Positions 1 to 64,000 of a DNA stretch of 64,000 bases are shown piece after piece. Origin of the DNA: Methanoculleus oceani (GTDB taxonomy: Archaea > Halobacteriota > Methanomicrobia > Methanomicrobiales > Methanoculleaceae). A program made the position numbers and the translations under genes. The stretch is from contig NZ_QFDM01000001.1 in the NCBI RefSeq assembly GCF_023702065.1, forward strand, positions 310,001 through 374,000, written 5' to 3'. The notes under the pieces were generated by a model. The model was not told the origin of the DNA. It searched no databases and saw only the letters and a program-made list of their open reading frames with translations. The stretch's first letter is position 1. Each line of letters starts with the position of its first letter.

Positions 1-372
1 GCATGCCACCCGGCCGACGGTACGCGGGACCTCCCCGACAGCCCCCTGCGGGCAGACGAGGCTGCAGCCCCCGCAGGAATGGCAGAGTTCCGGGAAGAGG
101 ATAACCCGGTCTTTGATGACCGAGAGGGCCCCGAAGCGGCAGAACTTCCCGCACTCACCGCAAAAGGTGCAGCGGGCGAGATCGACCTCCGGGACCGGCG
201 TCGTCACCGGTATGTCCACGGCAGAACCCGGGAAGAAGAGATGGAGGTTCGGCTCCTCGACATCGCAGTCGACGAGTGCCACCTCGCGGGAGCGGGCGAG
301 CGTGAAGGCGAGGTTCGCCGCCACCGTGCTCTTCCCGGTGCCGCCTTTGCCGCTTGCAATCGCGATCTTCAT
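1..372 (-). CDS. MinD-superfamily ATPase with inserted ferredoxin domain (3' end cut)
   Basis: P-loop ATPase of the MinD superfamily that carries an inserted ferredoxin-type segment; relatives are thought to assemble or deliver iron-sulfur clusters in the cytoplasm. The N terminus has a deviant Walker A (GKGGTGKST, about residues 8-16) and a LVDCDVEEPN segment. From about residue 66 two cysteine clusters follow (CTFCGECGKFC and CHSCGGCSLVC), enough for two 4Fe-4S centres. The gene runs off the left edge, so only about 124 residues are visible. It starts 13 bp after the NifX-like gene and is the last visible member of a minus-strand set with two NifX-like proteins and a ferredoxin, which supports a cluster-trafficking role. 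The acceptor protein cannot be told from sequence. Confidence 0.88.
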   Translation of the reverse strand, partial: MKIAIASGKGGTGKSTVAANLAFTLARSREVALVDCDVEEPNLHLFFPGSAVDIPVTTPVPEVDLARCTFCGECGKFCRFGALSVIKDRVILFPELCHSCGGCSLVCPQGAVGEVPRTVGRVAC

Positions 373-385
373 GCTGTATACCGCT

Positions 386-727
386 TCAGGCGAGAGGGAG
401 CGGCTGCAGGTTCCCGGCGGTATGCTCCGCGAGGGCATCGGCCACGCTGCCGCTTCCGCGGTAGGCATAAGCCTTGATCCCGCCCGCTTCGAGCGCTTTC
501 GCGGCGTTCCCGCCGACCTGGCCGGTGATGACCACCGTCGCGCCGTGCTCCGCGAGCATCTGGACCGCCCGGGGCCCGACCCCGCCCGCAGCGTCAACGA
601 GGGGATTCTTAATCGATTCGGATTTTCCCGTCTCCGTATCGACGAAGACGAAGTAAGGCGCCCGGCCGAACCGCTGCTCGACCGGGGCGGACGTGCCTTC
701 TGCACGTGCTGTGATACCGATTATCAT
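386..727 (-). CDS. NifX/NifB-C-terminal-like cofactor-binding protein
   Basis: A 113-residue protein of the dinitrogenase iron-molybdenum cofactor family (NifX and the C-terminal domain of NifB). The single domain fills the protein: an opening MIIGITARAEG strand, an RFGRAPYFVFVD segment, and the typical AVQMLAEHGATVVITGQVGGNAAKAL stretch in the middle. Family members bind iron-sulfur or iron-molybdenum precursors. Many methanogens carry several such small proteins without having nitrogenase, so nitrogen fixation should not be inferred. It is followed 13 bp later by the MinD-type ATPase. A second, diverged NifX-like gene lies two genes upstream. A GAGGAG ribosome-binding site precedes the ATG. 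Confidence 0.88.
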   Translation of the reverse strand: MIIGITARAEGTSAPVEQRFGRAPYFVFVDTETGKSESIKNPLVDAAGGVGPRAVQMLAEHGATVVITGQVGGNAAKALEAGGIKAYAYRGSGSVADALAEHTAGNLQPLPLA

Positions 728-788
728 GTTAATACACTCCTCTGAGGGTTATACATACGAGCATAATACTGTGGATGGTGCTATCGTG

Positions 789-962
789 TCATTCAAGCGA
801 GATGGCGCCCGCCGGACACTCGTCCACACAGGTTCCGCAGTCCACGCAGAGTCCGGGGTCGACCTTCGCCCTGCCGTCGTCCATGGTGACCGCGGCCGCA
901 GGACAGGCCGACACGCACGTCTCGCACCCGGTGCATACCTCCGGGTCAACCACCGCCGCCAT
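789..962 (-). CDS. 2x[4Fe-4S] ferredoxin
   Basis: A 57-residue bacterial-type ferredoxin. The two cluster motifs are complete: C10, C13, C16, C20 (last followed by Pro) and C39, C42, C45, C49 (also followed by Pro). It should carry electrons between cytoplasmic redox enzymes. I chose the ATG at 962 because the mature sequence MAAVVDPEVC fits the family, and because it lies 2 bp after the stop of the NifX-like gene at 965-1324, implying translational coupling. A longer reading from 983 would add seven residues inside that upstream gene. Together with the two NifX-like proteins and the ferredoxin-containing ATPase it forms an iron-sulfur handling set. Confidence 0.9.
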   Translation of the reverse strand: MAAVVDPEVCTGCETCVSACPAAAVTMDDGRAKVDPGLCVDCGTCVDECPAGAISLE

Positions 963-964
963 GC

Positions 965-1324
965 TCAGTGTGCCCCGTCGCACTCGCCGCCGTCTTCGTG
1001 GTGGCAGGAACTCTTCCCCGGCGAGAGACGGCCGGCAATATAGTCCTGCGCGACGTAATCAACGTTTCCACCGATGCCGAGAAGAACCTCGATATCGTTT
1101 CCGTGGAAGAGCTCGATGGCCCGCGGTCCCATTCCGCCGGCGATGATCAGGTTTACTCCGTGCTCCGCGAGGAAGACCGGAAGCCGCCCGGGTTCGTGAC
1201 CGGGGCTCGGAAGGTCGTCCCTCCGGTAGATGATCGACTCCTCCACGTCAAATATCGCATACCCTTCACAATGCCCGAAGTGTTCGGATACCCGGTTGCC
1301 GTCCTGTGCAATCGCAATTCTCAT
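965..1324 (-). CDS. NifX-like cofactor-binding protein with Cys/His tail
   Basis: A 119-residue second member of the NifX/NifB-C-terminal family. It starts MRIAIAQDGNRVSEHFGHCEGYAIFDV, where the HFGHC stretch is the usual ligand-rich loop, and has the central IIAGGMGPRAIELF segment. The last 15 residues hold two Cys and three His (CHHEDGGECDGAH), a possible extra metal site. The ATG at 1324 is preceded by GGGTGA on the minus strand; a longer ORF start at 1468 would extend into the promoter region shared with the divergent protease gene and is unlikely. It is the first gene of the minus-strand cluster and is coupled to the ferredoxin that follows. Confidence 0.88.
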   Translation of the reverse strand: MRIAIAQDGNRVSEHFGHCEGYAIFDVEESIIYRRDDLPSPGHEPGRLPVFLAEHGVNLIIAGGMGPRAIELFHGNDIEVLLGIGGNVDYVAQDYIAGRLSPGKSSCHHEDGGECDGAH

Positions 1325-1448
1325 GATTTCACCCGGTCCTGCGGCCCCGTGCAGGAGATGAGCCGCATACGAACATACTACACATAAGCGCGAAAGTAAG
1401 TAAAACCACCTATCGTACCATCCGGGAGGAGTGCCGGACCGGGGAATC

Positions 1449-1478
1449 TTTTTTAAGGCGAGCGACACCCTGCGGTGT
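1449..1478 (+). promoter_or_regulatory. TATA-like box and leader hairpin of the protease operon
   Basis: A T/A-rich box (TTTTTTAAGG, about 1449-1458) lies about 50 bp before the protease ATG and could be its TATA element. Downstream, ACACC (1465-1469) and GGTGT (1474-1478) form a 5-bp stem with a CTGC loop in the expected 5' leader. Role unknown; TBP binding not shown. Confidence 0.35.
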
Positions 1479-1502
1479 AGTTGCAGAAACTTGGTGAGAC
1501 TG

Positions 1503-3899
1503 ATGGTTCAGCCTTTGGATATCGAAGAATACCGGAACGTCTACGAGCCGGAAAAGGTAGAATGTGCCAGCACCGGGGAGATGAGGCCGATGGAGGAGAT
1601 CATCGGCCAGGAACGGGCGCTCAGGGCGCTGAAGTTCGGCCTCGAGATCCGGGAGAAGGGGTTCAACGTCTACACCGCGGGCGCCCAGGGCACCGGGCGG
1701 ATGACCGCTGTCCGGAGTTTCCTCGACGAACTCGCCAGGGCCAAGCCCCGGGCAAGCGACTGGGTCTACGTCCACAACTTCCAGGACCAGTACGAGCCCA
1801 ACGCCATCGCCCTCCCGGGGGGGAGGGGGCCCCGGTTCAGGGAGGATATGAAGCGGTTCATCGAGGAGGCCCGGCAGGCGCTTCCCCGGGCGTTCGAGAG
1901 CGAAGAGTACGCCAAACGGCGGGATGAAACCCTCCAGTCGCTCCAGGGGAACAGGACCGACCTCATCGCCCGGATCAATCAGCGCGCCCAGGAGGCGGGG
2001 TTCATCATCCAGATGAGCCCCATCGGTCTCCTGACTATCCCGGTCATCAACGGGAGACCGGTCCCCGAGGAGGAGTTCATCACCCTCCCTGACGAGGTGC
2101 GGGCGGAGGTCCAGCGGCGCCGGGACGCCCTCAACGCCGACCTCCGGAGCACGCTCCGGCAGGTGCAGGATATCGAGCGGCAGGGGGCCGAGGCGGTCAA
2201 GGACGTGAACCACGACATCGCCCTCTACGCGATCGGCAACCTCGTCGCCGAACTCAAGGAGAACTACGCCGACGTCCCGGAGGTTCCGGCCTACATCGAC
2301 GCCGTCCAGAACGACATCCTCGAGAACCTCCAGGCCTTCCTCGGGGTCCCCGAGCAGCCGGGCGCCCCGCCCCAGTTCCAGGCCTTCATCCGGGAACTCC
2401 CGTTCCGGAAGTACGAGGTGAACGTCGTCGTGGACAACGCCGGCACGGAGGGCACACCGGTGATCGTCGAGCAGAACCCCACCTTCCAGAACCTCCTCGG
2501 GAAGATCGAGAAGGAGGTCCAGTTCGGCATCTTCACGACCGACTTCACGATGATCCGGCCGGGCTCGCTGCATAAGGCCAACGGCGGCTACCTCATCCTC
2601 GACGTCGAAGACCTCCTGCGCACCCCCCTCTCCTGGGACGGGCTCAAGACGGCCTTAAAGACGGGGGAAGCCGTCATCGAGGAGCCGGGAGAGCGGATGG
2701 GGTTCATCACGGCAAAGACGATCAAGCCCGAGCCCATCCCACTCGATATCAAGGTGGCCCTCATCGGGACCCCGATGATCTACCAGCTCCTCTACCGGAT
2801 GGACCCCGACTTCAAGGAGCTCTTCAAGGTCAAGGCAGACTTCGACATCGTGATGGAACGAAACGACGAGAACGCCGGGAAGTACGCCGACTTCATGTGC
2901 AACCTTGTCCGGGAGGAGAACCTCCGGCACCTGGACCGTGAGGCGATCGCCCGGGTGATCGAGTATGGGTCAAGACTCGCCGCAGACAGGGAGAAACTCT
3001 CGACCCTGTTCGCCGCCGTCGCGGACCTCATCCGGGAGGCGAACTTCTACGCCGCGAGCGACGGCGCGGAGCAGATCCAGCGGCAGCACGTCATGAAGGC
3101 GATCGATGAGAAGGTCTACCGCTCGAACCTGATCCAGCAGAAGATCGAGGAGTACATCCGGCGGGGGATCTTCCTCATCGAGACCGAGGGGGAGAAGATC
3201 GGCCAGGTGAACGGCCTCTCAGTCATCGGCCTCGGGGACTTCGCCTTCGGCCGGCCGTCGAAGGTGACCGCGAGCATCGGGGTCGGCCGCGAGGGGATCA
3301 TGGACATCGAGCGGGAGGCGGCGCTCGGCGGGCCGATCCACACGAAAGGCGTCCTGATCATCAGCGGCTACCTCAACAACAACTACGCGAGGGACAAGCC
3401 CCTCGGCCTCTCGGCCCGGCTCGTCTTCGAACAGAGTTACGAGGGGATCGAGGGCGACTCCGCGTCGAGCACCGAGCTCTACGCCCTCCTCTCGGCGCTC
3501 TCGGGTCTCCCCTTAAAACAGTACCTCGCCGTCACGGGCTCGGTGAACCAGAAGGGCGAGGTCCAGGCGATCGGCGGCGTGAACGAGAAACTGGAGGGGT
3601 TCTTCGAGGTCTGCAAGGCCAAAGGGCTCAACGGGAACCAGGGAGCGCTGATCCCCGCAAGCAACGTCCAGAACCTGATGCTCAAGGAGGAGGTTGTCGA
3701 GGCCGCGAAGGCCGGGAAGTTCCGGATCTACCCGGTGCGGACGATCGACGAGGGGATCGAGGTCCTGACAGGCGTCCCGGCGGGCACCCGGCGGGAGGAC
3801 GGGACCTACGAGGAGGGGACCGTAAACTACCTGGTGGACCGGCGGCTCCGGGAGATGGCGGAGACGCTCAAAGGGTTCCAGCCAATGGCGGCGAAGTGA
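1503..3899 (+). CDS. Lon-family (S16) ATP-dependent protease, AAA_32 type
   Basis: A 798-residue protein with an N-terminal AAA-type region and a C-terminal Lon (S16) protease domain. The Ser-Lys dyad is visible: Ser at about 653 in GDSASS and Lys at about 696 in GVNEKLEG. The Walker A-like loop near residues 60-67 reads GAQGTGRMT, with Arg where most AAA proteins have Lys. I recall that the AAA_32/LonC-like group often departs here, but cannot check. Unlike the usual archaeal LonB, no membrane hairpin is seen, so a soluble cytoplasmic protease is expected. The ATG at 1503 follows GGTGAGA; an upstream ATG at 1431 adds 24 unlikely residues. The stop overlaps the next start (GTGA), so it is probably cotranscribed with the cysteine desulfurase. 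Confidence 0.9.
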   Translation: MVQPLDIEEYRNVYEPEKVECASTGEMRPMEEIIGQERALRALKFGLEIREKGFNVYTAGAQGTGRMTAVRSFLDELARAKPRASDWVYVHNFQDQYEPNAIALPGGRGPRFREDMKRFIEEARQALPRAFESEEYAKRRDETLQSLQGNRTDLIARINQRAQEAGFIIQMSPIGLLTIPVINGRPVPEEEFITLPDEVRAEVQRRRDALNADLRSTLRQVQDIERQGAEAVKDVNHDIALYAIGNLVAELKENYADVPEVPAYIDAVQNDILENLQAFLGVPEQPGAPPQFQAFIRELPFRKYEVNVVVDNAGTEGTPVIVEQNPTFQNLLGKIEKEVQFGIFTTDFTMIRPGSLHKANGGYLILDVEDLLRTPLSWDGLKTALKTGEAVIEEPGERMGFITAKTIKPEPIPLDIKVALIGTPMIYQLLYRMDPDFKELFKVKADFDIVMERNDENAGKYADFMCNLVREENLRHLDREAIARVIEYGSRLAADREKLSTLFAAVADLIREANFYAASDGAEQIQRQHVMKAIDEKVYRSNLIQQKIEEYIRRGIFLIETEGEKIGQVNGLSVIGLGDFAFGRPSKVTASIGVGREGIMDIEREAALGGPIHTKGVLIISGYLNNNYARDKPLGLSARLVFEQSYEGIEGDSASSTELYALLSALSGLPLKQYLAVTGSVNQKGEVQAIGGVNEKLEGFFEVCKAKGLNGNQGALIPASNVQNLMLKEEVVEAAKAGKFRIYPVRTIDEGIEVLTGVPAGTRREDGTYEEGTVNYLVDRRLREMAETLKGFQPMAAK

Positions 3900-3904
3900 C
3901 CGGG

Positions 3905-5077
3905 ATGGAGCGGAGACGTTCGGTCTACATGGACCATGCGGCGACGACACCGACGCGGCCCGAGGTCGTCGAGGCGATGCTCCCCTACTTCTCGGAGCGG
4001 TTCGGGAACCCCTCCTCGCTTTATACCCTCGCCCGGGAGGCGAAGGGGGCGGTGGAAGAAGCGCGGGGACGGGTGGCGGCGGCGATCGGCGCGAGTCCCG
4101 AGGAGATCTTCTTCACCTCGGGCGGGACGGAGGCCGACAACTGGGCGGTCAAGGGGGTGGCGGCGGCGAGCCGGAAGAAGGGCGACCATATCGTCACCTC
4201 CGCAATCGAGCACCACGCCGTCCTCCATACCTGCCGGGCGCTCGAGAAGCAGGGCTACCGGGTGACCTATCTCCCGGTCGACGAGTTCGGCCGGGTGGAT
4301 CCGGGAACCGTCGAGGAGGCGATCACCGATCGGACAGTCCTCGTCTCGGTGATGGCCGCGAACAACGAGATCGGGACAATTCAGCCGGTCCGGGCGATTG
4401 CGGGAGTCGCCCACGACCACGGCGTCCCGTTCCATACCGACGCTGTTCAGGCGATCGGGGCCTTCCCGGTGGATGTCGAAGAGATGGGGGCCGACCTCCT
4501 CGCCATCTCCGCCCACAAGTTCGGCGGCCCGAAGGCGACGGGAGCGCTCTATGTCAGAAAGAAGACCAGGATCGGGACGTTCATGGACGGCGGGGCGCAG
4601 GAGCGGGGCCGGCGGGCCGGGACCGAGAACGTTCCCGGGATCGTGGGGCTCGGGCGGGCGATCGAACTTGCGGTCGCCGGGATGCCCCGGAACGCCGCCC
4701 GGCTTGCCGCGATGCGGGACCGGCTGATCCGGGGGAGCCTGGAGGCGATCCCCGATACCCGGTTAAACGGCCACCCGGTCGAGCGGCTCCCGAATAACGT
4801 CAACGTCGCGTTCCGCTACGTCGAGGGGGAGTCGATCCTCCTCATGCTCGACGCCCTCGGGGTCGCCGCCTCGACCGGGAGCGCCTGCACCTCGGCGTCG
4901 CTCGAGCCCTCGCACGTCCTGACCGCCTGCGGCCTCCCCCACGAGGAGGCTCACGGCTCGCTCCGGCTCACCCTGGGGCCCCGGAACACCGACGACGACG
5001 TCGATTACGTCCTCGAGGTCCTCCCGGGGATTATCGGGCGCCTGCGGGAGATGTCGCCGCTCCGGGAGGTGACGTGA
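3905..5077 (+). CDS. cysteine desulfurase (NifS/IscS family)
   Basis: PLP-dependent class V enzyme that takes sulfur from cysteine for iron-sulfur cluster and thio-cofactor synthesis. The start is typical (YMDHAATTP). The PLP lysine sits in SAHKFGGPK (about residue 205 from the ATG) with the histidine just before it, and the persulfide cysteine sits in STGSACTS (about residue 328). Length (390 residues) is normal. A GTG at 3896 overlapping the protease stop is an alternative start and would add three residues. The stop overlaps the ATG of the phosphomutase (TGATG). It probably supplies sulfur to the cluster-handling proteins encoded divergently upstream, though no separate scaffold gene is adjacent. 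Confidence 0.95.
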   Translation: MERRRSVYMDHAATTPTRPEVVEAMLPYFSERFGNPSSLYTLAREAKGAVEEARGRVAAAIGASPEEIFFTSGGTEADNWAVKGVAAASRKKGDHIVTSAIEHHAVLHTCRALEKQGYRVTYLPVDEFGRVDPGTVEEAITDRTVLVSVMAANNEIGTIQPVRAIAGVAHDHGVPFHTDAVQAIGAFPVDVEEMGADLLAISAHKFGGPKATGALYVRKKTRIGTFMDGGAQERGRRAGTENVPGIVGLGRAIELAVAGMPRNAARLAAMRDRLIRGSLEAIPDTRLNGHPVERLPNNVNVAFRYVEGESILLMLDALGVAASTGSACTSASLEPSHVLTACGLPHEEAHGSLRLTLGPRNTDDDVDYVLEVLPGIIGRLREMSPLREVT

Positions 5078-6423
5078 TGGTCGGCATCTTCAAGGCCTAC
5101 GACATCCGGGGGCGCTACCCGGACGAGCTCGACGAGGGGACGGCAGAGAGGATCGGGAACGCCTTCGTCCGGCTCCTTGCGGCGGAGCAGGTCGTCGTCG
5201 GGCGCGACATGCGGCTCTCGTCCGCATCGCTTGCCCGGGCGTTTATAGAGGGGGCGGTCGAGGCCGGGGCGGAGGTCGCCGATATCGGGATGGCGAGCAC
5301 CCCGCTCCTCAACTACGCGATCATCGCCGGGGGGTTCGACGGCGGCGCGATGGTGACGGCCTCCCACCTCCCCGGGGAGATGAACGGGTTCAAACTCGCC
5401 CGGGAGAACGCCATCCCTCTCTCCGGCGACCGGGATCTGCCGCTTCTCGAGACGAGGGTCGAGGAGCAGCCGGCAGCCCGTGCCGGCGGGTCCTGCCGGC
5501 GGGTCGAGATGCTGGATGCCTACATCGGGAAGGTGACCGGGTTCGTCCGGGCGCCGAAACCGCTCACGATCGTCGTGGATGCCGGGAACGGGATGATCGG
5601 ACCGGAGGTGCCCCGGCTCTTCTCAAGGGTCCCGGCGTGGCGTCTGGTGCCCCTCTACCTCGAGCCCGACGGGCGGTTCCCCCACCACCACGCAAACCCG
5701 CTCGACCCGGAGACCACCCGGGAGCTCCAGGACCGGGTCGTCGCGGAGGGCGCTGACATGGGGGTCGCGTTCGACGGCGACGGCGACCGGTGCGGGTTCG
5801 TCGACGAGCGGGGCGAACGGGTCCGGGAGGACCTGGTGACCGCGCTCATCGCGGAGTTCCTGCTCGAGGAGAACCCGGGGGCGACGATCCTCTACGACCT
5901 TCGGTCCAGCCGGGCTGTTCGCGAGGCGATCGAGCGGGCAGGAGGGCGGGGCGTCCGCTCGAGGGTCGGCCACGCCTTCATCAAGGCCCTGATGCGGGAG
6001 GAAGACGCCCTCTTCGCCGGTGAGCTCTCCGGGCACTACTACTACCGGGAGATGGGCTTTGCGGACAACGGGCTCCTGACGATGGTCCAGATCGCGAACC
6101 TCATCGCCGCGAGCGGCCGGCCGCTCTCCGAACTCGTCAAGCCCCTCGATCGCTACCCCTCGACAGGGGAGATCAACCTCCGGGTGAGCGAACCGGCGGC
6201 AGTGCTCGCGGTGCTTGCGGCGCGCTACCACGACGCGGAGCTTGACAGACTCGACGGGCTGACGGCGGCCTATCCCGACTGGTGGTTCAACATCCGTCGC
6301 TCCCATACCGAGCCGGTGGTGCGGTTGAACGTGGAGGCGGAGACGAGGAGTCTCCTCGATGAGAAGAAGCGGGAGGTCCTCTCGGTCATCCGCGACGCCG
6401 ATGAGGCGGCGAGGGAGGGGTAA
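5077..6423 (+). CDS. phosphomannomutase/phosphoglucomutase
   Basis: Alpha-D-phosphohexomutase that interconverts sugar 1- and 6-phosphates for glycan and surface polysaccharide synthesis. Family order is intact: the N-terminal KAYDIRGRYP, the phosphoserine loop TASHLPGEMNG (Ser at about residue 96; most relatives have TASHNP), the metal loop FDGDGDRCGF near residue 230, the sugar loop GELSGHYYYRE and a C-terminal phosphate-binding RRSHTEPVVRLNVE. Length is 448 residues. It is translationally coupled to the cysteine desulfurase, with the ATG overlapping that stop and GGGAGGTGA as ribosome-binding site. Whether glucose or mannose is the better substrate cannot be told from sequence. Confidence 0.93.
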   Translation: MVGIFKAYDIRGRYPDELDEGTAERIGNAFVRLLAAEQVVVGRDMRLSSASLARAFIEGAVEAGAEVADIGMASTPLLNYAIIAGGFDGGAMVTASHLPGEMNGFKLARENAIPLSGDRDLPLLETRVEEQPAARAGGSCRRVEMLDAYIGKVTGFVRAPKPLTIVVDAGNGMIGPEVPRLFSRVPAWRLVPLYLEPDGRFPHHHANPLDPETTRELQDRVVAEGADMGVAFDGDGDRCGFVDERGERVREDLVTALIAEFLLEENPGATILYDLRSSRAVREAIERAGGRGVRSRVGHAFIKALMREEDALFAGELSGHYYYREMGFADNGLLTMVQIANLIAASGRPLSELVKPLDRYPSTGEINLRVSEPAAVLAVLAARYHDAELDRLDGLTAAYPDWWFNIRRSHTEPVVRLNVEAETRSLLDEKKREVLSVIRDADEAAREG

Positions 6424-6803
6424 GGGCCGGATCTGCACGGATAAAGGGAGTGGCGAGAACTGCCTGCTCACACCGCCGACCTCTATTGATTCACGCACCC
6501 TTCACCGGACGATCTCTCCTCCGCATCGGCGCCGCCAGCACGCCCCACGTAGAAGAGTCGTTCGGTTTTTCGCCGCCCGGGAAGGCGCCGTTAATCCATC
6601 GGTTCGGTGGGAAGAGCACGATGGCCGACAGCCGCAACTTATAAGTATCCGATATCCCACTGTTGCCCGGCAGGCTGCAGCTTGCAACCGAAGCGGGGTT
6701 GGGTGGAGCGCCCGGAAACCGTTATCCGGGGGAAAAAGAGCCGAAATACAACGGACACCCAAACCTCGAGGAAGGCAGAACAGGTATTGATGTGGTGATG
6801 ATA
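6424..6803. other. intergenic region without a convincing gene
   Basis: About 380 bp after the phosphomutase. Short open frames here show no family resemblance. A TATA-like element (CTTATAAGTA, about 6638-6647) could serve the ATP-cone gene through a long leader of over 100 nt. Nothing else stands out. Confidence 0.5.
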
Positions 6804-7091
6804 ATGGCGGAACAGCAGATGGAGTCCCGGCCCTGGCAGGAGACCATGGTCCGGAAGACCAACAACCAGGAGGAGCAGTTCAATCCTGACAAGATCAGGA
6901 GGTCGGTGCAGAACGCCGGAGCAGACCAGCAACTGGCGGACGAGATCACCCGGCAGATCCAGGAGAGCACGCACAGCGGGATGACGACCACTGAGATCGA
7001 CAACAGTATCCAGGAGACACTCAAGCAGAAGGATATGAACGCTTACAACAACTGGATGCAGTGGAAAGAGCAGCACCAGAAGATGCGGTAG
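6804..7091 (+). CDS. stand-alone ATP-cone domain protein
   Basis: A 95-residue protein. Residues about 14-70 (MVRKTNNQEEQFNPDKIRRS onward, then a GMTTTEIDNSIQETL stretch) match the ATP-cone pattern, the nucleotide-sensing domain found at the N terminus of ribonucleotide reductases and in the repressor NrdR. No zinc finger and no reductase domain is attached, so this looks like a free regulatory or nucleotide-binding module. The C terminus is Asn/Trp/Gln-rich (MNAYNNWMQWKEQHQKMR). I chose the ATG at 6804, which has GGTG about six bases upstream; an in-frame ATG at 6798 is also possible. No reductase gene is adjacent. Binding to dATP/ATP is inferred from the family only. Confidence 0.72.
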   Translation: MAEQQMESRPWQETMVRKTNNQEEQFNPDKIRRSVQNAGADQQLADEITRQIQESTHSGMTTTEIDNSIQETLKQKDMNAYNNWMQWKEQHQKMR

Positions 7092-7243
7092 GGAGTTTTC
7101 CGGAGCATTCTGCAGGCAGTCTCTCATACTACAGGTGCCAGAGATCCGTCGGCAGGTCTGCACGGCGGACTTCTGGACGTTACGCCTGTCGGGTATGCGG
7201 GTGCCCTGCAGAACGCGCACAATGTTTTTATGATCACAGAACA

Positions 7244-7253
7244 ATATTTATAT
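7244..7253 (+). promoter_or_regulatory. TATA-like box upstream of the tRNA
   Basis: ATATTTATAT lies about 80 bp before the tRNA and is the strongest A/T box in the 7092-7333 intergenic stretch. It would imply a tRNA precursor with a 5' leader of roughly 55 nt. Confidence 0.35.
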
Positions 7254-7333
7254 GCAGTGAGATTCCGGCAAAATCCCGGAGATCCGAACTGAATGCGCCT
7301 TTCCGAATTCAGGCCGGCTGCATCACGATTCTC

Positions 7334-7408
7334 GGGCCCGTAGCTTAGTCCGGTCAGAGCGCCCGGCTCATAACCGGGCGGTCGTGGGTTCGAATCCCTC
7401 CGGGCCCA
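7334..7408 (+). tRNA. tRNA with CAU anticodon (Met elongator or Ile2)
   Basis: A 75-nt cloverleaf. The acceptor stem pairs GGGCCCG with CGGGCCC, the D-arm is GCTT...GAGC, the anticodon arm is CCCGG-CTCATAA-CCGGG with anticodon CAT, and the T-loop is TTCGAAT; the discriminator is A and no CCA is encoded. The T-stem has one mismatch (GTGGG against CCCTC, a U-U at the second pair). The anticodon allows elongator Met or the archaeal Ile2 tRNA whose C34 is modified to agmatidine. The GGGCCCG acceptor resembles Ile2 tRNAs as I remember them, but I cannot decide. An 18-bp near-copy of its 3' part lies at 8161-8178. Confidence 0.93.
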
Positions 7409-8178
7409 TGTTTTACGAGCACTCCGTGAGGATCTCCGGTACATAAAGGGCCGGCTACACAAACGAGCGTTTATCCGATGCATTGCAGGGAAATCCGTTA
7501 GAAAGGCCTATCTACCGGGACGTGAGAGTTTCCTGGGACTATGATCGAATGGGCCGTCATCCTTTTACTGTTTCTTGCGGTTTTAGCACTATTTTACAAG
7601 TATTCCAGGATTCAAGGTCAGGTCGAACAAAAAGCACGAGAGATATTTGAATCCTGGCGCCGGAGGGAACGAGAAGATATTGAAAACTGGAAGGAACAGG
7701 AACTCAGGCGGCTTTCGGACGAAAAAGCAAAAATTCTTTTCGAAAAGTGGAGACTGGACGAAGAGGGAAACATCCGCACCGATGCAGTAAAGCGCAGCCA
7801 ATCGGTGACCCGGGGGAAGGTCACGGAGTGCCTCATCCCGTATTTCCCCGACTTCCCCTACAATCCAAAGGATGCACGGTTTTTGGGGACTCCGGTCGAT
7901 CTCATCGTCTTCGACGGATTGTCCGACGGCGAGGAAGTGCAGAAGGTGGTGTTCGTCGAGATAAAAACAGGTAAAGCCGCCAACCTGAGTAAACGGGAGC
8001 GTGCCGTCAGGGAATGCATCAAAGCCGGACGGGTGCAATATTTCACAATCCACCAGTCGTTCGATGACAGTACCAACCAACTGCGCGATATGGGAATGAA
8101 CTAGTCGTACACGGTCTTATCGGGTTTTGAATCGTCTCCATCCCGTGATACTGCGGCCCCGGGTTCGAAGCCCTCCGG
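7386..8178. repeat. direct repeat: tRNA 3' segment (7386-7403) and copy (8161-8178)
   Basis: GGGTTCGAATCCCTCCGG in the tRNA recurs 775 bp downstream as GGGTTCGAAGCCCTCCGG, 17 of 18 identical. Such tRNA-end duplications often mark att sites of integrated elements. The enclosed DNA holds one gene (7541-8104). No integrase is present, so this would be a remnant or a cassette moved in trans. Confidence 0.5.
7541..8104 (+). CDS. membrane-anchored Holliday-junction-resolvase-like (PD-(D/E)XK) protein
   Basis: A 187-residue protein. An N-terminal hydrophobic segment (about residues 4-20) is followed by a highly charged helix (about 22-75, probably coiled coil) and a C-terminal nuclease-like core: G-T-P-V-D-L-I-V-F-D-G at about 115-125 and VVFVEIKTGKA at about 137-147, which supplies the D...ExK of the PD-(D/E)XK fold. 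This layout matches the family annotated as endonuclease related to archaeal Holliday junction resolvases. Substrate is unknown; a membrane-tethered DNA or RNA nuclease is the simplest reading. Its codons are richer in A and T than neighbouring genes, and it lies between a tRNA and a copy of that tRNA's 3' end, which suggests acquisition by transfer. Confidence 0.78.
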   Translation: MIEWAVILLLFLAVLALFYKYSRIQGQVEQKAREIFESWRRREREDIENWKEQELRRLSDEKAKILFEKWRLDEEGNIRTDAVKRSQSVTRGKVTECLIPYFPDFPYNPKDARFLGTPVDLIVFDGLSDGEEVQKVVFVEIKTGKAANLSKRERAVRECIKAGRVQYFTIHQSFDDSTNQLRDMGMN

Positions 8179-8228
8179 ATCGACTCACGCCTCAAAAAAA
8201 AGTTCGGATCTGATACCTGTAGATCCAG

Positions 8229-8606
8229 TTACCGGGGCGACGGATCGAAGGCGACGTCCTCATCCTCCGGACACCCCTCCTCCAGCCGGCGGCCGCACCC
8301 GGCAATCCGGATCGTCTTCCCGTGGACCAGGGCGTCGGCGACCTTCGCCCGCGCCTCGTGGAGGTCGCGCCAGAGTGTCTTTCGGGAGACGCCGAGGGCA
8401 ACGGCAGCCTCTTCCTGTTCGAGCCCCCGGAGGTCGACGAGCCGCAGGGCCTCCACCTCCTCGGGGAGGAGGAGGACGACCTCGTCGGGCGCCCCGCAGA
8501 GGGGGCCGAAACAGCGGAACGCTTCCCGGTTCCCGATCATCCGGCGGACCCGGGGCCGGCCGCGCCCGCGGCGGCACCGCCCCTCGCCGGGCTCGTTCTC
8601 GTTCAC
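8229..8606 (-). CDS. DUF134 family DNA-binding protein
   Basis: A 125-residue predicted DNA-binding protein (DUF134/UPF0251). It opens with the typical basic GRGRPRVRRM motif (about residues 14-23), then LLPEEVEALRLVDLRGLEQEEAAVALGVSRKTLWRDLHEAR (about 46-86), a sigma-70-region-4-like helix-turn-helix. Cysteines at about 32, 37 and in the C-terminal GCGRRLEEGC may bind metal, as proposed for the family. The start appears to be GTG at 8606. It lies 70 bp downstream of a DUF5320 gene on the same strand. In other genomes DUF134 and DUF5320 genes often stand beside NifX-like and MinD-ferredoxin genes, which here sit 7-8 kb away. Confidence 0.85.
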   Translation of the reverse strand: MNENEPGEGRCRRGRGRPRVRRMIGNREAFRCFGPLCGAPDEVVLLLPEEVEALRLVDLRGLEQEEAAVALGVSRKTLWRDLHEARAKVADALVHGKTIRIAGCGRRLEEGCPEDEDVAFDPSPR

Positions 8607-8676
8607 GGTATCATCTCTGGAGAAGAACTCCGTCCCACATGCAGATAGTGCCTTCGCTTCGGCCCGGCACCGACCG

Positions 8677-8877
8677 TTACCACCGGCCGCGTGCCCGGCC
8701 GCCGCGGCCAGAGCCGCGACCGCATCCCCACGGGATACCGCTCCGGCCGATGCCGCGAAGCACCGGCGTCGCGGACTCGCCTTCCGCCGCCGCAGACCGG
8801 GGCGGAACGCACCGTCCCCGGCGGCCGCCCGTCATCGGGCCACGGCCGGCCGGTCCGGTTCCATCAAATCCTGGCAT
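8677..8877 (-). CDS. DUF5320 family small protein
   Basis: A 66-residue Gly/Arg-rich protein opening with MPGFDGTGPAGRGPMTGG, the signature of the DUF5320 family. The family's function is unknown; it is usually found beside NifX-like, MinD-type or DUF134 genes. The ATG at 8877 has a full-strength ribosome-binding site on the minus strand (GGAGGTGAT, eight bases upstream region), which fixes the start. An A/T box (about 8908-8922) sits at promoter distance. The C-terminal half is low complexity (RGSGRGGRARGRW) and may be poorly conserved. It heads the two-gene unit with DUF134. Confidence 0.8.
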   Translation of the reverse strand: MPGFDGTGPAGRGPMTGGRRGRCVPPRSAAAEGESATPVLRGIGRSGIPWGCGRGSGRGGRARGRW

Positions 8878-8904
8878 GGTGTATCACCTCCAGTATTACA
8901 CATA

Positions 8905-8922
8905 TGCGCATAAATATATTAA
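8905..8922 (-). promoter_or_regulatory. TATA box of the DUF5320/DUF134 unit
   Basis: On the minus strand the stretch reads roughly TTTAATATATTTATGC, an archaeal TATA box about 30-45 bp before the DUF5320 start codon. Confidence 0.5.
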
Positions 8923-9229
8923 ATGGTTTTAGGCGGCAAACCGCCTTGTGGATGAATTGTAATAGCGAAGAGAGGTCTGCCCGAGGGTGAGTCCGGGCGA
9001 TCACCGGTAGTAAACCAGAGATTCGTCATGGGAAGACGCCGTAGATCTCTTCACGGGGATCTTCTCAAACGCCAGAACCTCGATCCTCTCTCGATAGTTC
9101 GGGTGAACTTTAGCCAGATCCTTCAAAAACGTCTTTTTATAGCGGCAGAGGACCATACTACTCTTCTTTCATTTGCGCATAGTACTGCCGTGACAGGATG
9201 CGGGAGAGATGCCCCGGGGCAGAAGACAC
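8923..9229. other. intergenic region without a recognisable gene
   Basis: About 300 bp between the DUF5320 promoter and the decayed surface-protein gene. Moderately A/T-rich with a TTTTTATAG box near 9134. No open frame with family resemblance. Confidence 0.45.
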
Positions 9230-9671
9230 TCAGCGCCGGCTCCGGGGGAGGAGCGCTGCCCCGGCCAGAGTCAAAAGAGCGGTGAGCCACGGGGCCGGAG
9301 GGGCACCGCCGGATGAGCCGCCGGGCGTCGTGCTCTTCGTCACCGCGAGAGCAAGGCTTGCGGAGGGGCCGGGGGTGCAGGCCGCGGTCCCGGCAGCAGC
9401 ACTACCGAAAGGGTGATCGTCTTCCCGGCACCGGCGTCCCCCGCTGGTGATCAGGCGTTCGTCAAAGAGGACGTCACCGCCAAAGACCTCGATGGCGGTG
9501 AGGGGGCGTTTCGCAGTCACGATCATCGATCCGGGCGGTGATGACGGGCCCGGCCGGCGCCGGGCTTTTGTCGATCGTGACCATACCCGAGAACTCCGCA
9601 GGAGGATGAGATGGCTGATGCCGCTCCCGCGAGGGCGAGGAGGAAGAGCAAAACCGTCTCATTCGCATCAC
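9230..9671 (-). pseudogene. decayed small surface protein (signal peptide, one domain, C-terminal anchor)
   Basis: Pieces of one secreted protein appear in different minus-strand frames. Near 9660-9606 one frame reads a signal peptide (TVLLFLLALAGAASA). A second frame (about 9590-9510) reads FSGMVTIDKSPAPAGPVITA, the start of a small beta-sandwich domain seen in methanogen surface proteins. A third (9526-9230) continues VFGGDVLFDERLITSGG and ends in a hydrophobic WLTALLTLAGAALL plus Arg-rich tail, a typical anchor. No frame joins them and the signal-peptide frame has no nearby start, so at least two frameshifts are needed. The apparent first ATG overlaps the stop of the intact surface-protein gene upstream, so the two were once an operon. 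Confidence 0.68.
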
Positions 9672-11788
9672 ACTCCCATGACGCCGAGGGTGCCCGGCCC
9701 GGTCATGTAGAGCCAGTAGCCCCGGCCGGGGTAGACCACTCTCGTATCGGCGTTCTGGCCGCTCCCGCCGTTGACGACCCCCGCTTCGAAGGCCTGCGCC
9801 CCGTCGTTAAACCCGATCAGGATCGTCCACTGCCCGTCGACCGAGTAGAGGGCGTCCCGTGCCGTCATCGGGGAGGTGCCGGGGAAACCGACGGCGTTCC
9901 AGCCGGCCGCGAGACTGCGCTCCGGGGGCGAGACCGGGAGGGCGGTCGAGAAGTTGAGGGCGACCGTCGCGGGCCCGGCCGAGTAGATCCAGATCCCTTC
10001 GAGGGGGACGAGGCGGTCGCTCGGTGTGAGGGCTATCCACGCCCCGCCGGCGGTGTCGTAGCGGAGGACTGAGTGGCCGTCGGTATCGACGGTAGAAAAG
10101 ATTGCTGCGGTGTCGTTCCCTGCCGCAAGCGGCCGGGGGATCGAGATGAAGTTCCAGCCCGGGGCGAGGGTGAGGTTGTCGCCGGAGAGCGGAGACTCTC
10201 GACTCCCGATCACGGTGAAGGTCGCAGTCTGGATCGCAGCCGTCCTGATCGACTCAACCGTGACGGTGTACTGACCCGGCCGAAAGCCGGTCGCATCGAC
10301 CTCGAAAGACCACCTGTTCAGACCGTCACCCTTCACGACGGCTACAGTACCGGCGTCCGTACTGTTATCGACCGGACCGGCAACCGGGATCACCTCGACG
10401 GACAGCAGATTGCCGGCCGCGAGGTTCGTGGTGCCGGCAACTGTGAACGTGCTTCCCGTGGCCTGCTCGCCGATCGGGTCGATGAGGACCCGGGGCTCCT
10501 CGACAATGAAGGTGAAATTCGTATACGTGTCAATGAACTGAGAGTCAAGGGCGGCGATCAGTGCGTCGGCCGCTTCGTGTGGCTGCAGAGCAGTAAGATT
10601 GACGGGTGTTATGTCGTTGCCCATAAGCGTGGTCCCTGAAACCCGGACGTCGAATGCATCGTCATAGGGGTGCTGGACGACGACGTCGTAACGCCCGGTC
10701 TGCATGACCATCGTATCTTCAAACGGGATAATGTACTCAAACGTGCCATCGGAGCCGACAGGAGCAGGCTGCTGGAACCTGTAATAGTTCTCGCCGAATA
10801 TCCATACGCGGACATTGGCCGGATCGCCGGTCGCAGTCCCGGTGATCACCAGATCGTCACCCTTCGCGACGACGGCGTTCGCGGTTGCCTCAACGGAAGG
10901 AGCCCGGAGTTGTATGGAAGTTGTGCTATAGGGAGCACCGTTGAGAGCATTCCTGGCGCGGGGCTCCGAGAGAGCATAAACGGTGTAACCGCCGGCATCC
11001 AGTATCCTGGTGTAGAGGAGAGAAGTATTCCACCGATAAGTCCAGGTATCGTCGGTATCGACGTCCACCCGGGTGAAGGTGCTCTCGTTGCCGGTTTGAA
11101 CGCCTGCACTGAGAATCCCTTTCCTGAGATCTTCGAACCCGATGCCGTTAGGAGGGAGGTTCGGGCCGGTCAGGAAGAGGTAGGTGACGTCGTTATCGGT
11201 ATTGGTCCCGGAGAAGACGATCTCGTCGCCTATATAGTAGAAGCCGGTGCCGGATGCAACGACGGTCACGGCACCCCTCTCGACGAGCACTTCGGCCTCA
11301 TCGAAAACATCCGGGTTTACCGGATCCTCGACGCGGATCGTGAACCGCCGTTCGCCGGTGCTCTGATTGGTGTCGAACTGGACGGACCGGGTACCGGCGG
11401 CGTTGGTCGTAACAGTCACTGCGGAGCCGGTGTTGTTCGTCACACCAACCTGGCCGGGTGCGATCTCCGGGTGCTCTCCGGGACCAAGGCCGTCAACCTC
11501 TCTGACAGAGAGATGATACTCCTTGCGCGGCTCGCCGGTGACGGTCACAACGAAGTCGCTTCCACGGATAACACTGCTCTTGCTGACAGCGATGCCGGGC
11601 ATCCCGGCGGTCATGGTCCCTATCACCCCTGCTGTTTCAGCGCCAGATCCTGCTGCAGGGACCTGAATGAAGACGGTATCGCCGGCTGTGCCGGGGCTGT
11701 CAAATGCCGCCGCTGGCGCAACGACCAGCGCAGCCAGGAGGGCCACGGCAACAGCCATCCGGATTGATGTTCGTTTTAAGATCATCAT
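9668..11788 (-). CDS. large secreted surface (S-layer-like) protein, DUF3821-type
   Basis: A 706-residue secreted protein. A signal peptide (MMILKRTSIRMAVAVALLAA and on) precedes a DUF3821-type N-terminal region (GDTVFIQVPAAG about residue 35; later FYYIGDEIVFSGTNTDNDVTYLFLTGPNL), then Ig-like repeats (AKGDDLVITGTATGDP; about 320-500) and a GSTFTVAGTTNLAAGNLLSVEV module also present in the protein at 34793. The C terminus has two APGWNFISIP/AAGWNAVGFP-type modules rather than a Thr-rich stalk and membrane anchor, so attachment must differ. The start at 11788 removes a 160-residue upstream open stretch that crosses the promoter. Threonine and NxS/T sites suggest glycosylation. It is followed by a decayed relative. 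Confidence 0.85.
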   Translation of the reverse strand: MMILKRTSIRMAVAVALLAALVVAPAAAFDSPGTAGDTVFIQVPAAGSGAETAGVIGTMTAGMPGIAVSKSSVIRGSDFVVTVTGEPRKEYHLSVREVDGLGPGEHPEIAPGQVGVTNNTGSAVTVTTNAAGTRSVQFDTNQSTGERRFTIRVEDPVNPDVFDEAEVLVERGAVTVVASGTGFYYIGDEIVFSGTNTDNDVTYLFLTGPNLPPNGIGFEDLRKGILSAGVQTGNESTFTRVDVDTDDTWTYRWNTSLLYTRILDAGGYTVYALSEPRARNALNGAPYSTTSIQLRAPSVEATANAVVAKGDDLVITGTATGDPANVRVWIFGENYYRFQQPAPVGSDGTFEYIIPFEDTMVMQTGRYDVVVQHPYDDAFDVRVSGTTLMGNDITPVNLTALQPHEAADALIAALDSQFIDTYTNFTFIVEEPRVLIDPIGEQATGSTFTVAGTTNLAAGNLLSVEVIPVAGPVDNSTDAGTVAVVKGDGLNRWSFEVDATGFRPGQYTVTVESIRTAAIQTATFTVIGSRESPLSGDNLTLAPGWNFISIPRPLAAGNDTAAIFSTVDTDGHSVLRYDTAGGAWIALTPSDRLVPLEGIWIYSAGPATVALNFSTALPVSPPERSLAAGWNAVGFPGTSPMTARDALYSVDGQWTILIGFNDGAQAFEAGVVNGGSGQNADTRVVYPGRGYWLYMTGPGTLGVMGV

Positions 11789-12326
11789 AATCCCTTTCTC
11801 GATGGTGCGTAGCCGGGAGGGCTTGCACCACGCAGGACGCTGGTCGCGGAAGCTGGAGCGCGAGACGGATATCGCTCGACCGGTTGGTGCCCCTATCCCG
11901 TGCGCGGGCCATGGTCTCGTATACGGCAGATAAAGGTATCGTTGCTGGCCGGATTGTAGAATAGAGGGCATATTTATCCAGCATCGCAGGAGGGCAGGTT
12001 CCCCGTTACGGTGATGACCGGGTTCCCACCGGCGGTCGGGCTCCGGGGCGGCCCGGAGGGGAAAAAGTTGTCCGTCTGGAGCAGCGGAACCGTTGCCGGC
12101 CGTCATGCCCGGCCTTCCTCCTTCCGTCAGGGCGTCGACGGCACCGGTCCCGATGGTCCAGCGGTATGACGCCGCCTGCTCAGGGCGACGCCATAACCGG
12201 CCAGACCATAACGCCAGGGGACACTCAACCCCCGAACCCTTCGGAATCTCCGAAGAGTTGCCCGGCACCGCATCGAAAGATCGACCGGGGGCAACCTATA
12301 TCCCGCACCCCGCACCCTCACCGAGC
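11789..12326. other. intergenic region between divergent surface-protein and SulP genes
   Basis: About 540 bp without a convincing gene. A minus-strand TATA box (GATAAATATG, about 11970-11979) would give the surface-protein mRNA a leader of about 160 nt. Open frames crossing the stretch are unrelated to families and come from high GC. Confidence 0.45.
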
Positions 12327-13988
12327 ATGCCCGCCGGTGAGACGAACTGGAGGAGGAGCCTTCCTGCCGACCTCGTCGCCGGCGCGACCACCGCCCTCGT
12401 CGGCATCCCGCAGGCGATGGGGTTCGCCCTCGTCGCCGGGATAAACCCGATCTACGGCCTCTACACCGTCACGTTCTCGACGGCGATCGGGGCGCTCCTC
12501 ACCGGCTCTTCCTACCTCAAGGTGATGCTCTCAAACGTCCTCGCGGTCTCGATCTACTCGGTCCTCGCCCCGGTCCCGGAGGCCGACGTCCCGGCCACCC
12601 TCTTTGTCCTGACGCTCCTTATCGGGCTCTTTCAGCTCGGGTTCGGGCTTGTCAAGGCGGGCAGCCTGACCCGGTTCGTATCGAACGCCGTCCTCACCGG
12701 GTTTGTCACGGGAGCAGCGCTCCTCATCGTCCTCGGGCAGCTCGGGAACCTCACCGGCTACGAACTCCCGAGGGAAGCGATCCGGATCCTCGCCGTGCCC
12801 GACCTCATCCTTCATGCGGGCGAGATCCAGCCGCAGGCGATCGCGGTCGGGCTCCTGACCATCGCCCTCGTCCTCGTCTTCCGGCGGGTGCCGCACCTCA
12901 GTTCCGTCGCCCTCGTCCTCCCGATCGTCATCGCGGCCCTCCTCGTTGGGGCCGTATTCCCGGAGATCGCGCTCGTCGGCGATGTCGCCGCGATCCCCGA
13001 CGGCCTCCCGTTACCCGTCATCCCCGACCTCGCCCTCGCGCCCGGACTCCTCGTCCCGGCGCTCGCCCTCGCCATCATCGGGCTCGTGATGACCGTCGGG
13101 ATCACGGAGACGACCCCGGAGCCCGACGGCACCATCGCCGACGTGAACCGGGACTTCTCGGGACAGGGAATCACGAACATCCTCTGCAGTTTCCTCCAGT
13201 GCGCACCGGCGGGCGGGTCGCTCTCGGCGACGGCGCTCAACGTCGCCGCGGGGGCAGAGACCCGGATGGCCAATCTCATCTCGGGCGCCCTTGTCGGGCT
13301 GGTCGTCGCCATCGCGGGACCGCTTGCCGAACTGATCCCGCTCCCGGCCCTTGCCGGCATCCTGATCCTCATCGGGATCGAACTCATGAACCGGCCCCAC
13401 GAGATCGCCTGCATCTGCAGGTACTCCCGCTCCGGGCGCTGGGCGATGGTCGCCACCTTCGTCTCCACCCAGGTCCTGCCGCTCCAGTACAGCATCTACG
13501 TCGGCGTCCTCCTCTCGCTTGCCATCTACCTGGTCACCTCCACCCGGGAGGCAACCGTGGTCCGCCTCGTCCCGGCGGGAGGGGGGATGTTCCGGGAAGA
13601 ACCGGCGCCCAACCGGCTCCCGGGCGGTCGCCTTACCATCCTCTCGGTCTCCGGCAACGTCTACTTCGCCACCCTCCGGGCGATCGAGCGTTCGCTTCCG
13701 TCCCCGGAAGGGGCAGAAGGCGCCGTCGTGGTTCTCGCCCTCCGGGGGAGAGTCGAAGCCGGCACCGGGCTCTTCCGGATGCTGGAACGCTATGCCCGCC
13801 AGGTCGAGGCCGGGGGGAACCGGCTCATCCTCGCCGAGGTCGACCCCCGACTTCTATCGGGCCTGGAAGGGACCGGGGCGGCGGCGGCCATCGGACACAG
13901 GAACATATTCTTCGCGACGCCGATCGTCGGGGAGTCACTCATGGAGGCGATCCGGGCGGCGGAGCCCCTGGTCCGGGAGAAGGAGTGA
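12327..13988 (+). CDS. SulP family anion permease with STAS domain
   Basis: A 553-residue SLC26/SulP transporter, probably for sulfate, bicarbonate or another small anion. The N terminus shows the family pattern (DLVAGATTALVGIPQAMGFALVAGINPIYGLY), followed by about ten to twelve membrane segments to residue 420 and a cytoplasmic C-terminal STAS domain (about 435-553; LTILSVSGNVYFATL). The ATG at 12327 places the start just before the first family block; the upstream open stretch from 12093 is proline-rich and unlike the family. The substrate cannot be read from sequence. It is followed by a separate AI-2E-type permease on the same strand. Confidence 0.9.
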   Translation: MPAGETNWRRSLPADLVAGATTALVGIPQAMGFALVAGINPIYGLYTVTFSTAIGALLTGSSYLKVMLSNVLAVSIYSVLAPVPEADVPATLFVLTLLIGLFQLGFGLVKAGSLTRFVSNAVLTGFVTGAALLIVLGQLGNLTGYELPREAIRILAVPDLILHAGEIQPQAIAVGLLTIALVLVFRRVPHLSSVALVLPIVIAALLVGAVFPEIALVGDVAAIPDGLPLPVIPDLALAPGLLVPALALAIIGLVMTVGITETTPEPDGTIADVNRDFSGQGITNILCSFLQCAPAGGSLSATALNVAAGAETRMANLISGALVGLVVAIAGPLAELIPLPALAGILILIGIELMNRPHEIACICRYSRSGRWAMVATFVSTQVLPLQYSIYVGVLLSLAIYLVTSTREATVVRLVPAGGGMFREEPAPNRLPGGRLTILSVSGNVYFATLRAIERSLPSPEGAEGAVVVLALRGRVEAGTGLFRMLERYARQVEAGGNRLILAEVDPRLLSGLEGTGAAAAIGHRNIFFATPIVGESLMEAIRAAEPLVREKE

Positions 13989-14043
13989 CGCACCGCCCGG
14001 AAAACTCTTTTCTCTTCGGAACGCCCATACCTTTTCTGTGAAT

Positions 14044-15066
14044 ATGACCGCCGAGAGCCTCTCCCCCCCCGCCCGGATCGCGATCGTCGGGGCGGCGGTC
14101 GTCATCGTTCTCGCGGGGATCCGGGCGGCCGCCCCGCTCCTCGGCCCGTTCCTGGTCGCCGTCTTCTTCGCCATGATCACCGCGCCCGTCATGACGTGGC
14201 TGACCCGGCGGGGAGTGCCCCCGGTCCTCGCCGCCGGAACGGTGGTCGTGGCCCTCATCGGGCTCCTCGTCGGGGTGCTCGCCTTCCTCGGCGTGGCTTT
14301 CACCGGGTTTATCCGCTCCCTGCCGCAGTACCAGGCGAGCCTCGAGGGGCAGGCTGCCGGACTCGCCGATTACGGCATCGACCCCGGGACCTTCACGGTA
14401 TGGGACTACATCGACCAGGGGTACGTGATCCAGCAGGTGGCCGGGCTCGCCCGGCAGGTCGGGAGCATCACCTTCGACATCTTCATCGTCTTCGTCGGGA
14501 TCGGGTTCCTTCTCCTTGAGGCGCCCCGGCTCACGGCTGCTCTCGCGCGGCGCCTGGGGCCAGAGAACTCCCTATACCGGCACTTCTCGCAGTCGGGCCG
14601 GATCCTCATCGATTACGTGGTGGTCAGAACGAAGGTGAACCTGATCACCGGCGTCGGGACCGGGCTCTTCCTCACCCTCCTCGGGGTCGACTTTGCGGTG
14701 CTCTGGGGCTTTGTCGCCTTCGTCCTGAGCTACGTCCCCTACATCGGCCTCGTCGCAGCCGCGATCCCGCCCACCCTCCTCGCCTTCATCGAATACGGGC
14801 CGGCGGGAGCGGTGGCCGTCATCGCCGCCGTCGCCCTCATCGACGCCGCCGCCGAGAACCTCGTCCTCCCCCGGATGGCCGGGCGGGAACTCAACCTCTC
14901 GCCGTTCGTCGTCCTCTTCTCCGTCATCCTCTGGGGGCTCGTCCTCGGGGCGGTCGGGGTCTTCCTTGCCATACCGCTGACGATCGCGGTCAAGCTCTTC
15001 CTCGAGAGCTGGGAGGAGACCCGGTGGATAGGGGAGATGATGGGCAACGGAGGCCGGCGGGAGTAA
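14044..15066 (+). CDS. AI-2E family transporter (first copy)
   Basis: A 340-residue integral membrane protein of the AI-2E exporter/permease family (PF01594). Two N-terminal hydrophobic helices, a soluble stretch (residues about 85-140), then the conserved block VVRTKVNLITGVGTGLFLTLLGVDFAVLWGFVAFVLSYVPYIGL and a C-terminal AIPLTIAVKLFLESWEETRW. Some members of the family act as sodium/proton antiporters or exporters, so the substrate is open. The ATG at 14044 was chosen because upstream codons belong to the overlapping SulP gene. A second copy lies at 21026-22120, sharing the EETRW ending. Downstream is a DUF1269 protein, as often found with stress membrane genes. Confidence 0.88.
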   Translation: MTAESLSPPARIAIVGAAVVIVLAGIRAAAPLLGPFLVAVFFAMITAPVMTWLTRRGVPPVLAAGTVVVALIGLLVGVLAFLGVAFTGFIRSLPQYQASLEGQAAGLADYGIDPGTFTVWDYIDQGYVIQQVAGLARQVGSITFDIFIVFVGIGFLLLEAPRLTAALARRLGPENSLYRHFSQSGRILIDYVVVRTKVNLITGVGTGLFLTLLGVDFAVLWGFVAFVLSYVPYIGLVAAAIPPTLLAFIEYGPAGAVAVIAAVALIDAAAENLVLPRMAGRELNLSPFVVLFSVILWGLVLGAVGVFLAIPLTIAVKLFLESWEETRWIGEMMGNGGRRE

Positions 15067-15082
15067 GATCCGGACCGACCGC

Positions 15083-15105
15083 AGGGAATATATATCCTCA
15101 ATTAT
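15083..15105 (+). promoter_or_regulatory. TATA-rich promoter of the DUF1269 gene
   Basis: AATATATAT (about 15087-15095) and AATTATATT (about 15098-15106) lie about 35-50 bp before the start at 15138; either could be the TATA box. It separates this gene from the AI-2E gene ending at 15066. Confidence 0.45.
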
Positions 15106-15137
15106 ATTTTCGACTGCATCCCAGCAGTGGAGGATCT

Positions 15138-15659
15138 ATGAGTGATCTGATTGCCATCGCCTATGACGGCGAGGAAACCGCGTTCCGGGTCAGAGATCGG
15201 CTCATCCAGCTGACGAAGGAGCACGTCATCGAACTGGAGGACCTGGTGGTTGTCGTCCACCACCGGGACGGAAAGACCGAGATCAAGCAGGCTACCAACC
15301 TGGCCGGCATGGGGGCGCTCTCGGGCGCCTTCTGGGGGCTTCTGATCGGCCTGATCTTCTTTGCCCCGATCTTCGGGCTTGCCATCGGGGCGATCACCGG
15401 CGCGCTCGCCGGGCGTTTCTCCGATTACGGCATCGACGACAACTTCATCAAGGAGGTCGCGGAGAGTGTCGGGCCAGGCAACTCCGCGGTCTTCCTGCTC
15501 GTCAAGAAGATTACGCCGGACAGGGTGGTCGACGCCATCAGGGAGTTCGGGGGCCACGTCATCCGGACGTCGCTCTCGGAGGCGGAGGAGGCGAACCTCC
15601 AGGACGCCTTCGGGGCCGGGACGGCGGCAAAAGCAGAGGTGCCGCCACCCTCCCCGTGA
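15138..15659 (+). CDS. DUF1269 membrane protein
   Basis: A 173-residue protein of the DUF1269 family. N-terminal soluble part (MSDLIAIAYDGEETAFRVRDRLIQL), a Gly-rich hydrophobic hairpin (about residues 62-95: LSGAFWGLLIGLIFFAPIFG then IGAITGALAG), then a soluble domain with VAESVGPGNSAVFLLVKK and HVIRTSLSEAEE. Family members are widespread in archaea and bacteria with no settled function. GTGGAGGA precedes the ATG and fixes the start. It has its own A/T-rich promoter and a hairpin with a T-run after the stop, so it is probably a single-gene unit. Confidence 0.88.
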   Translation: MSDLIAIAYDGEETAFRVRDRLIQLTKEHVIELEDLVVVVHHRDGKTEIKQATNLAGMGALSGAFWGLLIGLIFFAPIFGLAIGAITGALAGRFSDYGIDDNFIKEVAESVGPGNSAVFLLVKKITPDRVVDAIREFGGHVIRTSLSEAEEANLQDAFGAGTAAKAEVPPPSP

Positions 15660-15688
15660 GCAGGAGGGCGGCAAGCGCCTCACTTTTT
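15656..15688 (+). terminator. hairpin plus T-run after DUF1269
   Basis: GTGAG (15656-15660, overlapping the stop) pairs with CTCAC (15679-15683) and is followed by five T (15684-15688). Archaeal termination relies mostly on the T-run, so this is a plausible terminator. Confidence 0.45.
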
Positions 15689-15790
15689 GGACCTTTGCGG
15701 ACCGGTCCTCGTTGAGGTACGCCCCGGTGCAGGAGCGTATTCCCGGCATACCCTTTCGTTGTGGGGCTCTTCGCGGTACCGGGGTGGAAG

Positions 15791-16351
15791 ATGCGGGAAG
15801 TCAGGGTTACCAGGACGGAGCGGGACGGGGCGGTGGAGATCGGGTTCCGGTTCAAATCGAGCGATCAACTCCTCGACCCGGACGACCCGTCCCCCCTCCC
15901 CGCCCGGGAACTCACGGAGTTTGCCGAAGAATACATCGCCAGTTATCTCGACGGGTGCAACCTCAAAGAGATCGCCGGCATCACCGTAGGTCTCCCGGGG
16001 GAGTCGCTCTCGCCGGAGAAGGCCGCGCTCCTCCCGGAAACGATCCGGCGGCACTTCTCGTTCCGGATAGCCGACCTCGACGACGACAGAAGGGTCTCCC
16101 GCAGGGAGGGCAGGATCAGTCTCGCCCTGGCCATCCTCAACGCGGCGATCGCCGTGCTGTTCATCGGAGTCATTGCCGGGCGCCTCGACGGCCCCACCGC
16201 GATCCTGCTCACCGGCCTCGTCACCATCTTAAACTGGGTGACGGTCTGGGACACCTACGAATACTTCGTCTATGACTACCGGCGCGAGGTGCGGAAGCGC
16301 CGGATCTACGAAAAACTCGCGGACATCGATATCCGGGTCGAGGCATGGTGA
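15791..16351 (+). CDS. two-TM membrane protein of unknown function
   Basis: I do not recognise this 186-residue protein. It has a soluble N-terminal half (RTERDGAVEIGFRF..., about residues 1-105), two hydrophobic helices near 115-155 (ISLALAILNAAIAVLFIGVI and GPTAILLTGLVTILNWVTVW) and a short charged tail (YDYRREVRKRRIYEKL). The ATG at 15791 has GGGGTGG just upstream; a GTG at 15761 would add ten residues. It lies between DUF1269 and a SpoIIAA-like protein on the same strand, with 71 bp to the latter. The layout suggests a membrane-tethered cytoplasmic domain. Function is open. Confidence 0.72.
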   Translation: MREVRVTRTERDGAVEIGFRFKSSDQLLDPDDPSPLPARELTEFAEEYIASYLDGCNLKEIAGITVGLPGESLSPEKAALLPETIRRHFSFRIADLDDDRRVSRREGRISLALAILNAAIAVLFIGVIAGRLDGPTAILLTGLVTILNWVTVWDTYEYFVYDYRREVRKRRIYEKLADIDIRVEAW

Positions 16352-16422
16352 CGCAGGAGAACCGACCCGGGGACGGGTGACGGCCGGAACCTTTTTCTGA
16401 TTCACCCCGGAGAGGGGGCGCC

Positions 16423-16824
16423 ATGCTTGAACAGATGAAGACGGGTGCAGGAGACGTCGTCGGGTTCCGGTTCGACGGCGAGATGACGGCCAAAGACTAC
16501 GACGGGACGCTGATCCCGGCGCTCGAGGCGGTGGAGAAGGGCCACCCGATCCTCCGGATACTCTTTCATATCGTGAACTTCCACGGCTGGAAGCCGCATG
16601 GGCACTGGGAGACCCTCAAGGACTGGCCGGGGATGGAGAAGGTCGACCGGATCGCGATCGTCGGCGGGGAGAAGTGGGAAGAGTGGATGAACCACCTGCC
16701 CGGACTCTTTGTGGGCTTTTTCGGCATCGACGTGCGGTATTTCACCGAAGGCCACCTGGACGCCGCACTCGACTGGCTGCGGAAGCCGATAGCCGCAAAA
16801 GAGGCCGCTGTCGAGGTGGAGTGA
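16423..16824 (+). CDS. SpoIIAA-like protein (first copy)
   Basis: A 133-residue protein of the SpoIIAA-like family (PF11964), a STAS-related fold without the usual phosphorylated SSSG motif. It shows the family's FRFDGEMTAKDYDGTLIPALE start and a central KVDRIAIVGGEKWEEWMNHLPGLFVGF block; the VGG and the aromatic cluster are typical. A clear paralogue lies at 19352-19744, more than half identical by eye. Members may bind lipids or partner proteins, but the role is unknown. It is followed by a PHP-domain gene and then by a cardiolipin synthase, which may hint at membrane lipid physiology. Confidence 0.85.
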   Translation: MLEQMKTGAGDVVGFRFDGEMTAKDYDGTLIPALEAVEKGHPILRILFHIVNFHGWKPHGHWETLKDWPGMEKVDRIAIVGGEKWEEWMNHLPGLFVGFFGIDVRYFTEGHLDAALDWLRKPIAAKEAAVEVE

Positions 16825-16916
16825 CACAACCAGGGCGCAAAAGCCGCCTCCCTGAAGAACAGGCAATCTTTTTTCACCCCGGGCAACCTACCGGTGATCA
16901 GACAGACAGCGATCCC

Positions 16917-17783
16917 ATGCACTATTATAAGGATATCATATTCGAAAAACCCCTGCCGGAAGAGATCCGGCGGCTCGATCTGCTCCCGGCGGACCTCCAC
17001 TTCCACACCCGGCACTCCGACTCGGCCACCCGTGTGCGGGACGCGCTGAAACTCGCGGCCCGCCGGAGAGTCGGGCTTGCGATCACCGACCACAATCAGG
17101 TCGGCGGCGTGGCCGATGCAGAGCGGCAGGGGATCCGGATTCCCCTCATCCCCGGGATCGAGGTCAGCGCCAACGACGGCCCGCACATCCTCCTCTACTT
17201 CTACTCGGCCTCCGACCTTCTGGACTTCTACCGGCGTCACGTCGAGAAGAACCGGAGAAACGGCCCGTTCACCGCAATACGTCTCGATACCCCCGAGATC
17301 CTCGATCGCCGGGAGGGGTACGCCTGCATCGCCGCCGAGGCGCACCCCTGCGGCTACGCTTTCCTGAACCGCGGGGTCGAGCGGTGTGTCGCCGGCGCGT
17401 GCATCGGCGAAGAAATCTTCTCCCGCCTCGACGCGCTCGAGGTGATCTGCGGGGGGATGGCCCGGTCACATAACCTGAAGGCGGCCGGGCTCGCCGTCGC
17501 CCATGGTCTCGGGCGGACCGGCGGAACCGACGGCCACCTCCTCCACGAACTCGGCGGGGTCGTCACCTGTGCCGAGGCCGATACCGTGGAAGAGTTCCTG
17601 GATGCCGTCCGGGCGAGAAAAACCGTCATCATCGGCCGCGAACGACCGCTCGTCGAGAAGGCGGTGATGGGGACCGCGGTCCTCCCGCACCACCTCCCCT
17701 ATACCGTCCCCATCCTCCAGGCCCGCTGGGAACAGAGCCTCCCCCGGATCAGGAAGTTCGTCCAGGGCCGGCTGAACCGGTGA
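16917..17783 (+). CDS. PHP-domain phosphoesterase
   Basis: A 288-residue metal-dependent PHP protein. Metal-binding motifs are visible: DLHFHTRHSD near residues 25-34, ITDHNQ near 59-64, an E in GIEVSAND, AEAHPCGY near 142-149 and GGTDGHLLHE near 202-211. PHP enzymes cleave phosphoesters such as histidinol phosphate, nucleotides or nucleic acid ends; substrate is unknown here. The ATG at 16917 fits the family's length; frames further upstream run into the SpoIIAA-like gene. It converges with the cardiolipin synthase gene, the stops being 6 bp apart. Confidence 0.87.
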   Translation: MHYYKDIIFEKPLPEEIRRLDLLPADLHFHTRHSDSATRVRDALKLAARRRVGLAITDHNQVGGVADAERQGIRIPLIPGIEVSANDGPHILLYFYSASDLLDFYRRHVEKNRRNGPFTAIRLDTPEILDRREGYACIAAEAHPCGYAFLNRGVERCVAGACIGEEIFSRLDALEVICGGMARSHNLKAAGLAVAHGLGRTGGTDGHLLHELGGVVTCAEADTVEEFLDAVRARKTVIIGRERPLVEKAVMGTAVLPHHLPYTVPILQARWEQSLPRIRKFVQGRLNR

Positions 17784-17789
17784 GGGCCC

Positions 17790-19223
17790 TCACCCGAGCG
17801 GCGAGAAGAGACGGGAGACCGACTCCTTCACCCGGACACCGAGGGACCGTGCCCGGTAGTCCTCCGGCGTGATCTCGGTGGAGACGGCAAGATCCTCCTC
17901 GAACGCCCGCATAAGATCGGCCCCGACGGCCGCATCGTAGAAGAAGGCGTTCGCCTCGAAGTTCAGCCGGAAACTCCGGACGTCCCAGTTCGCACTCCCG
18001 ACCGAGCCCGCCTTTCTGTCGACGACGATCGTCTTTGCGTGGAGAAACCCGTCGTCGTAGGTATAGGCCCGCACCCCGGCATCGAGCAGGTCGCCGATGA
18101 ACGAGAGGGTCGCCCAGTAGACGAACGGGTGGTCGGGCTTGCAGGGGATCATGATCCGGACGTCGACACCGGAGAGTGCCGCGAGCCGCAGGGCGTCGGT
18201 GACGCTCTCGTCCGGTATGAAGTAGGGTGTCTGGATGCAGACCGACTCCCGGGCGGAGTTGATCAGTTTGAGGTAACCCTCCTTTATCGGGTTCCACCGG
18301 GTATCCGGGCCGCCGGAGACGATCTGGATCGGCGTCGTGCCGGGCGAGCCCCCGCCGGAGAAGTAGCGGGTCTCGAGGTCCGCGTTCTCGCCGGTCACGT
18401 AATGCCAGTCGAGGAAGAACCGGAGCTGGAGCATCCGGACGGCATCCCCCGTGATCCGGACGGCGGTGTCGCGCCAGCGGCCGAGCGGCCCCTCCCCCAG
18501 GTAATCGTTTCCGATGTTGAACCCGCCGATGAACCCCACGACCCCGTCGATGACGGCGATCTTTCGGTGGTTGCGGTAGTTGACCCGGTAAAACGAGGGG
18601 AAGAAGACCCCGATCTTCCCTCCGGCGTCCGCCAGTTCGGAGAACGCCGCTCGCGACCCGCCTCCGGGCCGGGATCCCATGGCGTCGAAGAGGAGCCGGA
18701 CTTCGACGCCCTCCCGCGCCTTCTCTGCGAGGGCGTGGATGACCGCCCGCCCTAGGTCGTCGTCGTTGACGACGAAGTACTCCAGGTGGATGTGGCGGTG
18801 TGCGCCCCGGATCGCGGCAAAGAGTGCGTCGAACTTATCCTCGCCCCGGGTGTAGATAACGACCCGGTTCCCCTCAGTCAGGCACGCCCGGTTGTTCTGG
18901 AGGAGGAGGAAGATCGTGTCGCGGAACTCCTCCGCCTCCGGGGTGGTAAACCGGTGGTGGTTGCCGGCGAGCGCCCGGTGCTGCTTCTCGAAGATCCCCT
19001 GGAGATAAGAACGGTCCTCCTGCTCCTTGATGACGAACATCTTCTGCCGGGTATAATTCTGCCCGAAGAGCAGGTAGAGCACAAAACCGACGGGAGGCAG
19101 GAGGAAGAGGACCATCAGCCAGGCCGTCGTGGCCGTCGGGTTTCTCCGCTCGAAAAAGACGATGGTGACGGCGAATACGACGTTGAGGGCAAGGATGAAT
19201 CCTATTGAGAGTTCCAATTCCAT
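17790..19223 (-). CDS. cardiolipin synthase-type phospholipase D family enzyme
   Basis: A 477-residue membrane enzyme. Two N-terminal helices (MELELSIGFILALNVVFAVT and TAWLMVLFLLPPVGFVLYLLFG) precede two PLD domains with intact HKD motifs: YRNHRKIAVID...GGFNIGNDYLG and FLHAKTIVVD...GSANWDVRSF. This order is that of bacterial Cls. In archaea such enzymes make glycerol-linked dimeric (cardiolipin-like) ether lipids by transphosphatidylation. The ATG at 19223 starts directly at the first helix; the upstream 42 codons overlap the divergent promoter. It is divergent from a SpoIIAA-like gene and convergent with the PHP gene. Confidence 0.92.
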   Translation of the reverse strand: MELELSIGFILALNVVFAVTIVFFERRNPTATTAWLMVLFLLPPVGFVLYLLFGQNYTRQKMFVIKEQEDRSYLQGIFEKQHRALAGNHHRFTTPEAEEFRDTIFLLLQNNRACLTEGNRVVIYTRGEDKFDALFAAIRGAHRHIHLEYFVVNDDDLGRAVIHALAEKAREGVEVRLLFDAMGSRPGGGSRAAFSELADAGGKIGVFFPSFYRVNYRNHRKIAVIDGVVGFIGGFNIGNDYLGEGPLGRWRDTAVRITGDAVRMLQLRFFLDWHYVTGENADLETRYFSGGGSPGTTPIQIVSGGPDTRWNPIKEGYLKLINSARESVCIQTPYFIPDESVTDALRLAALSGVDVRIMIPCKPDHPFVYWATLSFIGDLLDAGVRAYTYDDGFLHAKTIVVDRKAGSVGSANWDVRSFRLNFEANAFFYDAAVGADLMRAFEEDLAVSTEITPEDYRARSLGVRVKESVSRLFSPLG

Positions 19224-19271
19224 TCTCGCAATCCCCTGCCGGAACGGGGCATCGCCATCTATCACCGCACA

Positions 19272-19283
19272 GGAGTATATACG
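19272..19283. promoter_or_regulatory. TATA-like element between cls and the SpoIIAA-like gene
   Basis: GAGTATATACGT sits in the 128-bp divergent region and could serve either strand. It lies about 50 bp from the cls start and about 75 bp from the other. Confidence 0.4.
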
Positions 19284-19351
19284 TGTACCCACCGGCGCAT
19301 CACCGCCGACCAGCCATACCTTTTTTTCTTTGGAGGGCCATAGGAGCACCC

Positions 19352-19744
19352 ATGCTTGACCGGATGAAGGAAAGTTCAGGGAGTGTTCTCGGGTTCCGGT
19401 TCGACGGGAAGTTGAGCGAGAGCGATTATGCCACCGTCCTGATCCCGGAACTCGAACGAGCGATGAAAGATCACCAGAACGTCCGGATCCTCTTAAAGAT
19501 CGAAGGCTTCCGCAGCTGGAGACCCGGCGAGGCCTGGGAAGCCTTCAAGCAGTGGCCGGGAATGGAGAGGGTCGACCGGATCGCCGTCGTCGGCGGAGAG
19601 CGGTGGCGGGAATGGATGAACCACCTGCCGGGGCTCTTTGTCGGGTTCTCCGGGGTCGACGTTCGCTACTTCCCGGAGAACCGTCTCCGGGACGCCTGGG
19701 GCTGGCTCCGGGAAGGGCTCGTGGTCCTCCCGGTCCCGGAATGA
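19352..19744 (+). CDS. SpoIIAA-like protein (second copy)
   Basis: A 130-residue paralogue of the protein at 16423. Both begin ML..MK, carry GFRFDG, then a WPGME(R/K)VDRIA(I/V)VGGE block and EWMNHLPGLFVGF. The ATG at 19352 follows AGGAG and an A/T stretch, matching the other copy's start; an upstream in-frame ATG at 19205 would overlap the divergent gene. It differs mainly in the C-terminal tail. Because it is divergent from cardiolipin synthase and its sibling lies beside the same gene cluster, the pair may act at the membrane, but this is inference from position only. Confidence 0.85.
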   Translation: MLDRMKESSGSVLGFRFDGKLSESDYATVLIPELERAMKDHQNVRILLKIEGFRSWRPGEAWEAFKQWPGMERVDRIAVVGGERWREWMNHLPGLFVGFSGVDVRYFPENRLRDAWGWLREGLVVLPVPE

Positions 19745-20028
19745 AGTTCCGGGTAGTCGCCGGCCCGGACCCTTCCTGCGATGCCGGAGAGGGTGCCGCC
19801 GCCGTCTTCCTTCTCGAGCACCTCCGGGCGAAGAACCTGAGGGCTGCCAGGGGGAGCGATCAAGGGGAGAACGCCGGAAGCGCCGGCCGGAAGGAGGGGA
19901 CACGTCACCGAGAACAGCCTGCCGCTGCGCAATCGGCCTGCGGAACTCCTTTCCGGGGAGCTGCAGTGCGTTTATGTGGACCGGGTGCCACACTTCAGCG
20001 CCCATAGGAACCAGGTGGAGGAACCTTC

Positions 20029-20715
20029 ATGCGCATTGGACGTCGCACGGGCCTGATCATAGTCATATTGCTGATCGGCGCCATCACCGCCCTCAACGCC
20101 CTCGACCTGGCGGGGGGCGGATCGGGAGTGACGGAGCTTGCACCTGCGGAGGTGCGGGAGTACCGGGGTGAGCAGCTCTCCTCGATTACGGATTTTCGTG
20201 AGAACTCGATCCGTGGCCCGCAGTATGTGAATGCGAGCACCTACACTCTCACCATCGACGGACTGGTGGAGAGCAGAAAGGGATACTCCTACGATGCGCT
20301 CATGGAGCGGTTCCCTCACTACCGCAAGGTTGTTACCCTCTACTGCGTGGAAGGCTGGGACGTCACCATCCTCTGGGAGGGGATGAAAGTAGAGGATCTC
20401 CTGCAGGAGGCGGGAGTGGAGCCGGGGGCAGATACGGTCATCTTCTACGCGGAGGACGGCTACTCCTCATCACTTCCCCTTGCCTACATCGAGGACCGGG
20501 ACATCCTGCTGGCCTATGCCATGAACAACGTCACCCTCCCGGCGGAGCGGGGATTCCCCTTCCAGCTGGTGGCCGAAGACCGCTGGGGCTATAAGTGGGT
20601 GAAGTGGGTGACCCGGATCGAAGTATCCGACGATGAGAACTACCGCGGCTACTGGGAGAGCCGGGGGTATTCGAACAACGGGAGCATAGACCGATCCTTC
20701 TTCGATCGGGGATAG
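20029..20715 (+). CDS. membrane-anchored molybdopterin oxidoreductase (sulfite-oxidase fold)
   Basis: A 228-residue protein with an N-terminal signal or anchor helix (LIIVILLIGAITALNALDL) and one oxidoreductase molybdopterin-binding domain (PF00174). The family cysteine that ligates molybdenum is at about residue 105 in VTLYCVEGWDVTILWEG; GYSSSLPLAYI and GFPFQLVAEDRWGYKWVKW follow as in MsrP/YedY. It lacks the C-terminal dimerisation domain of sulfite oxidase. It should act outside the membrane. GGAGGAA precedes the ATG. Twelve bp downstream is a 75-residue membrane protein with two histidines placed as in cytochrome b, a likely partner, as in MsrPQ. The substrate is unknown. Confidence 0.85.
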   Translation: MRIGRRTGLIIVILLIGAITALNALDLAGGGSGVTELAPAEVREYRGEQLSSITDFRENSIRGPQYVNASTYTLTIDGLVESRKGYSYDALMERFPHYRKVVTLYCVEGWDVTILWEGMKVEDLLQEAGVEPGADTVIFYAEDGYSSSLPLAYIEDRDILLAYAMNNVTLPAERGFPFQLVAEDRWGYKWVKWVTRIEVSDDENYRGYWESRGYSNNGSIDRSFFDRG

Positions 20716-20727
20716 GAAGGGGCAAGG

Positions 20728-20955
20728 ATGGTGCGGTTCACGTATCGGAAACTGGTCTCCTGGACCCTCCTCGCATTGACGCTCCTCTTCCTGATCAGCG
20801 GCTTCGGGATCACGGAACCATGGCTGGTGCGGCCCCTGACGTTCGGGCTTCTCGATAAGGCGCTCTCCCAGCAGATCCACTTCCTTCTCTGGGGCCCGTT
20901 CCTGATCGTGCTGGTGCTGCACATATACTACTCCTGCGGCATCTTCAGGAAATAA
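20728..20955 (+). CDS. small two-TM protein, possible heme-binding partner
   Basis: A 75-residue protein with two predicted helices (about residues 9-28 and 51-70). The second carries His51 and His65, fourteen residues apart, the spacing of the heme-ligating pair within one helix of cytochrome b of the bc1 complex. It lies 12 bp behind the molybdopterin oxidoreductase and probably forms its membrane partner. If it binds heme, a homodimer would be needed to supply both axial ligands. I do not recognise a named family; it is much smaller than MsrQ. It could also be a plain anchor. Confidence 0.7.
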   Translation: MVRFTYRKLVSWTLLALTLLFLISGFGITEPWLVRPLTFGLLDKALSQQIHFLLWGPFLIVLVLHIYYSCGIFRK

Positions 20956-21025
20956 TCCTTAGTAAGGCTATTCGCGGCAAAGAGGACGAATACGTAAATA
21001 AACAGCAAGACCCGGAGATGATGAA

Positions 21026-22120
21026 ATGGACAACCCCTCTAACGACGATCGTATCTGCAAGAGGGAGGGGACCGTGCCCGCTCCGTCCCGCCTCGCATCC
21101 CTCACCCGGGTTGTCATCATCACTGCCGTCATCGTCACCGGCATGCACCTCGGCGCCGCGATTGTGAGCCCGGTGCTCGTCGGGTTCATCCTGGCGGTCA
21201 TTGTCACGCCGACGGTGCATCGCCTGGAAGAGCGCGGGCTGCCCCGGGTGGCAGGGGTGCTGGCGATGGTCGGGGCGATTGCCGGTGTTGTCCTGCTGCT
21301 CGTCGCACTCCTGAGCCTGTCGCTTGTCGAGCTCGACAGCGCGCTCCCCGCCTACCAGGACCTTCTGCGAGCGCAGCTTGTGGGGCTGCAGTCGTGGTTT
21401 GCAGACCTGGGAATTCCGGTATCGGTACAACCGCCCGAATCACCGAACGGCTCCATGCTTATCCCGCCGCTCTGGGAGATTCTCGCCGAACTCTCTATCC
21501 TGGCCATCGATTTCCTGGTCATCCTGATCGTAACCGTCCTCATGCTCCTGGAGGTAGCCTCTTTCCGGGGGAAACTCGTGCGAAGCCTGGGATCCGACAC
21601 CATGGCGGAACTCAACCGTTCCGCGAGCGACCTGGTTGCATATGCGTCCTTCCGCACCAAAAGCGGGCTTGCGACCGGTATCGCTGTCGCGATTCTCCTG
21701 CTGCTCCTCGGGATCGACGCCCCGGTGCTCTGGGCGGTCCTGATTGTCGTGCTCGGCTACATCCCCTACTTCGGGCTGCCTATCGCATCGGTGCCCCCTA
21801 TCGGGCTTGCCGGGCTCCAGCACGGCCTCCCGGGGGCACTTGCCGTTGCGGTCGGCATCTCTATCATCGACTTTCTCGCCCGCCGCTTCCTCCTGCCGTA
21901 CCCTGCCGAGCGGGCGCTCCGAATCTCCCCGCTGGTTATCATCCTCTCGGTCCTCGCCTGGACGCTGGTGCTCGGCGTCCCGGGACTGTTTCTGGCAGCT
22001 CCGCTGACTCTGCTTGTAAAGGCGGTGCTGTCGAGTTCGGAAGAGACACGGTGGATGGCAATACTGATGGAGCCGTCCGGGGATGCTGGGGGTCCTGGAA
22101 AACTCTCCACGGAGCGATAG
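21026..22120 (+). CDS. AI-2E family transporter (second copy)
   Basis: A 364-residue member of the same permease family as 14044-15066. Hydrophobic helices begin near residue 27; the conserved central block reads FRTKSGLATGIAVAILLLLLGIDAPVLWAVLIVVLGYIPYFGLPI and the C terminus APLTLLVKAVLSSSEETRW. It is diverged in the extracytoplasmic loop (about 105-140) from the first copy, so the two probably have different substrates. The ATG at 21026 follows an A/T-rich stretch (near 20993) that may hold the promoter; GGAGATGA precedes the start. It is probably transcribed separately from the oxidoreductase pair. Confidence 0.87.
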   Translation: MDNPSNDDRICKREGTVPAPSRLASLTRVVIITAVIVTGMHLGAAIVSPVLVGFILAVIVTPTVHRLEERGLPRVAGVLAMVGAIAGVVLLLVALLSLSLVELDSALPAYQDLLRAQLVGLQSWFADLGIPVSVQPPESPNGSMLIPPLWEILAELSILAIDFLVILIVTVLMLLEVASFRGKLVRSLGSDTMAELNRSASDLVAYASFRTKSGLATGIAVAILLLLLGIDAPVLWAVLIVVLGYIPYFGLPIASVPPIGLAGLQHGLPGALAVAVGISIIDFLARRFLLPYPAERALRISPLVIILSVLAWTLVLGVPGLFLAAPLTLLVKAVLSSSEETRWMAILMEPSGDAGGPGKLSTER

Positions 22121-22249
22121 GCCGCACGCCCCCAAAATGTAATATATCGGCAATAATAATGCAATTCGCCGAAACCTGCGATCGAACCCAAAAAAATATC
22201 CAATAAACGCCGTCTGAGAGGTGATTGGACTGTTGATGGAGCGGACCTG

Positions 22250-24163
22250 ATGCGTGCCGGGACCGGTTGGCCGGTGCGGGAACCAAGAAGCCGGAACGGT
22301 CGAACCCGTGCAGCAGGGAGAGCACTCTTCCTGGCTCTCCTGCTCGGGGTACTGGTGGGCACGGGAGCCGCTCAGATGCAGGAGAATGCCAGTGTCCAGG
22401 AGCTGGACGGGAGAATAGAACCAGGTCAGGCTATCATTTACGATCTCCCCGGCCTGCAGGCGGGAGAAACCCTGTACGCCTATGCGGAGGGAGCTTCAGG
22501 AAACCTTGACCCGTTCCTCGCCGTAACGAACCCTGAGCTCAACACGAGCCGGGTGCGTAACGAATTCGCAAGCGAGGTGAACAGTTCGCTTGCAGCGGGG
22601 CAGGACCCGCTCAGGGTGATCCCGGAGATTGCCGGCCGGTACTTCCTCGCCTGGAACGACGATACGAACGGCACCTACGACTCCGCCCTGCAGCACCGCA
22701 TTCCCGCCGACGGCGACTATCTCCTGATCGTGATCGGCTCTCCGGCAAAACCCCAGCAGACCTTCGGAGACTATCGCCTCCTGGTCGGGATCGACGCCCC
22801 GCAGGTGCTGACCGGCCAGGCCGAACCGACAGGGGCCACCATCGCGATCTTGAATGCCTCGGCTTCGAAGATGCGTGTCGGCGTCCAGGAGGTGACGGGG
22901 AACCTCTCCGCCAACACATCATCGACCTTCTACACCTTGAGCCCGGTAGAGACGAACGACACGTTCTACGCCTTCATCGAAGCGACCTCCGGGGACCTGA
23001 TCCCGGCGATGATCCTGCGGGACTACGGCGGCAAACCTCTCGCAGTGGTGGCTCCTGCAACGGGGGGGACCAGCGCCACGCTCCAGTACACCTTCGGCGG
23101 CGCCAGCAGCAACAACCGGCTGGAGGTGCTCTCAAGCCCGCTGAACGGGGCCAACACGACGGGAGACTTCCGCCTGCTGACCGGCCTGAACGCCCCCGGC
23201 GTGCTCGCGGGCAACGAACCGCCCGGAGGCCCCCCCGTCCTGCAGGAGCCCATCAGGGTTAAAGTCGGCGTCGAACTGGACCAGATCACCGGCGTGGACC
23301 AGGTCAGCGAGAACTTCGCTGCGGTGGCCAACATCTGGATGGAGTGGACAGACCCCGCCCTGGCATTCAGCCCGGACGAATGCGGCTGCCGGGTCAAGAT
23401 CTACCGGAGCATCGACGATTTCGTCACGGCCGAGGGGTCACGGTGGCCGGAGTTCACGCTTATCAACCAGCAGGCGCAGCGCTGGACGCAGAACCAGCTC
23501 ATCCTGGTGCAGCCCGACGGCACCGCCACCTACTTCGAGCGTTTCTGGACAACCCTTCAGGCGCCGGACTTCAACTTTCGGGCCTACCCGTTCGATACCC
23601 AGGACTTCTACATCCGCATCGACTCGCTCTACCCTGAAGGGCTGTATGTCTATGAGCCATGGCCGGAGAAGACCGTCGTAGGCACCCAGCTCGGGGAGGA
23701 GGAGTGGTACATCACCTCGAGCGACACCAACATCAGCACGGTTCAGATCACGACCGAAAACTCCCGCTACTCCTTCCACTTTGCGGCTGCCCGTCACCTG
23801 ACCTTTTACATCCTCCGCATCCTGCTGCCCATCCTGATCATCATCATCCTGACCTACATCACGTTCCTCCTCAAGGACTACGGCAAGCGGGCCGAAATAG
23901 CCAGCGCCAATCTGCTCCTCTTCATCGCGTTCAACTTCACCATCGCCGGCGACCTGCCGCACCTCGGCTACCTGACCTTCCTTGACGCCATTCTGGTCGC
24001 CACCTTCGTCATCACCGGTGCAATCGTCGCCTACAACCTCTACCTGAGATGGCTGGCGACGGAGGCGCAGAAAGAGATCGCCGAGCGTATCGACCGGGTG
24101 ATGGTCTGGTTCTACCCGGCGGCGTACATCGCTGCGCTCATTCTTGCCTTGCTGCTCTTCTGA
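22250..24163 (+). CDS. pentameric ligand-gated ion channel with two extra N-terminal domains
   Basis: A 637-residue prokaryotic Cys-loop-type channel. After a signal helix (about residues 24-42) come two beta-sandwich domains (about 45-180 and 185-325), the second ending DFRLLTGLNAPGV like the first (DYRLLVGIDAPQV), so they look duplicated. The ligand-binding domain follows (about 335-520): RVKVGVELDQITGVDQVSENF, an ANIWMEWTDPALAF strand and the family's Pro-loop as YPFDTQDFYIRID, without the eukaryotic cysteines. Four helices close the protein: TM1 with the conserved Pro (RILLPILIIIIL), TM2, TM3 and a C-terminal TM4. The architecture matches DeCLIC, a bacterial channel with two N-terminal domains. 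Ion and ligand are unknown. It is a single gene with its own leader. Confidence 0.88.
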   Translation: MRAGTGWPVREPRSRNGRTRAAGRALFLALLLGVLVGTGAAQMQENASVQELDGRIEPGQAIIYDLPGLQAGETLYAYAEGASGNLDPFLAVTNPELNTSRVRNEFASEVNSSLAAGQDPLRVIPEIAGRYFLAWNDDTNGTYDSALQHRIPADGDYLLIVIGSPAKPQQTFGDYRLLVGIDAPQVLTGQAEPTGATIAILNASASKMRVGVQEVTGNLSANTSSTFYTLSPVETNDTFYAFIEATSGDLIPAMILRDYGGKPLAVVAPATGGTSATLQYTFGGASSNNRLEVLSSPLNGANTTGDFRLLTGLNAPGVLAGNEPPGGPPVLQEPIRVKVGVELDQITGVDQVSENFAAVANIWMEWTDPALAFSPDECGCRVKIYRSIDDFVTAEGSRWPEFTLINQQAQRWTQNQLILVQPDGTATYFERFWTTLQAPDFNFRAYPFDTQDFYIRIDSLYPEGLYVYEPWPEKTVVGTQLGEEEWYITSSDTNISTVQITTENSRYSFHFAAARHLTFYILRILLPILIIIILTYITFLLKDYGKRAEIASANLLLFIAFNFTIAGDLPHLGYLTFLDAILVATFVITGAIVAYNLYLRWLATEAQKEIAERIDRVMVWFYPAAYIAALILALLLF

Positions 24164-24185
24164 GCACTGCGCCGCTGCCGCACGC

Positions 24186-24194
24186 ATATTTATG
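24186..24194 (+). promoter_or_regulatory. TATA box, leaderless start of the methyltransferase
   Basis: ATATTTATG lies about 27 bp before the ATG at 24217, the spacing expected if transcription starts at or next to the start codon. Confidence 0.45.
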
Positions 24195-24216
24195 TATCGA
24201 CGGCCAATGCACTGGC

Positions 24217-25242
24217 ATGAACTGCCCGGTCTGCGGGGGAGACTGCATCGAGAACGCTCCCACGCTCCTTGCACGGCTGCCGCACGCTTTCGCCCCCTGC
24301 CCCGACTGCATGGGGCTCGTCTACGACAAGAGGAGCCCCCCGCCCGATATCGATACGGCCGGGCCCTGCCCTTCCTGCGGGAAGCGGTTCATCGACGAGG
24401 TCTTCGCCCAGATCTACCGGGTGATGGCCGCTGAGGGGGACCTCGCCGGGACCGAACCCCTCGCCGCCGCCGCAACACCGCTCGTTCACCCCGGGTTTGC
24501 CATGCGCTCGGCCCCTCACCTCCCGCCCCGATCGCTCGTCCTCCTCTCCCGGTCGGTCGGGGAGCGGGCGGCCGCCCGCCTGGTCGCCGAGGTCCCGGAG
24601 GTCCGGGGGGTCGTCAGGACCGGGGCCGGGACGCCGGGGATCACGGATACCGACGCGGCGCCGCAGGCATACACCCTGCTTGCCGGGTGCGACGTCCGGG
24701 CCGACATCTTCCCCACCCGGGCGGGACCGATCGTCGTCTACAAGCAGCAGTCGGTCCTACACGTCGAGTTCCCCCGGGACCAGAACGAGAAGATCCTCTC
24801 TCTCGAGCGCGAGATCGGGCAGCACCGGCCCCGGACCTTCGTCGACGCCTGCTCCGGTGCCGGAACTCTCGCGCTTGCCGCCGTCCGGGCGGGCATCCCC
24901 CGCGTGATTGCGAACGACGCCTGGTACGCGGCAGCCTTCTGGACCACCTGCAACCTCCGGGTGAACCGGGAGGTCCTCGGGATCGGGGAGGTGACGATGC
25001 ACCGGTCCTGCGACGACCTCCGGCGCCGACCGGTCGCGCGGGACCCCGTCCTCGTCGCCACCGTCACCGGCGCGCAGGAGATCGAGGTTTACCAGGGAGA
25101 TCTGCGGCTGCTTCCGGCCGTCCTCCCGCCCGAAATCGACCTCGCTGCCCTCGACCTCTTCGAGAAGGCGGATGCCGGGAAGGTCGGCCGGATCACCGGA
25201 GCCTGGCAGGCCCGGGTGGGCGGAGCTATTTTTATCCCATAG
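24217..25242 (+). CDS. SAM-dependent methyltransferase with N-terminal zinc ribbons
   Basis: A 341-residue archaeal protein. Three CxxC knuckles open it (CPVCGGDC, CPDC and CPSCGK, within the first 55 residues), probably a zinc ribbon. The C-terminal half has a Rossmann methyltransferase core: FVDACSGAGTLALAAVRAGIPRVIANDAW (about 207-236) is the SAM-binding motif I, and a later EIDLAALDLF strand sits where motif IV falls. The combination suggests RNA or tRNA methylation, but the substrate is unproven. No NPPY-type motif is obvious, so it may be inactive or use an unusual target. The ATG at 24217 directly precedes the first CPVC and lies about 25 bp after a TATA box. Confidence 0.78.
   Translation: MNCPVCGGDCIENAPTLLARLPHAFAPCPDCMGLVYDKRSPPPDIDTAGPCPSCGKRFIDEVFAQIYRVMAAEGDLAGTEPLAAAATPLVHPGFAMRSAPHLPPRSLVLLSRSVGERAAARLVAEVPEVRGVVRTGAGTPGITDTDAAPQAYTLLAGCDVRADIFPTRAGPIVVYKQQSVLHVEFPRDQNEKILSLEREIGQHRPRTFVDACSGAGTLALAAVRAGIPRVIANDAWYAAAFWTTCNLRVNREVLGIGEVTMHRSCDDLRRRPVARDPVLVATVTGAQEIEVYQGDLRLLPAVLPPEIDLAALDLFEKADAGKVGRITGAWQARVGGAIFIP
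25226..25236 (+). promoter_or_regulatory. TATA box of the SRP RNA gene
   Basis: CTATTTTTATC is about 25 bp upstream of the predicted 5' end of the SRP RNA, overlapping the last codons of the methyltransferase. Confidence 0.55.
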
Positions 25243-25256
25243 ACTACAGTATATAC

Positions 25257-25562
25257 GGGGACTAGCCCGGGTGGCTCGGCGTCACCTGTCACCCGAAACC
25301 GCCGTCAGCGGGGGGCGAAGTCTGAGGAAGGCCGCAGCGGCCTGCAGGATCCACTGCGTCCCGACGGAGAAGCCTCGTCCCATGAGGTCGGCGGAGAGGT
25401 ATCAAAGCCCCGGAGGGGGCGGCGACCTTTTGCCGCGGGTACCGGTTCAGGCCCGGAAGGGAGCAGACTTACCGTGGACGTTCGGCGCCCATGGGGGTGC
25501 GGGGTGGAGGAGGGATGCAGCGGTGAATGCCTGTGCGCACGGTCGACCGAGGACGTGTCCCC
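25257..25562 (+). ncRNA. 7S/SRP RNA
   Basis: RNA of the signal recognition particle, which with SRP19 and SRP54 targets secretory proteins to the membrane. The S-domain core is unmistakable near 25444-25470 (GTTCAGGCCCGGAAGGGAGC, including the GGAAG loop). The Alu-domain motif CGGCGTCACCTGTCACCCGA lies near 25275-25294, followed by GAAACCGCC. The ends were set by complementarity: GGGGAC at 25257-25262 pairs with GTCCCC at 25557-25562 (helix 1). This gives 306 nt, normal for archaea. A TATA box lies about 25 bp upstream. Its 3' end is 13 bp from the malate dehydrogenase ATG. Confidence 0.92.
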
Positions 25563-25575
25563 AACGGCGATCTCC

Positions 25576-26529
25576 ATGGCAAAAGTAACGATTCTTGGGG
25601 CTACAGGGAACGTCGGCATATTTGCGGCCCATACCATATCCGAGATCCCGTACGTCAGCGATATGCTGCTCGTCGGGAGGCCCGGGCGCGAAGATTTTCT
25701 CGCGGGCTGCTGCCGTGACCTATCCGACTCGTTTGCTGCGCGAGGCACCGACATCCGCCTCTCGTACAGCACCAACCTTGCAGATACGAAAGACTCGGAT
25801 ATCTTCATCTGTACGGCAGGCATGCCCCGTCAACCGGGACAGGACAGGAACGATCTCGCCTTCGAAAACGCAAAGATCATCGCCGAGACCGCCGAGACCA
25901 TCGGCCGGTCTTCGCCCGACGCTATTCTCTTTCTGGTGACGAACCCCGTCGACGTCATGACCGCCGTCGCCCTGAAGTACTCGGGGCTCCAGCCGAGACA
26001 GGTCTTCGGCCTCGGGACGCACCTCGACTCGATGCGCTTAAAGTCGCTGATTGCGCGGTACTTCCGGGTCCACGTCAGCGAGGTGCATACCCGCATCATC
26101 GGCGAGCACGGCGAGAGCATGGTTCCGCTCTGGTCGGCGACGACGATCGGCGGCATCCGGATCAACCACCTGCCCACCTTCTCGGGGCTGCCCGCGCAGG
26201 AGATGATCGACACCGTCAGAACGAGCGGCGAGGCGATCATCAGGGATAAGGGCTCCACCGTCTACGGTCCCGGAGAAGCGATTGCAACCCTTGTAAGGAC
26301 GATCCTCGGGGACGAGAACCGGATCCTCACCGTCTCAAGCTACATCAAAAGCGAGATCCACGGGATCGGCGACGTCTGCATAGGCGTGCCCGCCCGGATC
26401 AACCGGAACGGCGTCTTCCCGGTGCCGCTCAGCCTCGAAGAGGACGAAGTCGCCGGGTTCAAAGAATCGGTCGTAAAGATCCGAAAGATCACTGCCGAAG
26501 TGATGGAACGGCTCGAAGCGGCCCGGTAA
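25576..26529 (+). CDS. mdh: malate dehydrogenase (LDH/MDH family)
   Basis: A 317-residue 2-hydroxyacid dehydrogenase. The nucleotide-binding loop reads GATGNVGIFAAHTIS, and the second beta strand ends VGRPG rather than in an acidic residue, which suggests NADP use as in the Methanocaldococcus enzyme MJ0490. The substrate Arg/Asp set appears in HLDSMRLK and the catalytic His in IIGEHGESMVPLWS; NPVD is also present. It should interconvert oxaloacetate and malate in the incomplete reductive citric acid pathway of methanogens. The ATG at 25576 was chosen because the longer frame lies inside the SRP RNA. Only 13 bp separate it from that RNA, so it must be read through or start leaderless. Confidence 0.9.
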   Translation: MAKVTILGATGNVGIFAAHTISEIPYVSDMLLVGRPGREDFLAGCCRDLSDSFAARGTDIRLSYSTNLADTKDSDIFICTAGMPRQPGQDRNDLAFENAKIIAETAETIGRSSPDAILFLVTNPVDVMTAVALKYSGLQPRQVFGLGTHLDSMRLKSLIARYFRVHVSEVHTRIIGEHGESMVPLWSATTIGGIRINHLPTFSGLPAQEMIDTVRTSGEAIIRDKGSTVYGPGEAIATLVRTILGDENRILTVSSYIKSEIHGIGDVCIGVPARINRNGVFPVPLSLEEDEVAGFKESVVKIRKITAEVMERLEAAR

Positions 26530-26557
26530 GCGGGAAAAGTGAGTATCGGGAATCCAC

Positions 26558-26812
26558 TTATACAAGTGTGGATTCGATGATCTCGGCGCTTGCGACGCCT
26601 TCAAGATTCTGGAGCGCTGCTTCGATCTCATCGGGAGCCCCGGCTTTGTCGGGGACGACGATGGCGGCTTTCAGCGCCACAAGACCGAAGCCGATCGGCT
26701 CTTCTCTGATATCGTCGACCGGGACGGCCGCCTTGACCGCGGCTTTCAGCGCTTCACGGTCGACATCGGGGGACTCGGGCATTATCTTCACGATAATGGC
26801 TACGTTGCCCAT
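26558..26812 (-). CDS. translation elongation factor aEF-1 beta
   Basis: An 84-residue archaeal EF-1 beta, the nucleotide exchange factor for aEF-1 alpha. The sequence matches the family end to end: MGNVAIIVKIMPESPDVD, the EEPIGFGLVALKAAIVVPD core and the C-terminal ALQNLEGVASAEIIESTLV. Length is standard. The stop of the preceding zinc-ribbon gene is 3 bp upstream of the ATG, so the two are translationally linked, an arrangement common in archaea. It converges with malate dehydrogenase. Confidence 0.95.
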   Translation of the reverse strand: MGNVAIIVKIMPESPDVDREALKAAVKAAVPVDDIREEPIGFGLVALKAAIVVPDKAGAPDEIEAALQNLEGVASAEIIESTLV

Positions 26813-26815
26813 CGG

Positions 26816-26980
26816 TTATGGCCCCCGGAACCCGCACTTCGGACATGTATATGCTATGCTCTGCTCCCTGCACCGGTAGCACCTGTTAATCTCGTGCGCA
26901 CACACCGGGCACGGGAACCAGGTGGATCCTTCCTCGGCCAGCGTGGCGTTGCAGGAGGTACATCGATCTCTCGCTGTCAT
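26816..26980 (-). CDS. small zinc-ribbon protein linked to aEF-1 beta
   Basis: A 54-residue protein made of two treble-clef or ribbon knuckles: CTSC, then CPVC, CYRC and CPKCGFRGP, four CxxC pairs in all. Such small zinc proteins with RNA-binding character lie upstream of the aEF-1 beta gene in many archaea. I chose the ATG at 26980 (MTARDRCTSC); a longer frame from 27025 would cover the leader. The close spacing (stop 26816, next start 26812) implies cotranslation with aEF-1 beta, so a translation-related role is likely but not demonstrated here. Confidence 0.85.
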   Translation of the reverse strand: MTARDRCTSCNATLAEEGSTWFPCPVCAHEINRCYRCREQSIAYTCPKCGFRGP

Positions 26981-27025
26981 CGTTGTTTCCTCGAATGTTA
27001 ACCTATCATATCGCCCCCGCAGCAA

Positions 27026-27628
27026 TTAAAATCTCGGATCGACGAGAGTCCCGACGACCGCCTCGTCCCGGAGGGCACGGCGGACCCGGTCGTCGTGCCT
27101 GCCGCTGACCACCCGGGCCCGGAGACCGTGTTCGAAGACGAACCGGATGAATGCGGGATCGACCTCGTCGGGGGTGAGGGAGGGGTCCTCGACCCTTGAG
27201 AGGAGCCTGCGGTGGTGGTGGATACCGTCGACCGATTTGAGGAGGAGGAGGTCGGCGGAGAGTTCTTTCGCGACCCAGGCGGCGATGGTGTCGGAGGTGA
27301 CGTTCCAGGAGTGAGGGACGGGGTCGATCTCGCGGAGAGCACAGTAGGGAAGGAGGACCGTCACCTCCGAAGGAAGCGTGAGCCTGAAGGCCGCCGGGAC
27401 GCCGTGCGAGGCGATGTACCACCCGAACTGCTCCATGCCGGCGATCGCCATCCAGTGGCCGGCGGTATCGGAGACGGCGAGGCGCCGGACGAGGTCGGCA
27501 AACTTCCCGCCCCCGGGCACGATCAGCACCGGGCGTCCGACCTCCCGGAAGATCTCGAGCAGGGGAACGACCCGGTCAAAGAGGCTCCCCCCTACCTTGA
27601 CGACCAGCGGGGGTGCAGGCGAATTCAT
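27026..27628 (-). CDS. mfnE: amino-acid-kinase family enzyme, probable MfnE (methanofuran pathway)
   Basis: A 200-residue small kinase of the aspartokinase/uridylate kinase fold. Family marks: VVKVGGSLFD at the N terminus, LIVPGGGKFAD (about 36-46), and HSWNVTSDTIAAWVAKELSADLLLLKSVDGI (about 105-136). Archaeal proteins of this size (COG2054) include MfnE, which phosphorylates the aminomethylfuran intermediate to its diphosphate in methanofuran synthesis. Methanofuran is the C1 carrier of the first methanogenesis step. No other mfn gene is adjacent, so the assignment rests on family only. Divergent from the PLD-family gene at 27669. Confidence 0.72.
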   Translation of the reverse strand: MNSPAPPLVVKVGGSLFDRVVPLLEIFREVGRPVLIVPGGGKFADLVRRLAVSDTAGHWMAIAGMEQFGWYIASHGVPAAFRLTLPSEVTVLLPYCALREIDPVPHSWNVTSDTIAAWVAKELSADLLLLKSVDGIHHHRRLLSRVEDPSLTPDEVDPAFIRFVFEHGLRARVVSGRHDDRVRRALRDEAVVGTLVDPRF

Positions 27629-27668
27629 ATCGCTCTGCTATTAAACCGGGGGATACATAACCCTGCGT

Positions 27669-29345
27669 ATGCGCCGGATCGCCGCCGTCATCCTGCTCCT
27701 TTGCCTCCTTGCCGCCACGGCCGGCGGCGTCCGGATCGTCGAGTTCTGTCCGGACCCCTACCAGCCCGGCGACCCCGACGAGTACCTGGTGCTCGAGGGT
27801 GCGGGGGTGCTCGACGGGTTCGTCCTCTCCGACGGCGAGGGCGGGTACCGATTCCCGCCGGGAAGCCGGATCGACGGGCGGCTGGTGGTCGCGAGGAGCG
27901 GCCCTGCGTTCGAGCGGGCTCACGGCTACCTGCCCGACTTCGAGCTCGAGGCGCGGACAGCGGCCGTGCCGGACGTGATCCCGAACGGGAACCTCCTGAT
28001 GGCGAACCGGGCCGACGAACTCCTCCTCTACCGGGGGACCACCCTCGTCCAGCAGGTCGCCTGGCCCGCCGATGTCCACCCCCGGGAAGGGCAGATCCAC
28101 TACCTCGAGGGCGATCTCTGGGACCCGCGCCCGCTCATGATAGGCCAGTCGCGCCTCGTGCCCGGAACCTTCGAGGGCGTCGCGGTGACCGCGTTCGCCG
28201 CGCCGGACTGCTCGTACGAGGTCTTCTCGGCAGCCGTCGCGGGAGCGGAACGCGAGATCCTGGTGAACGTCTACGAGTTCACCGATCCTGCCATGGCCGA
28301 AGACCTCATCCGCGCCCGCGAGCGGGGCGTGGACGTGACCGTCCTCCTCGAGGGCGGGCCGGTGGGCGGCGTCTCGCCTGAAGGGCGGGCGGTCGCGGGC
28401 GCCCTCAACCGGAGCGGTATTGTGGTCCTTTCGATGACGACGACCGATGCCGCCCACGCGAAGTACCGCTACGACCATGCCAAGTATCTCGTCATCGACG
28501 GGAAGACCGTCCTGCTCGGGAGCGAGAACTTCAAGCCCGGCGGCTACCCGGCTCCGGGGCTGCAGGGCAACCGCGGGTGGGGTGTCCTCCTCGAGGACCC
28601 CAAACTCGCAGCCTACTTCCGGGAGGTCTTCCTCCTCGATGCGGCGGGCGGCGACATCGTCCCCCTCGAGGGCACGGCGGCCGAACTCTGCACGCCCTGG
28701 GCGCCCGCCTACACCGTGGAGTTCACCGTCTGCTCCGTGGAGGGGGCGCGGGTGACCCCGGTCGTATCCCCCGACACGAGCGCGCTCATCCTCGGGCTGA
28801 TCGAGGGGGCGGAGAAGAGCATCGCTATCGAGCAGGCCTACATCACGAACGAGACGACATACGACCTCAACCCCTACCTTGCGGCCGCGATCGACGCCTC
28901 CCGGCGCGGTGTCACGGTGCGGGTGCTTCTCGATGCCGTCTGGTTCAACACCGAGGACGATGCGGACAACGACGAGATGGTCGGGGTCATCAATCGGCTT
29001 GCCGCGGCCGAGGGGCTGCCGCTCGAGGCACGGCTCGCGGATCTCGAGGCGAACAACCTGGCGAAGATCCACAACAAGGGCGTCATCGTCGACGACCGGG
29101 CGGTGCTCGTCAGCAGCATCAACTGGAACGCCAACTCACCGGCATTCAACCGGGAAGCGGGCGTGATCATCGAGCACCCGGGTATCGCCGCCTACTACAC
29201 CAGGGTCTTTGAGGACGACTGGAACGCCTCGAAAGAGAACAGAGCAGGAGGGGCTCCCGGACCGGACCAGCTCAAAATAGTGGCGGCGGCATGCATACTC
29301 GCCGGACTTACGGGGCTCTACCTCTACCGGCGCAGACGCACCTGA
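27669..29345 (+). CDS. secreted phospholipase-D family protein with lamin-tail-like domain
   Basis: A 558-residue exported protein. A signal peptide (IAAVILLLCLLAATAGGV) leads into a lamin-tail-like domain (about residues 22-140; VRIVEFCPDPYQPGDPDEYL), followed by two PLD domains with complete HKD motifs (HAKYLVIDGKTVLLGSENF near 271 and HNKGVIVDDRAVLVSSINWN near 466) and a C-terminal hydrophobic anchor with an Arg tail (ILAGLTGLYLYRRRRT). It should act on the outer face. PLD-family members of this kind may be nucleases or lipid hydrolases; lamin-tail domains often accompany secreted nucleases. Single gene, divergent from the mfnE-like gene. Confidence 0.83.
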   Translation: MRRIAAVILLLCLLAATAGGVRIVEFCPDPYQPGDPDEYLVLEGAGVLDGFVLSDGEGGYRFPPGSRIDGRLVVARSGPAFERAHGYLPDFELEARTAAVPDVIPNGNLLMANRADELLLYRGTTLVQQVAWPADVHPREGQIHYLEGDLWDPRPLMIGQSRLVPGTFEGVAVTAFAAPDCSYEVFSAAVAGAEREILVNVYEFTDPAMAEDLIRARERGVDVTVLLEGGPVGGVSPEGRAVAGALNRSGIVVLSMTTTDAAHAKYRYDHAKYLVIDGKTVLLGSENFKPGGYPAPGLQGNRGWGVLLEDPKLAAYFREVFLLDAAGGDIVPLEGTAAELCTPWAPAYTVEFTVCSVEGARVTPVVSPDTSALILGLIEGAEKSIAIEQAYITNETTYDLNPYLAAAIDASRRGVTVRVLLDAVWFNTEDDADNDEMVGVINRLAAAEGLPLEARLADLEANNLAKIHNKGVIVDDRAVLVSSINWNANSPAFNREAGVIIEHPGIAAYYTRVFEDDWNASKENRAGGAPGPDQLKIVAAACILAGLTGLYLYRRRRT

Positions 29346-29355
29346 GACGGTCGCC

Positions 29356-29664
29356 TCACCGTCTCCCGGCGGATCGGCAGACGTCGCAGATGGTGATCGT
29401 TCCTTCACCCGAGGCAACGGCGGAGACCCACCGCTCGATGACCACCTCGAGATCGCCGGGGAGATCCTGCCGGACAAACCCGCGTTTCCGGCTCAGGTAC
29501 TGTGAGATCGCAGCCCTGCTGATCCCGAGGCGCTTTGAGGCCTCGCTCTGGCTGATTCCCCGGTCATTCACCAGCCGGTAGACCATCTCGGCGCGCATCT
29601 GCGGAAGGAGCCTCCGCGCGAGGGTATCGCAGCGCATGATATCGCAGGAAGGAGGCTCGGTCAT
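29356..29664 (-). CDS. HTH transcriptional regulator with Cys pair (COG2522-like)
   Basis: A 102-residue regulator. An XRE-like helix-turn-helix occupies about residues 28-62 (LVNDRGISQSEASKRLGISRAAISQYLSRKRG). Cysteines flank it: C7 and C12 near the N terminus and C92/C95 (ICDVC) near the end, which may bind a metal or sense redox. This matches small archaeal regulators of the COG2522 type. Its ATG overlaps the stop of the winged-helix gene upstream (ATGA), so both are translated from one message. Targets unknown. Confidence 0.82.
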   Translation of the reverse strand: MTEPPSCDIMRCDTLARRLLPQMRAEMVYRLVNDRGISQSEASKRLGISRAAISQYLSRKRGFVRQDLPGDLEVVIERWVSAVASGEGTITICDVCRSAGRR

Positions 29665-29894
29665 TGCGCAGACACCATCTGGGACTCTTTGTACTCGTAG
29701 AGGATCTGCCGGGCGTCCCTGAAGTTGAACTTCTCCACGATCATATCGTTGTCCTTGAGTCTCTTTAAAGCATAGCGGACGGTGCGGGGGGCCAGGCTGC
29801 TGAGCCGGACGAGCTCCTTGTGGGTCAGGGCACCCCCGTCCTCAAGAAGCAGGAGGATCTTCCGGGAGGACGGGGGGAGGCTCACATAATCCAT
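29661..29894 (-). CDS. MarR-type winged-helix regulator
   Basis: A 77-residue protein that is almost entirely a winged helix: SSRKILLLLEDGGALTHKELVRLSSLAPRTVRYALKRLKDNDMIVEKFNFRDARQILYEY. It lacks a dimerisation tail, so it may work together with the HTH protein encoded immediately downstream and overlapping by 4 bp. The start at 29894 lies about 10 bp from a symmetric GTTAAC-N3-GTTAAC element that could be its own operator. It is divergent from the OB-fold protein gene. Confidence 0.83.
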   Translation of the reverse strand: MDYVSLPPSSRKILLLLEDGGALTHKELVRLSSLAPRTVRYALKRLKDNDMIVEKFNFRDARQILYEYKESQMVSAQ

Positions 29895-29902
29895 GCAGGA
29901 TA

Positions 29903-29942
29903 GTTAACGCTGTTAACATATCAAACTGACGGATGTTATAAC
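29903..29942. promoter_or_regulatory. divergent promoter with GTTAAC dyad and palindromic TATA
   Basis: GTTAAC at 29903-29908 and 29912-29917 form a 15-bp dyad just upstream of the winged-helix start. A/T-rich DNA follows (ACATATC), which can act as the minus-strand TATA. On the plus strand the palindrome GTTATAAC (29935-29942) lies about 25 bp before the ATG at 29965. Both genes would then be leaderless. Confidence 0.5.
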
Positions 29943-29964
29943 TCCGGGGGACTATAGAGTAACT

Positions 29965-30330
29965 ATGCTGGAACGGCAGGAGAAAGCAGCAGTCATCGTG
30001 CTCCTCTGCGTCGTCGGGATCGTGCTTTCGGTGCACCTCCTCTTTGCCGCCTTCGCCCGACCGCTGGTGGCGGATACGTACTCCGAAGAGGTCCCGGACG
30101 GGGCGCTGGTTCTCCTGGAAGGGAATATCGAAGAGATCGCAGAGACTTCGACCGGCGCGCACCTGATCCTGACCGTCAACGGCACCCGGGTCTTTCTGCC
30201 GGAGAACGTGGCCGCTACGCTCCAACTCCACGAGAACGAGAACGTAACGCTGTATGGGGTCGTCCAGACCTACCGCGGAAAGCGGGAGGTGGTGGTGGCC
30301 TCCGCCGGGGATATCCGGGTGCTCGAGTGA
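29965..30330 (+). CDS. membrane-anchored OB-fold-like protein
   Basis: A 121-residue protein with one N-terminal helix (KAAVIVLLCVVGIVLSVHLLFA) and an extracytoplasmic domain of about 85 residues (GALVLLEGNIEEIAETSTGAHLILTVNGTRVFLPE...LQLHENENVTLYGVVQTYRGKREVVVASAGDIRVLE) with the pattern of an OB-fold of the tRNA_anti type. It may bind oligonucleotides or sugars; there is no enzyme motif. It starts about 25 bp after a palindromic TATA box, so a leaderless message is likely. The divergent winged-helix genes may control it. Confidence 0.72.
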   Translation: MLERQEKAAVIVLLCVVGIVLSVHLLFAAFARPLVADTYSEEVPDGALVLLEGNIEEIAETSTGAHLILTVNGTRVFLPENVAATLQLHENENVTLYGVVQTYRGKREVVVASAGDIRVLE

Positions 30331-30331
30331 C

Positions 30332-30547
30332 CTACTTCGTCTTTGTGTAAAATATGTCGGCGCCGTCGGCATCGCCGAAGAGGGGCCGGCTGCGCCGGGG
30401 CTTCTCACGAACTTCTTCCGTCTTCGTGGTCTCCGGTTCGGGCTCCCGGCGGGCGGGCGCCGGGCTCTCGTCGGGTTTCTTCTTTCGTCCCCCCTCCACA
30501 CCGGTCCCGGAGGGGAGGTCTCCGTCGTTGATCCGCACGCTCGGCAT
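30332..30547 (-). CDS. small charged protein of unknown function
   Basis: A 71-residue candidate gene. The middle is Pro/Glu/Lys/Arg-rich and disordered (GGRKKKPDESPAPARREPEP), while the ends look structured (MPSVRINDGDLP and RPLFGDADGADIFYTKTK). GGTGATT precedes the ATG on the minus strand and a CATATAG box lies about 25 bp beyond it, supporting a real gene. The stop is 1 bp from the end of the OB-fold gene, which converges. No family recognised. Confidence 0.5.
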   Translation of the reverse strand: MPSVRINDGDLPSGTGVEGGRKKKPDESPAPARREPEPETTKTEEVREKPRRSRPLFGDADGADIFYTKTK

Positions 30548-30868
30548 ACAGGAGAATCACCCGGACCGCTATATGACACCTCTGGATCGGCCACCGGGAA
30601 CACCGGGCACTTCCGGATACAACGAGCCGTTCTTCTCCCTCCCACCGGGAAAGAGAGACGATCTGAGGGAGCGAGCGGACGCAGGGCAGGATCTCGCGCC
30701 ACGGTCTGTCGCTGCGCGGGCACTTTCCGCAGTTTCCACCGGAACGGGAGTTCGAGCCGTATGCCGGTGGTCCCGGACCGGAGCACCGCCGGCCAGGCCT
30801 TGCGCGGCAGAAAACCCGGAAGGAATTTCACGCGGCAACAGAGATATTCAACCATCGAAAGAACAGCA
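30548..30868. other. intergenic region between divergent genes
   Basis: About 320 bp. A CATATAG box near 30570 (minus strand) may serve the small charged protein. Open frames through the region belong to no family. A GAGATATTC stretch near 30841 may be part of the permease promoter. Confidence 0.4.
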
Positions 30869-32134
30869 GTGATCCGGGCAAAGAGAGCCGGCGACGCGGC
30901 GGGCCGGAGCGGTACGGAAGATTACCCGCTCTCGGCCGTCCCCGGCGAAGCCCGGCAGGGGTTCTGGCCGATCACCCTGGTGCTGCTCGGGTTTACCTTC
31001 TTCTCCGCCACGATGTGGGGCGGCGCGAGGATCGGAGTTGCGTTCCGGTTCTGGCCGGACCTCGTCGGGATCATTCTCTGCGGAAGCGCGATCCTCGCGC
31101 TCTACGTCGCCGGCCTCGGATACATCGGCTACAAAAGCGGCTTTTCCACCGTCCTTTCCGCCCGGTTCGCCTTCGGCGATGCAGGCAGCAGGTGGTCCGA
31201 CGCACTCCTCGGGCTCACCCAGATCGGGTGGTACGCCTGGGGGACCGCGACGGTCACGATCGTTCTCATCCACCTGCTGGATCTCGATGCACGGATCCAG
31301 GCGCCCCTGATGATCGTGTTCGGCCTCGTCTTCTGTCTGACGGCGTACATCGGCTGCCGCGGGATTGCAGTCCTTTCGTGGGTCTCGGTCCCGGCGATGC
31401 TCCTTCTCATCGCCGCAAGCGCCTCGGTCGCCCTCCAGGATGCCGGGAACGGGGCGGGGCTCCTCCCGCCGGGAACGGCGGGCGCACTCACGGTCGCCGA
31501 AGCACTCACGATCGTCGTCGGCACCTTCGTCTCCGGCGGCACCCAGGTCGCCAACTGGACGCGCTTTTCCGGATCCGCGCGGACCGCCGCCGGCTCCGTG
31601 CTCCTCGCGTTCTTCTTCGGGAACGGGCTGATGATCGCCGTCGGGGCCGTCGGCGCCGCCGTCTACGGGCTCTCCGACATCGTCGAGGTGCTGGCGGTCC
31701 AGGGCCTTCTCTCCGCCGGCATCCTGATGCTCTTCTTGAACATCTGGACGACTCAGGACAACACCATCTACAACTTCTCGGTCGCTGGATGCCACTTCTT
31801 CAGGACAGAACAGCGGCGGCTGGTCACCTTCGCCGGCGCCGCCGCGGGAACCCTGTTCGCCCTTCTCGGCATGTACGACTGGCTGATCCCCTACATGGTT
31901 CTCCTCGGCGTGCTCATCCCGCCGCTCGGCGGGGTGATCATGGCGGACTTCTTCGTCCGGCACCGGGGGCGCTACCCCGAACTCGCGAAGGCGACCGTTC
32001 CCCGGTTCAACCGGCGGGGGCTCGCGGCATACGCTGCCGGCTCCATCGCCGCCCTCGCGGTCCCGGGCATCCCCCCGGTGAACGGGATCGCCGCCGCGTT
32101 CCTCGTCTACGCGTGCCTCGTCCGGCTCACATGA
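30869..32134 (+). CDS. cytosine/purine permease (NCS1, CodB-like)
   Basis: A 421-residue transporter of the nucleobase:cation symporter-1 family. After a short cytoplasmic lead comes the family opening (WPITLVLLGFTFFSATMWGGARIG), then about twelve helices; IGWYAWGTATVTIVL, VSGGTQVANWTRF and LFLNIWTTQDNTIYNFSVAG match CodB-type proteins, and GLLSAGILMLF is typical. It should import cytosine or a related base with a cation. The start is taken as GTG at 30869 because no ATG lies in the lead; an upstream open stretch from 30254 has no family likeness. Its last codons overlap the convergent FTR gene by 8 bp. Confidence 0.83.
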   Translation: MIRAKRAGDAAGRSGTEDYPLSAVPGEARQGFWPITLVLLGFTFFSATMWGGARIGVAFRFWPDLVGIILCGSAILALYVAGLGYIGYKSGFSTVLSARFAFGDAGSRWSDALLGLTQIGWYAWGTATVTIVLIHLLDLDARIQAPLMIVFGLVFCLTAYIGCRGIAVLSWVSVPAMLLLIAASASVALQDAGNGAGLLPPGTAGALTVAEALTIVVGTFVSGGTQVANWTRFSGSARTAAGSVLLAFFFGNGLMIAVGAVGAAVYGLSDIVEVLAVQGLLSAGILMLFLNIWTTQDNTIYNFSVAGCHFFRTEQRRLVTFAGAAAGTLFALLGMYDWLIPYMVLLGVLIPPLGGVIMADFFVRHRGRYPELAKATVPRFNRRGLAAYAAGSIAALAVPGIPPVNGIAAAFLVYACLVRLT

Positions 32135-32639
32135 ACCGCTCGAACCGGTCGCGAGGCACCCGGCAGATCGGGCAGATCTCGGGCGGCTCATCCCGGGCGC
32201 AGAGGTAGCCGCAGACCCGGCACCGCCAGACCGGATACGTCAGGGCCCCCGGGGCGCGGCCGGCCGCGGCACGCTCTTCTTTCTGCCGCTGGCGCTCCGC
32301 CGGCCCCGGCCGGCGTTCCGGGACAGGGTCGGGGGCGCGGCGGCCGGCCTCCACATCGGCGGTGACGTAGAGGGCGCAGTAACAGGCGCCGTAATCGGTG
32401 AGATCGGGGTCGCGGTAGTCGCAGGGGCAGATGATATCCAGGTCGTCCTCCCGGTCTCCCGAGGCAAGCCTGCAGGGGCAGGAGATGTAACCGTAACGTT
32501 CCCGGTTCGCAAGCAGCCCCCGGACGAGGCCCCGGGTGAACTCCCGGTCCGGGTTGAGATGGTAACCGCCTGCCTCCGCCTCGCGGGCGAGGTCGTCCAT
32601 GAAGCGATCGATCTCCCCGTCGCTCGCAGCGTCAGGCAC
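32127..32639 (-). CDS. ferredoxin:disulfide reductase catalytic subunit with rubredoxin domain
   Basis: A 170-residue fusion. Residues about 1-95 form the catalytic chain of ferredoxin:thioredoxin reductase, with cysteine pairs C54/C56 (CPC), C71/C73 (CPC) and C86/C88 (CYC; plant-type enzymes have CHC), supplying one 4Fe-4S cluster and a redox disulfide. Residues 138-170 are a rubredoxin-like knuckle (C140, C143, C156, C159). A ferredoxin:disulfide reductase of this plan in Methanosarcina passes electrons to a glutaredoxin-like NrdH for anaerobic ribonucleotide reductase. The start is GTG at 32639, overlapping the glutaredoxin gene by 8 bp, which supports the same partnership here. Confidence 0.9.
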   Translation of the reverse strand: MPDAASDGEIDRFMDDLAREAEAGGYHLNPDREFTRGLVRGLLANRERYGYISCPCRLASGDREDDLDIICPCDYRDPDLTDYGACYCALYVTADVEAGRRAPDPVPERRPGPAERQRQKEERAAAGRAPGALTYPVWRCRVCGYLCARDEPPEICPICRVPRDRFERFM

Positions 32640-32907
32640 CGACCGCCTCCCGGATCTCGTCTTCCCGGAACCCCACGACCACCCTGGCGTCGTCGATGAC
32701 GACTGTGGGAAACGAGAGCCGTGGGTTCCAGCGTTCGACTTCCCGGACCACGCGATCCCGCTCCTCGCCCGCGAGCAGGTCCACGTAGACGTACGAGAAC
32801 CCGACGCCGAGGTCGGTGAGGAGCTCTTTTGTTCGGGCGCACCAGCCGCAGGTGCTCAGGGCGTAGAGAACCACCCTGCCGCGGTCTTTTCCGGGCACAT
32901 GCTGCAT
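32632..32907 (-). CDS. glutaredoxin/NrdH-like redox protein
   Basis: A 91-residue thioredoxin-fold protein. The active site is CGWC (C20, C23) after the strand VVLYALST, and the cis-proline loop is LSFPTVVIDD. The ending VVGFREDEIREAV matches NrdH-like glutaredoxins of methanogens, which use a ferredoxin:disulfide reductase rather than glutathione. The ATG at 32907 removes 40 implausible N-terminal residues. It is cotranslated with the ferredoxin:disulfide reductase that follows on the same strand. Confidence 0.9.
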   Translation of the reverse strand: MQHVPGKDRGRVVLYALSTCGWCARTKELLTDLGVGFSYVYVDLLAGEERDRVVREVERWNPRLSFPTVVIDDARVVVGFREDEIREAVGA

Positions 32908-32983
32908 CTCAATCAAGGGTTTCCTCCGTCTCGCCCCTGGTATGGAGACCGGAGGTAAGTAGCTTGCCCTGGAACGGGGCGGC

Positions 32984-34630
32984 TCAGGAGAAAGTGGGTT
33001 TGAGGAGGAGAAGAAGATCGGAGCCATCCCCGGTGACCGCCAGCGACGCCCCGCAGAGTCCGAACTTCCGCCGGTAGAACCGGAGCCTCCGGGGAGAGAG
33101 AGTGCCGGAACCCCGGATCAGGAGCCCGACCGCATCCCCCTCCCGCCGGGTGGAGAGCCGGATCTCCCGGGCGCCGGCGGCCGCCATATCCTCGAGGATA
33201 CCGACGACCTCGTCGCAGAACCGTTCCCGGTCGATCAGCACCGGCGAGAGCGGGTCATCGTCTCCGTCGAGAACGAGATCGACGCCCTCGAAGAGCGGGA
33301 GGTAGGCGAGCCGGGAGACGAGTTCCGCCCGGTACGCCGCCGGATCGTCCGCTGCCTCGATGAATGCCGCGTCCGAGAACGGACACGTCAGGGCTCCGGC
33401 GACCAGGTCGCGCAGCACCGACGGGAGGTCGACAGCGGAGAGGTGCGCGGTGTCCCGGTAGCCCAGGATCGTGTTCATGAAGTCGGCAAGCAGGCGGTCG
33501 GCCCGGCGGAGGAGCGACGCATCGACGACGTGGTTGAGCCGGTCACCCGCGAAGTGTGCCTCGACCCGCTGGATCACCTGGACGGCCTTGAGGACGAGCT
33601 GGACCTCGAACTTCTCCCCGGCGTTGAACTCGTCGGCAAACCGTGAAAAGTCGGCAAGAAAGCCATCGATCTGATCGGACTCCAGGAGTTCCTGGTAACG
33701 CCGGGCCTCTTCTGCCTCGCCGAGGTCGTCGAGGCGATACGCAAGGGCGTAGAGGCGCCCCGCAATCGCCGCAAAGACCCGGTTGGCCTCCTGGAGCAGG
33801 TCGACGGCGTGCTCCAGTGAGTCGGCGAGCCGTTCCCGGTCGAAGATGCCGACGCCCGCCATCTTCTCCGCCTCCCCCTGCAGCCGGTCGAGGAGCCCCG
33901 GCATCGCCGAGGCCGGGATGCTCCTGCCGTGGCCCGGGCAGCAGAGGCTCACCGGTTCGTGGGCGAGGATCCACCGGACCCTTCCTACGGACGCAAGCAG
34001 CGCCGGCTGGTCCCACCCGGCAATTCCGGCGATGCCGGGGCTCGTGGAGAAGAGGAGGTCGCCGATGAAGAGGTACTCGCCGAAACGGATGCAGATGCTG
34101 TCGGGCGAATGCCCCGGGGTGTGATAGATGAGAAGGGTGTTCCCCGAGCGGAGCGGGACCTGCTGCCGGTGAAGAGCGATGCCGCCGTCCGCACCCAGGG
34201 TCTCGCGGTCGCGGGCGGCAAGAAGGGGGAGGCTGACCGGGAGCGGCTCGATCTCCCACCCCATGAGCTCCGCAACCGTCCGGGCCGCATCACCGGCCTC
34301 GAGCGCCCGGGCACCCGTCTCCTCCGCGGCGACGGAGAGGTGTGGGAGAGCCCGGAACCGCCGGTCCCGGATTGCCTGGTAGCAGTGGTCGGCGTGGCAG
34401 TGGGTGACGATGAGGATGACCGGCCGCGGGGTTTCCCGGAGGAGGGCATCCACGAGCGCCATGATCCGGTTCATCTGGCCGGGGTCCGCCCCGGTGTCGA
34501 TGAGCAGGATCTCGCCGGGTGTCCGGATGAGATAGGCATTCGAGCAGGTGACATCCGGCTTCCGGAGGAAGGGGTAGATCTCGGCGCCGGCTGTTCCCGG
34601 TACCGGTTGCCATTGCTGATCGTTGAGCAT
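32984..34630 (-). CDS. metallo-beta-lactamase protein fused to a degenerate histidine-kinase-like tail
   Basis: A 548-residue two-part protein. Residues about 20-260 are a metallo-beta-lactamase fold: THCHADHC (about 82-89), HTPGHSPDS, FIGDLLF and CCPGHG supply the metal ligands. Residues about 340-548 resemble a sensor-kinase core: FAGDRLNHVVDASLLRRADRLLADFMNTILGYRDTAHLSAVDLPSVLRDLV looks like a DHp helix pair with the His replaced, and EIRLSTRREGDAVGLLIRGSGTLSPRRL a worn ATP-binding domain without clear N, G1 or G2 boxes. The ATG at 34630 is about 24 bp from a TATA box (near 34650), suggesting a leaderless mRNA. Substrate and signal are unknown. Confidence 0.78.
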   Translation of the reverse strand: MLNDQQWQPVPGTAGAEIYPFLRKPDVTCSNAYLIRTPGEILLIDTGADPGQMNRIMALVDALLRETPRPVILIVTHCHADHCYQAIRDRRFRALPHLSVAAEETGARALEAGDAARTVAELMGWEIEPLPVSLPLLAARDRETLGADGGIALHRQQVPLRSGNTLLIYHTPGHSPDSICIRFGEYLFIGDLLFSTSPGIAGIAGWDQPALLASVGRVRWILAHEPVSLCCPGHGRSIPASAMPGLLDRLQGEAEKMAGVGIFDRERLADSLEHAVDLLQEANRVFAAIAGRLYALAYRLDDLGEAEEARRYQELLESDQIDGFLADFSRFADEFNAGEKFEVQLVLKAVQVIQRVEAHFAGDRLNHVVDASLLRRADRLLADFMNTILGYRDTAHLSAVDLPSVLRDLVAGALTCPFSDAAFIEAADDPAAYRAELVSRLAYLPLFEGVDLVLDGDDDPLSPVLIDRERFCDEVVGILEDMAAAGAREIRLSTRREGDAVGLLIRGSGTLSPRRLRFYRRKFGLCGASLAVTGDGSDLLLLLKPTFS

Positions 34631-34649
34631 TGCGCGCACCCGGAGAGAT

Positions 34650-34660
34650 GGATATAATTG
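34650..34660 (-). promoter_or_regulatory. TATA box, leaderless start of the MBL gene
   Basis: CAATTATATCC on the minus strand, centred about 24 bp before the ATG at 34630. Spacing fits transcription starting at the start codon. Confidence 0.5.
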
Positions 34661-34792
34661 ACCAGTGTTGCACCGCAAAGGAGAAAAAACAGGCGGGTTT
34701 TTCCCCGAAGAAGGATAGTCCGGCCGGATGACCGGGGCCGGGTAGCTTCATATCCCACCGTGCAGGAAGGAGAGGTGAGGTGAAATGAAGGT

Positions 34793-35338
34793 ATGAACGT
34801 CAGGAGACTTGCCGGAATCGCAGTCGCGCTCGTGCTCACGGCATGGATCTGCGGCACTGCCGCCGCACAGGAGACGGCCATCAACGAGATCGGTATGGTC
34901 GCCGCCAACGAGACGCTCACCATAAGCGGGACGACGAACCTCGCTCCCGGGAACCACCTGCTCGTTGAGGTGACGCCGGTCGGCTTTGAGCCGACGAACA
35001 AGTCCGCACCGGGCGGAACGGGAGGCACATCGGGGACGGCCGTTGTAGAGGAGGGGAACGCCACCGCAAACACCTGGTCGTTTACCGTGGACACGTCCGG
35101 GTTTGAGCCAGGCGTTTACACCGTGACCGTGGAGTGGGTCGAGGGCGACGCCACCGCAAGCACCACCTTCACCGTCGTCGAGGCGGCAACAGCAACCCCG
35201 ACGGTAACGACTCCGGCCGCCACCGCCACCACGCCGCCGGCAACGGCACCAGGCCCCACGCCGACCGCGGCAGGACCCGTTCTCCCGGCGGCGGCTCTCG
35301 CGGCAGGGCTGGCCGGCTACCTGGTGAGGCGGCGGTAG
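34793..35338 (+). CDS. small anchored surface protein with Thr/Pro stalk
   Basis: A 181-residue secreted protein: signal peptide (LAGIAVALVLTAWICGTAAA), one beta-sandwich domain (about residues 28-130; NETLTISGTTNLAPGNHLLVEV), a Thr/Pro/Ala stalk (about 130-160) and a C-terminal hydrophobic anchor with an RRR end, typical of methanogen surface proteins processed by an archaeosortase-like route. The folded domain is the same type as the GTTNLAAGN module in the 706-residue protein at 9668-11788. Several NxS/T sites suit N-glycosylation. It stands alone between the MBL gene and the F390 synthetase-like gene. Confidence 0.82.
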   Translation: MNVRRLAGIAVALVLTAWICGTAAAQETAINEIGMVAANETLTISGTTNLAPGNHLLVEVTPVGFEPTNKSAPGGTGGTSGTAVVEEGNATANTWSFTVDTSGFEPGVYTVTVEWVEGDATASTTFTVVEAATATPTVTTPAATATTPPATAPGPTPTAAGPVLPAAALAAGLAGYLVRRR

Positions 35339-35359
35339 GGGCCGAAAATTCTTTTTCCC

Positions 35360-36715
35360 TCACCGCCGGTCAACGACCCGCTTCGGCCGGCCGGGCGCCC
35401 GGTGGAGTTCGAGCCCTCCCGGCGGCGTGACGCTGCAGAGAACCTGCAGCGTTCCGTCCTCGTATGCCCCCGAAAGGGCCGGAATCGACCGCAGAAGGGC
35501 GGCAACGAACGTCTCCTCGACCGCCGCCGGATCGACGCGGGCGGGATCGAAGCACTCCATGCTCACCCGGAGGATGGTCTCTCCCGCCTCGTCGCCGCCG
35601 TAGATGAACGCCTCATACTCCCCGTTCAGGTGGGCCATGTTTTCGGGTGCAAAGACCGCCGCCTCCACGTCCACGCGGTTGAGCCCGATATCCCCGATCC
35701 GAACCGTCTCCGCCTCCCGCCGGGGGGAGGCGATCCGCATATGCGTCCGCCCGCACCCGCACCGCTCCCGGGAGACGACCGAGCATGTATCCTCCGTATC
35801 GTAGTTGATGAGAAGCGTCCCCGCCTTCTTGCCGGGCGCAAGGAGCGTCGTGTAGACCAGCCGCCCCGTCTCGCCGTCATGGACGAACCGGTTCATCCCG
35901 GGGTCGTAGAGGTCGAAGTGAACCAGATCCTCGGGGACATGGAGCCCTGCCTGGCGGGTGCACTCACCGCACATCGTCCCTTCGGTGCTCCCGTAGGTGT
36001 TGTAGACCGGGCAGCCCCAGACCCCCTCCAGGTAGCGCCGGGACTCCGGGGCGAAACTCTCGCCCCCGACGACGAGTCGTTTCACGCCCGCGCTCCCGGG
36101 CGGGTGCCCTTCCGCCTCCATGCGGCGGGCGAGCCGGAGGAGTTTGAAGACACTCCCGATCACCGCCGTCGGGCGATACTGTTCCATTACCCTGACCGGG
36201 AAGGTGCACTTCCCCTCCGGGACGATCGCCATCCCGAGGTCGCGGGCGGCGAGTGTCATGGTGTTTGCGCCGACGTTCATCCCGTAGGAGGCGCAGACCA
36301 CCACCCGGTCGCCGGCCTCAAAGCCCTGTGAGGTAAAAAGCCGGGCATATTTCTCCGCATACCGCTCCCAGTCCTCCCAGGTGAGAAAGAAGCTCTTCGG
36401 AACCCCGCTCGTCCCTGAGGTCTCGTTGACCGTGAAGACCGCCTCCCAGGGGACGCTTTTGAAACAGAACTCCTTCTCCTGCGGGGGCTGGTAGCGACGG
36501 ATCGTCGCACCGGAGATGATGGGAAGGTCGCGGAGATCCTCGTGCTCCCGGATTGCTTCCGGGCGGATGTTGTGCCGCCCGAACCAGCGGCGGTAGAAGG
36601 GGGAGTGTTCCTGCGCGTACCTGACGGTCGAGCGGACCCTCTCATCGATGAGCGCGTCGAGATCAGGTCTGCCAAGCGTCTCCACCGCCGGGTCATAATA
36701 CCGGTCGTCTGTCAT
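35360..36715 (-). CDS. coenzyme F390 synthetase-like adenylate ligase (PaaK family)
   Basis: A 451-residue acyl-adenylate-forming enzyme of the phenylacetate-CoA ligase family. The phosphate loop reads ETSGTSGVPKSFFLTWEDW (about residues 97-115), a YNTYGSTEGTMCGECTRQ motif follows near 245, and LLINYDTEDTCSVV near 305. The Cys-rich segments (CGEC; CGCGRTH) are typical of methanogen members annotated as coenzyme F390 synthetase, which adenylates F420 under oxidative stress. In organisms without phenylacetate metabolism this reading is preferred. The ATG at 36715 fits the family. It is followed by a separate SLC13 gene on the same strand upstream. Confidence 0.8.
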   Translation of the reverse strand: MTDDRYYDPAVETLGRPDLDALIDERVRSTVRYAQEHSPFYRRWFGRHNIRPEAIREHEDLRDLPIISGATIRRYQPPQEKEFCFKSVPWEAVFTVNETSGTSGVPKSFFLTWEDWERYAEKYARLFTSQGFEAGDRVVVCASYGMNVGANTMTLAARDLGMAIVPEGKCTFPVRVMEQYRPTAVIGSVFKLLRLARRMEAEGHPPGSAGVKRLVVGGESFAPESRRYLEGVWGCPVYNTYGSTEGTMCGECTRQAGLHVPEDLVHFDLYDPGMNRFVHDGETGRLVYTTLLAPGKKAGTLLINYDTEDTCSVVSRERCGCGRTHMRIASPRREAETVRIGDIGLNRVDVEAAVFAPENMAHLNGEYEAFIYGGDEAGETILRVSMECFDPARVDPAAVEETFVAALLRSIPALSGAYEDGTLQVLCSVTPPGGLELHRAPGRPKRVVDRR

Positions 36716-36757
36716 CCGGCCGGGATAGACGCACGGGATAAAATAGGTGCCGGGGGA

Positions 36758-38266
36758 TCAGAGCGCCCAGGCGGGAATCTCCAGAGGGAGTCCGAGCGCC
36801 CAGAAGACGATCGTATAAAGGCAGATCATCCAGAGCGCAACACCGATGATATCGAGTGCCCAACCGGACCGGAGAAGGTCTTTCGCGTCGATGTAGCCGC
36901 TCCCGTAGGCGACGGCGTTCGGCGGCGTTGCGACCGGGAGCATGAACCCGATCGAGGCGCAGACCGCAGCGGTCATCATCAGGACGATCGGGTTGACTCC
37001 CATGCTGACGGCCGTGACCGCCATGATCGGCATCAGGATGGCCGCTATGGCTGTGTTCGAGGCGATCTCCCCTGCAAACACGATCCCCAGCGCCACGATG
37101 AGGAGCAGGAGGAATATCGGGAGCCCGTGGATGAGGGTGAGGGACTCGACGATCGCCGCGGCAAGCCCGCTCTCGAGGAACCCGTTCGAGAGAGCGATGC
37201 CGCCGCCGAAGAGGAGGAGGATGCCCCAGGGGATCTTCACCGCCCACTCCCACTCCATCGTGAAGATACCCTTCTTCACGTCGACCGGGAGGACGAAAAG
37301 GAGGAGCGCACCGAAGATTGCGATGGTGGAGTCCTTGATCCCGGGGAAGATTATATCCAGGCCCGGAATGACGAACTCCCCGATCTCCTTCGTCTGCTCG
37401 AATACCCAGGCGAGGGCGGTCAGGGTGAAGACGATGAGCGTCCATCGCTCCCCGACTGAGATCCGGCCAAGTTTTGCGAGCTCTTCCCGGATGATCCCCC
37501 CGGCACTCGGGAGGGTCGATCCCATCCGGCGGTAGGGACCCTCGATGAGCCAGATCCAGGCAAGGAAGAGAAATATAGCAGCGAACGGGACGCCGAACAT
37601 CATCCAGGTGAAGAAGTCGATGGAGGGCGCGTCAGGAAAGATCGTCGCGAGCTGGGCGATGAAGATCCCGTTCGGGGGCGTGCCGATGATCGTGGCGATC
37701 CCCCCGATGGTCGCGGCGTAGGGGATCGAGATGATCAGGCACCGGGCGAGGGCCTGTTCCTTCTCGTCGAGGCTCTCGAGGGATTTGTCGGTCCCGGGAA
37801 TGATCGTCAGGATGATCGCGATCGCGATCGGGATCATCATCATCGCCGTCGCAGTGTTCGAGATCCACATCGAGAGGAACGCGGTGGCGACCATGAACCC
37901 GAGCACCAGGCGCCTCGGGCTCGTCCCGACGATCCGGATGATATGCAGCGCGATGCGCCGGTGCAGGCCCCACCGCTGCATCGACATAGCGATGATGAAC
38001 CCCCCGAGGAAGAGGAAGATCACCTCGTTGCCGTAGGATTCCGCCACCTCCACCGGCGAGAGAACCCCGAGCGCCGGGAAGAGGACCAGTGGAAGCAGGG
38101 CGGTCGCTTCAAGGGGGAGGACGCCCGTGACCCAGAACAGGACCATGAGGATGGTCACTGCCGCGACTGACTTGGCCTCGGGCGCAAGGACGGTGGGATC
38201 GACGGGAATCGCCAGAACCACAAAGAAGACGAGGAGCGATGCAATAATAAAGGCGACCCTGCTCAT
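36758..38266 (-). CDS. SLC13/DASS family anion transporter
   Basis: A 502-residue sodium:dicarboxylate/anion symporter-type protein. Two SNT motifs mark the substrate sites: SNTATAMMMIPIAIAI (about 135-150) and SNTAIAAILMPIMAV (about 406-420), and the protein has about eleven helices. Substrates of the family are dicarboxylates, citrate or sulfate, and the sequence does not choose among them. I took ATG at 38266; a TTG at 38272 would add two residues. A TTAAATAATTCC box about 25 bp upstream (38286-38297) looks like its TATA element. It is divergent from a DUF3821 surface protein. Confidence 0.88.
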   Translation of the reverse strand: MSRVAFIIASLLVFFVVLAIPVDPTVLAPEAKSVAAVTILMVLFWVTGVLPLEATALLPLVLFPALGVLSPVEVAESYGNEVIFLFLGGFIIAMSMQRWGLHRRIALHIIRIVGTSPRRLVLGFMVATAFLSMWISNTATAMMMIPIAIAIILTIIPGTDKSLESLDEKEQALARCLIISIPYAATIGGIATIIGTPPNGIFIAQLATIFPDAPSIDFFTWMMFGVPFAAIFLFLAWIWLIEGPYRRMGSTLPSAGGIIREELAKLGRISVGERWTLIVFTLTALAWVFEQTKEIGEFVIPGLDIIFPGIKDSTIAIFGALLLFVLPVDVKKGIFTMEWEWAVKIPWGILLLFGGGIALSNGFLESGLAAAIVESLTLIHGLPIFLLLLIVALGIVFAGEIASNTAIAAILMPIMAVTAVSMGVNPIVLMMTAAVCASIGFMLPVATPPNAVAYGSGYIDAKDLLRSGWALDIIGVALWMICLYTIVFWALGLPLEIPAWAL

Positions 38267-38285
38267 TATCAAAAATGGGAGAAGG

Positions 38286-38298
38286 AATTATTTAAGTG
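38286..38298 (-). promoter_or_regulatory. TATA box of the SLC13 gene
   Basis: On the minus strand CTTAAATAATTCC, about 25 bp before the ATG at 38266. Confidence 0.5.
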
Positions 38299-38469
38299 TA
38301 AGGAATCGAATTTAACTCTATTTTCGGCCTTAAAACTGAATCAGGGCATTATCGGCACCAATCTGCCGCAAAAGGCCGATTTTGCCGCGGCCGGTGCAGG
38401 GCCGGACGGGGAAGAAGCCGTCGCGTCATCGTACCAACCTATATCAGCAAAATCAGCATATGAGGTGTC

Positions 38470-39474
38470 ATGACACCGGATTGGATCCGCAGGCGAGGCC
38501 TTCCTGTCCTCCTCGCCGTCTGTATCCTTACCCTCTGCGTGGGGCAGGCCGGAGCCCGCGGCCCGACGATCGGCGATATCCAGCCCCACGATACGATCTT
38601 CGTCTACGAAGAGGGGCTCGACCTCTCGCAACTAAGGAACGCGACCACGGACAACCCCGTCACGGAGCTCAGGAAGTACCAGGACAACAACCCTGATCGA
38701 GGGGTCACGAGGAACGTCCCGGTCGTCGACGACACGAACTTCGAGGTGCTGGACTTCCTCGTGGGCGGGGATTACGGGACCTACTACGCCTACAACCCCG
38801 AGGACGGGGTGACGGCACTCGTGATGATCCGCGAGCCGGAGATCTTCCTCGATGTGGTCCTCGCAAGCCCCCACCACAACGAGCCTCTTGCCGGATACGC
38901 CGTCTCCCCGAACACCCGGATCGCGTTCCGGATAGCCTCCCCCGACGTCGGGGCCTTCTACCAGGCAGGCGGCGTCTACCCGGCGACGGTCGACATACTG
39001 CTCACCACCCCGGGCGGCGCGGAGACCACCGTCATCAGCGGGATCAACCTTGCGGGGTTAAACGTCAGCTCGACCCGGTTCTACACCGACGATCCCGGCC
39101 GGCCGGGCGCGATCCCGCTCTCAGGCATCGGTGAGCCGGGGACCTACACCGTCCGGGCCGTATGGAGACAGCCTGCAGCGTTCGACGCCTACGCCGCGGA
39201 CTCCGAACCCGTGACGTTCACGGTCGCGAACCGTATCGGGGTGGACACTACCGCGACGCCGACACCCACCGCAACCGTGACGGCCACGCCGACGCCAACC
39301 CCCACACCGACGACCCCGCCCACGACCGCACCGACACCGACGGAGACCGCCACCCCGGTCCCGACCGCGACGACGGTGCCGGCAACCCCGACGCCTACCG
39401 CGGCGCCGCTCCCGGGCGCTCTGGCCGTTGCAGCAGCCGGTTTCGCCCTCACGCTCGCCGGCCGGCGACGGTAA
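38470..39474 (+). CDS. DUF3821-type anchored surface protein
   Basis: A 334-residue surface protein. A signal peptide (GLPVLLAVCILTLCVGQAGA) is followed by a DUF3821-type domain (about residues 32-250; GDIQPHDTIFVYEEGLDLSQL and the YYAYNPEDG segment), a Thr/Pro repeat stalk (about 258-312, alternating TPTPT) and a C-terminal hydrophobic anchor with RRR. It belongs to the same surface set as the proteins at 9668 and 34793. The stalk's DNA is a simple CCGACx repeat and may vary in length between strains. A small HEAT protein converges just after its stop. Confidence 0.85.
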   Translation: MTPDWIRRRGLPVLLAVCILTLCVGQAGARGPTIGDIQPHDTIFVYEEGLDLSQLRNATTDNPVTELRKYQDNNPDRGVTRNVPVVDDTNFEVLDFLVGGDYGTYYAYNPEDGVTALVMIREPEIFLDVVLASPHHNEPLAGYAVSPNTRIAFRIASPDVGAFYQAGGVYPATVDILLTTPGGAETTVISGINLAGLNVSSTRFYTDDPGRPGAIPLSGIGEPGTYTVRAVWRQPAAFDAYAADSEPVTFTVANRIGVDTTATPTPTATVTATPTPTPTPTTPPTTAPTPTETATPVPTATTVPATPTPTAAPLPGALAVAAAGFALTLAGRRR

Positions 39475-39480
39475 AAGAGA

Positions 39481-39792
39481 TCAACAGAACCGGCAGCCGC
39501 AGCCGCCGGCCGCGTCCCGGATCCGGCGGAGGGCTGCTGCCGCCCATTTTGCGGCGCCCGGGTCGGCGTCCTCGAGCGCCTGCATGAGCGCCGGAACCGC
39601 CCTCGCATCCCCGATCGTCCCGAGGGTGTAGGCCGCCCACATCCGGAGGCGGGGATCGGGATCCTCGAGCGCGGAAAGGAGGGGCGCCAGGGCGGCCTGA
39701 CCGAGGGCGGCGAGGGATGCCGCCGCTGCCATTCGATCGGCACTTTTGCCGTCGCGCAGGATACGGATCAGCGCTTCGGTCCCCGCCGTCAC
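39481..39792 (-). CDS. HEAT-repeat protein coupled to STAS gene
   Basis: A 103-residue protein of about three HEAT/PBS-lyase-type repeats (ALIRILRDGKSADRMAAAASLAALG; APLLSALEDPDPRLRMWAAYTLGTIGD; VPALMQALEDADPGAAKWAAAALRRI) with a Cys-rich end (GGCGCRFC) that may bind metal. It starts at GTG 39792, overlapping the stop of the STAS gene upstream by 4 bp, so both are made together. HEAT repeats bind partner proteins; a role as a binding scaffold for the STAS protein is inference. A longer HEAT protein lies at 59380. Confidence 0.82.
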   Translation of the reverse strand: MTAGTEALIRILRDGKSADRMAAAASLAALGQAALAPLLSALEDPDPRLRMWAAYTLGTIGDARAVPALMQALEDADPGAAKWAAAALRRIRDAAGGCGCRFC

Positions 39793-40142
39793 GGCGACTC
39801 TTTCTCCTGCTCGCTCGAGGCCAGGATCTCGTCCAGGCCCACGTAGATCGGGAAGACCTCGTGGACACCTGCGAGCAGGAAGACCTTGTAGACATCGGGC
39901 TGGAGCGAGCAGAGTGCCATCTCTCCATCCACCCTTCTTAGGTCACGGAACTTGCCGAGCAGCACCCTTAGACCGCTGCTGCTCATGTAGGCGGCCTTCT
40001 CCAGGTTCACGAGCACCCGTTTCCCGCCCCGCGCCAGCACCCCGGCGATTGCCGTATCCAGGCGTTCCGCCGATTCCGCATCGATTCTGCCGTCAACCGA
40101 TACGATCGCCGTATCGTCTCGTTCGTTGACCGTTACGTCCAT
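39789..40142 (-). CDS. STAS-domain anti-sigma-factor-antagonist-type protein
   Basis: A 117-residue single STAS domain of the SpoIIAA/RsbV type. The phosphorylatable Ser lies in AYMSSSGLRVLLGKF (about 51-65), with DGRIDAESAERLD at the front. In bacteria such proteins bind an anti-sigma kinase until phosphorylated. This gene is followed by a HEAT protein rather than a kinase. A complete kinase/phosphatase/STAS set lies at 46497-48656, so this may be a second antagonist feeding the same switch. A tandem 12-bp repeat lies just upstream (40204-40248). Confidence 0.88.
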   Translation of the reverse strand: MDVTVNERDDTAIVSVDGRIDAESAERLDTAIAGVLARGGKRVLVNLEKAAYMSSSGLRVLLGKFRDLRRVDGEMALCSLQPDVYKVFLLAGVHEVFPIYVGLDEILASSEQEKESP

Positions 40143-40203
40143 GGTCTTTTTATCGGTGCAAGAGGAGAAAAAGGCGCTCGTCTTGAATCGGGACCTGCGC
40201 CGG

Positions 40204-40248
40204 GGCTTACGCAGAGGCTTACGCAGAGGCTTACGCAGAGGCTTACGC
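40204..40248. repeat. tandem 12-bp repeat (3.75 copies)
   Basis: GGCTTACGCAGA is repeated exactly three times from 40204 to 40239 and partly again to 40248, between the divergent or convergent ends of the STAS gene and the four-repeat lipoprotein. It lies in the leader side of the STAS gene, about 60-105 bp from its start. Confidence 0.9.
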
Positions 40249-40265
40249 CTTTCAAAAAAGAATGG

Positions 40266-41444
40266 TTAGTGGGTCTGCCGGTAGTAGTCCCATGCATCGA
40301 CTACGGTAGCGTTTGCAAAGATGCAGACGCCGTACTCGCTCCCGTCGGGGTTCTTCCGGATCTCGTAGGTGTGACCCTGCTCGATGCACCAGACCGCAGC
40401 CGGGTTCGCGATGCCGGCGTTTCCGCCGCACCGCTCACAGGCCCACGGGACATCGATGATCTCGATCGGAGTCCCCCACTGCTGGATCGTCGCGGTATCC
40501 CGGGCTATCTCCCCGATGAAGGAAAGACGCATCCCGTCAACGCGGTAGGTTTCGTTCAGGTCGAGCGGGAGGTAACGTTCGCCGTCATCGGCGACGATCC
40601 CGTAGAACCCGCCCTCAAGATCGACGAAAGCGACCGTCCCGTTCTTCGCGACATAGGTCGCGTTCCCCGCCGTATCGATGGCGATGACCTCGACCGGGAC
40701 GCCCCACTGCTGGATGGTCATGGTGTTCTCCTGCACCCCGGCAACGAACGTCACATTCATGCCGTCAACCTCCCAGGTCTCGTTCAGGTTGAGCGGGAGA
40801 TAGTTCCTGCCGTCGTCGGTGACGAGCCCGTAGAACCCGCCCTCAAGGTCGATGTAGGTGACGATCGCGTTCCCGGAGACGAGCGGGACGCCATCGGTCC
40901 GCTCGATCGACCGGATCTCAACCGGGGTTCCCCACATCTGGATCCCCGCGCCGTCCTCTTTCACGTCGGCGTTGAAGAGTACCCGGAGACCATCGGTCCG
41001 GTACTCCTTCGGAAGGTTTCCAGGGAGGTAGTTCCTGCCGTCGTCGGTGACGATGCCGTAAAACCCGCCCTCAAGGTCGATGTAGGTGACCGTCCCGTCG
41101 GCTGCAACCGTGCGGCGGGTGTCGCCCTTCTCAATCTCGACGATCTCGACCGGCGTCCCCCACTGCTGGGTGGTCGCCGTATCCTCCAGGACATCGACGA
41201 CGAACCGGACCCGCAGATCGTCCTGCCGGTACTCCGCCGGGAGGTCGGCGGGGAGGTAGCGTTCGCCGTCGTCGGCGACGATCCCGTAGAACCCGCCCTC
41301 AAGATCGACGAAAGTGATCGTGCCGTTCCCGGAGATGCGGTCTGCCGTTGTGTCCCCGTCACCGGCGGCCATGCACCCGCAGGCGACGACGGCCCCGAAG
41401 AGAGCAAGGACGATGACCAGGTAGTTCGAATAGGATCCCGTCAT
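40266..41444 (-). CDS. lipoprotein with four tandem OB-like repeats and a DUF333 domain
   Basis: A 392-residue envelope lipoprotein. A signal helix ends in a lipobox-like VVACGC (Cys23 or Cys25). Four near-identical repeats of about 66 residues follow (41-106, 117-182, 192-257, 268-333), each with VDLEGGFYG(I/L)V, DDG(E/R)xYLP and QQWGxPVE; the pattern suits a small beta barrel. Residues 335-392 are a DUF333-type Cys-rich domain (GNAGIANPAAVWCIEQGHTYEI and YGVCIFANATVVDAWDYY), also seen in putative hemolysins and a DUF333 family of unknown role. The repeats likely arose by recent duplication. Binding partner unknown. Confidence 0.85.
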   Translation of the reverse strand: MTGSYSNYLVIVLALFGAVVACGCMAAGDGDTTADRISGNGTITFVDLEGGFYGIVADDGERYLPADLPAEYRQDDLRVRFVVDVLEDTATTQQWGTPVEIVEIEKGDTRRTVAADGTVTYIDLEGGFYGIVTDDGRNYLPGNLPKEYRTDGLRVLFNADVKEDGAGIQMWGTPVEIRSIERTDGVPLVSGNAIVTYIDLEGGFYGLVTDDGRNYLPLNLNETWEVDGMNVTFVAGVQENTMTIQQWGVPVEVIAIDTAGNATYVAKNGTVAFVDLEGGFYGIVADDGERYLPLDLNETYRVDGMRLSFIGEIARDTATIQQWGTPIEIIDVPWACERCGGNAGIANPAAVWCIEQGHTYEIRKNPDGSEYGVCIFANATVVDAWDYYRQTH

Positions 41445-41797
41445 AAGGCATCAACGTCGATACATTCTCCCGCCGGAGGTAAGTAGGTTGCCTTAACTAC
41501 GAAGGGGTTCGGACCTATCCCGCCCGGCGGGCTGTCTGCGCCGGGAAGGGTGCGACTGCTCGAACGGCAGGGGTTTGAGAGACCCCGTCACTTATCTATA
41601 TCCATCCACCGAACTTCGCGTTCTTTGCACGTCGCACTTCGCGGCTTCGCGTGCGTTGACAGTGAAGGGAAGTGATACGGGCTCACGCGAAGAGCGCGAA
41701 GCCGCGAACGGAGCGTAAGCTGGCAGGAACCCGCACAAAGGGAAGAAGAGACTGATGCTGTCAGGTTCGGATCAGGAGGCCGGGTGGAAAAAAGGTA
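41445..41797. other. intergenic region with a 14-bp inverted repeat
   Basis: About 350 bp without a gene. A perfect inverted repeat TTCGCGGCTTCGCG (41638-41651) / CGCGAAGCCGCGAA (41695-41708) is separated by 43 bp. The TTCGCG-rich motif looks like a dispersed intergenic element. A TATCTATATCC box lies near 41592. Confidence 0.6.
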
Positions 41798-43621
41798 TTA
41801 CCGGCCCCCGACGCCGCCGCCACCAAAGCCGCCGCCGCCGCCGAAGGACCCGCCGCCGCCGAACCCTCCGCTGCCGCCGCTTGACGGCGGGGAGTAGAAG
41901 ACGATCGGGGCAAAGATCACCGGCATGTTCGAGTAGAGCGGCATCCCGACGTCCGGGAGGTTGATGTTCAGGTTCTTCATCGCCTGCTCCACCTTATCGC
42001 CGAGGCCGAGCGCTGTCCCGTAGACCAGCCATTCTCCCCACATCGAGAGGTCTGCGGGGGAGTACTGCCGGATCAGGGCGAGATCCGAGAGGAAATAGGC
42101 AAACGCGTCCCACTCGAGTTTCTCCCTGTAGTGGTCGCCTCTCCAGAAGCCGAAGAGCGTCGAGGGGAAGAGGGCTGCAAGCCCGACCTGGACCGCGACG
42201 ATGAAGGAGAGGATGCCGGCCGGGATCAGGAGGAAGGCCGCGCCCGGCGCGAAGATGAACGCCAGGATGGCAAGCCCACAGGGGATGGCTCCAAGGAAGA
42301 TGAGCGGGAGGATGAACGTCCGGCCGTCCTTGATGTACCGCCGGGAGAGCGTGGTATCCACGTCCCGGGTCAGGGCCTTGAGCGACTGCTGGTACTGCAG
42401 GATCCGGTGCTGGTAGCCGGGACTCCGCCGGGCGGTCTGGGCGAACTTCTCAAGCTCGGCGGTGTCCACGACATGGTCGTCGGCGACGTTTGCAAGGAAG
42501 GTGAGCACCCGCTGCTCGTAGGGATCGGAGGACTCCCCCGAGACGATCCGGACCGTGACCCCGTCGCCGTCCGGTTTTTCGGCCACCACGATCTTTTTCT
42601 GCCGGTGGAGGTCGAGGACCGTCGCGTAAAACCCGTTGTCGTCGAATTCGAGGGCGTCGCCCTTGAAGAGGAGGTTCACCTGCCAGGGTTTGAGCGCGGT
42701 GTTCGGCGTGAAACTCAGGTATTCCGGCACCGTGAACGGTTTCTCCCTGCCGTAGCGGAGGTAGACGCCGAGGAGGATAAACGGCATCGCGAGGACAAGG
42801 ACGGTTGCGAGGCCGTAGAGGATCTCCGCCGCCCCGTAGAGGATCGGGGGCCACCGGTTGGCATCGGCCGCCTGCTGCCGGACGTCCGGGACGAACTCCG
42901 GGTACGCGTCAATCCCCTCCATGAACGCGAGATCGAGGATCATCTCGACGTTCAGCGAGTCATCCTGCGGGGCGTTCCCCGTGATGACGACGGCCTCCGC
43001 CGTCCGCTCGACATCGAGGGTCGGGGGATGCGTGTAGACCTCCTCGATAGCACCGGCGAACGGGAGGGTGATCCGCAGGCTCCGGTAGGGAACGTGCTCG
43101 TCGACGAACTTCAGGTTCAGGTGCGCCCACTGGCTATCATACTCGATCGGTGGCCGGACCCGGTAGCGGAACTCCGCCGTGTAGGTACCCGGGGCGAAGT
43201 AGTCGGGGTTGTAGAGGCCCACCTCGCTGTCGAACGCAAGGCTCCGGATCGTCGCGAGGTCGGCGGAGCTCGCGGTCCCGGCGGCCGTTCGCACCTCGCC
43301 CCAGTAATCCTTGACGTAGCCGACGGTCCCGGGCGGGGCAGTCATCCCGAGAAACTCGATGTGCGGCCGGTCGATAGCGGTGAAGGTGAGCGGCGCGTCC
43401 CAGTAGCGAAAGAGCATCCGGTACTCCCCCGCCGATCGGACGTCATAGGTGTAGCGCTCGACGAGTGTCCCGTTCTCGTAGAAGACGGCGTCGTAGTGCT
43501 CGACATCCAGGCTTCCCCGGAAGAGCCCGGGAAGCGCGTTCGCTCCGACGACCGCCAGCACCCCGACGAGCAGGGTGATGGCAACAAGGATGAGGATCTG
43601 CTGCCGTTCAGTCACGCGCAT
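41798..43621 (-). CDS. DUF2207 membrane protein with glycine-rich C terminus
   Basis: A 607-residue membrane protein. It has an N-terminal helix (LILVAITLLVGVLAVVGANAL), a large extracytoplasmic DUF2207 region (about residues 35-255), a helix near 265-290, a cytoplasmic stretch (FTVPEYLSFTPNTALKPWQVNLLFKGDALEFDDNGFYATVLDL), two further helices near 425-475 and a soluble part that ends in a Gly-rich tail (GGSGGFGGGGSFGGGGGFGG). DUF2207 proteins are commonly paired with LemA, as here: the LemA gene ends 6 bp upstream. The pair probably acts in membrane remodelling or protein quality, but no biochemical role is settled. Confidence 0.85.
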   Translation of the reverse strand: MRVTERQQILILVAITLLVGVLAVVGANALPGLFRGSLDVEHYDAVFYENGTLVERYTYDVRSAGEYRMLFRYWDAPLTFTAIDRPHIEFLGMTAPPGTVGYVKDYWGEVRTAAGTASSADLATIRSLAFDSEVGLYNPDYFAPGTYTAEFRYRVRPPIEYDSQWAHLNLKFVDEHVPYRSLRITLPFAGAIEEVYTHPPTLDVERTAEAVVITGNAPQDDSLNVEMILDLAFMEGIDAYPEFVPDVRQQAADANRWPPILYGAAEILYGLATVLVLAMPFILLGVYLRYGREKPFTVPEYLSFTPNTALKPWQVNLLFKGDALEFDDNGFYATVLDLHRQKKIVVAEKPDGDGVTVRIVSGESSDPYEQRVLTFLANVADDHVVDTAELEKFAQTARRSPGYQHRILQYQQSLKALTRDVDTTLSRRYIKDGRTFILPLIFLGAIPCGLAILAFIFAPGAAFLLIPAGILSFIVAVQVGLAALFPSTLFGFWRGDHYREKLEWDAFAYFLSDLALIRQYSPADLSMWGEWLVYGTALGLGDKVEQAMKNLNINLPDVGMPLYSNMPVIFAPIVFYSPPSSGGSGGFGGGGSFGGGGGFGGGGVGGR

Positions 43622-43627
43622 GGTTCA

Positions 43628-44203
43628 TCAGAACGATATCGTCGGAACCCGCTCGATCTCCTCGCCGAACTCCAGGTACTCGAGCTTCTTAAAGCCCATG
43701 ACGCCGGCGACCAGGTTCGAGGGGACCGTATCGGTCATGGTGTTGTACTGCTGGGCGATGTTGTTGTAGGTGTAGCGGTGCCGGGCAATCTCGTCCTCGA
43801 CACCCTGGACCGCGCCCATCAGGTTCTGCACCGTCTGCGAGGTCTTGAGGTCGGGGTAATTCTCCGCGACGGCAAGCAGCCGCCCGAGGACCGACCGGGA
43901 CTCACGTTCGAGTTCGTTCAGGTCGCCGGGACCGGCGCTGCCGATACGGGCCCGCATCTCGGTCACCCCGGTCAGGGTCTCCTTCTCGAAGGCTGCGTAG
44001 CTCTTCACCGCGCCGAGGAGCTGCTCGATCATGTCCAGTCGCTTCTTCATCGCGACCTTCACCTGCCCGACCGTGGCTTCGGCGGAGTTCTTGAGGGAGA
44101 AGAACCGGTTATAGATGCCTACGGCGGCTGCCGCGATGCCGATGACGATCAGCACCACGACTACGATAAGGACAAGGGAGATGATGTCCACCAAAGTTGT
44201 CAC
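43628..44203 (-). CDS. lemA: LemA family membrane protein
   Basis: A 191-residue LemA protein: one N-terminal helix ([26 protein letters not shown]) and a helical domain with the family motifs [19 protein letters not shown]-like, [41 protein letters not shown] and [32 protein letters not shown]. LemA proteins have a cytoplasmic or periplasmic four-helix bundle and lie beside TPM or DUF2207 genes. Its stop is 6 bp before the DUF2207 start, so the two are an operon. Function unproven. Confidence 0.92.
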
Positions 44204-44332
44204 CAGTACTCTATGTGCCCCGCGGCGTATTTAAGTGGTGACCCCCGAAACAGCGGGGAGGAGGAGGAAATCGCCGATGCGGCAGGACCGGCCTGGATTC
44301 GGCGTATCGGCCGTGCTCTCCCGGACGACCGG

Positions 44333-46009
44333 CTATTCTGCGATCTCCTCGCCGGAGCTCACCATCGCCACGACATTGCCGTCCGCATCCCGGAGAAGAG
44401 CGTTGTGCCAGAGTATCGGGTGTTCCCGGCCGTCCCGGGTGACGACCGGGCTCTTCTCGAAGGGAGGGGGCTCGATCCGGCCGGCCACGAGGCGAACAAA
44501 GTTCTGCGCGAGCCGGTCGCGCAGGCGCTCGGGGACAACCGTTGCAAACCAGTTCTTTCCGGCGAGGTCTCCCTCGGCATACCCGAGAATCTCGCTCCCC
44601 TTCCGGTTGACCAGGTCGATGGTTCCATCCGCCCCGATCACCACGATCATCACGCCGGCCGCCTCCAGGTAGCCCTGCGCCCGGTCACGCTCGGCGACCA
44701 GGAGTTCCTCGGCGGCGGCGCGGTCGGTGACGTCCTCGGCTATCCCGAGCATGTACTTCAGCATGCCCCGGGAGTTGAAGATCGGGATCTTCTTCATGGA
44801 GAGTGTCCGTCCGCCCGGGAGGTGGGCTTTCTCCTCGAGGGCGATCGTTCGCTCCACAAGCTCCCGGTCGCCGTCGGCAAAGAATGCCGCCATTTCCGTC
44901 GGGAAAAGTTCCGTTGCCCGTTTTCCCGCCATCTCCTCCTGCGTCATCCCGAGGAACGTCTCGGCGGCCTTATTCGAGAAGACGAACGTGTTCCCCTCCA
45001 CTTCCCGGACAAAGACCATGCTCGGGATGTTGTTGACCACCGAGTAGAGGAACGATTTCCACTGGGCCACCCGTTTTGCAGCACGCGCCCGTTCGGTGAC
45101 GTCACGACAGACCACCCGGTAGCCGGTGAAGTCGCCTATCACGTCGTAGACCGGCGTCCCGCTCACCTCGAGGACGACGGGGCTCCCGTCCCGATGGAGC
45201 ATCGTCCATTCAAAGAGGACCCCGGGTTTCGGGTCGGCGAAAAGTACGGCAAACTGCTCTCTGACCCGCTCGGCCTTCTCCGGGGGCATGAAGTCGCAGG
45301 GCGTCTTTTGAAGCATCTCTTCGGGTGCGTAGCCGAGGATCTCCCGGCTCTTGGGACTGACATACGTGAACGTGCAGGCCTCGTCGACGTTCAGGATCAG
45401 GTCGCTGACGTTCTCGACGAGGCTCCGGAAGAGCAGTTCGCTCTCGCGCAGGGCCTCTTCCGCCCGCCGCTCCTCGGTGATATCCTCGAGGATGATGGTG
45501 ACTCCCGGCGCTCCGTCGTTGAAGACGGTGGGAAGGAACTTGATCCGGAAGAAGAGCTCCTCGTCGCGCCGCAGGAACCGGAGTTCTTCCGTAACCTCGC
45601 GGCCGTTGAGGGCGTCGGTGATCCGGCTCCGTATCAGCGGGTGATCGAACGCGGCGAGCGGCGACGTCTCGATACCGCTTCCGATGATATCATCCCGCTC
45701 CCTCCCTGCAAACGCACAGACGGCATCGTTCGCCTGGACGATCCGGCGGTCGCGGTCGAGGACCAGCACGAGATCCGACGAAAAATTGAGCATGGCGGCG
45801 ATGGGAACCCGTTGCGAGAGATAGAAGACCTTGGCCTTTCCGTAGGTCTCCATCTCAACCTGGCCGGATACGAGAAGGACGTCGAGGTACCGGGAGACGG
45901 TGTTCCGGTTGATCCCGACGGCGGCGGCAAGATCGGAGACCGACATGCCGCGCGGGTGCTCTTTCAAGGCGCCAAGCAGGAGAGAGAGTGCGTCGGTAGT
46001 GGGATCCAT
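44333..46009 (-). CDS. HTH-PAS sensory regulator (four PAS domains)
   Basis: A 558-residue cytoplasmic protein with a winged-helix domain at the N terminus (about 1-70; GMSVSDLAAAVGINRNTVSRYLDVLLVSGQVEM) and about four PAS domains (near 75-180, 190-305, 320-435 and 445-558), each with a VTERxxAE-type joint. No histidine kinase or receiver follows, so it looks like a one-component regulator that binds DNA and senses ligands through PAS. The ATG at 46009 starts the HTH directly. A second protein with the same HTH and PAS/GAF order lies at 57199. A palindrome lies in its upstream region (46125-46138). Confidence 0.87.
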   Translation of the reverse strand: MDPTTDALSLLLGALKEHPRGMSVSDLAAAVGINRNTVSRYLDVLLVSGQVEMETYGKAKVFYLSQRVPIAAMLNFSSDLVLVLDRDRRIVQANDAVCAFAGRERDDIIGSGIETSPLAAFDHPLIRSRITDALNGREVTEELRFLRRDEELFFRIKFLPTVFNDGAPGVTIILEDITEERRAEEALRESELLFRSLVENVSDLILNVDEACTFTYVSPKSREILGYAPEEMLQKTPCDFMPPEKAERVREQFAVLFADPKPGVLFEWTMLHRDGSPVVLEVSGTPVYDVIGDFTGYRVVCRDVTERARAAKRVAQWKSFLYSVVNNIPSMVFVREVEGNTFVFSNKAAETFLGMTQEEMAGKRATELFPTEMAAFFADGDRELVERTIALEEKAHLPGGRTLSMKKIPIFNSRGMLKYMLGIAEDVTDRAAAEELLVAERDRAQGYLEAAGVMIVVIGADGTIDLVNRKGSEILGYAEGDLAGKNWFATVVPERLRDRLAQNFVRLVAGRIEPPPFEKSPVVTRDGREHPILWHNALLRDADGNVVAMVSSGEEIAE

Positions 46010-46496
46010 GTGCAAACAGAGTTTCACGCCGGGGGTTATAGGGTTTTGCAGTGTCGCATGCTATGATGCCACACACAACGCCACACCACAATGCAAGGCA
46101 TTGACCAAAAACAATATAAATGAAACAGATCAATCTGTGATCCCCAGAGTCGGGAGACGGGGAATCTCTCCGACAAACCGGGCCGCACAGGCACATGTGA
46201 CCCGGACCGGCACAAGAACGGCTGGGAACGGTGAACGGAACATTCACCACGCTGATTGCATCAACGTCATGATGTACCAGGGAACCCCGGTACATCCAGG
46301 CACACCTCTCTAAACACTCATACCGGCACGGTGGACGGGGGCCCGGACGGGAGGCACAACCGCCCGGGAACCACCCGCGGACACCGCATGGTTATCACAC
46401 ACCCGACAATACACCCTCATTTTTTTGTTGTTTCGGCAGGAGACGTCCCGGAACAGAGAGCAACATCTATCTTCCATTGAATTGAAAGCTCTTTCA
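46010..46496. other. long divergent intergenic region with TATA box and dyad
   Basis: About 490 bp between the HTH-PAS gene and the STAS gene. CAATATAAAT (46112-46121) is a plus-strand TATA box; the dyad ACAGAT-CA-ATCTGT (46125-46138) lies directly behind it where RNA polymerase would start. A minus-strand box (CCCTATAACC, near 46040) may serve the HTH-PAS gene. The stretch to 46496 would be a leader of about 350 nt or hold an unannotated RNA; no family-like ORF is seen. Confidence 0.5.
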
Positions 46497-46853
46497 ATGA
46501 GCGGGCATGTTGAGATCCTCGAGAGAAGAGCGGGCGCCGTCGATATCATTGTGGTGAAAGGAAGGCTCGACGCAAGCTCTTCGGAGAAGGCGGAGGAGCA
46601 GATCAACCGGGTGCTCGATGCCGGAGGGAGAAGCCTCCTCGTCAACCTCTGCGACCTCGACTACATCAGCAGCTCCGGCCTTCGGGTACTGCTTGCCGCA
46701 CTGAAGCGGCTGAAGAAGGACGGCGGGGCGCTCCGGATAGCCTGCGCACAACCGCAGATCCTCGAAGTCTTCACCATGGCAGGATTTCACCGGATCTTCT
46801 CTCTCTCCCCCGACGAGGCGGCGGCGCTTGCCGGGTTTGCGGCGGGGCCCTGA
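46497..46853 (+). CDS. STAS protein, RsbV/SpoIIAA-type antagonist
   Basis: A 118-residue STAS protein, probably the substrate of the kinase and phosphatase encoded next. DGRL-like KGRLDASSSEKAEE opens the domain, and the target Ser lies in DYISSSGLRVLL (about 55-66). In bacterial partner switching the unphosphorylated form binds the anti-sigma kinase. The ATG at 46497 was chosen because the upstream frame lacks domain likeness. It is followed 25 bp later by the SpoIIE phosphatase gene and then by an overlapping RsbW-type kinase, so the order matches bacterial rsbV-rsbU-rsbW. No sigma factor exists in archaea. Confidence 0.9.
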   Translation: MSGHVEILERRAGAVDIIVVKGRLDASSSEKAEEQINRVLDAGGRSLLVNLCDLDYISSSGLRVLLAALKRLKKDGGALRIACAQPQILEVFTMAGFHRIFSLSPDEAAALAGFAAGP

Positions 46854-46878
46854 GCGGCATCCGGGGCGGTAGACCAGC

Positions 46879-48246
46879 ATGGCGTTCTCCGGCTACGGCG
46901 ATATGTTCTTCGTGCTCCTGCAGATGATCTGCGTCATCATGGTGGTCGCCTACCTGATCACCCGGACGGCGTCGTTCACCCGGGTGCTCGACGGCATATT
47001 CACCTGGAAGAGCCAGGCGGTTCTCACCCTCCTCTTCGGGGCGCTCTCCATCTACGGCACCGAGAGCGGCATCACCATCCTCGGCGCCACCGCGAACGTC
47101 CGCGACCTCGGCCCCATGGTGGGGGGGCTCGCCTGCGGCCCGGTGGTGGGACTCGGCGCCGGCCTGATCGGCGCGGCGTACCGCTTCTCCCTCGGGGGAT
47201 TCACCGCCGTCCCATGCGCGACCGCAACCATCCTCGCGGGCCTCTTCGGGGGGCTGATCTTCCTCGCCGCCGGGCGGAAGTTCATCGGGATGCATGGTGC
47301 GGTCCTCTTCGCCGTCGGTATGGAGACGTTCCACATGGGGCTCACCCTCCTCCTCTGCCGGCCGTTTGAGCAGGCGCTCGAGGTCGTCGAGGATGTGGCC
47401 TTCCCGATGATCATCGCCAACGCCACCGGGGTCTTCATCTTCGCGTTCATCATCGGGAACCTGATCACCGAGCGGCAGACGAAGGCGGAACGGGACACCT
47501 ACCTCTCGGAACTCGAGCGGAAGAAGGCCGAACTCCGGATCGCGCACGACATCCAGATGAGTTTCCTCCCCGAACGGCTGCCTGAGGTTCCGGGCATCGA
47601 GCTCGCCGCCCTCTCGCTCCCGGCAAAGGAGGTCGGCGGGGACTTCTACGACGCCTTCCCCCTCCCCGGCGGGAGGACCGCCCTTGTCATCGCCGACGTC
47701 TCGGGGAAAGGCGTCCCTGCGGCGCTTTTCATGGCGCTCTCCCGGACGGTGCTGCGGGCGAACTCGCTGGTTCCCCGGAGCGCCCGCGAGGCCGTCAGCG
47801 AGGCCAACATGCTGATCGCCGAGGACGCGAAGTCAGGGATGTTCGTCACGCTCTTCTACGCGGTTGCCGACCCGGCCAAAAAGACGCTCACCTACGTCAA
47901 CGCGGGACATAATCCGCCTCTCCTCTTCCGGTCGGACGGGGGCCGGCCGCTGGAACTGAAGGGAACCGGGATCATACTCGGGGTCATGCCGGATGCCGAT
48001 TACGGTGAGGAGACCGTCAACCTCGAGAGCGGGGACATCGTCCTGCTCTACACCGACGGCATCACCGAGGCGATCAACCCCGACGAAGAGCAGTTCGGGG
48101 AGAAACGGCTGATCGAGACAATCGCGGGCTGCCGCGACCTCTCTCCCGCCGGGATCGTCGAGAAGGTTCGCGACGCGGTTGTGAAGTTCTCGGGCGACGA
48201 GCCGCAGTTCGACGACCTGACCATAATGGTTCTCCGGGTGGTCTGA
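46879..48246 (+). CDS. membrane SpoIIE-type PP2C phosphatase with 5TM sensor
   Basis: A 455-residue protein. Residues about 8-205 form a five-to-six-helix 5TM-5TMR_LYT-type sensor (TESGITILGATANVRDLGPMVGGLACGPVVGLGAGLIGAAYR). Residues about 225-455 are a SpoIIE/RsbU phosphatase with the metal residues in VGGDFYDAF, IADVSGKG, YTDGITEA and FDDLTIMV. It should dephosphorylate the STAS protein encoded upstream and so set the switch in response to a membrane signal (the LYT sensor is thought to bind a small ligand). It ends overlapping the start of the RsbW-type gene by 1 bp. Confidence 0.92.
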   Translation: MAFSGYGDMFFVLLQMICVIMVVAYLITRTASFTRVLDGIFTWKSQAVLTLLFGALSIYGTESGITILGATANVRDLGPMVGGLACGPVVGLGAGLIGAAYRFSLGGFTAVPCATATILAGLFGGLIFLAAGRKFIGMHGAVLFAVGMETFHMGLTLLLCRPFEQALEVVEDVAFPMIIANATGVFIFAFIIGNLITERQTKAERDTYLSELERKKAELRIAHDIQMSFLPERLPEVPGIELAALSLPAKEVGGDFYDAFPLPGGRTALVIADVSGKGVPAALFMALSRTVLRANSLVPRSAREAVSEANMLIAEDAKSGMFVTLFYAVADPAKKTLTYVNAGHNPPLLFRSDGGRPLELKGTGIILGVMPDADYGEETVNLESGDIVLLYTDGITEAINPDEEQFGEKRLIETIAGCRDLSPAGIVEKVRDAVVKFSGDEPQFDDLTIMVLRVV

Positions 48247-48656
48247 TGGCGGAACTTATCGTGCGGGCGGATCTATCGGCACTCGCGACGATCGCCGACT
48301 TCCTTACCGAGGCGCTCGCCGGGTGCGGCGACGACCTGATCTTTGCGATCCAGCTCGCCGTGGACGAGGCCTGCAGCAACACCATCCTCTACGGGTTTCC
48401 CGACGGGGAACCCGGGACGATCACGGTCACCTGCACCGCCGACGCCGACGCCGTCCGCGTGACGATCGCCGACGACGGAGTTCCCTTCGACCCGCTCACC
48501 GCCCCGTCGCCGCTTCTCGACATCCCCGCGGAAGAACGGCCGATCGGGGGGCTCGGGGTCCACTTCATCCGGACGGTGACGGACAGCGTGACCTACACTC
48601 GCGAAGGCGGTAAGAACGTCCTCTCGATGGAAAAGAAGCGGCCGGCATCATCCTGA
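48246..48656 (+). CDS. RsbW-type anti-sigma serine kinase
   Basis: A 136-residue GHKL ATPase of the RsbW/SpoIIAB type. N box: AVDEACSNTILYGF (about residues 38-51, Asn45); G1 box: IADDGVPFDP (about 74-83); G2 box: IGGLGVHFIRT (about 100-110). In bacteria it phosphorylates the STAS antagonist and binds a sigma factor. No sigma factor is expected in archaea, so its effector must be different: perhaps a transcription factor, TFB, or an enzyme. It overlaps the SpoIIE gene by 1 bp and overlaps the convergent 2'-deoxyribosyltransferase gene by 9 bp. Confidence 0.92.
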   Translation: MAELIVRADLSALATIADFLTEALAGCGDDLIFAIQLAVDEACSNTILYGFPDGEPGTITVTCTADADAVRVTIADDGVPFDPLTAPSPLLDIPAEERPIGGLGVHFIRTVTDSVTYTREGGKNVLSMEKKRPASS

Positions 48657-49487
48657 CGCCTTGATGAGCGACCCGAGCACCCGGGGCAGATCTTCTTTTT
48701 TCGTGACCACGGTCGCGGACTCCTCGAGCATCAGGTTGACCCGCTCGTGGTGCCCGACGACCCGGAAGTCGGTGCGGAGCGCGACAATCCTTCTACCGAG
48801 AGCGTACGCGTACCCCATCTCCCACGAGGTCCCGGAATCGGCGTCCGCCCCGTCGATGACCGCGACGACGGTATCGGCATCCTGGAGCGCCGCGGCGTGC
48901 TGCGCGAAGATGGCCCGGTGCTCCTCCCGGCACCGGGTGTGGCTCGTGTCCCCCACCTCCTGGGGGAGGTAGACGTCGAAGAGGTGCGCTTCGAGGAGGT
49001 CGCGGAGCGTGAGGTTGTAGGCCCTCTCCGCCTCGGAGAAGAGCGGGGCGGCGAGGTAGACCCGGTAGCGGGCGAACTCCTTCACGTCGATTGCCGGGAT
49101 ATCCGGGAACCGGGAAAGAAACGCCCCGCGTCCGGGCTGTTTTATGGACGAGTAGTAGGTGGCGTTCACCCCGCAGGTGGGAGAGGAGTCCACCCCGACG
49201 ATCGCGAGCGGCGGCTCCCCGCGTTCGCGGACGACGGCACGGACCTCTGATTCGAGTCGGTCGAGGAGCGCGGCAAACTCGTCGGTCGCGAGCCTATCAA
49301 GGAACGAGCCCGGTTCCCGGTCGGCGCCGAGGTAGATCGTCTCCGGGCAGGGGAGCGGGACCATCTCGACTGAGAAGCGCCGGCAGCGCTCAATGGCCCG
49401 GCGGAAGTGGCGGAGGTCCTCATCGGTTGTAATCCCGCGGGCGCGGCACGCGGGGTTTTCGATGCAGGGAGCGACGAGCACGTACAT
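48648..49487 (-). CDS. nucleoside 2-deoxyribosyltransferase-like protein with Cys-rich N-terminal domain
   Basis: A 279-residue two-domain protein. The N-terminal part (about 1-130) has CIENPACRAR, PLPCPETIYLGADREPGS and VGVDSSPTCGVNATYYS; the pattern resembles DUF523/TudS desulfidase proteins that use an iron-sulfur cluster on thiouracil. The C-terminal half (about 138-279) is a nucleoside deoxyribosyltransferase-like fold with VYLAAPLFSEAERAYN, DGADADSGTSWEMGYAYALGR and TVVAVID. The ATG at 49487 removes ten unlikely residues. The fusion suggests handling of modified nucleosides. Its gene is convergent with the RsbW-type kinase and divergent from Tsr3. Confidence 0.75.
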   Translation of the reverse strand: MYVLVAPCIENPACRARGITTDEDLRHFRRAIERCRRFSVEMVPLPCPETIYLGADREPGSFLDRLATDEFAALLDRLESEVRAVVRERGEPPLAIVGVDSSPTCGVNATYYSSIKQPGRGAFLSRFPDIPAIDVKEFARYRVYLAAPLFSEAERAYNLTLRDLLEAHLFDVYLPQEVGDTSHTRCREEHRAIFAQHAAALQDADTVVAVIDGADADSGTSWEMGYAYALGRRIVALRTDFRVVGHHERVNLMLEESATVVTKKEDLPRVLGSLIKASG

Positions 49488-49522
49488 TGATAGTACCTGG
49501 ACGGCGTACCATAACAAAGCAG

Positions 49523-50014
49523 ATGATACCGCTCTACGCCTACCGGGACGACACCTGCGACCCCCGGAAATGCACGGTGAAGAAACTGGCCCGGCGCGGG
49601 CTTCTCCGGATCGTCACGAGCATCGCGAAGATCCCCCGCTCGACCCTCCTCCTCGATCCGACCGCCGAGCAGGCGGTCTCTCCCGCCGACCGGCACCTCC
49701 CCTCGATAACGGCGCTCGACTGCTCCTGGGAGGTGCTCGATACCGGGGCCGTCGCCTCCTGGCGCAACCGCCGGGCGCTCCCGTTCCTGGTGGCTGCAAA
49801 CCCCGTGAACTTCGGCCGGCCGTTCCGGCTGACCTCGGTGGAGGCGATGGCCGCGGCGCTCTACATCCTCGGGGAGAGGGAGCAGGCCCGGGAGATCCTT
49901 GCCCCGTTCGGGTGGGGGCTGCGCTTTTTTGAGGTGAACGCCGACCCCCTCGAGGACTATTCGCGGGCAAAGGACAGTGCCGAGGTCGTCGCCCTCCAGG
50001 CACTGTATATGTGA
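49523..50014 (+). CDS. tsr3: Tsr3 rRNA aminocarboxypropyltransferase
   Basis: A 163-residue Tsr3 (DUF367). It transfers the 3-amino-3-carboxypropyl group from S-adenosylmethionine to an N1-methylpseudouridine in small-subunit rRNA. Family marks are present: YRDDTCDPRKCTVKKLARRGLLRI, LDPTAEQAVSPAD, LDCSWEVL, ALPFLVAANPVNFGRPFRLTSVEAMAAALYILGE and PFGWGLRFFEVN. The ATG at 49523 fits; the upstream 12 codons overlap the divergent gene's start region. The structured stretch 50016-50151 follows directly. Confidence 0.92.
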   Translation: MIPLYAYRDDTCDPRKCTVKKLARRGLLRIVTSIAKIPRSTLLLDPTAEQAVSPADRHLPSITALDCSWEVLDTGAVASWRNRRALPFLVAANPVNFGRPFRLTSVEAMAAALYILGEREQAREILAPFGWGLRFFEVNADPLEDYSRAKDSAEVVALQALYM

Positions 50015-50015
50015 T

Positions 50016-50151
50016 GCACTCCGGGTTGACCGGGGGATACAGTGCGATGGAGTCTCACGTGGCGTATGGATGGTAACGCAACCTCGCGAAGAGGGTATGA
50101 GTCCCGGTGATGAAAGCCAGGCGTCTGTCGTTGCAGCCTGAAAGCCCCGGG
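50016..50151 (+). ncRNA. structured non-coding RNA candidate (group II intron domain I-like?)
   Basis: Between Tsr3 and the 614-residue gene are consecutive stem-loops: GCACT (50016-50020) with AGTGC (50041-50045) enclosing CCGG-GTTGA-CCGG (50021-50033); GCGT (50062-50065) with ACGC (50076-50079); CCTC (50082-50085) with GAGG (50091-50094); CCCGG (50103-50107) with CCGGG (50147-50151), enclosing CAGGC (50118-50122) with GCCTG (50136-50140). Purine-rich internal loops such as GATGAAAGC and AAAGCC recall domain I of group II introns. No intron-encoded protein or domain V is seen, so it is either a remnant or an unrelated RNA. Confidence 0.45.
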
Positions 50152-50242
50152 ATGTAACCGGAACCGTCGGCACCTCCCCGGGCGGCACGTTTTTATGCCG
50201 GGAGCCTCCAGTCCGCGTCCGAGGATCGGAGGTTACCGGATC

Positions 50243-52087
50243 ATGGATACCGAACGAGAGAGGGTGCTCCTCGCGGCGGCCCACGCCGTGACGTTCAAGC
50301 CCGACTACATGACCGTCGACAAACTGGAGGCGGCGACCCGCGGGCACGGGGCGCTCGTCATCCCCGCGTTTGCCGCGGCGAACTCGCTCGCGGAAGATAT
50401 CTTCTGCAGCATCGGCGCCCCGGAGATGAGCCTGATGAACATGACGGTGGTCGATGCCTCGGCCCCCCACCTGCCGCTCGATACAATCATCGGGAAGGCG
50501 GTGGGCGAGGCAAAACGGGGCGGGGCGGAGGCGGCGAACGCGGCCCTGATCGTCGCCACGCTCGCCTACTTCTCGGGGAGCTGCGCCCGCGCCGGCGTGC
50601 CGCTCGGGAACCGGAAGCTCGGCGCCATCGCCCGGATGCACGCCGGCGGCGACAGGACGAGCGCCATCGCCCTGACGACGAACAAGTTCACCCACCGCGT
50701 CCCGGCGTTCCCCGCGTACCTCGCGATCTACGAGGCGCTGATGGAGAAGCGGCTGACCCGCCTCGACGGCGCGGTCCTGCCGCCCTTCGTCGCCGGCGGG
50801 GGCGTCATGGGCCACGCCGCACTCGGCGAGGACTACAACATCCCCGAACTTGCCAGAAACGCCGCGAAGGTCGGGACAGAGGCGATGATGCGGAGCATGG
50901 AGGGCGCCGGGACGACACCCTACCCCCTCTGGCCGGCCCTGATCGCGGCGGCGGTGACGATGGAGCTCGTCCACCCGGACGCCCTCCTCGGGGAGGAGTT
51001 CGGGAAGTTCGGGCAGGTCGATTCCGCCTACCTCGCCGGGAAGGGGGCCGTCGAGGCGGCAAAACTCCCGGAGAAGATCCACATGCGGGGGACCGGGGAG
51101 GAGTACGACACCGCCCGGATCGTCGGCGACTTCGGGCTGATCTTAAAGGACATCGGCGGACCGTCGGTGATCGGGTCGATGGTGACAAACGAGCTCTTCG
51201 CCGGGTTCCAGGAGTCCGCCATCATCGGGGCCGGGTTCTCCGGCGGGCCGGTGAACGTCCCGCTCGGCCACCTCGCCGGCGACATCCTGCCGGCGCTCCG
51301 GCTGCTTCTTGCAAACGGCGGCGATGTCGAGGCAACCGCAACGGCGATCCGGGACTACAAGATGCAGTCCTTCATCGACCCGGAACTCGCCCTCTGCGGC
51401 CTGAACACCATCGTCCGGAAGGCGGAGGTCGTGAACCGGGGCTCGGTGACGGAAGCCTGCATCCGGGCGAGCGAGCCGGTGCGGGACCGGGCGATCTACC
51501 GGCGGGCGGCGAAAGTCTACGAGATGCTCAAGGCGGGGAAGTCGCTCGAGGAGGCGGCCGCGACTCTCGACGAGGAGAAGAAGGCCACCGTCGAAGAGCG
51601 GGGCTCCGCGGCCCTCTCGGGATTCACGGGGAAAGAGATCGCGTTCCACTTCACTGAGATCGCACCTCATGCGCGGAGGACCGACCCGTTCACCGCGAAG
51701 TTCTGGGGATTCGACGCAAAGATCTCCTACGATGTCGCCATCGACGGGAAGGACTACCACATCGAGAACCTCACCGCCCGGGTGGTCCCGGAGTACGCCC
51801 TCGAGGGGAAGGGCCGGGACGACCCCGATATGGGGACCGCCATCTTCGTCGGCGCCGTCCTTACCCAGGAGATGCAGTACAGCGGGCACACCATCCTCAA
51901 CGTCACCGTACCGGCAGCGGTCGCAGCCGCCCTCGGGACCGACCCGATAGAAGCGGCGAAGCAGGCGGCGAAGGGTGCACGCCTGACGAACGCCATTGCC
52001 GGCGGCCGGGAGGCGGCGCAACGGGTGGCGGAACTTGCGCAGACGGTGTACGCAAGCCTCAGCGAGCCGTCCGGGGGAGCGGAGTGA
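50243..52087 (+). CDS. conserved archaeal protein of unknown function, coupled to LarC
   Basis: I do not recognise this 614-residue protein. It has no signal peptide or membrane helix. Gly-rich and charged segments alternate, e.g. HGALVIPAFAAANSLAEDIFCSIGAPEMSLMNM near 30-62, IPAFP-like RVPAFPAYLAIYEALMEKRLTRLDGAVLPPFVAGGGVMGHAALGED near 153-198, and FAGFQESAIIGAGFSGGPVNVPLGHLAGDILPALR near 318-352; the C-terminal half has KFWGFDAKISYDVAIDGKDYHIENLTARVV and a Ala-rich TVPAAVAAALGTDPIEAA stretch. GGAGGT precedes the ATG at 50243. LarC starts 16 bp after its stop, so both are one operon. A link to nickel-pincer chemistry is suggested by position only. Confidence 0.72.
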   Translation: MDTERERVLLAAAHAVTFKPDYMTVDKLEAATRGHGALVIPAFAAANSLAEDIFCSIGAPEMSLMNMTVVDASAPHLPLDTIIGKAVGEAKRGGAEAANAALIVATLAYFSGSCARAGVPLGNRKLGAIARMHAGGDRTSAIALTTNKFTHRVPAFPAYLAIYEALMEKRLTRLDGAVLPPFVAGGGVMGHAALGEDYNIPELARNAAKVGTEAMMRSMEGAGTTPYPLWPALIAAAVTMELVHPDALLGEEFGKFGQVDSAYLAGKGAVEAAKLPEKIHMRGTGEEYDTARIVGDFGLILKDIGGPSVIGSMVTNELFAGFQESAIIGAGFSGGPVNVPLGHLAGDILPALRLLLANGGDVEATATAIRDYKMQSFIDPELALCGLNTIVRKAEVVNRGSVTEACIRASEPVRDRAIYRRAAKVYEMLKAGKSLEEAAATLDEEKKATVEERGSAALSGFTGKEIAFHFTEIAPHARRTDPFTAKFWGFDAKISYDVAIDGKDYHIENLTARVVPEYALEGKGRDDPDMGTAIFVGAVLTQEMQYSGHTILNVTVPAAVAAALGTDPIEAAKQAAKGARLTNAIAGGREAAQRVAELAQTVYASLSEPSGGAE

Positions 52088-52103
52088 GGAAACGGCGGGG
52101 AGC

Positions 52104-53396
52104 ATGAAAGTCCTCGTCATCGACCCGGCCTGCGCAGGTATCGCGGGGGATATGCTCCTTGCGTCCCTCATCGACCTCATCGGCGAGCCCCGCGCACTCG
52201 ATCCGCTTGCTGACGCGATCCGCAGACTCGATCTCTGCCGGGAGTTCAATTACGAGGCAAAAGCCGTGGATACAGGCGGCATCGCGGCGACCCGGCTCGC
52301 GATCGAGATCGAGGAGGGGAGCGCGAGGGACGCGGGCGATCTCATGGAGGGGACCGCCGCGGCCGCAGGTGCTGCAGGCCTCTCGCCGGGCGCATGCTCC
52401 CGGGCGCTTGCGGTCACGGGCGACCTCGCCGCCGCCGAGGCGCACCTCCACCGGGCCGGGTTTTCGCGACACGCGATCGCCTCGGTGGACACGATCTTTG
52501 ATATCGTCGGCACGATGCTGCTCCTCGACCGGGCCGGGTTCCTGGAGGGGACGATCGTCGCGACACCCCCGGCTCTCGGCGGCGGGACCATCCGGACGGA
52601 GTACGGCGAGATCCCGGGACCCGCGCCGGCGACGCTCGATATCCTCGCCCGGCACCGGTTCCCGTACGCCTCCGTGCCCGTCGACGTCGAGCTGACCACG
52701 CCGACAGGGGCGGCCCTGCTTGCCGGCCTCGCGGAACGCGCGGTAAATCCCTACCCGGCCATGGTCCCCGTCCGGGTCGGCTACGGTACCGGCACCCGGG
52801 AGGTTCCGGGACGGCCCGACCTGCTCCGGGTGGTGGAAGGGGAACGCCTCCCCCCGGGAGAGGACCGGGTCGTTATCCTCGAGACGAACCTCGACGACGT
52901 CTCCGGGGAGGTGGTCGGCTACGCGGTCGAGCGCCTCTTTGCGGAGGGAGCGGTGGACGTCTTCGTCACCCCGGCGCTCGGGAAGAAGAACCGGCCGGTC
53001 AGTATAGTATCGGTGATGGCGGCGTCGGGAGACGAGGACCACCTGATCCGGGTCCTCATGGAGGAGACGGGGACCCTCGGGGTGCGGGTGCACGAGTTCC
53101 GGAAGGTGGTGGCCGCCAGGGAGAGGGAGGCGGTGCCGGTCAGTCTCGGCGGGAGGGTGTACCCGGTCCGGGTGAAGACCTCGACCGTCAACGGTCGTCT
53201 GATCGCAGAGAAACCCGAGTACGACGACCTCTCGGCAATCGCACGGGAACAGGGCATTCCTCTCCGGTTCGTGGACGATGCGGTCAGGTTGCGCTTATCG
53301 GAGCGGAAAAGAGAGCATACCAGCGCTGGAAGGGGTGCAGGGGGTGGATGCCCACCCGACCGCCCAAACGTGCTGAATGCCGCACGCGACGAGTGA
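52104..53396 (+). CDS. larC: LarC nickel insertion protein
   Basis: A 430-residue LarC, which inserts nickel into the pyridinium pincer nucleotide made by LarB and LarE, the cofactor of lactate racemase and related enzymes. Family marks: IDPACAGIAGDMLLASLIDL (usual GISGDM), HLHRAGFSRHAIASVDTIFDIVGTMLLLDRAGF, ATPPALGGGTIRTEYGEIPGPAPATLDIL, VELTTPTGAALL, LETNLDDVSGEVVGYAVERLFAEGAVDV, KKNRPVSIVSVM and the C-terminal KPEYDDLSAIAREQGIPLR. No larB, larE or larA is visible. The last 25 residues (HTSAGRGAGGGCPPDRPNVL...) are unlike the family; the frame runs into the hairpin at 53388-53436. Confidence 0.88.
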   Translation: MKVLVIDPACAGIAGDMLLASLIDLIGEPRALDPLADAIRRLDLCREFNYEAKAVDTGGIAATRLAIEIEEGSARDAGDLMEGTAAAAGAAGLSPGACSRALAVTGDLAAAEAHLHRAGFSRHAIASVDTIFDIVGTMLLLDRAGFLEGTIVATPPALGGGTIRTEYGEIPGPAPATLDILARHRFPYASVPVDVELTTPTGAALLAGLAERAVNPYPAMVPVRVGYGTGTREVPGRPDLLRVVEGERLPPGEDRVVILETNLDDVSGEVVGYAVERLFAEGAVDVFVTPALGKKNRPVSIVSVMAASGDEDHLIRVLMEETGTLGVRVHEFRKVVAAREREAVPVSLGGRVYPVRVKTSTVNGRLIAEKPEYDDLSAIAREQGIPLRFVDDAVRLRLSERKREHTSAGRGAGGGCPPDRPNVLNAARDE

Positions 53397-53436
53397 GTGC
53401 GGACACTTCCCCACGGGGAAGTCTCCCACTCGCGTC
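53388..53436. repeat. imperfect long hairpin at the LarC 3' end
   Basis: Inner arms ACTTCCCC (53405-53412) and GGGGAAGT (53415-53422) pair perfectly around AC. Outer arms GACGAGTG (53388-53395) and CACTCGCGTC (53427-53436) nearly match. The shape resembles the subterminal hairpin of IS200/IS605-type ends. The larC stop lies inside the outer arm. Confidence 0.45.
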
Positions 53437-53665
53437 TACAGTTCTCTCATGTCACCGGGGTAATAGTTCCCCAAACTATTAGATGACGCATGCGATATTT
53501 ATACGATTCTATTTGGTATCACCCATCAACCCCCATTTTCGCCCCAATTCGCCGAAAAACTATTGAAGGGTCCGGCGTTTTCCCGAATAGTTGCAGTGTC
53601 GTTGCTCTTGAACTGAAAAAAACGAGAAATTGACGCCACAAAGGGAAGATAATTCTTTCCCGCCG
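53437..53665. other. intergenic region with AACTATT/AATAGTT dyads
   Basis: AATAGTT (53462-53468) and AACTATT (53474-53480) form a stem around CCCCA, and AACTATT (53558-53564) and AATAGTT (53586-53592) recur downstream. ATATTTATACG (near 53494) is a TATA candidate. No gene seen. Confidence 0.5.
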
Positions 53666-54358
53666 TCAGACAGGCGGCACCTCGCGGAAGAGGCGCATCA
53701 TCGTCCTCGCGTCCTCGAGCATTGCGTGATCGTTATTGAAGAAGACATACGCCCGCTCCGGGCCGATGGCGGCTATCCCATCCCTGATTCCCGCAAGTTC
53801 ACCGTCGGTATAGTCGTGCCGGTACCAGCCCTCCCGCCCGTGCATCCTGAGGTAGACGGTATCGCCGGGAAATACCCGTTCCCGAAAGTCGGGAGAGTCG
53901 ACCGAGACCAGAAGGGTTGCTTCCTGCAGCCTCCGGCACGCCTCGTCGTCACCGAGCACAGCGGGGTTCCTGACCTCCACGGCACACCGCCGGCCGAGGT
54001 CGATCGCCTCGAGAAAAGCGATGATGCGATCGACGTCCGCGAGCGCCGGGGGTGCCTGGAAGAGGTAGAAATCCACGAGATCGTCAAGCGGGAGGAACCT
54101 CTCGCGGAACCGCTCCCAGACACCGATCGCCTTCTCGTTGAACCGGTGCCGGTGGGTGACCGACCGGTTCACCTTGACGCTCCACCGCAGCCCCGACCCC
54201 GCACCGGCCCATGAACTGACGGATTTCTCCGATGGGAACCCGTAAAAACTCGCGTTTAGTTCGATAGCGTTCAGGCCGGAGTGCTCGACGAACCACGCGA
54301 GGCTGCCTCCCCGGTTCCATGCATACGCCCACCCGCTCGTGCCGACACGGACCTCCAT
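53666..54358 (-). CDS. DUF72 family protein
   Basis: A 230-residue DUF72 protein with a TIM-barrel-like sequence. Marks: MEVRVGTSGWAYAWNRG at the N terminus, FVEHSGLNAIELNASFYGFPSE, WSVKVNRSVTHRHRF, FLFQAPP and AVEVRNPAVLGDD, VYLRMHGREGWYRHDYTDGELAGI, and FFNNDHAMLEDARTM. Family members are common in bacteria and archaea and possibly act in nucleic acid or sugar processing; the role is not established. It stands alone, divergent from the Cache lipoprotein gene at 54523. Confidence 0.9.
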   Translation of the reverse strand: MEVRVGTSGWAYAWNRGGSLAWFVEHSGLNAIELNASFYGFPSEKSVSSWAGAGSGLRWSVKVNRSVTHRHRFNEKAIGVWERFRERFLPLDDLVDFYLFQAPPALADVDRIIAFLEAIDLGRRCAVEVRNPAVLGDDEACRRLQEATLLVSVDSPDFRERVFPGDTVYLRMHGREGWYRHDYTDGELAGIRDGIAAIGPERAYVFFNNDHAMLEDARTMMRLFREVPPV

Positions 54359-54522
54359 GCCGGGACCTTTCGGCGGGCAGGCAATACAATTCTTTCGGCC
54401 GCCTGCCGGAACCCGGGCACCCAGGCGGAGAACGTGTTAATCCGCCTGTTATTGTGTCTTTTCTCAAAAACAATCCTGTGAAATTTCAGCATATTTAATA
54501 ATACGACCGGGTAACTTCGATT

Positions 54523-56166
54523 ATGCGAATAACCGCAATAATTGTCGCCCTTCTCATCGCCGTCGCGGTGCTCGGGGCAGGCTGCACGGAAGAGAGTCAG
54601 CCCCCCCTGCAGGGAACCGGGGATTCGGTCCTCCAGGATGCCGTCTCCGGGATAAACGACGAACTGGAGTCGGTCCGGGCCTCGACAGCGGAGGACGCCC
54701 GGGTGCTCGGGGAGACCGGGCTCACGAGTGCCGCCGGGAAGGAGGCCGTGCGGCAGACGATGCTGAACCACCCCTGGGCGGAGTCGGCGCTGGTGATCTC
54801 GAGCGACGGCATCGTGGTTATGGCCGTGCCCGAGAATTACGCCGACCTGGTGAACAGCGATCTCTCGGGCCAACCGCAGGCGGAGCGGGCAGTCCGGGAG
54901 CAGGCACCGGTGGTCAGCGAAGTCTTTTACCTGGAGGAAGGATTCTACGGGGCCACCCAGAGTTATCCCGTCTTCGGGGAGGAATACCTTGGATTCGTGA
55001 GTATCGCATACCGGTCCGACGCCCTCATCGAGCGGGTGATCGCGCCCCTGACGAACGGCACCCCGTACGACGTCTGGGTGACGCAGACCGACGGACGGGT
55101 GATCTACGACACGACTCCCGAGGAGATCGGGAAGAACCTCTTCTCGGACCCGGGATACCAGTCCCCGGGACTCCAGGAGGCGTTTGGCCGTATCGTTGCC
55201 GAACCGTCCGGAACTGTCGAGTACTCGTTCTGGGACCGGAACTGGGAGCGGATGGTGACGAAGGAGGCGAAATGGGATACCGCCGGCATCGACGGAGCCG
55301 AGTGGCGCGTCGTCGTCACGCGGAGTACTGATGCGGGAGAGCAGCAGGGCGCAATAAGCGAGAGGCCGCCTGCAAAGGATGCCGCCGACGAGATGAAGGC
55401 CTTCGTTGCCGGGGCGGCCGCATATGCCCGGGAGCACGGACGTGACGAAGCGCTTGCCGCGTTCAACAACCCGGACGGGGAATTCGTCAGGGGCGAGCTC
55501 TACATCTTCGCCTATGATATGAACGGCACCGTCCTTGCCCTTCCCTTCCAGCAGGCTCTCATCGGCACGGACCGCAGCGGCGTGCATGACTCGAGCGGCG
55601 TGGCGTACATCCACAGCATGAGCAGGGCGGCGGCGGAAGGGGGCGGCAGCGTTTACTACGTCTACCCGAACCCGGCGAGGGGGTATGCCGAAGAACTCAA
55701 ACTCGGGTATGTTCTCCCCGTGGACGGGACATGGTTCGTCGGTTCGGGGATTTACGTCCCGGAGGTCGGGACCGAGTTTAACACACAGGCCAGGGAGACC
55801 CTCGTACAGCGGGTGAAGTCCGCAAGAGACTACGCACAGGTACACGGAAAAGAGGCGGCATGCGCCGCGTTCAACGATCTCTCCGGGGACTTCGCCGACG
55901 GTGGAGCATATATCTTCGCCTACGGAACGGACGGGACGACGCTTGCCCTGCCCTACCAGTCCGAATTCATCGGGACGAAACGTCTCAGTCTCGAGGACCG
56001 GTACGGCGTCCGGGTGATCATGCTCGAGATCGCCGCCGCAGAGGCCGGGGGCGGGTTCGTGTACGTCACCTACTATAACCCGGATACCGGGCTTGACGGG
56101 CTGAAACTCTGTTATGTGGCCCCGGTGGACGGGGAGTGGTTCGTCGGCTCAGGCGTATACGCTTGA
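54523..56166 (+). CDS. Cache-domain sensor lipoprotein without output domain
   Basis: A 547-residue extracellular lipoprotein. The signal helix ends in VLGAGCTEES (Cys21 in a lipobox). A first sensing domain (about 35-265: HPWAESALVISSDGIVVMAVPENYADL, YDVWVTQTDGRVIYDTTPEEIGKNLF) resembles a double Cache domain. Two repeats follow (about 285-410 and 415-547), each with AAYAREHG/KDEALAAFNNPDGEF, YIFAYDMNGTVLALPFQQALIGTDR and LGYVLPVDGTWFVGSGIYVP, like single Cache_3 or sCache_2 modules. There is no membrane helix, HAMP or kinase, so it must pass its signal to another protein. Divergent from the DUF72 gene. Confidence 0.82.
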   Translation: MRITAIIVALLIAVAVLGAGCTEESQPPLQGTGDSVLQDAVSGINDELESVRASTAEDARVLGETGLTSAAGKEAVRQTMLNHPWAESALVISSDGIVVMAVPENYADLVNSDLSGQPQAERAVREQAPVVSEVFYLEEGFYGATQSYPVFGEEYLGFVSIAYRSDALIERVIAPLTNGTPYDVWVTQTDGRVIYDTTPEEIGKNLFSDPGYQSPGLQEAFGRIVAEPSGTVEYSFWDRNWERMVTKEAKWDTAGIDGAEWRVVVTRSTDAGEQQGAISERPPAKDAADEMKAFVAGAAAYAREHGRDEALAAFNNPDGEFVRGELYIFAYDMNGTVLALPFQQALIGTDRSGVHDSSGVAYIHSMSRAAAEGGGSVYYVYPNPARGYAEELKLGYVLPVDGTWFVGSGIYVPEVGTEFNTQARETLVQRVKSARDYAQVHGKEAACAAFNDLSGDFADGGAYIFAYGTDGTTLALPYQSEFIGTKRLSLEDRYGVRVIMLEIAAAEAGGGFVYVTYYNPDTGLDGLKLCYVAPVDGEWFVGSGVYA

Positions 56167-56265
56167 GAGCATCCGGGCAACGATTGCCGGGACGGGGCTA
56201 ACCCCCGGGCCCGGCCCCCCCCTGTGAACCCGGCACGGCGGGCACTACAATTTTTTTTCAGCCGT

Positions 56266-57003
56266 TCACCAGAACCCGGGCATCAGGACGTAGATCGCCC
56301 AGCCCATGTGCTCTCGGCCGTAGCCGAAGTACTCGTCCTGGATGCGGTGGAGGTAGTCGATCACGAAGTCGCGTTCGGGGTGGCCGGGGTTTTCGGCGAG
56401 CCAGGAGAGGACCGACTGCCAGATCCCCGACTCATAGCGGTCCCAGTCGTCCCCGGCGGACCGGAGGACGGCGGCAACGTCGAGCCCGGCCTCCCGCACG
56501 GCACCGAGGATCTCGTACTCGGTCAGGACGTCGGGCCATTCCCGGGCGAACTCGGGCGGGGTGCGGTCGGATCGCCAGCAGCGGTCGCCGATGACGACGG
56601 CCCCCTCGTCAGAGACCATGCCGAGGAGGGCGTCGAGCGTCGCCGCAAACCCGCCCCAGATATGGGACGCCCCGATCGAGGCGGCGCAGTCGCACGGTTC
56701 GTCGGGGACGTACTCCCGGGCGTCCATGCACCGGACGGCAAGCCGGTCACCGAGCCCCGCGGCCCGGAACGTCTCCTCCGCCCGGCTGCAGGCATCCTCC
56801 CGGGCCTCGATGCCGAGGCCGGATATACCGTACTCGCGCCCCCAGAGGGCGAGGATCGTCCCGTTCCCGCACCCGGCCTCCACGACGCGGGAACCCCCCC
56901 GGAGCCCCGCAGCCCGCCCGGCGGCGAGCACCTTCTCAGGCGTCGTGGGGTTCATGATCGCGAGCGCTCCCTGCGATATGCTGACGAGTTCGTTGATCTC
57001 CAT
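56266..57003 (-). CDS. SAM-dependent methyltransferase
   Basis: A 245-residue class I methyltransferase. Motif I reads VVEAGCGNGTILALWGREYGISGLGIEAREDACSRAEETFRAAGL (about residues 37-80); the following LAVRCMDAREY and DCAASIGASHIWGGF (motif IV area) fit small-molecule methyltransferases that act on amines or metabolites. VVIGDRCWRSDRTPPEF is family-like. The ATG at 57003 starts directly before the core; the 53 codons upstream have no family likeness. Substrate unknown. It is divergent from the HTH-PAS-GAF regulator. Confidence 0.85.
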   Translation of the reverse strand: MEINELVSISQGALAIMNPTTPEKVLAAGRAAGLRGGSRVVEAGCGNGTILALWGREYGISGLGIEAREDACSRAEETFRAAGLGDRLAVRCMDAREYVPDEPCDCAASIGASHIWGGFAATLDALLGMVSDEGAVVIGDRCWRSDRTPPEFAREWPDVLTEYEILGAVREAGLDVAAVLRSAGDDWDRYESGIWQSVLSWLAENPGHPERDFVIDYLHRIQDEYFGYGREHMGWAIYVLMPGFW

Positions 57004-57159
57004 GATCGGTGGTCCTCCAGGCCTATCGTACAGGATACGCCTCCCCTTCTTAAAGCCCTGCGCACCGCTCTGCTCTGCCGGCAGGCCAACGGCCGCCCCG
57101 TTCATCGCCGGAGGGGCGCCCGGTCCATCGGGGGTGCGATCCCGACACGACGGGAAAGA

Positions 57160-57170
57160 CATATATATCG
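57160..57170 (+). promoter_or_regulatory. TATA box of the HTH-PAS-GAF gene
   Basis: ATATATAT lies about 35 bp before the ATG at 57199, in the divergent region with the methyltransferase gene. Confidence 0.5.
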
Positions 57171-57198
57171 TACGCCGAAGTTAAACACCAGTGGTTGT

Positions 57199-59070
57199 AT
57201 GCAGCTGGAGCAGGACATCCCGGAAAGAGTCCTGCGGACCCTCAGGTTCCGGCCGAAGGGCATGACGATCACCGAGATTGCAAAAGCCCTCGGCGTAAAC
57301 CGGAACTCGGTCTCGAAGCATCTTGAGGTGATGCAGGCGGCAGGCCATGTCGAGTCGCGGCTCGTCGGCAACGCCAAGGTCTACTCGGTCGCACAGCGCG
57401 TACCCCTCTCGGCGTTCCTCTGTTTCACGAAGAACCTGATCCTGATCCTCGACGCCGACCTCACGATCGTCCAGGCCAATGACCAGTGTCTCAGGCGGTT
57501 CGGACGCGCAAAAGAGGAGATCGTAGACCGGAATATCCGCGATGCCGATCTTCCCGTCGTCTCTTCCCCCGAAGCCCTCGCCGTCGTCGAGGGGCTCGAG
57601 CGGGAGCAGGTGATCACCGATATCTCTCACCGGCGGGACGACGGCAGCGAGTCCTTCTACCAGATGCAGGCGATCCCGACGACGTTCGAGGATGGGGAGA
57701 AGGGATGCACGATCGTGCTCGAGGATACCACCGAGCGGAAACAGTATATCCGGAATACGATGCTCCTCGCCCGGACGGCGATCGACCTCGTCGACCTGCC
57801 GCCGGTGGACGACATCTACGGCTACACCGCCAACCGGATGCTGGAACTCGTGCCGGGAGCGTATGCCTACATCTTCTCCTACGATGAGGTCGACCGGCAG
57901 TTCGTCATCCGGGCGATCGCGGGTGAGAAATTCCAGGAGAGGCTCACGGAAATCCTGGGGCGGGATCCCGTCGGCATGGTCTTCCCGATCAACCGGATCT
58001 TCGACGCTCCCTATCACCAGACCCCGCTTTCGCTGCGCGGCCTCCAGGAGTTCGTCCTACGTCCCGAACCATCCTCGTGGTCGTTCTACGACCTCTGCTT
58101 TGAGGCGATCCCGGAGGAGGTCTGCGAGGCGATCCTCGAACGGTTCGATATCACAAAGATATGCATCACGGGACTGATCTGGCGTGATCGCCTCTACGGC
58201 ATTGCGGGCATCTTCCTTCCTCCCGGGAGGGAGGTTGAGAACCGGGAGACGGTGGAGTCGTTCATCCGGCAGGTATCCATCGCCCTCGCCCGGCGGCAGA
58301 CCGCCGGGCAGCTCCGGCGGAGCGAGGCCCGGTTCCGGAACATGGTCGATTCGTCCCCCTTCGGGGTCGCGCTCATCGACCGCGAGAGGCGGTTCGTCTA
58401 CGTCAATCGGAGGTTCGTGGAGATCTTCGGCTACGGGCCGGACGAGGCACCCACAGTCACGGAGTGGACCCGGCTGATCTTCCCGGACGAAGAGGTCTGG
58501 CAGGAGGCCCTCGGTGCCTGGCGATCGGACCTCGAGCGTTCGGTCCCGGGCCAGGTCAGGCCCCGGACGTTTACTGTCCGGTGCCGGGACGGATCGAGGA
58601 AGATGGTTCTTTCCCGCTTCGTAACACTCTGCGACGGGACAGAGTACTCGACCTGCGAGGATATCACCGAAGAGACGCGGGCCTACCACCTCCTCGTCGC
58701 GGATATCGCCGATCTGCGGCGGCGGGAGCAGGAACTCCTCTTGAAGGACCGGGCGATCGCCTGCACCCGCCGGGCGGTTGCACTCCTCAGCCCGGACGGG
58801 ATGGTGACCTACGCGAACGCCGCCTACCTCGCCCTCTGGGGTTACACGACCGCAGATGAGGTGCAGGGGTCGCACTTCTCCCGGTTCTGGGCGCAGCCCG
58901 ACGAGATCCAGGGTATCGTCCGCGCAGTCATCGACGGCGGGTCCTGGCACGGCGAGCAGACCGGCATCCAGAGTGATGGTGCGACGTTCCGGGCGGATCT
59001 CCTCGGAACACCGATCGTCAGCCACGACGGCAGGGTGCTCGGCATGATGGCGGCAGTTACTGCCCAGTAG
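57199..59070 (+). CDS. HTH-PAS-GAF sensory regulator
   Basis: A 623-residue cytoplasmic regulator. Winged helix at about 1-75 (GMTITEIAKALGVNRNSVSKHLEVMQAAGHVESRL, very like the HTH of the 46009 protein), a PAS domain (about 78-185; NLILILDADLTIVQANDQCLRRFG), a GAF-like domain (about 190-375), then two PAS domains (about 385-510 and 520-623). No kinase follows, as with its relative. It ends at the perfect hairpin at 59055-59080, so the message may end there. ATATATAT at 57161-57168 is the probable TATA box; the ATG at 57199 follows GTGGTTG. Ligand and targets unknown. Confidence 0.86.
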   Translation: MQLEQDIPERVLRTLRFRPKGMTITEIAKALGVNRNSVSKHLEVMQAAGHVESRLVGNAKVYSVAQRVPLSAFLCFTKNLILILDADLTIVQANDQCLRRFGRAKEEIVDRNIRDADLPVVSSPEALAVVEGLEREQVITDISHRRDDGSESFYQMQAIPTTFEDGEKGCTIVLEDTTERKQYIRNTMLLARTAIDLVDLPPVDDIYGYTANRMLELVPGAYAYIFSYDEVDRQFVIRAIAGEKFQERLTEILGRDPVGMVFPINRIFDAPYHQTPLSLRGLQEFVLRPEPSSWSFYDLCFEAIPEEVCEAILERFDITKICITGLIWRDRLYGIAGIFLPPGREVENRETVESFIRQVSIALARRQTAGQLRRSEARFRNMVDSSPFGVALIDRERRFVYVNRRFVEIFGYGPDEAPTVTEWTRLIFPDEEVWQEALGAWRSDLERSVPGQVRPRTFTVRCRDGSRKMVLSRFVTLCDGTEYSTCEDITEETRAYHLLVADIADLRRREQELLLKDRAIACTRRAVALLSPDGMVTYANAAYLALWGYTTADEVQGSHFSRFWAQPDEIQGIVRAVIDGGSWHGEQTGIQSDGATFRADLLGTPIVSHDGRVLGMMAAVTAQ

Positions 59071-59080
59071 GGCAGTAACT
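59055..59080 (+). terminator. perfect 11-bp hairpin across the stop codon
   Basis: AGTTACTGCCC (59055-59065) and GGGCAGTAACT (59070-59080) pair perfectly around AGTA; the TAG stop of the regulator lies in the loop and first pair. A strong RNA hairpin, plausible as an mRNA 3' end or a translation-termination structure. Confidence 0.55.
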
Positions 59081-59083
59081 TGA

Positions 59084-59268
59084 AAAACGCGAAGCGTTTT
59101 CGAGTGGCGAGGTTCCGCAGAACGACGTCCCGAAGGGACGGAGTTCGAGAAACCCGATGGGTTTCGAGGAACCGAGTCTGAGCACCGTCAGGTGCGAGTG
59201 GCGAGGTTCCAACGGAATGCAACGGGCCGAAGGGCAGAGTAACTTGAGCACCGGCGCCCGCTTCCGAG
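59084..59268. repeat. array of short hairpins with GAA/GAT/GTCA loops
   Basis: After the stop the DNA is a chain of small perfect stems: AAAACGC/GCGTTTT with GAA (59084-59100), CGTCCC/GGGACG with GAA (59126-59140), GAAACCC/GGGTTTC with GAT (59149-59165), GCACC/GGTGC with GTCA (59182-59195). The 16-mer CGAGTGGCGAGGTTCC occurs at 59101-59116 and 59195-59210, and AGTAACTTGA at 59075-59084 and 59238-59247. No gene lies here. The array may be a dispersed repeat family or a structured RNA. Confidence 0.6.
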
Positions 59269-59379
59269 TATAAAAACCTATGCCAGGCAGAGCCGCTCCA
59301 CGGCACCGCCCGGCAGTTCCGGTTCGTAAAGGCTTATTGTAGTCCCGGGACACCCCACATCCGTACAGGAGGTGAGGAG

Positions 59380-59880
59380 ATGCAGAAGACAATCGAGAGG
59401 AAGGAAGGAGAGGGGGAAGATACGGCACAGGTCCGGGAGCTGATGCACGCCATGCTCAACGCCGACACCTACACCAGCCTGCAGGCTGTCAGCGCCCTCG
59501 GGACCATCGGAGCGCCGGCGGTCGGGCCGCTGGTGCAGGCCCTGCTCAGCGTCGACAGTGACGCACGCTGGACCGTGGCGATGGCACTCGCCCGGGCCGG
59601 GGCTGAAGCGGTGGAGCCGCTCGTCGGGGTCGTGCTCGTTGCGGACGACGAGATCAAAAATCCGGCGATCTGGGCGCTCGCAGAGATCGGCGACCACCGT
59701 GCGGTCGACCCGCTGGTCGGCACCCTCCGGACCAGCCGGTCCGAATGCTGCCGGGCCCTGACCGCCGCGGCCCTGCTGAAACTGGGCGATCCTGCCGGCA
59801 TCGCCGAGGTTCGGAAGGTGTTCGAGCAGTCGGGCGAGGGGTTCGCGGGCCTTGCCATGGAGGCCTACGAGGGGACGTAA
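59380..59880 (+). CDS. HEAT-repeat protein
   Basis: A 166-residue protein of about four HEAT/PBS-lyase repeats (LMHAMLNADTYTSLQAVSALGTIGAPAVGPLVQALL; SDARWTVAMALARAGAEAVEPLVGVVL; DEIKNPAIWALAEIGDHRAVDPLVGTLR; SECCRALTAAALLKLGDPAGIAEVRKVF). It probably binds another protein. A TATA box (GTATAAAAAC, near 59268) lies about 110 bp upstream, and GGAGGTGAGG precedes the ATG, so translation should be strong. It is not near a STAS gene, unlike the small HEAT protein at 39481. Confidence 0.85.
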   Translation: MQKTIERKEGEGEDTAQVRELMHAMLNADTYTSLQAVSALGTIGAPAVGPLVQALLSVDSDARWTVAMALARAGAEAVEPLVGVVLVADDEIKNPAIWALAEIGDHRAVDPLVGTLRTSRSECCRALTAAALLKLGDPAGIAEVRKVFEQSGEGFAGLAMEAYEGT

Positions 59881-59978
59881 GTGTCCCTGCCCGGGAACAA
59901 ACTCAAATCCTTTTTTGGTTGACCGGGGGGCAGGACAGATAGGTAATTACAAATAGAGCCCCTCAAAAAGAGATTATT

Positions 59979-60641
59979 ATGCAAGGGCCCCATATCCTGC
60001 TCCTTATCCTTCTGGCGGCGGCTGCCGTTGCCGGGGGCTGCACCGCCACCGGGGATGCCGGGGAGGCGCAACCGGTCTCCCCCACCCCTACAGAGGCGCA
60101 GGGGGTAGGAGCAGGCCAGCCGGCCCCAACTCCGGCCGCACCCGCCCGGGGGGATAAGACGCCGCAGAGCGTGGAGTTCGTCGACCCTGCGACCTACCAC
60201 ATCGCGACCCCGACGCCCACGACAACGATGACGAAACTGCCAAACGATCTTCAGGTCTCCGGGGAGATGGTAGAATACTCAACGGCAACCATCGACTACC
60301 CTGCCCGGGTTCTTGCCACCGGGGTCTACCATATTCCTTACCCGTACTGGGATCTGAACGTGAGCGCGACGCCGATGAACGACTATCCCTGGCTCGTGAT
60401 AGAGGTCCGGGACCCGGAGGATCCAAACCGGGTGGTCAAGGAGATCCGGTATTCCAGGTCCGACATACTATATTCCGGTAACAGTTCACATTCCAGTAAT
60501 AGTTCAACAAAAGCGGCCACACAAAAAGAGGAGACATTCACCATCCGGGAGGGGTACGACGACTTTTACTTCGTCATTCGCTCGGAGTCGCTGAAGTCGC
60601 TCACCATCACCATCAAGGTTCCGGAGAAGTACCTCGTCTAA
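59979..60641 (+). CDS. lipoprotein of unknown function
   Basis: A 220-residue secreted lipoprotein: signal helix (HILLLILLAAAAVAGGCTATG) with the lipobox Cys near 21, a Thr/Pro-rich linker (about 25-65), then an unrecognised domain (about 70-220; DLNVSATPMNDYPWLVIEVRDPEDPNRVVKEIRYSRSDILYSG) with a Ser/Asn-rich loop (GNSSHSSNSSTKAAT) and an ending FTIREGYDDFYFVIRSESLKSLTITIKVP, beta-rich by pattern. It could be a small binding or adhesion protein. It converges with the membrane protein gene, with which it shares 4 bp (60638-60641). Confidence 0.72.
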   Translation: MQGPHILLLILLAAAAVAGGCTATGDAGEAQPVSPTPTEAQGVGAGQPAPTPAAPARGDKTPQSVEFVDPATYHIATPTPTTTMTKLPNDLQVSGEMVEYSTATIDYPARVLATGVYHIPYPYWDLNVSATPMNDYPWLVIEVRDPEDPNRVVKEIRYSRSDILYSGNSSHSSNSSTKAATQKEETFTIREGYDDFYFVIRSESLKSLTITIKVPEKYLV

Positions 60642-61225
60642 GCAGGGGGGGCGTCTCCTCCCTCTTCTGCGGCGCGGAGCTCGCGGGCGTAATCTCCTGT
60701 CGCGGTGACGTACTCCTTCCAGGCCTGATCCGCCGCGGCAAGGTTCTCTTTCGCTGTGGTGTATGCCCGCACGTCATAGGCGGCCGCAGCCGACGACCAG
60801 AGGGAGAACGCACGGTTCAGGTGGTCGAGCGCCCGGACGTAGGCCGATTGCGCCCCCGCATACGCTTCCGGGACCCTGTCGGTCCCGACGACCTGCCGGT
60901 GGTAGGCCGAAACAGCCCTGCCGTACTCGGCGACGGCCGCAAACTCCCGCATGCAGGCATCGCATCCGGCGACCGAGAGGTCGGCCGTGGAAGAGCGTAT
61001 GTGGGCGGAGACCAGCTCTTCGACCAGGAGGAGGTCGGCCTCCGATGCAGCCACATGGCTCCCGAACGCCGCAACCTGCTGATCTCCGGTGTAGTTGAGA
61101 AGAAGCGTCCACCCGAGGAAAGCAATCGCTATCGCGGCAACCGCCACAGCGACGGAGACGAGCGTCTTCTTCCGGCCGATGGTAACCTTCGGGAGGTTCG
61201 GGAGGTTCGGGATCTCGAGGTTCAT
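60638..61225 (-). CDS. membrane-anchored helical protein
   Basis: A 195-residue protein with an N-terminal helix (TLVSVAVAVAAIAIAFLGWTLLL) and a long helical extracytoplasmic part (about 50-185). A cysteine pair (CDACM) lies near 88-92. The Ala-rich heptad-like pattern suggests a coiled-coil bundle. Not recognised. It lies 5 bp behind the transglutaminase-like gene, so the two are likely made together and could form a surface complex. The opening MNLEIPNLPNLPKVTIGRKK is a short cytoplasmic lead. Confidence 0.72.
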   Translation of the reverse strand: MNLEIPNLPNLPKVTIGRKKTLVSVAVAVAAIAIAFLGWTLLLNYTGDQQVAAFGSHVAASEADLLLVEELVSAHIRSSTADLSVAGCDACMREFAAVAEYGRAVSAYHRQVVGTDRVPEAYAGAQSAYVRALDHLNRAFSLWSSAAAAYDVRAYTTAKENLAAADQAWKEYVTATGDYARELRAAEEGGDAPPA

Positions 61226-61230
61226 GCTTT

Positions 61231-62184
61231 TTACGCTCCTCCTGCCGGCAGCGCGACCGGGCGGATGTGATATTCAACCGGGGTGGGGATATAACGGAGG
61301 GGGACGATCCGTGGCGTCTCCGATCTCACGCTCCCGATCGGGCCGTCCTGGGTATCTCCGATAGGGAACGGTTTTCCCCAAAACGTCGAGTTTCCCGTTG
61401 AGATCGTGGTGTAATTCGTCCCCTCGACGTAGTAGTAGTGCTTTCCCCCGTACTCGAAGTATCTCGGCGTGTACTTCGCATAGTAGGGGTTGAACTCATT
61501 CATCCGGATGCCGAGGGCCATGTGATCCGAGTATAAGAGCAGCACCGTGTCATACCCGAGAGCGTCGAGAAGACCTCCCATCAGGATGGCCGCATCCTCG
61601 CAGTCCCCTTTCCCGTCGACGAGCATCTCGACGGGGTATTTGGGATACTCAACGCCGTCCTTTACAGGCCGGGCATAGCGGGGGAGGGCTCCTTCGGTGT
61701 AGGAGTCCGTGCTGCTGTCGGGCTCATACGGGATCTGCTGGACGAAGAAGATGAGGTTCATCATCCGGAAGTATTCCTCCTCCGGGTTGCCGGCGGGGGG
61801 AGCAATCCGGCGGGCGAGATCCTCGAGGATCGGCCGGTCGGCATCGGCGAGAGCATACCTCCCCCAGGCGAGCGAGTCGGCAAAGCGCGGTGTCTCCCGG
61901 TGTGCAAGGAAGAGCGCCTCCGGGATTCGGACCTGCGTCGTCTGGACGCCGCCGTCGATCGCCGTCCAGCGGAACGCCCGGGTGTAAGCCGCGCCGCCCT
62001 CCGGGAAGGGAGTCGCCGTCGTTACCGGTGTGGGCGGGACGTATACGGCCGGTTTCGGGATAGAAGCCGGTCCGGGAGAGGCGAGGCCGATCGGCTCCCC
62101 GAGGAGCGCGGGTTTCACTACGAGGGCGACGACCAGGATCACGAGCCCGCCCGCGAGAACCGGGACAATATCCTTCCATTCCAT
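61231..62184 (-). CDS. transglutaminase-like membrane protein
   Basis: A 317-residue protein with an N-terminal helix (IVPVLAGGLVILVVALVVKPALL), a Pro-rich linker and an extracytoplasmic transglutaminase-like domain (about 105-245). The catalytic Cys is in GKGDCEDAAILMGGLLDALGYD, the His in LYSDHMALGIRM, with an Asp/Asn expected near YFEYGGKHYYYVEGTNY. Archaeal members are thought to be peptidases rather than cross-linkers. It is followed by the helical anchored protein and preceded by a small membrane protein, all on the minus strand. Confidence 0.83.
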   Translation of the reverse strand: MEWKDIVPVLAGGLVILVVALVVKPALLGEPIGLASPGPASIPKPAVYVPPTPVTTATPFPEGGAAYTRAFRWTAIDGGVQTTQVRIPEALFLAHRETPRFADSLAWGRYALADADRPILEDLARRIAPPAGNPEEEYFRMMNLIFFVQQIPYEPDSSTDSYTEGALPRYARPVKDGVEYPKYPVEMLVDGKGDCEDAAILMGGLLDALGYDTVLLLYSDHMALGIRMNEFNPYYAKYTPRYFEYGGKHYYYVEGTNYTTISTGNSTFWGKPFPIGDTQDGPIGSVRSETPRIVPLRYIPTPVEYHIRPVALPAGGA

Positions 62185-62258
62185 CTCCGGGGTCCCTCCG
62201 CGTATCGGTAAGTAGGTATGGGCGACCTCCCGCTAAAAATACGTCGATCCCCAGTCGC

Positions 62259-62480
62259 TTACGATGCCCGGACACCAAAGAACGCGGCGATGAACCGGAA
62301 CACGGCGTAGAGGAAGTAGAGGCCGAAGACCCCGGCGACGATGCCGACCGCAAAGAGGAGGAGGGCGGCCGCCGGCATCACCGACGGTAACGCCGGGGGG
62401 ACGAGGGCGAACGCCGCCCAGAGCATCGCCGCGATAACGGTGGAGAGCAGTGCTTTCCGGACGATTCGGGCTTTCGTCAT
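62259..62480 (-). CDS. small two-TM membrane protein
   Basis: A 73-residue protein with two hydrophobic helices (LLSTVIAAMLWAAFALVPPAL and VMPAAALLLFAVGIVAGVFGLYFLYAVF) and a short basic lead (MTKARIVRKA). It starts 2 bp after the stop of the GNAT gene, implying cotranslation. The larger frame from 62699 is shadow of the GNAT gene. No family recognised; it may be a regulatory or anchoring partner. Confidence 0.65.
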   Translation of the reverse strand: MTKARIVRKALLSTVIAAMLWAAFALVPPALPSVMPAAALLLFAVGIVAGVFGLYFLYAVFRFIAAFFGVRAS

Positions 62481-62482
62481 CT

Positions 62483-63010
62483 TCAGTTCTCGTCGCAGAG
62501 CTCGAACACAGGCGGATAGAGGACGAGTCCCCCGACGGTCTCGGCGGCCCCGGGCCGGAGTTCGAGCATCATGAACGCCTCGTCCGGGACCGGGAAGGGC
62601 GCTGCAAAGCCTTTCTCGCGTGCCGGGACGAACCCGAATCGGGGGTAGTAACCGGGGTGCCCGACGACTATGACGACGCCGTAGCCGAGCCGCCGGCATT
62701 CGGCGAGTCCCTGGAAGACGAGCGCGGAACCGATCCCCTGCCGCTGAAAGGACGGATCCACCGCCACCGGGGCGAGAGCGAGCACCGTGCCGTCTTCGAT
62801 CGTTCTCACGGGGGAGAAGAGGATATGGCCGACGACCCGGCCGTCCGTCTCCGCGACCAGGGAGAGATCGGGAATGAATCCTGGTGACTTCCGGAGGGCT
62901 TCGACCAGCCGGGCCTCGCCTTCACGCCCGAACGCACGCCGGATCAGGTCATGGACCGCCGGGTAATCCTCTCTCGCTTCAGGCCGGATCGCTACCGGAT
63001 GGGGCGCCAT
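62483..63010 (-). CDS. GNAT N-acetyltransferase
   Basis: A 175-residue GNAT. The acetyl-CoA loop is intact: LALAPVAVDPSFQRQGIGSALVFQGLAECRRLGYGVVIVVGHPGYYPRFGFVPA (about residues 78-130). GHPGYYPRFGF and the C-terminal PDEAFMMLEL are typical of the YhbS-like group, which acetylate small molecules or proteins. The start GVMAPHPVAIRPEARED at 63010 fits the family. It lies downstream of the glucan phosphorylase gene on the same strand (52 bp) and 2 bp before a small membrane protein. Confidence 0.87.
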   Translation of the reverse strand: MAPHPVAIRPEAREDYPAVHDLIRRAFGREGEARLVEALRKSPGFIPDLSLVAETDGRVVGHILFSPVRTIEDGTVLALAPVAVDPSFQRQGIGSALVFQGLAECRRLGYGVVIVVGHPGYYPRFGFVPAREKGFAAPFPVPDEAFMMLELRPGAAETVGGLVLYPPVFELCDEN

Positions 63011-63061
63011 GTACCGTACGTAACCCCCGGTACTCCTTGAACCTGCCGGACCGGTTCCGGA

Positions 63062-64000
63062 TCACCTCACTCCAGGCTCGGGGCCTGTGGGGCAGACGCC
63101 CTCGACGCCGGCCAGCTGCCTTGCCGGCCCGGCCGCATACATGCAGACCGAAGGATAATACCTGGTGACATATTCCTTGAGCATCCGGTGGGAGCAGTAC
63201 TGCGGGGTGATGCTCTTCATCGACTCCTTCATCATCCGGACCCACCTGTGCGGGACGTCGTCCATCGTCCGCGAGTAGTAAAGCGGCGAGATCTCGTTCT
63301 CGATGAGATCGTAGAGCACCTCTGCGTCCGCCCGGTTCTCTCCCGCATAGGGTGCGCGGCCCTCGAAGCCCCAGCCGTTCCTTCCGTTGTAACCCTCGAT
63401 CCACCACCCGTCGAGAACCGAGAGGTTCAGTACCCCGTTCATCCCCGCCTTCATACCGCTCGTGCCGCTCGCCTCCATGAGCGGGACAGGGGTGTTCATC
63501 CAGACATCCACCCCATGTACCATGTAGCGTGCAATTTGCTCGCCGTAATCCTCGACAAATGCGATCCGGCCCCCGAACCGGGGGTCCTGGCAGTACTGGT
63601 AGATCTTCTGCAGGATACGCTTGCCCGGCTCGTCGGCCGGGTGGGCCTTCCCGGCGAAGATGAACTGCACCGGCCTCCAGCGGTTGTTCACGATCCGGTC
63701 AAGCCGGTCCAGGTCCTCGAAGATGAGGTCCGCCCGCTTGTACTCGGCGAACCGCCGGGCAAACCCGATCGTCAGCGCCGAGGTATCGAGCATGAGCCCT
63801 TCGGCCGCGAGATTCGCGGGCTCTTCGCGCAGATTCGCCCATTTGCGGCGTTTTCGATCCCGGATCCGGGCAAAGAGTTTCATCTTCAGCCACTGATGCT
63901 CGCGCCAGAGTTCTTCGTCCGGGATCTCGTCGACCACCTCCCAGAGGATCGGGTTATCGTAGTCCTCCCGCCAGTTCGGGTGGACCGGGTCCATGTACCG
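63062..64000 (-). CDS. alpha-glucan phosphorylase (5' end cut)
   Basis: C-terminal part, about 312 residues, of a glycogen/maltodextrin-type phosphorylase; the start lies beyond the right edge. It breaks alpha-1,4 glucans with phosphate to give glucose-1-phosphate. Marks: TIGFARRFAEYKRADLIF, GKAHPADEPGKRI, and EASGTSGMKAGMNGVLNLSVLDGWW with the PLP lysine (SGMKAGMNG). The size and DGWWIEGYNG motif fit the shorter archaeal/Thermus-type enzymes rather than the bacterial GlgP of 800 residues. Methanogens store glycogen, so a role in its mobilisation is likely. Confidence 0.9.
   Translation of the reverse strand, partial: RYMDPVHPNWREDYDNPILWEVVDEIPDEELWREHQWLKMKLFARIRDRKRRKWANLREEPANLAAEGLMLDTSALTIGFARRFAEYKRADLIFEDLDRLDRIVNNRWRPVQFIFAGKAHPADEPGKRILQKIYQYCQDPRFGGRIAFVEDYGEQIARYMVHGVDVWMNTPVPLMEASGTSGMKAGMNGVLNLSVLDGWWIEGYNGRNGWGFEGRAPYAGENRADAEVLYDLIENEISPLYYSRTMDDVPHRWVRMMKESMKSITPQYCSHRMLKEYVTRYYPSVCMYAAGPARQLAGVEGVCPTGPEPGVR

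Follow-up and report, generated by a model that had tools for sequence, protein, structure and literature searches.

DeCLIC, from a Desulfofustis deltaproteobacterium (PDB 6v4a, 6v4s, 9ev1, 9eva), has the general build of the neurotransmitter-receptor channels of animals. It is according to its authors the only pentameric ligand-gated ion channel (pLGIC) bearing an N-terminal domain (NTD) that has been characterised so far (PMC12664993). Ca2+ inhibits this channel, and its coordinating residues have been assigned to site 1 (D76, P77, D123, D124, Y129), site 3 (E347, P434, F436, L477) and site 4 (Q476, G478, E480) (PMC12664993). The classification of DeCLIC as cation-selective rests on two acidic rings at the cytoplasmic end of its pore (PMC12664993, PMC9897478), and its NTD appears to speed up gating (PMC12664993). 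Most cryo-EM structures of DeCLIC without Ca2+ are closed, and opening may take a further signal (PMC9897478, PMC12664993); PDB titles also list open DeCLIC at pH 5, with and without Ca2+. According to Jaiteh et al. 2016 (PMC4795631), Euryarchaeota and Thaumarchaeota contain pLGIC genes, which are interspersed with bacterial relatives; the main text does not discuss the NTDs or Ca2+ sites of archaeal pLGICs. In the literature we searched, which took in few subscription papers, we found no archaeal pLGIC with N-terminal lobes and no report joining a pLGIC or ligand-gated ion channel with a methanogen or with Methanoculleus.

A DeCLIC-type channel gene in Methanoculleus oceani

We analysed a 64,000-nucleotide stretch of the Methanoculleus oceani genome (the window; contig NZ_QFDM01000001.1, positions 310,001 to 374,000) and, within it, one open reading frame whose features are given here in window coordinates, with the basis of each in brackets:

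22250..24163, + strand: DeCLIC-type pLGIC subunit gene, 637 aa plus stop, ATG start (open reading frame)
22250..22375, + strand: N-terminal signal peptide, about aa 1-42, with a basic n-region, the hydrophobic LFLALLLGVLVG, then GAAQ (sequence reading)
22385..22801, + strand: NTD1, aa 46-184, jelly-roll lobe, a pair of helices lying between its strands D and E (predicted fold)
22508..22513, + strand: putative Ca2+ site 1, strand D, D87 and P88, for DeCLIC D76 and P77 (29/29 archaeal homologues)
22658..22678, + strand: putative Ca2+ site 1, strands E-F, D137, D138 and Y143, for DeCLIC D123, D124 and Y129 (29/29, 29/29 and 26/29 archaeal homologues)
22808..23197, + strand: NTD2, aa 187-316, second jelly-roll lobe (homology to NTD1; fold)
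23237..23794, + strand: canonical extracellular ligand-binding domain (ECD), aa 330-515 (PF02931)
23309..23311, + strand: putative Ca2+ site 3 side-chain ligand E354, for DeCLIC E347, beta1-beta2 loop (28/29 archaeal homologues)
23381..23389, + strand: Cys378-Gly-Cys380 pair of the ligand-binding domain, for DeCLIC C371-G-C373 (alignment)
23564..23572, + strand: putative Ca2+ site 3 backbone ligands P439 and F441, for DeCLIC P434 and F436, beta6-beta7 (alignment)
23585..23623, + strand: Pro-loop YPFDTQDFYIRID, aa 446-458 (sequence reading)
23687..23704, + strand: loop F QLGEEE, aa 480-485, putative Ca2+ sites 3 and 4, for DeCLIC Q476-E481 (alignment)
23798..23869, + strand: M1 helix, aa 517-540, with P527 (model)
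23879..23947, + strand: M2 pore helix, aa 544-566 (model)
23978..24064, + strand: M3 helix, aa 577-605 (model)
24071..24157, + strand: M4 helix, aa 608-636 (model)

Searching the protein against solved structures with phmmer returned DeCLIC as the best match (E 1.1e-129 over aa 30-635), with 37.8% identity over 603 aligned positions; sTeLIC and GLIC, which have no NTD, align from aa 327-332 onward only. With about 270 residues of NTD ahead of the ECD, the protein does not fit the class that consists of an ECD and a transmembrane domain (TMD) only. The family profile search that the sequence-only reading had proposed as a check matched the pLGIC ligand-binding domain (Neur_chan_LBD, PF02931; aa 332-508, E 2.9e-12, over the cut-off), the sole Pfam family found on the whole protein. 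Archaeal orthologues share 46-91% identity with the window protein, the closest named relatives lying in Methanoculleus genomes (up to 91%), and the channel gene is under purifying selection (dN/dS about 0.25); the open reading frame is thus a real gene. Sequence, fold and residue-level conservation all upheld the assignment made in that reading, and the protein is almost certainly a DeCLIC-type pLGIC. It adds a new branch, in archaea, to an established type of channel, the DeCLIC architecture itself having been described already.

The structural landmarks from which the channel had been recognised were also recovered. The Pro-loop begins with YPFDTQDF at aa 446-453, and its P447, F448 and D449 are invariant in a 13-sequence alignment. 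Four C-terminal helices are predicted, the first carrying the M1 proline, and both N-terminal beta-domains are predicted and end alike, in DYRLLVGIDAP (aa 174-184) and DFRLLTGLNAP (aa 306-316). An AlphaFold2 model of moderate confidence (single chain, 13-sequence alignment, mean pLDDT 77, pTM 0.52) gives a first beta-domain into which two helices are inserted, then another beta-domain, the sandwich of the ECD and finally the four helices, and so contains the pLGIC core with its expected helix topology; residues 22-36, within the signal peptide region, are low-confidence and helical. All of the top twenty Foldseek matches to the model are DeCLIC (best E 4e-60), as is the best match by VIA-align (Z 27.8 on 6v4a), and GLIC and sTeLIC align over 298-302 residues (Z 22-25). 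The whole-model rmsd to DeCLIC is high, about 10 Å, which probably reflects the inter-domain angles of a single-chain model.

The superposition of single lobes, likewise put forward as a check, placed NTD1 of a two-lobe model on the crystal structure of DeCLIC NTD1 (6v4b) with an rmsd of 2.0 Å over 150 residues (Z 21.0), and NTD2 on 9ev7 with 2.5 Å over 110 residues (Z 13.5); DeCLIC is thus the top match in NTD fold as well. Profile-profile comparison with hhalign indicates that NTD1 and NTD2 are homologous to one another (probability 99%, E 1.2e-18), and found no sequence relation between the lobes and the ECD. The duplicated N-terminal module described from the sequence is therefore real; it is not an innovation of methanogens: DeCLIC, too, has these two homologous lobes. 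The lobes match no Pfam family up to E 10. A single lobe resembles the Tk-SP jelly-roll and the clostridial collagen-binding and pre-peptidase C-terminal domains (3afg, 1nqd, 5sv5; fold Z 10.9-11.7), with scores of 11.7 (1nqj), 11.5 (3afg) and 11.1 (5sv5) at only 12-14% identity; unlike the NTD lobes, these domains are not part of any channel. The same jelly-roll similarity has been reported for the DeCLIC lobes, and Tk-SP has an overlapping Ca2+ site (PMC12664993).

Overall, the window protein shares with DeCLIC the whole domain order, the two homologous lobes, the NTD1 helices, the Ca2+ ligands of sites 1, 3 and 4, the acidic 2' and -4' pore positions, L9', F16' and the Cys-x-Cys pair. It differs in coming from an archaeal rather than a bacterial host and at 62% of positions, most strongly in NTD2 (28.5% identity), and N405, the outer-vestibule constriction of DeCLIC, is Q410. 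sTeLIC (6fl9) is 42.8% identical over ECD and TMD, with a nearly identical loop F (QLGEEEW) and M2, but has neither the N-terminal lobes nor the cysteine pair. GLIC (3eam) shares the pLGIC core fold (E about 1e-27) at about 27% identity and likewise differs in having no N-terminal lobes.

Conservation of the Ca2+ positions and of a cysteine pair

All 12 Ca2+-coordinating residues of DeCLIC are identical in the window protein. Across 29 archaeal homologues, most of them 34-40% identical to DeCLIC, these positions average 98% identity against a background of 37%, and none of 200,000 random domain-matched residue sets equalled them. Acidic residues of DeCLIC are kept acidic in at least 95% of homologues at 18 of 76 positions, and these 18 include every Ca2+ side-chain ligand together with D541 and E547 at the cytoplasmic mouth of the pore. 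We read this pattern as constraint at the Ca2+ positions and not as proof of metal binding, because conserved residues cluster in any fold; moreover, loop F and the Pro-loop/beta1-beta2 region take part in gating too and may be conserved for other reasons. Of the earlier suggestion that the channel senses an extracellular metabolite or ion, the ion part is borne out to the extent that the evidence points to Ca2+ as the sole solute; it speaks neither for nor against a metabolite agonist.

The window protein contains no cysteines besides C378 and C380. The Cys-x-Cys pair is present in 26 of the 29 archaeal homologues, in DeCLIC and in a Rhodospirillales protein (L060); one subclade (L015, L016, L042) has lost it as a pair, and it is absent from sTeLIC, L061 and L063, all of which are without full N-terminal lobes. 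In these alignments, then, the pair goes with the lobes. The two DeCLIC papers, PMC12664993 and PMC9897478, mention neither cysteines nor disulfides. The pair could form a disulfide or a metal site, or play a plain structural role. That it is a redox or soft-metal sensing site working with the N-terminal lobes is doubtful; if it were, these channels would be dual sensors of Ca2+ and of redox state or metals in anaerobes.

Pore and proposed gating

With pore numbering set from DeCLIC L554 (9') and F561 (16'), the alignment places D543 of the window protein at -4', just before M2, E549 at 2', L556 at 9' and F563 at 16'. From these residues one would naturally infer a pore that is selective for cations and gated hydrophobically. 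We consider it very unlikely that the protein instead conducts no ions and is a structural protein or a Ca2+-responsive surface receptor on a retained pLGIC fold: the pore-lining E/D2', L9', F16' and D-4' are conserved in archaea and DeCLIC alike, and the transmembrane domain ranks with the parts of the protein under the strongest constraint.

We propose that the window protein is probably a Ca2+-inhibited cation channel with a mechanism like that of DeCLIC. In this model, subunits would be exported and assemble into a homopentameric, DeCLIC-type Pro-loop channel whose NTD ring and ligand-binding domain lie outside the membrane. Extracellular Ca2+ would bind at each subunit interface (E354 and loop F) and in NTD1 (D87, D137, D138), stabilising a closed ring whose pore is shut at L9' and F16'. 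A drop in Ca2+, possibly combined with another signal such as protons, would loosen the NTD lobes and move loop F, whereupon the M2 helices would open and monovalent cations would flow. Against this mechanism, even DeCLIC is closed in most Ca2+-free structures, so that loss of Ca2+ may not suffice.

The main rival to Ca2+ gating is accordingly a pH or organic co-signal: a DeCLIC-type cation channel triggered by a change in pH, or by a small organic agonist that binds between subunits in the classical pocket, with Ca2+ having only a structural or modulatory part. We hold this to be a serious though less probable reading. DeCLIC seems to need a further signal to open (PMC9897478), two entries (9fth, 9fti) are titled as open DeCLIC at pH 5, in one case with 10 mM Ca2+ present, and PDB titles describe its relatives GLIC as proton-gated and sTeLIC as gated by alkaline pH. 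We found no evidence for an agonist pocket, however, and the strictly conserved acids of NTD1 site 1 lie far from it, a pattern that a role for divalent ions explains better. As to physiology, we can only guess that a Ca2+-inhibited channel would provide a cation leak or a signal in answer to divalent-ion or osmotic conditions.

Distribution, locus and history

The cut-off for PF02931 is exceeded in 27 of 232 Methanomicrobiales genomes, spread over six genera and five families, and a sample of the phylum added three more full-length homologues. Among Methanoculleus species, 10 of 35 carry the channel. In the tree, the archaeal sequences other than L051 and L052 form one clade of 27 sequences (support 100/97); the best tree leaves these two unplaced among bacterial sequences, and the AU test does not reject one common clade of archaea (p 0.20). 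A second group, only remotely related, consists of short pLGICs (about 320-390 aa; L017, L018, L020, L047-L049, L053-L056, L059) and is common in family f5 of the same order; these proteins have no N-terminal lobes, no acidic loop F and a quite different M2.

Two AI-2E (PF01594) transporter genes lie not far apart in the window, at 14002-15066 and 21026-22120, the second immediately upstream of the channel, as it is in 7 of the 10 Methanoculleus channel loci and in the sister genus g19. The downstream neighbour (24217-25242) has by our own reading a methyltransferase-like motif, along with cysteine motifs, and matches no Pfam family; it is found in all 35 Methanoculleus genomes and encodes a conserved uncharacterised protein. 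The full order of AI-2E, channel, methyltransferase-like and malate dehydrogenase genes holds at those same 7 of 10 loci and in g19, and the order of channel, methyltransferase-like and dehydrogenase genes recurs in a genome of another family (G059). Methanoculleus genomes that have no channel retain the methyltransferase-like gene and, where covered, the dehydrogenase. A functional coupling of channel and AI-2E transporter gains no support, because in the channel-less G010 the AI-2E gene directly adjoins the same methyltransferase-like gene, and because other genera lack the pairing.

The patchy occurrence of the gene in Methanoculleus would fit contamination by bacterial DNA or a very recent transfer from a bacterium, and pLGICs are thought to move laterally (PMC4795631). 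The gene nevertheless lies 332 kb inside a 1.01-Mb contig of a genome that is 99% complete, synteny of its flanks extends through Methanoculleus and into a sister genus, and its GC and GC3 equal those of its neighbours. On the strength of the long archaeal contig, the synteny, the GC content and the clade support, we reject both origins as extremely unlikely. Searches for plasmid and viral carriage gave no match. Mostly vertical descent with repeated loss is the simplest reading, and an old transfer, before the order diversified, is possible.

Several genomes carry additional or damaged copies. In G016, a second channel copy (L088; G016:C33, 8101-10649, minus strand) groups with the g19 type and is preceded by internally deleted AI-2E pieces; the segment seems to have moved with its junction. 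L021 of G043, tried as a candidate stand-alone NTD protein, proved to be a decayed fragment: L021:1402-1749 is the remnant of a second DeCLIC-type gene in a genome that also holds an intact copy (L012), showing gene birth and loss within one genome. At L032:5887-7721 (a gene also present as G107:C23), either a frameshift or an assembly error breaks the channel, where NTD gives way to ECD, into two reading frames that overlap.

With DeCLIC as a single protein, it was unclear which of its features matter. The 29 archaeal homologues show that evolution keeps the Ca2+ ligands, those of the N-terminal lobe as well as those of the ECD, along with the acidic positions of the pore and the cysteine pair, and the strict conservation of the Ca2+ ligands yields a specific, testable prediction. 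Natural comparisons are offered by close species that differ in whether this locus contains the gene, and methanogens supply a second lineage in which to pursue the long-standing question of how prokaryotes use these channels.
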